A stretch of DNA of 20,715 nt. Origin: a virus. A program made the position numbers and the translations under genes. The stretch spans positions 1-20,715 of the IMG/VR virus record IMGVR_UViG_3300008267_010629, one strand, 5' to 3'. A model generated the notes under the pieces. It was given only the letters and a program-made list of their open reading frames with translations, was not told where the DNA came from and did not search any database. Shown piece by piece: positions 1-20,715 of the stretch (its first letter is position 1; every line of letters starts with the position of its first letter).

Positions 1-47
1 TCTTTATATCCATCATTTCTACAATTAAGTAATACTGCTGTTTTCAT
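1..47 (-). CDS. 5' end of an unidentified gene, cut by the window edge
   Basis: An ATG at 47-45 opens a frame that runs off the left edge and encodes MKTAVLLNCRNDGYK followed by an incomplete codon. It begins one base after the stop of the FkbM methyltransferase gene (stop at 51-49), matching the tight spacing of the whole operon. A hydrophobic beta-strand-like start (TAVLLN) would fit a Rossmann or GT-A fold, but 15 residues are too few to assign a family. The existence of a gene here is well supported by context; its function is unknown. Confidence 0.6.
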   Translation of the reverse strand, partial: MKTAVLLNCRNDGYK

Positions 48-48
48 A

Positions 49-816
49 TTAGATTATTTTTTTAAATTTTAAGATATTGTTATTTTCAATTAAGGATATT
101 ACTTCTTTATTTGTAGTAAATATACAATCTTCATCATTTCCAAATAATATTCTATATCCTTCATATCCTAAACTAAGTAATAGATCAATAGGAGCTCGTT
201 CTTGTTCTATTTGATAATCAGCACATCTTCCGTCATAATTTTCTATAAAAATAGTAGGTTTATTGTTTTTAATAGTTTTAATTCCTCCCATTAATGCTTT
301 ATATTCAAATCCTTGAATATCTAATTTAATAAAGTCTAATTTATCTAGATTAAAACTATCTATAGTAGTAGTTGTAGCTTTTTCATCTCCATCTCCCTCA
401 GTGAAACCTCTCCCACCCCAATTAATACAAGATTCACTCCATTTTACTCCGGGGTTATCCATAGACGTTAATGTTACAGTAGATTCATCATCAGATAATC
501 CTAATTTATATTGAGATACTATATTACTTAAACCATTTATTAATATATTTGTAGATAATACATTAAATATTAAATTTTGAGGTTCAAAGGCATATACTTT
601 TCCTTTATTTGCTAATCTAGCAAACTGAACCGTGTGAAATCCTATATTTGCTCCTCCATCTAATACAATAAAATCTTCTTTTATTATTTTAGAATAAAAT
701 TGATATAAATGATTTTCCCAAAAACCATAAGTATTTATACATCCACTGACTAAGTCATTTTCAATAAGACAAAACTGACCATATTCTGTTTTTTTAAAAT
801 ATAATGATATATCCAT
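49..816 (-). CDS. FkbM-family SAM-dependent methyltransferase
   Basis: The 255-residue product has the hallmarks of the FkbM family, which usually O-methylates sugars or polyketides using S-adenosylmethionine. The SAM-binding loop LDGGANIGFHT lies at residues 52-62, the acidic ribose-binding residue is probably Glu78 (AFEPQ), and the family signature IKLDIQGFEYKALMGG lies at 163-178. The length is normal for the family. The start ATG at 816-814 follows an 11-base gap after the PfkB kinase gene and has no Shine-Dalgarno match, only an A/T-rich leader. Placed at the end of a sugar-building module, it probably methylates a hydroxyl of the assembled glycan. The exact substrate cannot be read from sequence. 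It is one of two FkbM-type genes in the window; the other is at 11305-11937. Confidence 0.85.
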   Translation of the reverse strand: MDISLYFKKTEYGQFCLIENDLVSGCINTYGFWENHLYQFYSKIIKEDFIVLDGGANIGFHTVQFARLANKGKVYAFEPQNLIFNVLSTNILINGLSNIVSQYKLGLSDDESTVTLTSMDNPGVKWSESCINWGGRGFTEGDGDEKATTTTIDSFNLDKLDFIKLDIQGFEYKALMGGIKTIKNNKPTIFIENYDGRCADYQIEQERAPIDLLLSLGYEGYRILFGNDEDCIFTTNKEVISLIENNNILKFKKII

Positions 817-827
817 AAATTATTTAT

Positions 828-1565
828 TTAAATTGTTGAAACTCCAGATTTTTGAACTACTATTGTTGTACACTTTTGTGCAAAGTCTATTGCTTGGTCT
901 ATATTTTTTGTTCTAATATATTCTACAACTAACCCTGCTAAAAATGTATCTCCAGCTCCTGAAACATCTTTTACAGGTACTTCTTGAGTAGGATAATTTT
1001 TACCTTGGTAATTACATCCATGTTTACCTGTTGTGATTATTGTTTTGTTTTTAATTATTTTGTCTTTAGAAAGAATATCTAGATTTTTTTCATATTCATG
1101 ATAATTAATTTTAATAAATAATATATCATGAGCCCAATTACCTAATATTTTTTTAGTATCTAAAAAAGTAATAGGATGTGACTTAGAAATAAATTCTATA
1201 TCTTCTTCGGTTAAAAATCCTTTACAATAATCACTAATTACTACAGCATCATATTCATCAAAATTAGTATTATATAGTATATCAAGATTTATTTTTTCAC
1301 ATTTATCGTTTTCATCTACTCTTAAAAGCAAATGATTATATTTTGAACAAACATATCTAATCTTTTTTATTTCTGTTGTATTGGTAATAAATTCTACTTG
1401 GTGTCCTAAAGCCTCAATATTTCTAACTACATTACCTGCCATACCAGGAGTAGATACTTCTTTAAGTGGATTTATGATAGGTATAGGGGCTTCAGGAGCT
1501 AATCTGTTTACTTTACCATAACGAAATATATCTAAACAATTATCTCCTATAACTAATATTTTCAT
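828..1565 (-). CDS. PfkB-family kinase, HldA/HldE N-domain-like (putative heptose-phosphate kinase)
   Basis: A ribokinase/PfkB-fold sugar kinase that most resembles the N-terminal domain of HldE (RfaE), which phosphorylates D-glycero-D-manno-heptose 7-phosphate at C1. Visible marks are the N-terminal VIGDNCLD strand (5-12), the HldE-like segment RLAPEAPIPI (21-30), GMAGNVVRNI (41-50) and the nucleotide/anion-hole motif DVSGAGDTF (200-208), with probable catalytic base Asp206. At 245 residues it is clearly shorter than the usual domain of about 310. The segment after VEFITN (57-62), where HldE carries a regulatory/lid stretch, seems to lack about 30-40 residues before LLLRVDEND (79-87). It starts 3 bases after the GMD-like gene. 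A matching HldE C-domain-like nucleotidyltransferase lies 13 kb away at 14923-15324. Heptose specificity is inferred; another sugar phosphate is possible. Confidence 0.75.
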   Translation of the reverse strand: MKILVIGDNCLDIFRYGKVNRLAPEAPIPIINPLKEVSTPGMAGNVVRNIEALGHQVEFITNTTEIKKIRYVCSKYNHLLLRVDENDKCEKINLDILYNTNFDEYDAVVISDYCKGFLTEEDIEFISKSHPITFLDTKKILGNWAHDILFIKINYHEYEKNLDILSKDKIIKNKTIITTGKHGCNYQGKNYPTQEVPVKDVSGAGDTFLAGLVVEYIRTKNIDQAIDFAQKCTTIVVQKSGVSTI

Positions 1566-1568
1566 TTT

Positions 1569-2579
1569 TTATCTTTTTAAAAATTTACGCCCTGATTTTA
1601 CTTTATTCCTCCAGTATTCTAATAAATCATCCATTGTTTGTTCAAATGTATATTCTGGTTTCCATCCTGTATGATTTTGAAATTTAGTAGTATCTGGTAT
1701 TTGTAAATCTGCGTCAATTGGTCTTAAACGCTCAGGGTCTATTACTATTTCAATATTAGGTATTGTTGATTTACTTACTAAATAATTAAGCATATCTGCT
1801 ATTTTACAAGTATAAGTACCACCTATATTGTAATATTCACCTGATGTTGGGTTAATTGTTACTAGCATATAATATGCTTTAACAGCGTCTCTAACATCAG
1901 CATATGTTCTGAGTGATTCAAGATTACCAACATATATTTTTGGTTCTTGTAATCCAGCTTCAATCATTGCTATTTGTTTAGCAAATGTTGATTCTGAAAA
2001 TACATCACCCCTCCTAGGACCAGTATGAGTAAACATACGAGTGGTCATAATTTTCATTCCATATGCTTCAGCATAATAACGACCAACTAAATCAGTTCCT
2101 ACTTTAGATATAGCATATGGTGATGCTGGATGGAATGTACATTCTTCATTTATTGGTAGTTTTTCTTTTGGTACTCTACCAAATACTTCACTTGAAGCAC
2201 ATACGTGAATTATAGCATTTTTATATTCTGATCGTCTAAGTGCTTCTAATAAATTGGTTGTTCCTAGAATATTAGTTTGAAGTGTTTCAATTGGTGAATC
2301 AAAACTAGTTTGTGGGTATGATTGTGCTGCTAGATGAAATACGTAATTTGGTTTTGATTTATCTACTGCTACTAATAATGATGCTAAATCATTTAAATCA
2401 CCATATATTAATTCAATACGTTCTTTCTTATTTATTTCCTCTGATAAATGCTCAATATTTTCTAATGAATCATTCCAGCGGGCTAAACCGTACACTTTCC
2501 AATCAGTATTAGCTAGTAAATAATCAGCTAAGTGTGATCCTACCATTCCTGTAATTCCTGTGATTAATACTTTATTCAT
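1569..2579 (-). CDS. GDP-mannose 4,6-dehydratase-like SDR (catalytic residues intact)
   Basis: An extended short-chain dehydrogenase of the GMD group, which turns GDP-mannose (or GDP-heptose in close relatives) into the 4-keto-6-deoxy sugar using bound NAD(P). The nucleotide loop TGITGMVG is at 7-14, the Asp/Asn-rich strand YGDLND at 59-64 and HLAAQS at 82-87. The catalytic set is complete: Ser129-Ser130-Glu131 (ASSEVFG) and the Tyr155-xxx-Lys159 pair (SPYAISK). The FTHTGPRRGDVF segment (183-194) is typical of this family. At 336 residues the length is normal. The gene lies 2 bases after the GDP-fucose-synthase-like gene and 3 bases before the kinase. It is the best candidate for the committed 4,6-dehydration step of the left module. 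Whether the substrate is GDP-mannose or GDP-heptose (as in Campylobacter DdahA-type enzymes) cannot be told. Confidence 0.85.
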   Translation of the reverse strand: MNKVLITGITGMVGSHLADYLLANTDWKVYGLARWNDSLENIEHLSEEINKKERIELIYGDLNDLASLLVAVDKSKPNYVFHLAAQSYPQTSFDSPIETLQTNILGTTNLLEALRRSEYKNAIIHVCASSEVFGRVPKEKLPINEECTFHPASPYAISKVGTDLVGRYYAEAYGMKIMTTRMFTHTGPRRGDVFSESTFAKQIAMIEAGLQEPKIYVGNLESLRTYADVRDAVKAYYMLVTINPTSGEYYNIGGTYTCKIADMLNYLVSKSTIPNIEIVIDPERLRPIDADLQIPDTTKFQNHTGWKPEYTFEQTMDDLLEYWRNKVKSGRKFLKR

Positions 2580-2581
2580 TT

Positions 2582-3538
2582 TTAGATTTTATTTTTAATA
2601 TACCATTCAACTGTTTCTTTAATTCCTTCTTCAAATGTATAGGTAGGTTTAAACCCTAATTCATTATTTAATCTCTCTGTACTTACCATTCTAAATGGGA
2701 TAGTTGTTGGTTTGGTTTCATCATATATTACTTCAGGGGTTTTTCCTGTTGCTTTTAAAATAGCATTTACAATATCTCCAACAGTTACTGTAACTCCTGC
2801 TCCTACATTATAAGGACGCATTGATTCTCCTTTTTCTAATACTAATAAAGCGGCTTTAACAACATCTTTTACATATAAGAAATCTCTAACAACATCTGGC
2901 GTACCCCAAACAATAAATGGATTTTCATTATCTAATACTCTTTTAATTAATGCTGGGACTACGTGACAAGTCTTAGGATCAAAATTGTCATATGGACCAT
3001 ATATTGCAGTACCTCTAGTTAAGGCAATTTCCATTCCTGAAAATTTAGAGACATGTTCCATTAATTTTTCTCTATATCTTCTCATCCATCCATATCCATA
3101 ATATGATTTATATGGTTCTTCATCCCAAAATTCTTCTTCTTTAATAGGATATCTTCTATCGGGATAACCTGTTGAACTATTTAAATCTAAAAATCTTTTT
3201 ACTCCTGATTTATATGAGGCTTCTAGTACATTTCCTAATACTAGTATATTTTGTAAAGATATTTGTATGTCTGTAGGTACTGTAGAAGGATGAGCAATAG
3301 CTCCTCCAGAATGAACAACGTAATCTGCTCCTTCAATTAATTTAAAACAATCTTCTAATTTAGTTAAATCAATATTTTCTAATACCTCAAGTCTTTCATC
3401 TTGAATTTGAAGTAATTTATTATGTGTATGAGTTTTTACCTTAGCTCCTCGCTCAAGTAATTCTAAAAGATAGTGAGATCCTATAAATCCAGATCCTCCC
3501 GTAACAACTACCTTTTTGTCTTTAAAGAAATTTTCCAT
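2582..3538 (-). CDS. GDP-fucose synthase-like SDR with YxxxR in place of YxxxK
   Basis: An NAD(P)-dependent epimerase/reductase-type SDR of 318 residues, closest in pattern to GDP-4-keto-6-deoxymannose 3,5-epimerase/4-reductase (Fcl/WcaG). The dinucleotide loop TGGSGFIG is at 13-20 and the Ser-Ser pair at 121-122 (LNSST). The Fcl-like stretch YGPYDNFDPKTCHVVPALIK (180-199) includes His192 at the place of the Fcl catalytic His. Two departures are visible. The active-site Tyr149 is followed four residues later by Arg153 (YGWMR) rather than Lys, and Fcl's Cys in SSCIYP is Thr123. The function may therefore be a reduction or epimerisation on another 4-keto sugar rather than GDP-fucose synthesis. 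Its ATG at 3538 lies 17 bases inside the end of the preceding gene, implying coupled translation. Family is clear; the reaction is uncertain. Confidence 0.8.
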   Translation of the reverse strand: MENFFKDKKVVVTGGSGFIGSHYLLELLERGAKVKTHTHNKLLQIQDERLEVLENIDLTKLEDCFKLIEGADYVVHSGGAIAHPSTVPTDIQISLQNILVLGNVLEASYKSGVKRFLDLNSSTGYPDRRYPIKEEEFWDEEPYKSYYGYGWMRRYREKLMEHVSKFSGMEIALTRGTAIYGPYDNFDPKTCHVVPALIKRVLDNENPFIVWGTPDVVRDFLYVKDVVKAALLVLEKGESMRPYNVGAGVTVTVGDIVNAILKATGKTPEVIYDETKPTTIPFRMVSTERLNNELGFKPTYTFEEGIKETVEWYIKNKI

Positions 3539-4220
3539 AAAATTGTTGTAAATTATTAAATGATGAATTATTATATTTTTTATTTAATTTAAATATAGGA
3601 TTAGGAAAATCCAAATTTGTTTTATATATATGTTCTCCTAATAATGTAGATGAGTTGAAATAATTTTTTACTTCTTTTAATTTAAGTGAACTATTAGAAA
3701 CAAAATCAATTATTCCATTACATGAAGTATAATCTTCACTAATAAAAAATTCTAATAAATTTTCCATTAAAATATAATTAAACTCGGATTCTCCAGATAA
3801 GCTTATACTCGATATATTATCTTTTAATTTAGTAATATGATTAGGCCTCATAGTATTACCTAAAATCATAGAACATCTTAAAATTAGATCATTATTGTTT
3901 AATAGGGATTCTGAGAATTTTTTAAATAAGGAATATATTGTAGGATTTTCTTGATAAATATCTATTGATGAAATATAAATAAATTTTTTATAATGAAGAG
4001 ATTGTAATCGCTGAGTAAAGAAAATATTATCATCTAAATATTTTTTATAATCTATTACAGTGTTTTCTCTATTAAAAGCACAATGAATTATAGTATCGTA
4101 ATAATTATTTTTTATTAAATTAAAATTATTTCTATCTACTCCAATAACATTAGGTAAATTTTCATAAAGATATTTTCCTAATCCACTTCCTATTCCAGTA
4201 ACTAAGAATTGATGCTCCAT
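3522..4220 (-). CDS. Divergent short NAD(P)-binding SDR (RmlD/epimerase-like)
   Basis: A 232-residue Rossmann-fold protein, much shorter than its neighbours. It opens with LVTGIGSGLGKYL (6-18), a glycine-rich nucleotide loop. It retains Ser84-Ser85 in IYISSIDIY (81-89) and a Tyr96-xxx-Lys100 pair (YSLFK), so the catalytic core of an extended SDR is recognisable. The C-terminal substrate-binding half is abbreviated and poorly conserved, and the sequence is very rich in Asn, Ile and Lys. A sugar-nucleotide reductase role (RmlD-like 4-reductase) is a reasonable inference from its position between two Fcl-like genes. The start ATG at 4220 is one base after the stop of the preceding SDR gene; the 3' end overlaps the next gene by 17 bases. 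An inactive or regulatory paralogue cannot be excluded. Confidence 0.65.
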   Translation of the reverse strand: MEHQFLVTGIGSGLGKYLYENLPNVIGVDRNNFNLIKNNYYDTIIHCAFNRENTVIDYKKYLDDNIFFTQRLQSLHYKKFIYISSIDIYQENPTIYSLFKKFSESLLNNNDLILRCSMILGNTMRPNHITKLKDNISSISLSGESEFNYILMENLLEFFISEDYTSCNGIIDFVSNSSLKLKEVKNYFNSSTLLGEHIYKTNLDFPNPIFKLNKKYNNSSFNNLQQFYGKFL

Positions 4221-4221
4221 A

Positions 4222-5193
4222 TTAGTGATTTACAAATGCATTATATCGTTTATCAAGTATTTCTTTATTATTTAAAAACCATTCAGTAGTACGTTTAATA
4301 CCTTCTTCCAATGATACTGAAATATTAAATCCATAAGATTTAGCTCTAGTCATATCAAATAGACGAATTTTATCTCCTGCTGGTTTATCTGTTAACCATT
4401 TAATTTCAAGTGGTTTACCTGCATATTTAACAACCATTTCAACTACTTCTTTAATTGAATAACCTTCACCTGATCCTAGATTAATAGGTTCAGTAATCTG
4501 ATTTTCAACAGCAAATATCATTCCTAAAGCAACATCATCAGCATGAATGAAATCTCTAATAGTTGAACCATCACCCCATACTTCTAACACATCGTTTTCT
4601 TGTGCCTTCCTGATTAATGAAGGAACTACCATTGCATTCGCTGGGTTGAAATTATCGTATGCTCCATAAACATTAGCTGGTCTTACAATTGATATATTTT
4701 TAGTACCATATTGAATACCATAGGCTTCCGCTTGAAGTTCACCTATACGCTTAGCCCATCCAGCAAATCTATCATTTGGAGACGGCATTGTACTCCAAAC
4801 TGTATCTTCAACAAATACATCTGCTGGAGCATAAACCCCAACTGAACTAGTATATAAGTACCATTTAACCTTTGCTCTATGAGCTGCTTCCATCATATTA
4901 GTATTGAATTGGAGCATCGGCACCATAAAGTCTACGGGCTGTTCAGCACACATTTTAGGTGAACCTTTAATACCTACTAGATTAAAAATATAATCTTTAC
5001 CGTTACATATAGATTCGCACTGATCAAAATATCTAAGATCAACTTTAATATATTCTACTCCTTCAGGTAGATCTGAGGGTTCGGTTAGATCGGCTACTGT
5101 AATTTGTGCTCCTTTTTCTAATAGAAATTTAACTAGCGAGCGGCCAATCATTCCTCCTCCACCAGTAACTAAAACTTTTTGATTTTTAAACAT
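4222..5193 (-). CDS. Fcl/epimerase-like SDR lacking the catalytic Tyr and His
   Basis: A 323-residue extended SDR with loop VTGGGGMIG (9-17), Asp35 at the end of beta-2 (VAD), Thr-Ser-Ser at 115-117 and the Fcl-like segment RPANVYGAYDNFNPANAMVV (171-190). It is therefore a sugar-nucleotide epimerase/reductase homologue. The usual Tyr of YxxxK is replaced: the aligned pentapeptide is Ala144-Gly-Trp-Ala-Lys148 (FAGWAK). The position of the Fcl catalytic His is Met188 (NAMVVP versus SHVIP). I believe FAGWAKRxGELQAEAY occurs in other bacterial homologues, so this may mark a distinct subfamily. It overlaps the end of the 3-dehydratase fragment by 8 bases (ATGTTTAA). NAD-dependent sugar-nucleotide chemistry is likely; the exact reaction is unknown. 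Confidence 0.8.
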   Translation of the reverse strand: MFKNQKVLVTGGGGMIGRSLVKFLLEKGAQITVADLTEPSDLPEGVEYIKVDLRYFDQCESICNGKDYIFNLVGIKGSPKMCAEQPVDFMVPMLQFNTNMMEAAHRAKVKWYLYTSSVGVYAPADVFVEDTVWSTMPSPNDRFAGWAKRIGELQAEAYGIQYGTKNISIVRPANVYGAYDNFNPANAMVVPSLIRKAQENDVLEVWGDGSTIRDFIHADDVALGMIFAVENQITEPINLGSGEGYSIKEVVEMVVKYAGKPLEIKWLTDKPAGDKIRLFDMTRAKSYGFNISVSLEEGIKRTTEWFLNNKEILDKRYNAFVNH

Positions 5194-5728
5194 TATTTAT
5201 TTTTTTACAGACATTAATAATTTGCTCTCTAGTTAATTCAGGATGATTACCTACATAAAGTGCATTATCGTGAATATAATCAGAATGAGCTAAAGCTCCA
5301 ACTATTTTGTATGGGAATTTTTTAAGATAGGGTTGTCTAGCCTGATTACCACCCCCTGCTGTTCCTAATCTATATTCAACACCTTCATCTTCTAGTATTT
5401 GGCATACATCTTTTAATTTATCACGAGTAGCTCCTTGCATCATTAAAGGTAAAGCAAAGTTACTATTTCCTGTTGTATTAAATCCTGTAATAAACTTACT
5501 ACCGTCTAAATTAGATAACCAAATATCTAGATTTTCAATACGGCGTTGAATATTATAATCTAAACGTTTCATCTGCTCTATTCCTAATACAGCATTTAAT
5601 TCTGTACTTCTCATATTAAATCCAGCTACAGCAAATGTAAATAATGGATTTAGATCAGGATTTGTTAGTTTATAATGTTCTTGTAATTCAGGAGATGCTT
5701 CTCTAGTCATACTATAATTTAGGATCAT
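5186..5728 (-). CDS. C-terminal part of a split ColD/RfbH-type sugar 3-dehydratase (DegT fold)
   Basis: This frame carries the second half of the DegT/AHBA-fold enzyme whose first half is at 5712-6329. Homologous sequence starts at MTREAS (ATG 5710-5708) and includes the family segment FNMRSTELNAVLGIEQMKRL, followed by the small C-terminal domain ending KKINNV. An ATG at 5728-5726 (MILNYSMTREAS) could allow separate translation but has no ribosome-binding site; sequence further upstream in this frame is out-of-frame noise. Relative to intact family members, about ten residues just before MTREAS seem absent, and the frame changes by +1 there. A deletion is therefore more likely than a simple miscall. 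It overlaps the next SDR start by 8 bases. The gene is either truly broken, split, or affected by an assembly error. Confidence 0.7.
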   Translation of the reverse strand: MILNYSMTREASPELQEHYKLTNPDLNPLFTFAVAGFNMRSTELNAVLGIEQMKRLDYNIQRRIENLDIWLSNLDGSKFITGFNTTGNSNFALPLMMQGATRDKLKDVCQILEDEGVEYRLGTAGGGNQARQPYLKKFPYKIVGALAHSDYIHDNALYVGNHPELTREQIINVCKKINNV

Positions 5729-6329
5729 TAACACATACTGTTCCACCTTCGATAGTGGTAATATGATGTCCAAAGTAAAATGAGAATAATGAAATATCAC
5801 CAATCGATCCTACTTTTTTATCTCCAAATTTAGCACCATGTGCTTCACAACAATCTTCAATTAATATAATATTTTTTTCTTTACATAATTGAACTAATTC
5901 ATCTGTAATACCATTAAATCCTAAAGCATGTACCATTACAATTGCTTTAGTATTTGGTGTGATTGTATTTTTAATATTTTCTGCTGTAATACAGAAGTTT
6001 TTCATATCCACATCTACAAATACTGGTGTCATTCCTAGCTGAGTAACAGATGATATATCAGATACCCATCCGATAGGAGGAACAATTACTTCTCCAACTC
6101 CAACTAATTCTTTTACCATTGCTATTGAAATATAATTAGCAGATGCTCCTGAATTAACCATCACGCTGTATTTCATTCCTAACCAATCTGACCATATTTG
6201 TTCAAATTCTTTTACTTTTTCACCATTAGTAAAACGTTTTCCATTTAGACAGAAGTCGGCCAATACTTCTCTATCACACTGAGTGATATTATCATTTATT
6301 AACGGCCATGTAAAATTATTTTGTGCCAT
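5712..6329 (-). CDS. N-terminal part of a ColD/RfbH-type PLP-dependent sugar 3-dehydratase, frame-broken
   Basis: The large PLP-binding domain of a DegT/DnrJ/EryC1/StrS-fold enzyme. Counting from the ATG at 6329, it has the phosphate-binding SGAS (61-64), the pyridine-N-binding Asp159 in IEDCCEAHGA (157-166) and the cofactor segment SLFSFYFGHHITTIEGG (180-196). Aminotransferases of this fold have Lys at the first His (His188). His there is the hallmark of 3-dehydratases such as ColD (GDP-4-keto-6-deoxymannose 3-dehydratase) and RfbH/E1 (CDP-sugar). The expected product is therefore a 4-keto-3,6-dideoxy sugar, not an amino sugar. The frame stops at TAG 5714-5712 after NDPKL; the rest of the enzyme continues in another frame at 5186-5728. 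I chose ATG 6329 (MAQNNFTWP) over an in-frame GTG at 6338. It overlaps the E1-beta gene by 14 bases. Confidence 0.8.
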   Translation of the reverse strand: MAQNNFTWPLINDNITQCDREVLADFCLNGKRFTNGEKVKEFEQIWSDWLGMKYSVMVNSGASANYISIAMVKELVGVGEVIVPPIGWVSDISSVTQLGMTPVFVDVDMKNFCITAENIKNTITPNTKAIVMVHALGFNGITDELVQLCKEKNIILIEDCCEAHGAKFGDKKVGSIGDISLFSFYFGHHITTIEGGTVCVNDPKL

Positions 6330-6846
6330 AGTATTCACTGTGTTCTATTATTAATGTTGATTTTTCACTTTCATATGCTGTTTTAAAAGCATTAAATATC
6401 TGTTCTGGTTCTGTTAACTCTATTACTTCTACTTCAGTAAGCATTTTTCTCATTGCTTCTGTATGATTTTGAGTATGTTGAGGACCAGCACTAAATGGTA
6501 CTTTAGAACCTACTGCTACTCGAATAATAACTTTAGGTTTCATATCTCCTTTAGACATATCTTGCATTTTATCTAAATGATTAACTAACTGATTTAAAGA
6601 TAAAATGAAAAAATCAAATCGAGGATAACATGTAATAGGTACCCAACCTTCTAAAGCCATACCTGTTGACATACCTAATTGTGTTTCTTCAAGTACTGGT
6701 AGTTCAATACGTTTGTCTTGAGGGACATTAGCCATTGTATTTGAAATAGCATGTCCACTAAACCCAATTGCTTGTCCTAAAAATACTGTGTTTGGTTTGG
6801 TTCCTAACCATTCCATTGATCGTTTTAATTCGTCGAAATATTTCAT
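6316..6846 (-). CDS. Minimal E1-beta-like TPP enzyme subunit (transketolase pyrimidine-binding domain)
   Basis: A 176-residue protein corresponding to the pyrimidine-binding domain of 2-oxo-acid dehydrogenase E1 beta or transketolase. The segment ELPVLEETQLGMSTGMALEG (48-67) carries the Glu (probably Glu53) that activates the thiamine ring. FDFFILSLNQLVNHLDKMQ (77-95) and VPFSAGPQHTQ (115-125) match the E1-beta pattern. Ordinary E1 beta is about 325 residues; here the transketolase C-terminal domain is missing, so this is a stripped-down subunit. It follows the alpha-like gene by 9 bases, and the two must form one active site. It overlaps the 3-dehydratase start by 14 bases, a strong hint that the TPP enzyme acts on a related sugar intermediate. 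A lipoyl-dependent dehydrogenase role is unlikely because no E2/E3 is nearby. Confidence 0.85.
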   Translation of the reverse strand: MKYFDELKRSMEWLGTKPNTVFLGQAIGFSGHAISNTMANVPQDKRIELPVLEETQLGMSTGMALEGWVPITCYPRFDFFILSLNQLVNHLDKMQDMSKGDMKPKVIIRVAVGSKVPFSAGPQHTQNHTEAMRKMLTEVEVIELTEPEQIFNAFKTAYESEKSTLIIEHSEYYGTK

Positions 6847-6855
6847 GTTTTAAAT

Positions 6856-7482
6856 TTAAAAGTTAACCCATTTACCTGTTCCGTGATGTGGATAGGACAT
6901 TTTATATGAATAATAAATTACATTCTCAGGTGCTTCCATTCTTTTACCCCAAGCAATATCTGTAGGAGTATGAACACTTAAATTATTATCTTCAACTACA
7001 AATTGAAGTGGTAAATTAAAGTTTTGAGAATACTTATATGCTTCGTGAAATACTCCGGTTTCCATTGTCATATCTCCTATAAAACACCAAACACGACGTG
7101 GTGAATTTTTGCGTTTAAGACCCATTGCTGTTCCTAAAGCAATAGGAATAATACCACCTACAATAGATGAAGCATAAAAGTTAGGGTTAATATTGTTAGT
7201 ACCCATACTCCTACCTTCACTTATTTCTGTAAATAGTTTTTCACTATCTACACCATGGAGTAAAGCATGATAGTGATTTCTCCAAGCGGAAAATATCCAA
7301 TCACCTGGGTGGATATATTGAAATAGCTCAATTAAGTGTTCTTCATTGTTTTTAGAAAGATGTATAGGTCCCTTAATTTGACCTGCTTCGTATGCTTCTT
7401 TTACTCTGTCTTCAAAAGAAATAAGTTCTTCAGGAGTAATTTTTATATCTCTAACTTTAGTGTAATGTGAAGGTATTTTCAT
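6856..7482 (-). CDS. Minimal E1-alpha-like TPP enzyme subunit (ThDP diphosphate-binding domain)
   Basis: A 208-residue homologue of the E1 alpha subunit. It shows the ThDP/Mg signature GDM at 136-138 followed 28 residues later by Asn166-Asn167 (FVVEDNN), the SAWRNHYHALLHG segment (65-77) that in E1 alpha surrounds the active site, and NFYASSIVGGIIPIALGTA (101-119). At 208 residues against the usual 320-370 it has lost the phosphorylation-loop and C-terminal regions; it ends naturally with HHGTGKWVNF. It is 9 bases upstream of the beta-like gene, forming a two-gene enzyme. The leader is the longest non-coding stretch in the window (39 bases). Ketol transfer or decarboxylative two-carbon addition is inferred from family and neighbours. 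E1-like rather than classical transketolase identity is favoured by the VVEDNN and WRNHYH motifs. Confidence 0.85.
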   Translation of the reverse strand: MKIPSHYTKVRDIKITPEELISFEDRVKEAYEAGQIKGPIHLSKNNEEHLIELFQYIHPGDWIFSAWRNHYHALLHGVDSEKLFTEISEGRSMGTNNINPNFYASSIVGGIIPIALGTAMGLKRKNSPRRVWCFIGDMTMETGVFHEAYKYSQNFNLPLQFVVEDNNLSVHTPTDIAWGKRMEAPENVIYYSYKMSYPHHGTGKWVNF

Positions 7483-7521
7483 AATGTGTTGAATATAATA
7501 TTATTATTTTGATTTTCCAAA
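7483..7521 (-). other. Longest intergenic gap; possible leader or promoter of the left module
   Basis: The 39 bases between the Fe(II)/2OG oxygenase gene and the E1-alpha-like gene are almost pure A/T and contain the perfect palindrome ATAATATTAT. On the minus strand a TATTATATT run could serve as a -10-like element before the E1-alpha ATG, but no -35 box or Shine-Dalgarno sequence is evident. All other gaps are 11 bases or less, so if the operon has an internal promoter this is the most likely place. The evidence is weak. Confidence 0.2.
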
Positions 7522-8409
7522 TTAGATTGACTTAATTTTTATAGTTGTTGTTGGTATATTTAAAGATTCATCAATAACATAACAATGAGTTTTTCCTATA
7601 GAATTAATACTCTCAGCTGTATGATAAGTATAGACATCTGGATCGAATCCTTTATCATTACTGTGGGAATATTCGCTATTAATCATAATAGCCATATCTA
7701 TTGATAATCTAGGTTTAGCATTTTCTCTAATTAAAGTTCTATGCAAACAAGCATGATCCATTATAGCTAACGTTTGTTTATTTAAAGTTCCTAAATACTT
7801 AAAACTTTCATAGCGAGTATTTCCCTCATCGAAACTTTCAGCTTTATCCAAATAATTATCATGTACATTAATAGGCTCATTAAATTCTACTGTATTGTTA
7901 TTGACATCTCCTAATACCCCAATCAAAAATTGACAATCTCCCATATGTCCTACCCAAGCATCTGAATGGTATTTACTTGTGTAATAAGGTCGAGATTTAA
8001 TTTCATCTGATTCTACTGATGGTTTATATCTAAGATTAGGGATAACTGTTTGATTAATATGAGAATATAAACCTAAATCATTTAATATATTATTTAAACT
8101 GCTTTGTATTTTAGTAAAGTGAGACGCAATTTCATTTTTTGGTTTAATAATCCCATTAGGAGTTTTATTTGGTAGATTCATAATTAAATCATTATTATCT
8201 TCTAAGAATGAGTCTGACCATATAAATTCTTTATTGTATGCTAAAGATAATGTCTTTATTAGATATTCTTTAACAGATACAATTAATTCATTGTATAAAT
8301 CTTTATTTATAGTATAAAAAAGTACACTACCTGGGGTGGAAGCTTCTTGTAAATTAGCTTTAGGGAAATTTGTATAAACTTTTTTTCTAGTTTCAATAAT
8401 AGTATTCAT
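7522..8409 (-). CDS. Putative Fe(II)/2-oxoglutarate-dependent oxygenase (phytanoyl-CoA dioxygenase-like)
   Basis: A 295-residue protein with the double-stranded beta-helix iron triad spaced as in Fe(II)/2OG oxygenases. His148-Ser-Asp150 (YHSDAWVG) provides the first two ligands, His223 (DHACLHRT) the distal one and Arg234 (KPRLSIDMAIM) the 2-oxoglutarate anchor. Strands such as CQFLIGVLGDV (159-169) and LAIMDHACLHR (214-224) fit the core. Such enzymes hydroxylate or otherwise oxidise C-H bonds using O2 and 2-oxoglutarate. In a glycan operon the plausible target is a sugar or nucleotide-sugar, but a phosphonate or amino-acid substituent is also possible. The start ATG at 8409 lies 5 bases after the methyltransferase stop. 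Assignment rests on the metal-binding pattern, not on overall similarity I can recall. Confidence 0.65.
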   Translation of the reverse strand: MNTIIETRKKVYTNFPKANLQEASTPGSVLFYTINKDLYNELIVSVKEYLIKTLSLAYNKEFIWSDSFLEDNNDLIMNLPNKTPNGIIKPKNEIASHFTKIQSSLNNILNDLGLYSHINQTVIPNLRYKPSVESDEIKSRPYYTSKYHSDAWVGHMGDCQFLIGVLGDVNNNTVEFNEPINVHDNYLDKAESFDEGNTRYESFKYLGTLNKQTLAIMDHACLHRTLIRENAKPRLSIDMAIMINSEYSHSNDKGFDPDVYTYHTAESINSIGKTHCYVIDESLNIPTTTIKIKSI

Positions 8410-8414
8410 TATAT

Positions 8415-9338
8415 TTATTTTTTAACTTTCCAAATAACAACTGGATATCCTTCTAGATAAAGAGATCCTCCATATAATCTTTGTTTAATTATAATTTCAA
8501 TTTTTCCTTCTTGTTCTAGTTGCTCTAAATAAGATAAATATCCATTTAAATATTTTCTTTTTTCAGAATACAAAATACATAATTTATCAACTAAACTATT
8601 TTCATTTAATAATTCAGAACATGGTTCAAAATTAATACATAAATCTGGTTTTTTAATTAAAAGAAAATTAATAAATTCTTTATAGTTTTCTCCAATTTGT
8701 TCAAGAGCATTACACGTAAATATAACACTACTTTCTGGGATTTCCAAATTATAGTTTGGATTAAAAAAATCAAAATTATAACCTTTAATTTTGGTATTTA
8801 TTTTTAAATTATTTATTTCTTCAATAATATTTTGAGAGGCTTTAGTCCAATCTAATCCTATTAAATTAATATTTTTATTAAAATTACCAAATCTTAATAA
8901 GTGATATGCTGGGCCGCAGCCAAATTCAAATAGATTATTATAATTATTTCCTACATACTGATGTAAATAGGCGTCTATTAAGATGATTAATTGCTTATAA
9001 TCAAAATTCTCTATATTACTTTTAATAAAATTTCCTTTCCATCTAATTATATTATATTTTCCAAAATATTTAGGTACTAAATTATTTATAGAACTACCGT
9101 TTTTAAGTAGTTCAAAATTTTCATACCATCCTTTTTCCCATTGCTCTAATCTATGTTGTCCTGCTGGTTCTAGTTTTATATTTAAATGATTTATTATATT
9201 TAATATAACACTATCTCGTTCTTGTTGATTTAATTCTTGATACTCCAGATTAAAATCATCAATCATTTGCTTACATTCTTTACTAATTTTAAAATTAGTT
9301 ATAGATTCTATATCTTTTGTTGTTATTTTTTTCTTCAT
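8415..9338 (-). CDS. Class I SAM-dependent methyltransferase
   Basis: A 307-residue protein whose central part is a Rossmann methyltransferase. Motif I is LFEFGCGPAYHLLRFG (136-151), the acidic residue at the end of beta-2 is Asp163 (LIGLDWTKAS), and motif IV-like SSVIFTCNALEQIG lies near 203-216. About 130 residues precede motif I, including a Trp-rich EQWEKGWYENFELL stretch (65-78), so there is a sizeable N-terminal substrate-recognition region. The C-terminus ends in a beta-hairpin-like GGSLYLEGYPVVIWKV. The likely role is O-, N- or C-methylation of a sugar; the acceptor cannot be deduced. It starts one base after the RmlC-like gene ends and lies between that gene and an oxygenase, consistent with tailoring of a nucleotide sugar. 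Lys/Asn/Ile-rich composition matches its neighbours. Confidence 0.8.
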   Translation of the reverse strand: MKKKITTKDIESITNFKISKECKQMIDDFNLEYQELNQQERDSVILNIINHLNIKLEPAGQHRLEQWEKGWYENFELLKNGSSINNLVPKYFGKYNIIRWKGNFIKSNIENFDYKQLIILIDAYLHQYVGNNYNNLFEFGCGPAYHLLRFGNFNKNINLIGLDWTKASQNIIEEINNLKINTKIKGYNFDFFNPNYNLEIPESSVIFTCNALEQIGENYKEFINFLLIKKPDLCINFEPCSELLNENSLVDKLCILYSEKRKYLNGYLSYLEQLEQEGKIEIIIKQRLYGGSLYLEGYPVVIWKVKK

Positions 9339-9339
9339 A

Positions 9340-9816
9340 TTATTTATCTCGTAATGATAATATAGGATTTTGAATAGGCCAAGTTATATTAATTCTAGAG
9401 TCATTCCATTTTAAGGTAAATTGATCTTTAACATCTGGGTACTCTCCGGGGTATGCCCATTTATAAAAAAATGTTGCTTCTTGACTTAATATAAAATGTC
9501 CATTAGCAAACATAGGTGGAACTAATACCTGTTTTCTATTTTTAGCAGTTAGTATAATAGAATCCCATTTTAAATAATTAGGAGATTCAGGACGATTATC
9601 AACAACTACTAAATATACTTCACCAGCTAGACATGTAATTAGTTTCCATGATTTAGAATCACCATGTAATCCTCTTAATACGTTTTGTTTTGATATAGAT
9701 ACTTTATCATGATTGAAAATCAAATCATTTTCCTCTTGTTTGAATAGAGTAAATAATTCACCTCTAAAATCTTCAAAGCAATCTGGTTGGAATATTTTTA
9801 CTTCTGGGAATATCAT
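9340..9816 (-). CDS. RmlC-like sugar-nucleotide 3,5-epimerase (cupin)
   Basis: A 158-residue cupin of the dTDP-4-dehydrorhamnose 3,5-epimerase superfamily. Recognisable family blocks are FEDFRGEL (14-21), VLRGLHGD (46-53) with catalytic-type His51, WKLITCLAGEVYLVVVD (57-73), VPPMFANGHFIL (99-110), Tyr118 in FFYKW and LKWND (135-139) with a probable catalytic partner Asp139. The usual AHG of the third block is ANG, so one secondary His is missing. At 158 residues it is shorter than RmlC (about 180), nearer the GDP-heptose epimerases and 3- or 5-only epimerases. It overlaps the GT10-like gene by 4 bases (ATGA). With a GMD-type dehydratase and Fcl-like reductases in the operon, it would be the epimerase of a 4-keto-6-deoxy hexose or heptose pathway. 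Confidence 0.85.
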   Translation of the reverse strand: MIFPEVKIFQPDCFEDFRGELFTLFKQEENDLIFNHDKVSISKQNVLRGLHGDSKSWKLITCLAGEVYLVVVDNRPESPNYLKWDSIILTAKNRKQVLVPPMFANGHFILSQEATFFYKWAYPGEYPDVKDQFTLKWNDSRINITWPIQNPILSLRDK

Positions 9817-10703
9817 ATATTATTTAATTCAAAGAAATTGTCAAAAAATTCACTTAACTTATTATCAGGTTCATCCTGTTTAGCTATTTCGTAATTATAA
9901 TCTATATATGGTTTCATTTGATGGTATACTTCTGGGGTGAGGTTATTAATTATTTCTAATAATTTTTCTGCTGTATTAAATCTAATAATACCTCTTTCGT
10001 CATAACCAAACTCACTTATATTTGGACATCCCCAATATATAGGAACAGTTTTTGTTAAAAAATTATCTCCTATTTTATTATACCAATTAAAATGATTAAC
10101 ATTTTCAATAACTACATTAAACATACTGTCATTAAACAAAACTCTACGTCCATAACCTATAATATCAACTCCGGAAGGGATATGGGATAAATCTTTAGTA
10201 TAATTAGCATATCCTGGTCTAGCTTCATTTTTATGATCATAATCTTCTAGTACATAATACCAATTATTAGGAATATTAATTTGATCTTTTAAATTATAAA
10301 CTTTATGTCTTAATATATGTCCATCAACTAAATTTTTAGTACCACATAAAAAGGTAATTTTAAAATCTTTTATTTTATCTTCTATATAGCTTATATAATC
10401 ATAATCTACTGTTCTTCCGCTATATGTAAATAATATAGCATTAGAACAATATTGTATAATTTCACTACTCCACGTAAATACCCCAGTATACAAGTGACTT
10501 ATATGCAGAGCATTTGTATGAAATCCAAAAAACTCATTAGGTTCATGTAAAAATAAAAAATTATAAGGATTTATATTTAGTTGATTAGCATTATCAGGGA
10601 ATTTATCATACCAAAAAGTAAATGGTTTGTCTTGATATTTTTCTTTTAAAATATCAAAGAAAGGATCAGTATCTGAATTTCTAAAATTAGAAAATATTTT
10701 CAT
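9813..10703 (-). CDS. GT10-like glycosyltransferase (alpha-1,3-fucosyltransferase type)
   Basis: A 296-residue protein whose C-terminal half carries the GT10 donor-binding signature: FNVVIENVNHFNWYNKIGDN (195-214), followed by FLTKTVPIYWGCPNI (215-229). This corresponds to the FxxxxENS...EKxxxA...PVxxG pattern of fucosyltransferases. The N-terminal half contains LHEP (52-55), a pattern also seen around the acceptor domain of this family. Known GT10 enzymes transfer L-fucose from GDP-fucose to GlcNAc-type acceptors. A GDP-linked deoxy sugar donor fits the GMD/Fcl-like genes in this operon, but those SDRs are unusual, so the donor may not be fucose. It starts 3 bases after the oxygenase gene and overlaps the RmlC-like gene by 4. 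The usual EK pair appears as NK (209-210). Confidence 0.75.
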   Translation of the reverse strand: MKIFSNFRNSDTDPFFDILKEKYQDKPFTFWYDKFPDNANQLNINPYNFLFLHEPNEFFGFHTNALHISHLYTGVFTWSSEIIQYCSNAILFTYSGRTVDYDYISYIEDKIKDFKITFLCGTKNLVDGHILRHKVYNLKDQINIPNNWYYVLEDYDHKNEARPGYANYTKDLSHIPSGVDIIGYGRRVLFNDSMFNVVIENVNHFNWYNKIGDNFLTKTVPIYWGCPNISEFGYDERGIIRFNTAEKLLEIINNLTPEVYHQMKPYIDYNYEIAKQDEPDNKLSEFFDNFFELNNI

Positions 10704-10706
10704 TAT

Positions 10707-11339
10707 TTACTTATTGAATGATACTATTGAAAATCTAGAACAAAGAGCAAAAGACTCAACTGAACTAACAAAATGAGGAGCTCTGAATATTTGATTATTT
10801 AATAATACAATTCTATTAAATTTAGGGAAAATAGGAGAATTATATTCTTTATTATCATGAGATAAAACATTCAATATTCCTCCCCAATCCCATCTCCATT
10901 CTTTATTAACATAATAAATTAAATTAATTTTACCAGCATAATCATCAATATGAGTTCTATAATGATCTGTTTTATCTAATTTATAACATCTTACATCAAA
11001 TTCATTTACTTCAAATGGAGACACTTGTTTTAGTAAAGGAATAAAATAATTATTAAATGTACTTTTAACAACACTAGATGATTCTAATTGATTTGATCTA
11101 TTAAATCGAGCTGTATAAACTTCACTTTCGTGAGGTAAAAATTCATTTTCTGATTTGAATATATGAGTATAATGGGATTCTCTAGTTTGTTCTATAGGAT
11201 TCCATTCTTTATTAACAATAAAGCTATCATGTATTTCATTAGCTAATTCTAAAGGTAATACATCATCAATAATTGAAAATCCTTTAGTAATTAGATCTTC
11301 TGTGTTATTTTTTAAGGTATAAGGCATTTCCGTATCCAT
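10707..11339 (-). CDS. 2OG-Fe(II) oxygenase, prolyl-4-hydroxylase-like
   Basis: A 210-residue protein with a clear 2-oxoglutarate/Fe(II) oxygenase core. Metal ligands are His130-Ile-Asp132 (YRTHIDDYAG) and His189 (FRAPHFVSSV), and Arg202 (CSRFSIVSF) is the 2OG-binding Arg. INLIYYVNKEWRWDWGG (138-154) is the typical strand and loop of the P4H-type 2OG-FeII_Oxy_3 family. The N-terminal GFSIIDDVLPLELANEI also fits. Such small oxygenases occur in phage and bacterial glycan loci, but their substrates are mostly unknown; protein side chains or sugars are both possible. The ATG at 11339 overlaps the FkbM gene by 35 bases. An in-frame ATG at 11327 would reduce this to 23; neither has a Shine-Dalgarno sequence. 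It is one of two unrelated-looking oxygenases in the window. Confidence 0.8.
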   Translation of the reverse strand: MDTEMPYTLKNNTEDLITKGFSIIDDVLPLELANEIHDSFIVNKEWNPIEQTRESHYTHIFKSENEFLPHESEVYTARFNRSNQLESSSVVKSTFNNYFIPLLKQVSPFEVNEFDVRCYKLDKTDHYRTHIDDYAGKINLIYYVNKEWRWDWGGILNVLSHDNKEYNSPIFPKFNRIVLLNNQIFRAPHFVSSVESFALCSRFSIVSFNK

Positions 11340-11937
11340 TTAAAGTGTTTATATATTTTCGTTCAAACTTAAATTTGCTTAAATAAGAATCTAAATCTTC
11401 TACTTTACAACAATCTTTATAAAGTTCTTTTTCATTTACTTCTGTGTAAATAGCATTAAAATTTTCTAGTAATGAACCTAAACCATATAAGGCTAATAGT
11501 TCTGCTCCTTGTATATCTAATATAAGTACATTGTGTTCATTTTCCAAATTATTCTCCAATAAAATTGATTTTAATGTTTTAGTTTTCAACTTTAGAATGT
11601 CAGTAACTACAACATGTGGGTGTATTTCTTTATGATAATCTAAATCTAAAATTGAAGAACTAAGTGTATTATTAGTTATTTTAAATTCAACTTCTTCATC
11701 ATCTTTATCACTTACTACCCCTTGTATAATATTTAAATCAGGATTATTTTTTAAGTTTTCTTCTATTAGATTAGAAAAAGCTTCAATCCACCATATTTTA
11801 TTAGATGCAGTATGTTGTAAGTATGCTTCTAATTCTTCACATTTGTGAGCACCAACATGTAATATACCTTTAACTTGAATTTTAAAAAAATTAAGTAAGT
11901 TACTAATAGATTCCCCTGGGTATTTTTCTTTTATCAT
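11305..11937 (-). CDS. FkbM-family SAM-dependent methyltransferase, second copy
   Basis: A compact (210-residue) FkbM-type methyltransferase. Motif I is KGILHVGAHKCEE (23-35), the ribose-binding acidic residue is probably Glu52 (WWIEAF), and the family signature LILDIQGAELLALYG lies at 138-152, followed by YTEVN. It differs strongly from the other copy at 49-816 (VGAH rather than GGANIG, no long N-terminal extension), so the two are probably not recent duplicates and have different acceptors. The start ATG at 11937 forms an ATGA overlap with the preceding glycosyltransferase-like gene, and its 3' end lies inside the start of the oxygenase gene. Role: probable O-methylation of a glycan sugar, inferred from family and neighbours. 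Confidence 0.82.
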   Translation of the reverse strand: MIKEKYPGESISNLLNFFKIQVKGILHVGAHKCEELEAYLQHTASNKIWWIEAFSNLIEENLKNNPDLNIIQGVVSDKDDEEVEFKITNNTLSSSILDLDYHKEIHPHVVVTDILKLKTKTLKSILLENNLENEHNVLILDIQGAELLALYGLGSLLENFNAIYTEVNEKELYKDCCKVEDLDSYLSKFKFERKYINTLNGYGNALYLKK

Positions 11938-12917
11938 TTTATAAGTGTATAATTTATTGTTTCGTAATTAAATTCATCTTTTAATAAGAAAATTGCTTTC
12001 TTTAAAAAATTTAATAATAATGAAGGATTAATATGATTTTCGTCTGAATCATACAGGTCTTCTCTATGAGGGAGTAACCCCATTGCTTCTCCATATCCAA
12101 ATCCACAGTTTTTAGCTTCATCATTTAATAATCTTTCTTCTGCTGATATTTTAGATTTAAAAAAATGCTTCCAGCTAATTGTATGATCCCATTTAATTTC
12201 ATCCATAAATCCTACACTATGACCATCTGCAAATCCTATATGTCCTAATATAATATCTCTATTATGAACTACAAATTTTTTACCTAGTGATGCTGCTATA
12301 TAAGCAAATGTGGTTTCAATATGATGAGAAGCAAATATATCAGGAATAATTCTATTATCAAAAGCATTATATATTTCTTTATCAAATAAAACAACATGCA
12401 TGTTAGAAGCTCTTCCTAAATTAACACAAAAATGATCCGTTTCTAATAGTTTATCAAGTTTATCCCAACAATCTGAGTATATTCCATCTAATCCATGATC
12501 ATTATCTACTAGTGCTAAAGTCATTGCACTATTACTATTGTAGTGTACTTCAACTAGTTTATTTATTATTTTTCGATCATTTTCATATTTTTTAAATTTT
12601 ACATCAGATGCAACATAAAGATAAGCATCAAAGGGTCCAAATTCTTTTTCACATACTTGTACTGTTTGATTGCATGTCACACTAATAGGTAATATATCTT
12701 CTATCCAATTTAAAATAATATTATTATGTTGATTTTTTATTTCAGTAAGTATAGCTTTACTACTTTCATTTATTTTACAACCAGATACTACAATTTTATA
12801 ATTAGGGTAATCTTGTTCAATGATATCGTTAAGATGATTTACCCACATTTCTATATTATTAAACTTTATACCACATATATTAAAGACTACTAATATTTTT
12901 TTATTCATTTCCTCCAT
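11934..12917 (-). CDS. Putative GT-A glycosyltransferase-like protein
   Basis: A 327-residue protein with the layout of a GT-A transferase. A beta-strand start KKILVVFNICG (6-16) and a predicted alternating alpha/beta N-terminal half lead to FDAYLYVASDV (96-106), which resembles the strand plus DxD-like acidic motif (here Ser104-Asp105). Later GHIGFADGHSVGFMDEIKWD could form the acceptor-side loops. No specific family signature is recognised, so the call is structural and contextual. The ATG overlaps the previous stop by one base (TAATG). A second in-frame ATG at residue 4 has GGAGG two bases before it, so initiation could occur at either. It is flanked by another glycosyltransferase-like gene and a FkbM methyltransferase, consistent with glycan assembly. 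Confidence 0.5.
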   Translation of the reverse strand: MEEMNKKILVVFNICGIKFNNIEMWVNHLNDIIEQDYPNYKIVVSGCKINESSKAILTEIKNQHNNIILNWIEDILPISVTCNQTVQVCEKEFGPFDAYLYVASDVKFKKYENDRKIINKLVEVHYNSNSAMTLALVDNDHGLDGIYSDCWDKLDKLLETDHFCVNLGRASNMHVVLFDKEIYNAFDNRIIPDIFASHHIETTFAYIAASLGKKFVVHNRDIILGHIGFADGHSVGFMDEIKWDHTISWKHFFKSKISAEERLLNDEAKNCGFGYGEAMGLLPHREDLYDSDENHINPSLLLNFLKKAIFLLKDEFNYETINYTLIK

Positions 12918-13837
12918 TATATTATTTTTTTATCTATTAATATTTTAATTCCTTTATTTAAGTATTCTTGCATATTAGCTTCAAATTTATCTCTTTGTTC
13001 TTTAGCTCCAATTTTAATTTTTATAAAGTCTTTATAATAATTAGTAAAATCTCTTTCCTTTAAAGGACCAGTTTGGTATTCAAAAATAGTTTGACCTTTT
13101 AAAACATATTGTTGAAAATCAACTCCTTTTAATTTAGCATATTCACTTAACATTAGTGAATACCAATCCCAAGGACCATAACCTGTCCAATCGTCATGAA
13201 CCGGGCATAAATCTTCATAAAAAGCTTTATTATATATATCAAACCATATAGCCCATTTACTTCGTTGTGTAGGTTGTAAATATAAATCTCCTTCGGCCAT
13301 TTTTAAATCATATCTAATATCAAATATATCTCCTTTATCCCAGTCTTCATAAGGTATATTTAAATATTTTTCATTAGTGATTTCATCCCATGTTTGGTCC
13401 CACATTTTATATATTTCTGGGGTTATGACAACGTATTTATTTTGAGTTATTTTGGCTGCATTTATCAAAGATGGTATTAAGGTTTCACTAAAGTATATAT
13501 CAGGGCATACAGGGATATAATAATCAAATTCTTCTCCATATGCTATTTTTTGCATATCTAATAATCCATAATTATCATCTCCATCATAAATTATAGAATT
13601 ATGTTTATAATCTTTAAGTAAAATAGCTAAGTCATTATATTTTTTTATAAAGAATTCTTTTGGTAATTCACTATTATCCCAATCAATTAAATAACTAGAT
13701 AAATTTAAATGAGTATCAATAGTAATCTCTATATCATTACTTAAATGATACTTAGATTTTTTAAATTGAATATAAGATAATAACGCGTAATCAATTTGCC
13801 AAGGCATTATTAAATAAAATATTTTAACTTTTGTCAT
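12917..13837 (-). CDS. Unrecognised protein, possibly a glycosyltransferase
   Basis: I do not recognise this 306-residue protein. Visible features are an N-terminal strand VKIFYLIMPWQIDYALLSYI (4-23) and a central FDYYIPVCPDIYFSET (104-119), which could be a strand ending in an acidic donor-binding motif (Asp113). It is unusually rich in Trp, Tyr and Asp between about 145 and 230 (MWDQTWDE, DDWTGYGPWDWYSLM). The GYGPWDWY segment recalls the GxGxED-type acceptor/base loop of some GT-A enzymes. No signal peptide or transmembrane segment is seen. It is translationally coupled on both sides: a 4-base ATGA overlap with the small SDR-like gene upstream and a 1-base TAATG overlap downstream. Glycan-related function is inferred from this position only. 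Confidence 0.4.
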   Translation of the reverse strand: MTKVKIFYLIMPWQIDYALLSYIQFKKSKYHLSNDIEITIDTHLNLSSYLIDWDNSELPKEFFIKKYNDLAILLKDYKHNSIIYDGDDNYGLLDMQKIAYGEEFDYYIPVCPDIYFSETLIPSLINAAKITQNKYVVITPEIYKMWDQTWDEITNEKYLNIPYEDWDKGDIFDIRYDLKMAEGDLYLQPTQRSKWAIWFDIYNKAFYEDLCPVHDDWTGYGPWDWYSLMLSEYAKLKGVDFQQYVLKGQTIFEYQTGPLKERDFTNYYKDFIKIKIGAKEQRDKFEANMQEYLNKGIKILIDKKII

Positions 13838-14337
13838 ATTTTTCCTTGTTTAATTTCATCAACAATTTGAGCTATGGTTAACTTTCTGCCTAATATATTC
13901 ATTTCATTTCTAACTCCTGGTTGAATTAAATCAATCCAATATAAAAATTCTGGTAGACTTAAAACATATCTAGTTGTATTTTGTATTGTAGGTTCAATAC
14001 CTTGGCTTAATTGTCTTTTAAATACATTTAATATTGTATTAGGAGTAGTAACCCACTCACAAACTTCTATTCTAACTATAGTATAACTTTTATAGTTGTT
14101 TCTAATATACTCTTCAATATCACGTTTGTGTTGTGTGTACCTATCTTGTTTATAATATATTCCTAAATTAGAGAAATAAACTACATGCTTGTTTGTAGGA
14201 ACTGTTTTAAGTAAATTAAACTCACGTTCATATTCTTTTTCATCTGTACATGAACTATTACTAACTCCAGAAGCGAAAAATACAATATCTTCTTTATCAT
14301 TAAGTACTTTAGCTATACTACCATTACCTATTATCAT
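13834..14337 (-). CDS. Small SDR/Rossmann-like protein
   Basis: A 167-residue protein resembling a miniature NAD(P)-binding epimerase. MIIGNGSIAKVL (1-12) is a shortened nucleotide loop (GxGxxA), IVFFASGVSNS (18-28) matches the strand after the loop, VVYFSNLGIYY (52-62) corresponds to the catalytic-Ser strand, and Tyr67-xxx-Lys71 (YTQHK) is the SDR pair. PTIQNTTRYVLSLPEFLYWI (116-135) is typical of the region after the core in RmlD-like proteins. It has lost beta strands and the substrate domain found in full-length enzymes (about 300 residues), so activity is doubtful without a partner. The start ATG lies 7 bases after the small beta-rich gene; the end overlaps the next gene by 4. Rossmann fold likely, function unknown. 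Confidence 0.55.
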   Translation of the reverse strand: MIIGNGSIAKVLNDKEDIVFFASGVSNSSCTDEKEYEREFNLLKTVPTNKHVVYFSNLGIYYKQDRYTQHKRDIEEYIRNNYKSYTIVRIEVCEWVTTPNTILNVFKRQLSQGIEPTIQNTTRYVLSLPEFLYWIDLIQPGVRNEMNILGRKLTIAQIVDEIKQGKI

Positions 14338-14344
14338 AAATTTT

Positions 14345-14569
14345 TTATTTTTCAGTAAAAACTTCTATACATAATACATTTTCATCATTTATCATAACCA
14401 TACTCCCATCAGTACATTTAAATTTAGTAAATTGACCTTGCTTTATCGAAGAAGTTATAATACCATGATATGTTCTTTTAATACCACCAACAAAATGTAT
14501 AATTTGAGTTACTACTTCACCTTGAGTATTAACTGTTGATTTCATATTTGGATATTCTGTATTAGGCAT
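14345..14569 (-). CDS. Small beta-rich hypothetical protein (phage type)
   Basis: A 74-residue protein with no assigned function. Alternating hydrophobic strands (VVTQIIHFVGG, RTYHGIITSSI, FTKFKCTDGSMVMIN, NVLCIEVF) suggest a single small beta barrel or SH3/Sm-like domain. The ATG at 14569-14567 was chosen because it lies 4 bases after the stop of the cupin gene. A longer in-frame start at 14641 would overlap that gene by 68 bases and adds a non-homologous-looking N-terminus. I associate proteins of this kind with marine T4-like phage genomes, but this is a memory-based impression. Its place between a cupin and an SDR-like gene gives no clear functional hint. Confidence 0.6.
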   Translation of the reverse strand: MPNTEYPNMKSTVNTQGEVVTQIIHFVGGIKRTYHGIITSSIKQGQFTKFKCTDGSMVMINDENVLCIEVFTEK

Positions 14570-14573
14570 ATTT

Positions 14574-14945
14574 TTATTTTTGACTATCTCCTTTCCAAAC
14601 ACGATATGAGTCGGAATCAGAGTGGGTTGTTGATACCTCAAATATAGTACCGTCTGTTATTGCTTCTAATTGATGTGGTTGTCCTGGTCTTTGTCTTACT
14701 ATATCTCCAACTTTAAGTTTTTGTTCAACAACTTCGGCTGTTTCAGTATCAATCCATCTGTAAATGAATTCTCCTTTATCAACATACCAAGTTTCATCTT
14801 TAATCATATGGTAATGCATACTAAATTTACAGCCTTTTTTAAATATTAAAAGCTTACCACAATACATTTCATTATTTTCTATAATTAATTCTTCACCCCA
14901 ACCCTTAGGTACTTTACATCCTTCACAAACTATTGGTTTTTCCAT
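14574..14945 (-). CDS. Cupin-domain protein (phosphomannose-isomerase-II-like)
   Basis: A 123-residue single-domain cupin. The metal-binding set is complete: His44, His46 (SMHYH), Glu51 (DETWYV) and His91 (RPGQPHQLEA). The opening KGWGEELIIENN (14-25) and the ending FEVSTTHSDSDSYRVW (102-117) match cupins found next to sugar-phosphate nucleotidyltransferases and in type II mannose-6-phosphate isomerases. A sugar-phosphate isomerase or epimerase role is therefore plausible, but a ligand-binding role cannot be excluded. The start ATG lies 23 bases inside the end of the nucleotidyltransferase gene, suggesting coupled translation and a shared pathway, for example supply of the sugar phosphate that the nucleotidyltransferase activates. 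No other Met before residue 27 could serve as start. Confidence 0.75.
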   Translation of the reverse strand: MEKPIVCEGCKVPKGWGEELIIENNEMYCGKLLIFKKGCKFSMHYHMIKDETWYVDKGEFIYRWIDTETAEVVEQKLKVGDIVRQRPGQPHQLEAITDGTIFEVSTTHSDSDSYRVWKGDSQK

Positions 14946-15324
14946 AATTTAAAATATTAGTTGTTGATTTATCTTTTATTCTATCGAAATATATAACTTC
15001 TTTTATATATTCTACTCCTATAATTGGTTTACCTTTATAGTCACTTCCTATAACCATATAATCTGGTTGGTATTGTTTTATAATATTAATCAATTGTTCA
15101 TCTGTGTCAAATACATCAACACTATTAATATATTTTATAGAGCATAAAAATTCAGCTCTATCTGACAATAAATTAAATGGTCTATTTTCACCTTTAAATT
15201 TTTTAATTCTTTTATCAGTATCAATTCCTACTTTAACACTTCCTAATGTACTAGCGTATTCAAGTAATCTTATATGCCCTATATGCAGAACATCAAATGA
15301 ACCATTTACCCATACTTTTACCAT
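14923..15324 (-). CDS. HldE C-domain-like sugar-phosphate nucleotidyltransferase (RfaE/cytidylyltransferase family)
   Basis: A 133-residue member of the cytidylyltransferase-like superfamily. It shows VNGSFDVLHIGHIRLLEYAS (6-25) with the nucleotide-binding HIGH box at 14-17, VGIDTDKRIKKFKGENRPF (32-50), RAEFL (56-60), DYMVIGSDYKGK (88-99) and the late KSTTNIL (119-125). This pattern and spacing match the C-terminal domain of HldE (D-glycero-beta-D-manno-heptose-1-phosphate adenylyltransferase) better than glycerol-3-phosphate cytidylyltransferase, which has a different C-terminal motif. I chose the ATG at 15324 (MVKVWVNG), which overlaps the preceding stop as ATGGTAA; an in-frame ATG four codons earlier is less compact. 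Together with the PfkB kinase at 828-1565 it would reconstitute a split HldE. GmhA and GmhB would have to come from the host or lie elsewhere. Confidence 0.8.
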   Translation of the reverse strand: MVKVWVNGSFDVLHIGHIRLLEYASTLGSVKVGIDTDKRIKKFKGENRPFNLLSDRAEFLCSIKYINSVDVFDTDEQLINIIKQYQPDYMVIGSDYKGKPIIGVEYIKEVIYFDRIKDKSTTNILNYGKTNSL

Positions 15325-15722
15325 GATATTTCCCAATCTTTAAATTCTGCTGCTAAACAATCGATTTTATAATCTTTTCTACCTCCCATTATCTCTTGGA
15401 TTTGGTTTTTAGCAGTATTACGAATACCATTCAATCCATGTGTTAATGCTAATGCATTAGGACCAGATTTACCACTACGAACATTTGACTCATTATGCCA
15501 TATATGTAAATTCATTTGAGATAATACTATAATTGCTCTAATAGTTTCAGCAGTAATTGGTTCTTTACTTTCATCCAAGTGTAATTGAATGTCATGTACT
15601 ATATCTGCTATTTCTGTTGAGTATTCATTTTTATGTTCTGTAATGAATACTTCTTTTAATTGAGTTATACTTAGTCTATCAATTAATTCACTTAGTGTTG
15701 GTAGATATTTTCTTTCTTTCAT
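15318..15722 (-). CDS. Conserved helical hypothetical protein (marine-phage type)
   Basis: A 134-residue, predicted all-alpha protein: LPTLSELIDRLSITQLKEVF (7-26), EIADIVHDIQLHL, ETIRAIIVLSQMNLHIWHNE and ALALTHGLNGIRNTAKNQI are amphipathic segments, ending CLAAEFKDWEISW. I recall proteins with the LxELIDRLxIxQLKEVFI start and LTHxLNGIRNxAKN core as recurrent, function-unknown genes in marine T4-like phages. No enzymatic motif is visible. It sits inside the glycan block, with a 4-base ATGA overlap to the GMD-like gene upstream and 7 bases shared with the nucleotidyltransferase start. It supports a viral origin for the window more than any other gene here, but that relies on recollection rather than a search. 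Confidence 0.7.
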   Translation of the reverse strand: MKERKYLPTLSELIDRLSITQLKEVFITEHKNEYSTEIADIVHDIQLHLDESKEPITAETIRAIIVLSQMNLHIWHNESNVRSGKSGPNALALTHGLNGIRNTAKNQIQEIMGGRKDYKIDCLAAEFKDWEISW

Positions 15723-16672
15723 AATATGTTATTATAATATTTAATAATCTCATCCATTGTATCTTCAAAATTATATTTAATTTTCCATCCTAGTTTTTTT
15801 AATTTAGATGAATCTCCTTTTAGTTTAGGTACTTCTGATAGATTAGATTCTGTTTTAATACATTGTTTATAATCTAAGTTAAGTTTGGTACAAGTATATT
15901 CACAAATATATTTTATACTATTTAAAGTACCTGTTGATATAATATAATTATCTGATTTTGGTTGTTGTAAAGTTAACCACATAGCTTCTATATAATCTTC
16001 TGCATTACCTATATCTAAATAAACATTTAAATTAGGTATATAATAATTTGGTATAATTCCTTTTTTAATATCTATTATATGTTTAATTACATTATTAGTT
16101 ACTCCTAGTAATGTTTTTGATTTTGGTGATTCATGATTATATAATATTCCATTACTAACATATAAATTATTATTTTCTCTGTAATTATTACTTATATTAT
16201 AAGCAAATAATTTTGAAGAAGCATATGGACTGATTGGGTGAAAAGAGGTTGTTTCTCTCTGAAATCCATCATTATCTATTGAATTTCCAAACATTGCTGA
16301 TGAGCCTGCTTGGAATATTTTAGAATTAGGAGAATAGTTTTTAATATTTTCTAAAAGTATTAAAGTACCTATTAGAGTAACATTAAAGGTATTTAAAGGA
16401 TCTCCATAACTTAATCTAATATTACTTTGTGAGGCTAGATTATATATTTCATCAAAATGATTTATTTCTAATAGAAAACGTATTAATTCATTATTTAATA
16501 AATCTCCATATACTAGTTGAAGATTTTTATTATTAATAATACTATCTAAATTTGTTGTATTAGATTTTTCTCTTAATAAACCCCATACCTTATATCCTTT
16601 ATTTAGCAAAAATTCTGCTAATAAAGAACCATCTTGTCCTGATATTCCTGTTATAAGAGCTTTTTTAGTCAA
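15719..16672 (-). CDS. GDP-mannose 4,6-dehydratase-like SDR with catalytic Glu replaced by Ala
   Basis: A 317-residue SDR of the GMD group: nucleotide loop TGISGQDGSLLAEFLL (8-23), YGDLLNN (55-61), NLASQS (78-83), SPYASSK (148-154) with Tyr150/Lys154, NHESPKSK (179-186) and the GMD-typical LDIGNAEDYIEAMWL (219-233). The catalytic triad segment reads Ser124-Ser125-Ala126-Met-Phe-Gly where GMDs have SSE[ML][FY]G. The general acid/base Glu is therefore gone (GCA codon, one base from GAA), and dehydration should be impaired. Epimerase-type SDRs such as GalE have SSA here, so another sugar-nucleotide reaction is possible. The start is TTG at 16672, chosen because AGGAGG lies 8 bases upstream and the usual MxKKALITG N-terminus begins there. 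It overlaps the GT2 gene by 8 bases. Confidence 0.8.
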   Translation of the reverse strand: MTKKALITGISGQDGSLLAEFLLNKGYKVWGLLREKSNTTNLDSIINNKNLQLVYGDLLNNELIRFLLEINHFDEIYNLASQSNIRLSYGDPLNTFNVTLIGTLILLENIKNYSPNSKIFQAGSSAMFGNSIDNDGFQRETTSFHPISPYASSKLFAYNISNNYRENNNLYVSNGILYNHESPKSKTLLGVTNNVIKHIIDIKKGIIPNYYIPNLNVYLDIGNAEDYIEAMWLTLQQPKSDNYIISTGTLNSIKYICEYTCTKLNLDYKQCIKTESNLSEVPKLKGDSSKLKKLGWKIKYNFEDTMDEIIKYYNNIL

Positions 16673-17321
16673 GACGTTTTCCTCCTCTTAATACAGTATC
16701 ATATACTTTATTTTGATACTCTTGTTTAGTAATATGTTTCATATGATATAATGACCATTCTTCTTCATATGGTAATTCAGTATATGTTTTATACCCAGTA
16801 ACCATTCCATGAACTTGAGGTTGACCTTCAGGATCACGCCACTGAATAGTAGGGTTATTACGATATATACGTTTTTGAGGATCAGGAAAATTAACCCATC
16901 CTTTTTCATTTACTCTCCATCCCCATTTTTGAATATGTTCTTGAGTAAGTTCTTCAACAAGATTAATTCTAGGTACTATAAATACATCTACAGGATTATC
17001 TTCTAATAATGCTTTAATATTTTCTAATAGAAATTCGTTTGGTAATTCGTCAGCATCTATTTGAAAAATATACTCTCCTGTACATTTAGATCCTAAATAA
17101 TTTTTATTAGCAAGCCAATCTTGTTGAAAATCAAAAGGATAATAAGCATAATTATCTCTTTTAAAATTTTCCATAACAGCTATTACTTCAGGAGTAGCTC
17201 TATTTTGATCATAGACAATTATAATTTCATCTTCATCATCTATTCTAGATTTTAAAAAGGTTAATAACCTATCTAATTCTTGGTGTTCAATCCAAGCTGT
17301 TAATCCATAACTAATTTTCAT
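16665..17321 (-). CDS. GT2-type (GT-A) glycosyltransferase
   Basis: A 218-residue glycosyltransferase resembling the WaaE/KdtX-like branch of family 2. The N-terminal strand ISYGLTAWIEHQELDRLL (3-20), EIIIVYDQN (32-40) and DWLANKNYLGSKCTGEYIFQ (68-87) lead to the Asp89-Ala-Asp91 metal/nucleotide-diphosphate motif in QIDADELPNEFL. The later FPDPQKRIYRNNPTIQWRD (145-163) and the ending SLYHMKHI are typical of the acceptor side of these enzymes. It is short but appears complete. It probably adds one sugar to a growing glycan in the cytoplasm; donor and acceptor are unknown. It starts 5 bases after the zinc-ribbon gene, with a weak GGA-containing leader, and its last codons contain the strong ribosome-binding site of the next gene. 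Confidence 0.85.
   Translation of the reverse strand: MKISYGLTAWIEHQELDRLLTFLKSRIDDEDEIIIVYDQNRATPEVIAVMENFKRDNYAYYPFDFQQDWLANKNYLGSKCTGEYIFQIDADELPNEFLLENIKALLEDNPVDVFIVPRINLVEELTQEHIQKWGWRVNEKGWVNFPDPQKRIYRNNPTIQWRDPEGQPQVHGMVTGYKTYTELPYEEEWSLYHMKHITKQEYQNKVYDTVLRGGKRLD
16681..16688 (-). promoter_or_regulatory. Strong Shine-Dalgarno sequence for a TTG start
   Basis: On the minus strand AGAGGAGG is followed by 8 bases (AAAACGTC) and then TTG, the first codon of the GMD-like gene. It is the only near-perfect, well-spaced Shine-Dalgarno sequence in the window; most other genes have plain A/T-rich leaders. It is also part of the Arg-Gly-Gly-Lys codons near the end of the GT2 gene, so its presence could be partly coincidental. 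Confidence 0.6.
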
Positions 17322-17326
17322 AAATT

Positions 17327-17719
17327 TTATTTTCCGTTAAAATAACCAATATAATCTAATGCTTCTATAAAGTCGCGTTCTACAAATTCTTGTTTTGTTG
17401 TCATATCTGCTTTACCATCCTTTGATTGTACAGCTGACCATTTCCAATCTTCTACTGATGTACCTTCAGCAAACACCATTGACTTATCATCTAGCATTAC
17501 GCTATTTGGGTACCAATATTTTCCATCAGTATCTTTAAATCTAAGTGCTTTATATAGTTCTGGGAGTGTAGTTTCCATTTGTTCTAAATTACTTTCTGTA
17601 ATAGTGTTATTGGATGTAAACCCACATCCCATACAAATCCAAATAGTTACTGGTTCTTTTGTTATTTCGCTACATGCATTTGATCCACATCTAGGGCAAT
17701 CTATTAATTTTTCAGTCAT
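17327..17719 (-). CDS. Zinc-ribbon hypothetical protein (phage type)
   Basis: A 130-residue protein with an N-terminal zinc ribbon formed by Cys8-x2-Cys11 (DCPRCG) and Cys29-x2-Cys32 (WICMGCGF). It is followed by an alpha/beta region rich in Trp and Tyr (GKYWYPNSVM, SVEDWKWSAVQSKD) and a C-terminal helix RDFIEALDYIGYF. It has no recognisable enzyme motif. I recall similar proteins in marine T4-like phages, where they are annotated as hypothetical. The ribbon may bind nucleic acid or simply stabilise a small fold. The gene overlaps the 65-residue gene by 8 bases (ATGACTGA) and precedes the GT2 gene by 5 bases. A direct role in glycan synthesis is not indicated. Confidence 0.7.
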   Translation of the reverse strand: MTEKLIDCPRCGSNACSEITKEPVTIWICMGCGFTSNNTITESNLEQMETTLPELYKALRFKDTDGKYWYPNSVMLDDKSMVFAEGTSVEDWKWSAVQSKDGKADMTTKQEFVERDFIEALDYIGYFNGK

Positions 17720-17909
17720 TATTTATTTTATTTGTAGTATTAATATTCCAATTAGTATTATCTAAGGTATATCGTGTCCATTTAGTTGGATCTTCTTCTA
17801 CTTTATCCAATTTTTCTCTTACATCATCCCACTGTTTAGGAGTAAGAGTAAAATTATTAGCAGCTTGAGCAAATCCTTTAAGCCATATTACAAACTCATT
17901 TGGTGTCAT
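17712..17909 (-). CDS. 65-residue hypothetical protein (phage type)
   Basis: A small soluble protein with an amphipathic N-terminal helix EFVIWLKGFAQAAN (5-18), the segment LTPKQWDDVREKLDKVEED (22-40) that would form a second helix, and an Asn/Thr-rich tail. I recall similar MTPNEFxxWLKGF starts with a TPKQWxxI/VxxxL continuation from many marine myovirus genomes, always without assigned function. It begins 14 bases inside the end of the GT-B gene and overlaps the zinc-ribbon gene by 8 bases. A weak AGAAGAT sits just before the ATG. The helix-turn-helix-like layout does not match a known DNA-binding signature. Confidence 0.7.
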   Translation of the reverse strand: MTPNEFVIWLKGFAQAANNFTLTPKQWDDVREKLDKVEEDPTKWTRYTLDNTNWNINTTNKINND

Positions 17910-19218
17910 TATCTTCTACTTTTTTAAGTTTAGGTAATTCGATTTTCTTTAATTGTGGAAGTTTCAATTGAACTGGTTTTGGAATTTTTTCATCAATTAT
18001 TGAAATTAATTTTTCACCCATCTTATCTAAACTAAATTCAGTACGCGAACGATACGATTGTCTTTTTGCCCCATCAAGATATTTATTATAATTTTTATAA
18101 ACATCTTCTAGTACTTCAGCTGCTTTTTTATAATCAACCGTAAACCATCCAGATTCAGGGATAAGCATATTTTGTACTACAGCAGATGGATGAATTTGAG
18201 TAATTTGACCCGGTAGTAATGTGGACATTTCAGCATCTAAGAAATCAATATGGCCACTATAATTTGGAGCAATTACTGGTTTTTGGCTGATAGACGCTTC
18301 AAGTAATGGTCTGCCATATCCTTCACCTTTAGTAAATGATACGTGTGCTTTTATTTTAGGGTGATTATATAATTCATTTACTTCAGTATCTTCTAATTCA
18401 CCATGAAGTAGATATACATTTGGTAATGTACCATCATCACCTACAAAAGCTCGTATTTTATTTATTTTTTCTAATATTTCATCCCTATCCATTATTGAAT
18501 AGGTAGCGGATGATGTTTTTAAAATAAGACCTGGTTTTTTAGTTTTACCTTTGAATGTTTCAAGGAATGTTTTAATTAACATACCTGTGTCTTTTCTATC
18601 TTGTCCTATTTCACCTTGTAACCAGTGACCTACAAATAGATAATTAAATTCTTCATTAATTGTATCTAATACATTTCCCACTTCACTATTTACTACTTTA
18701 TCTAGTTTTTGATATATATTTGTATTAACTCCTTCGAATAATACTTCAACTGGTTTATTTAATTTAATAGTGCCTACTATTCTGTCATCTTGACTTCTGT
18801 CACGTTGCTCAAAAACAGATTGTTCAAATACTTTTTTAGCATGTTCTGATGAAACTAAATTTAAATTCATTCTATTTAGTCCTTCTAACCAACTAGGATC
18901 ACATATTGTAGTTTCAATACCTGCTGTTACACCAATATTAAATTTACCAATAGCTTGAAATTCATTTGGTACTGTGATTTGCATCCAGACATCTGGTTGT
19001 TTAGGTAATTGGGGGTGAGGCCAAATACAGTCTAAAATTTGTTTATGTTCAGGATTATCTTCCTGTAGGAATCCAAATGGAGTAGATCCCCATCTTTGTG
19101 GTAAAATTTTAATATTAAATCTATCTGATTTTAAAAGTGATTTTACAATATCTCTACTACGTGCTCCGTAGCCGCTGTACGTATCAATTGGACAGCTTAT
19201 AAAAAATAGTGGTTTCAT
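17896..19218 (-). CDS. GT4-like (GT-B) glycosyltransferase with a repeat tail
   Basis: A 440-residue retaining GT-B transferase. The N-terminal domain opens FFISCPIDTYSGYGARSRDI (5-24), with the glycine-rich acceptor loop. NYLFVGHWLQGEIGQDRKDT (192-211) begins the C-terminal nucleotide-binding domain. The donor-binding E-x7-E motif is Glu299 to Glu307 (FTKGEGYGRPLLEAS), followed by KPVIAPNYSGHIDFL. The last 25 residues leave the fold: two copies of LPxLKKxE at 420-427 and 428-435 form a Lys/Leu/Pro-rich tail that could bind membrane, nucleic acid or a partner. It starts 5 bases after the preceding GT gene. Activated-sugar transfer in the cytoplasm is confident by family; donor and acceptor are unknown. 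Confidence 0.85.
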   Translation of the reverse strand: MKPLFFISCPIDTYSGYGARSRDIVKSLLKSDRFNIKILPQRWGSTPFGFLQEDNPEHKQILDCIWPHPQLPKQPDVWMQITVPNEFQAIGKFNIGVTAGIETTICDPSWLEGLNRMNLNLVSSEHAKKVFEQSVFEQRDRSQDDRIVGTIKLNKPVEVLFEGVNTNIYQKLDKVVNSEVGNVLDTINEEFNYLFVGHWLQGEIGQDRKDTGMLIKTFLETFKGKTKKPGLILKTSSATYSIMDRDEILEKINKIRAFVGDDGTLPNVYLLHGELEDTEVNELYNHPKIKAHVSFTKGEGYGRPLLEASISQKPVIAPNYSGHIDFLDAEMSTLLPGQITQIHPSAVVQNMLIPESGWFTVDYKKAAEVLEDVYKNYNKYLDGAKRQSYRSRTEFSLDKMGEKLISIIDEKIPKPVQLKLPQLKKIELPKLKKVEDNDTK

Positions 19219-19223
19219 ATAAC

Positions 19224-20684
19224 TTATTTTGCGATTGCGTATTTTACGTAATGTTTTGGTTGTTTAGGTGTTTCTACTTGAATTAATTCGAATCTATGAC
19301 GTGGTTGCCACTTAGCAAAGGTTGCATCGATACCTTCAATAATATTTTTAGCCATATTTTCTGCTGTCATCATTGCTTCATCTGACGTTACCCATTCGTG
19401 AGCCGCCTTACATTGTTTAGCATATAACTCAGGATTTTGTGTTTTATTAAAATATAATTTTTCAATTTGAGAGGCAATATCGAATGGTTCAGCTCTATCA
19501 TCAAATATATAAGGTGTTGGGATAGAACCTACTAATGATAAATTACTTGGGAATACTGGATAGGCCCATTTACCATGTTTTTTATATTTACCTCTATGAT
19601 TTGATCCAAATTCTTCAGTGAATTTAATCCAATTACCTGTTTCATCTTCAAATCTCATTTGATCTTGCATACCACCTGTTACTGTTGCTATAACTGGTTT
19701 TCCACAAATCATTGCTTCAGTTAATGATAATCCCCACCCTTCATTTGAACTAATTAAAGCACATCCATCAGTAGCGTTATATAATAAGTTCATTCCATTT
19801 GCTGGGTATTTATTTTGGTCAAAGATAATATTATATTTTTCTTCGTTGCCAAATAACATTTGCCTTACTGCTTCTAAATCAGTACCATTTTCATCTGCTA
19901 CTTGTGTATGTAATACTAATGCTACTTTCTTTGCTTTATCTTCTGGTAGTTCATCAACAAATATCTTCCAAGCTAACATTAAATCAGGAACGGATTTACG
20001 ACGGATGTTACGCGCATTATATAATAAAGTAAAATCGTAAGTTTTTCCTCCATATAATTGTTTTTTAAATTCTTGTAATGTAAGATATTCAGGATGTTCA
20101 GTTGTGATAGGAAAGAAATGTTTTTCATTAATACCATGTGGAACATACTTAATTACTTTTTCTGCTGCTATTTCTTTTCCTAATACAGCATGATTTATAT
20201 TTTCTGTTTGTTTACTAATTGCTAACAATGCATCACATGATTCATAATAGGATTTATTATACATTGGATAAGGTAGATCATCCCATATATTAAGATAAAT
20301 AATCGGTATTTCTTTTCTAATTTCATGTTCCATTTGAAATAACCAAATCCAATATCTTGGGTCAGTAAACATCATTAATGCATCTGGTTTTTCTATCTGG
20401 ATTAATTGTTTTAGTAATAGAGGATCACCGTATCCATTAACTGGATATAGAGTGACACTAGCATCTTCTATACCAGTTTGTTGATTAGTATCACCATTAA
20501 GATCAAATCGTTTACCTTGATCTGGGTGATTAATAGCTCCTCCAACGTTTACCCAATTGTAGTGATGTGCTGTACCAACTACGAGTTCGCGACCCATTGT
20601 TGCTATACCAGATGTCATTCTGATATCGTCGCATAATAGTAAGATTTTCTTACGTTGTGATTGTGGGATGTAACCTTCTTTCAT
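19224..20684 (-). CDS. GT4-like (GT-B) glycosyltransferase
   Basis: A 486-residue GT-B glycosyltransferase. After a short basic start, KILLLCDDIRMTSGIATMGR (13-32) forms the first strand and glycine loop. KPDALMMFTDPRYWIWLF (99-116) and PIIYLNIWDDLPYP (127-140) are the acceptor-domain strands. YVPHGINEKHFFP (180-192) and LLYNARNIRRKSVPDLMLAW (220-239) start the donor domain, and the E-x7-E motif spans Glu315 to Glu323 (SSNEGWGLSLTEAMICGKPV). A long insertion after VTGGMQDQMRFE carries Gly/Lys/His-rich sequence. I recall this protein type as frequent in marine T4-like phages. The ATG at 20684 forms ATGA with an upstream stop, but this frame stays open to the right edge, so a longer N-terminus cannot be excluded. 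Confidence 0.85.
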   Translation of the reverse strand: MKEGYIPQSQRKKILLLCDDIRMTSGIATMGRELVVGTAHHYNWVNVGGAINHPDQGKRFDLNGDTNQQTGIEDASVTLYPVNGYGDPLLLKQLIQIEKPDALMMFTDPRYWIWLFQMEHEIRKEIPIIYLNIWDDLPYPMYNKSYYESCDALLAISKQTENINHAVLGKEIAAEKVIKYVPHGINEKHFFPITTEHPEYLTLQEFKKQLYGGKTYDFTLLYNARNIRRKSVPDLMLAWKIFVDELPEDKAKKVALVLHTQVADENGTDLEAVRQMLFGNEEKYNIIFDQNKYPANGMNLLYNATDGCALISSNEGWGLSLTEAMICGKPVIATVTGGMQDQMRFEDETGNWIKFTEEFGSNHRGKYKKHGKWAYPVFPSNLSLVGSIPTPYIFDDRAEPFDIASQIEKLYFNKTQNPELYAKQCKAAHEWVTSDEAMMTAENMAKNIIEGIDATFAKWQPRHRFELIQVETPKQPKHYVKYAIAK

Positions 20685-20715
20685 GTAACTGTTTTTAAAT
20701 ACTTCCTGTAAATTG
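20681..20715 (-). CDS. Possible 3' end of an upstream gene at the right edge
   Basis: In the frame ending with TGA at 20683-20681 the last residues would be IYRKYLKTVT, and its stop would overlap the GT-B start as ATGA, the commonest junction in this operon. Another frame ends earlier (QFTGSI, stop at 20697-20695), so the true upstream end cannot be decided from 31 bases. Confidence 0.3.
   Translation of the reverse strand, partial: IYRKYLKTVT

Follow-up and report, generated by a model that had tools for sequence, protein, structure and literature searches.

Gene order in the viral window

The DNA analyzed here, the 20,715 nucleotides of virus record IMGVR_UViG_3300008267_010629 (the window), carries on its minus strand a run of sugar genes. 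An earlier note on this DNA had described an E1-alpha-like gene, an E1-beta-like gene, a gene for a DegT-fold enzyme whose Lys site has His, SDR genes and a GMD-type dehydratase gene. This layout was confirmed, and an HldE-like kinase gene follows it (Table 1). The spacing given there also held: the alpha and beta genes are separated by 9 bases (6847-6855), and the end of the beta gene, including its stop codon, shares 14 bases with the start of the DegT gene (ATG at 6329). Since about two dozen near relatives repeat the same alpha-beta pair, most of them in the same gene order, the arrangement in the window is not due to chance.

Table 1. Features of the sugar gene cluster in the window
Feature	Position	Strand	Evidence
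Mini E1-alpha, 208 aa, ThDP/Mg-binding subunit	6856..7482	-	Pfam E1_dh, partial
Mini E1-beta, 176 aa, pyrimidine-binding domain only	6316..6846	-	Pfam Transket_pyr only
DegT-fold ColD-type 3-dehydratase, N-terminal part, HH at Lys site	5712..6329	-	Ends at TAG past 29-nt deletion
DegT dehydratase, C-terminal part, other frame	5186..5711	-	Pfam DegT, profile 215-359
SDR, Fcl-like	4222..5193	-	Best NCBIfam GDP-fucose synthase, under its cut-off
SDR-like protein, function unassigned, kept in module	3522..4220	-	PHROG 540, weak match; neighbourhood
Second Fcl-like SDR	2582..3538	-	Profile matches; neighbourhood
GMD-type NDP-sugar 4,6-dehydratase	1569..2579	-	Pfam GDP_Man_Dehyd, E 4.5e-79
HldE domain-I-like sugar-phosphate kinase (PfkB)	828..1565	-	TIGR02198, 135 bits, under cut-off
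HldE domain-II-like sugar-1-phosphate nucleotidyltransferase	14923..15336	-	TIGR02199, 94 bits, under cut-off
Protein directly upstream of alpha, HSDAW motif	7522..8409	-	No Pfam match

The first Fcl-like SDR gene overlaps the DegT gene by 8 bases and stays adjacent to it in relatives; in its product the usual catalytic Tyr position is replaced (xAGWAK). The GMD-type dehydratase has the S-S-E and YxxxK catalytic motifs and scores 189 bits against NCBIfam gmd, under the cut-off. The distant nucleotidyltransferase is possibly the partner of the HldE-like kinase. Judged by inspection, the protein upstream of alpha may be Fe/2-oxoglutarate oxygenase-like, and a remote relative of it adjoins the ThDP enzyme in other cassettes.

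The mini E1 pair and the DegT-fold dehydratase

The alpha protein matched Pfam E1_dh (E 7.6e-16) over profile positions 8-170 of 300 and contains the GDM...NN motif. Alignment to full E1-alpha showed that the GD..N motif and the alpha-His loops are retained, with the active-site residues His70, Asp137, Asn166 and His199, and that the C-terminal region is missing. The beta protein matched Transket_pyr (E 3e-10) without Transketolase_C, so that it is not the full-length beta subunit of a 2-oxo acid dehydrogenase. Glu53, which is invariant among relatives, and His124 are retained as catalytic residues, as judged from invariant columns and from an alignment to AcoB. The AF2 models had pLDDT values of 92.6 for alpha, with human PDH E1-alpha (3exe_A) as the best PDB match, and 90.6 for beta, with 1qs0_B, 1um9_B and 1ni4_B as the best matches. 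Domains (E1_dh and Transket_pyr) and folds (PDH/BCKDH E1) thus both identified the two proteins as E1-alpha- and E1-beta-like. Neither a Transketolase_N domain nor a best affinity to transketolase was found, E1_dh being matched instead, and the pair lacks the YerE architecture, in which one chain carries TPP_enzyme N, M and C domains. Across the mini pairs the median subunit size is 202 aa for alpha and 178 aa for beta. In NCBIfam, no family matched alpha, beta or DegT above its cut-off.

The N-terminal part of the DegT-fold protein aligned to ColD (2gms; E 4.8e-35). The first His of its FGHHITTIEGG motif aligned with a residue that is N, not H, in ColD chain 3b8x, a position corresponding to the catalytic His188 of ColD. 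The His at the catalytic Lys site was thus borne out, both by the alignment to ColD and by intact homologues. For the DegT family, ColD was the best solved relative (316 bits; 236 for RfbH-type and 191 for perosamine synthase). The RfbH-type Fe-S cysteine cluster is absent: the sole invariant Cys in alignment A3 lies in EDxCE, which is common to ColD, and the module DegT does not contain the RfbH-like CYC...C segment (compare locus L087). With ColD as the best match and this segment missing, a standalone RfbH system was set aside.

While the identity of the enzyme and its His site in the earlier description stood, the gene in the window is broken as assembled. In an alignment with five relatives, each having one intact ORF of ~396 aa, it has lost 29 nt; the resulting frameshift is accompanied by a new TAG and by the loss of a conserved R-S-H-G block (A3 columns 216-219). 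The window therefore contains no single ORF for the dehydratase, but two ORFs at 5712-6338 and 5186-5803. The gap is either a real mutation or an assembly fault. Intact DegT copies are common in relatives; in the window, with the gene broken, the pathway would be lost unless an intact dehydratase were supplied from elsewhere.

Linkage to the dehydratase and exchange of the ThDP enzyme

We analyzed 150 distinct mini-E1 loci drawn from viruses, bacteria and archaeal MAGs. A His-type DegT gene was found in the flank of 113 of them, within 700 nt in 78, which bears out the suggested co-occurrence and shows that the pair does not usually occur without a 3-dehydratase. The DegT homologues in these loci had His at the catalytic site in 147 of 159 cases and Lys in 8. 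In Burkholderiales genomes chosen regardless of DegT, the kinase, alpha, beta and DegT genes occurred together in all five (5/5).

The converse count started from DegT, with a motif scan blind to ThDP enzymes, and used only loci with enough flank. Of 36 such loci in the module clade, 35 had a ThDP enzyme no more than 6 kb away, compared with 2 of 42 ColD-like loci (Fisher p 1e-18). The queries that defined the clade came from ThDP loci, which makes the former count circular in part where the mini pair is concerned, but not where the other three ThDP types are. Locus L204, an apparent exception, turned out to carry the mini alpha towards the far end of its contig (326 kb); in L222 the mini alpha lies elsewhere on the same contig, and L212 is cut at a contig end. 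The clade itself (53 rows) had an SH-aLRT of 98. Viral ColD-like copies neighbour gmd and an Fcl-like SDR gene, with no ThDP enzyme, and colitose synthesis was set aside as the role of the module because ColD-like loci mostly lack ThDP enzymes. The distances of alpha and DegT were correlated (r 0.77; 0.81 among viruses only; best of 500 permutations 0.10), and this correlation is partly due to common descent.

In about a quarter of the mini-E1 loci the His-type DegT was out of reach, some of these loci being cut short. Loci L044, L106-L108 and L115 and the cyanophages S-SM2 and P-TIM68 have other true neighbours (Zn-ADH, FabG and gmd), so the mini pair can act without 3-deoxygenation. A clear 4,6-dehydratase was not in view in many bacterial and type-B cassettes.

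One cassette has the order radical SAM, ThDP enzyme, sugar kinase, His-type DegT, SDR, and in its syntenic viral versions the ThDP slot is occupied variously by a mini or a full E1 pair, by a split transketolase or by a YerE-like synthase. Loci L227 and L241 are 99.5% identical in the SDR, 95.4% in DegT, 90% in the kinase, 97.4% in the radical SAM protein and 98.8% in a helicase, and the slot holds an E1 pair in L227 and a TPP synthase in L241. Similarly, L243 has a split transketolase and L198 a TPP synthase, with DegT proteins 93.5% identical, while L257 and L233 have the mini pair. Among solved structures, the swapped-in synthase is closest to 8rph (318 bits, against 270 for acetolactate synthase); this structure is that of JanthE, a YerE-like enzyme that couples ketones (PMC12188165). 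Sugar branching has been proposed for YerE-like enzymes, alpha-KADH2 pairs and transketolases (PMC12247030); since these are the families that replace one another in the slot, the exchange counts in favor of a branching role. Accessory genes vary with the ThDP type; in L241, a class-I aminotransferase gene lies beside the synthase.

The idea of a phage-borne route did not stand in that form, because the carriers include Nitrospira, Burkholderiales, Verrucomicrobia, Pelagibacteraceae and archaeal MAGs. Prevalence is low and patchy: 6/148 in the phylum of a Nitrospira genome, 5/300 in the order of a Piscinibacter genome and 2/52 in the family of a Pelagibacteraceae genome. A plasmid search returned ordinary E1-alpha relatives only. 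Literature searches found no description of the phage and bacterial module, which is widespread in viruses and bacteria and apparently undescribed.

A proposed branching pathway and its closest known systems

The core of the earlier proposal, that a stripped-down E1 pair takes the place of YerE beside a ColD-type 3-dehydratase, has strong comparative support in the frequency of the linkage and in the YerE-like synthase found in the same slot. From the sequence comparisons we consider it likely that the genes form a branched-chain deoxysugar module, in which the mini E1 pair would ligate a ThDP-bound acyl unit onto the 4-keto-3-deoxy sugar made by the dehydratase. The GMD-type 4,6-dehydratase would produce an NDP-4-keto-6-deoxy sugar, from which the ColD-type PMP enzyme, with His for Lys and without RfbH-type Fe-S cysteines, would remove the 3-hydroxyl. 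The mini E1 pair would then use ThDP to decarboxylate a 2-oxo acid, of which pyruvate is the most likely. Because the pair has no E2 partner, the carbanion would be passed to the 4-keto-3-deoxy sugar, where its addition to the ketone at C4 would yield a tertiary alcohol bearing a short acyl branch; the adjacent SDRs would reduce or epimerize this product before its transfer to a glycan. The donated unit is probably C2 from pyruvate, and the acceptor is probably GDP-linked. We infer the reaction order, donor, C4 position, chain length and sugar (hexose or heptose) in this scheme; since HldE-, HddA-, HddC- and GmhA-like genes lie in the module, the sugar may be a heptose and not a 3,6-dideoxyhexose.

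As the pair keeps the fold and the catalytic residues of an E1, it could be argued that it serves as a normal 2-oxo acid dehydrogenase E1, using the host's E2 and E3, and that it lies near sugar genes by chance. This is extremely improbable. E2 and E3 genes were absent from every locus except the positive control, AcoABC locus L105; the pair sits in sugar clusters throughout, among deoxysugar genes like an alpha-KADH2-type pair; and its beta subunit has lost the C-terminal domain through which E1-beta contacts E2 in known complexes, e.g., 1w85. A normal PDH or acetoin dehydrogenase was thus set aside. On the other hand, the heptose-type genes inside the module, together with the split transketolase that can occupy the slot, might suggest a transketolase-like supplier of sedoheptulose-7-phosphate or another heptose precursor, which would leave the nucleotide sugar untouched. 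We regard this as quite improbable, since the affinity of the pair is to PDH/BCKDH E1 and not to transketolase, and since the link between DegT and the ThDP enzyme would be left unexplained. The slot is also occupied by an acetolactate-synthase/YerE-like enzyme, whose family decarboxylates 2-oxo acids and does not perform ketol transfer between sugars; for this reason a plain transketolase for heptose precursors was set aside.

A different branched sugar, not yersiniose-like, would result if the ThDP ligase acted at a keto group other than C4, acted ahead of the 3-dehydratase, or added a longer unit or a hydroxyacyl unit. Branching at either C3 or C4 is known for alpha-KADH2 pairs (PMC12247030), some mini-E1 loci have no DegT, and the accessory genes differ with the ThDP type, as the L241 aminotransferase illustrates. 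We nevertheless think this unlikely, because the tight alpha-beta-DegT coupling in most loci favors the dehydratase product as the acceptor. It is also conceivable, if somewhat doubtful, that the module is decaying and inactive in the virus of the window: the 29-nt deletion disrupts the dehydratase and removes conserved residues, but alpha, beta, the SDR genes and gmd are all open and conserved, and in a contig assembled from a metagenome the missing 29 nt may reflect faulty assembly or a minority variant.

Returning to ligation onto the dehydratase product, the chances seem evenly balanced that a fixed line making the 3-deoxy-4-keto-sugar acceptor, served by interchangeable ThDP carboligases, constitutes an undescribed modular pathway of viruses and bacteria. 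Close phages and hosts would then vary the carbon branch on one and the same surface sugar, perhaps to escape co-infecting phages, and the mini pair would rank with the smallest natural ThDP ligases that accept ketones. If the ligation reading is correct, phages and little-studied bacteria would share a widespread third route to branched-chain surface sugars, and an acyl unit would be joined to a ketone by a natural enzyme pair of only about 380 residues, a coupling sought for making chiral tertiary alcohols. The exchange of unrelated ThDP enzymes in a near-identical cassette would make the origin of surface sugar diversity in cells and phages directly testable.

Among known proteins, phrog_34187 (PHROG, function unassigned) is a homologous alpha-beta fusion of ~402 aa, and the "transketolase central region-containing protein" of S-SM2 and P-TIM68 is likewise a fused alpha-beta homologue. 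Unlike in the window, the cyanophage protein has no DegT nearby, and its neighbours are a Zn-dependent alcohol dehydrogenase, a FabG-like protein, a kinase and heptose genes. ColD, the GDP-4-keto-6-deoxymannose 3-dehydratase of colitose synthesis, has the catalytic His in common with the module DegT, which however branches as a clade of its own that is linked to ThDP enzymes.

The yersiniose pathway shares the logic of 4,6-dehydration, 3-deoxygenation, ThDP carboligation and reduction, and a YerE-like enzyme can stand in for the pair within the same cassette. However, YerE is a single-chain decarboxylase-family enzyme acting on CDP-4-keto-3,6-dideoxyglucose, whereas the module has an E1 pair and probably a GDP sugar, and its ColD-type dehydratase, unlike that of the yersiniose pathway, has no RfbH-type Fe-S cysteines.

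The E1 pairs that the earlier note mentioned from octose pathways of actinobacteria are documented (PMC4802897, PMC12247030). These alpha-KADH2 pairs, AviB1/B2, Plm8/Plm9 = Pau11/Pau12 and KbDH-alpha/beta, take a C2 unit from pyruvate and attach it to a keto sugar (PMC12247030, PMC4802897, PMC4753412), and no structure of an alpha-KADH2 pair exists (PMC12247030). Like the mini pair, they are two-gene E1-like ThDP pairs coupled to deoxysugar genes. The mini pair differs in its minimal subunits without Transketolase_C and in having a ColD-type PMP 3-dehydratase as its partner, and while the alpha-KADH2 pairs belong to antibiotic clusters, the mini pair lies in surface-glycan clusters of viruses and Gram-negative bacteria.

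The mini E1 pair in the window

Coding in the window (an IMG/VR virus record of 20,715 bases) lies nearly all on the minus strand and includes short E1-alpha-like and E1-beta-like genes of a ThDP enzyme (the mini pair), which are separated by 9 bases. The beta gene overlaps by 14 bases the gene of a DegT-fold enzyme (ATG at 6329). AlphaFold2 gave confident models of alpha (pLDDT 92.6) and beta (90.6). The alpha model matched E1-alpha structures, with human PDH (3exe_A) on top, and the beta matches were led by the E1-beta structures 1qs0_B, 1um9_B and 1ni4_B, with split transketolase and DXS among the lower-ranked ones. Aligned with a full E1 pair, alpha retains His70, Asp137, Asn166 and the loop carrying His199, and beta retains Glu53 and His124; alpha lacks its C-terminal part and beta its entire C-terminal domain. 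Since the median lengths were 202 aa (199 alpha matches) and 178 aa (197 beta matches), small size is the family norm and not a truncation specific to the window. E2 and E3 genes were absent from all loci surveyed apart from a positive control.

Coordinates of the features in the window and in related loci (L-numbers)
Feature	Position	Strand	Remarks
HldE-like kinase	window 828-1565		
Second SDR	window 2582-3538		YGWMR
Fcl-like SDR	window 4222-5193	-	xAGWAK
Beta	window 6316-6846	-	176 aa; Transket_pyr the only Pfam match
Alpha	window 6856-7482	-	208 aa; E1_dh match, first half of profile only
HSDAW-motif oxygenase-like protein	window 7522-8409; L227:5626-6531	- (window)	no Pfam match
HldE-like nucleotidyltransferase	window 14923-15336		
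Second GMD-like protein	window 15719-16672	-	GSSAMFG
B12-binding radical SAM protein	L097:3849-5390; L229:331-1845		~510 aa
Cyanophage-type fused alpha-beta	L103:12001-13209; L104:12049-13194; L313:5711-6913		~402 aa
Full-length E1-beta with Asp	L199:5363-6274; L227:6528-7424; L254:4708-5619		LSMADVAGG or LSMSDVAGG
Class-I aminotransferase	L241:2739-3902		

The N-terminal part of the window DegT aligned best with ColD, the colitose-pathway 3-dehydratase, and the first His of its HH motif falls on a position occupied by Asn in the 3b8x chain and by His in 2gms. The window gene is disrupted by the loss of 29 nucleotides relative to five homologues, which takes out the conserved RSHG block and creates a TAG. 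Relatives carry intact genes (~396 aa), and a profile from 12 of them scored 316 bits with ColD, 236 with RfbH-type dehydrase and 191 with perosamine synthase. The cysteine segment typical of RfbH-like proteins was absent from the DegT alignment.

Among the neighboring sugar enzymes, the tyrosine expected of a YxxxK motif is missing from the Fcl-like SDR, for which nearly all of 50 relatives also read xAGWAK, and R replaces K in the second SDR; these catalytic sites are odd but kept by evolution. The second GMD-like protein departs from the S/T-S-E motif of active dehydratases and has apparently lost the catalytic Glu, so it could be inactive or act as an epimerase.

Association with the DegT-fold dehydratase

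Two viral scans returned 21 and 80 loci, and most near relatives retained the order alpha-beta-DegT-SDR-(small SDR-like)-SDR-GMD-kinase. The bacterial and archaeal genome scan also placed the mini pair in Pelagibacteraceae, SAR86/SAR116, Nitrospira, Betaproteobacteria, Verrucomicrobia, a Prochlorococcus single cell and archaeal MAGs. In a second lineage (alpha ~45% identical), a DegT with HH nearly always follows, and frequent companions are a B12-binding radical SAM protein, a GHMP kinase, an HddC-like nucleotidyltransferase, GmhA and SDRs. By counts inflated by kinship among the sequences, beta came immediately after alpha in 159 of 161 loci, a His-type DegT lay in the flank of 113 of 150 distinct alpha loci (≤700 nt away in 78), and DegT homologues in alpha loci carried His in 147 and Lys in 8 of 159. 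Five of 300 genomes drawn evenly from one order, Burkholderiales, had the pair, and all five held kinase, alpha, beta and DegT together.

About one-quarter of the mini-E1 loci had no His-type DegT in reach, and in some (cyanophages and L106-L108) it is truly missing near the pair. A Zn-dependent alcohol dehydrogenase adjoins the fused cyanophage-type alpha-beta, again without DegT. L106 and L108 hold the mini pair and a split transketolase in one locus, adjoined by a FabG-like SDR.

In the reverse test, viral contigs were scanned for the HH motif at the DNA level, with a pattern blind to ThDP genes. The matches fell into two contexts: gmd-SDR-DegT without a ThDP enzyme, which is the colitose layout, and a cassette of radical SAM, ThDP enzyme, kinase, DegT and SDR, whose DegT proteins form a clade (SH-aLRT 98). 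A ThDP enzyme lay within 6 kb in 35 of the 36 loci of this clade with enough flank, a count that is partly circular for the mini pair, since resemblance to the DegT of mini-E1 loci defined the clade, but not for the other ThDP types. The corresponding count was 2 of 42 for ColD-like loci, and one of these two, L213, is apparently a truncated member of the cassette kind. Not every His-type DegT has a mini pair: a close mini-alpha match was found in 10 of 50 viral records recovered by the HH motif.

We found no published account of the module in the open-access literature; a pelagimyophage paper notes a variable region with LPS genes and cassettes of radical SAM genes and does not mention the pathway (PMC7029224).

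Exchange of the ThDP enzyme

The case for the mini pair as a carboligase acting on a keto sugar rests most strongly, in our view, on the exchange of the ThDP enzyme within the cassette. The slot holds a mini pair in L196, L206, L208, L225, L229, L233 and L257, a full-length E1 pair with Transketolase_C in L199, L223, L227 and L254, a split transketolase in L209, L217, L243 and L262, and a TPP synthase with three TPP_enzyme domains in L198 and L241. L227 and L241 have nothing in common inside the slot, whereas outside it the SDR (99.5% identity), DegT (95.4%), kinase (90.0%), radical SAM protein (97.4%) and helicase (98.8%) are shared; L243 versus L198 and L257 versus L243 show the same pattern at lower flank identity. 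Among solved structures, the L241 synthase came closest to JanthE (8rph; 318 bits, against 270 for acetolactate synthase), a YerE-like enzyme coupling 2-oxo acids to ketones (PMC12188165). A review of ketone-accepting ThDP enzymes lists YerE-like enzymes, alpha-KADH2 pairs and transketolases as the three known or proposed sugar-branching groups (PMC12247030), and since just these three interchange beside one dehydratase, we read the mini pair as a keto-sugar carboligase.

In the swap cassettes, Asp occupies the catalytic Glu position of the full-length E1-beta. The HSDAW-motif protein adjoins the ThDP gene in the window and some swap cassettes. A class-I aminotransferase accompanies the L241 synthase and could make its 2-oxo acid donor, which hints that each ThDP type moves together with accessory genes. 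The B12-binding radical SAM protein is constant in the type-B cassette (radical SAM, ThDP enzyme, sugar kinase, DegT, SDR), as in L097, L229 and many others; its best weak matches were HpnJ/BchE/PhpK and also AprD4.

Proposed pathway and substrates

In the proposed pathway, the GMD-type enzyme, in which the S-S-E and YxxxK motifs are present, would carry out 4,6-dehydration and the DegT-fold PMP enzyme 3-deoxygenation. An acyl unit bound to ThDP would then be passed to the ketone at C4, and the SDRs would reduce the product. Many type-B cassettes had no clear 4,6-dehydratase in view. Because of the HldE-like genes in the window and the HddA/HddC/GmhA-like genes in relatives, nearly all scoring below family cut-offs, a heptose seems about as probable an acceptor as a hexose. 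The acyl donor would most likely be pyruvate, as for the alpha-KADH2 pairs of actinobacteria (PMC12247030, PMC4802897).
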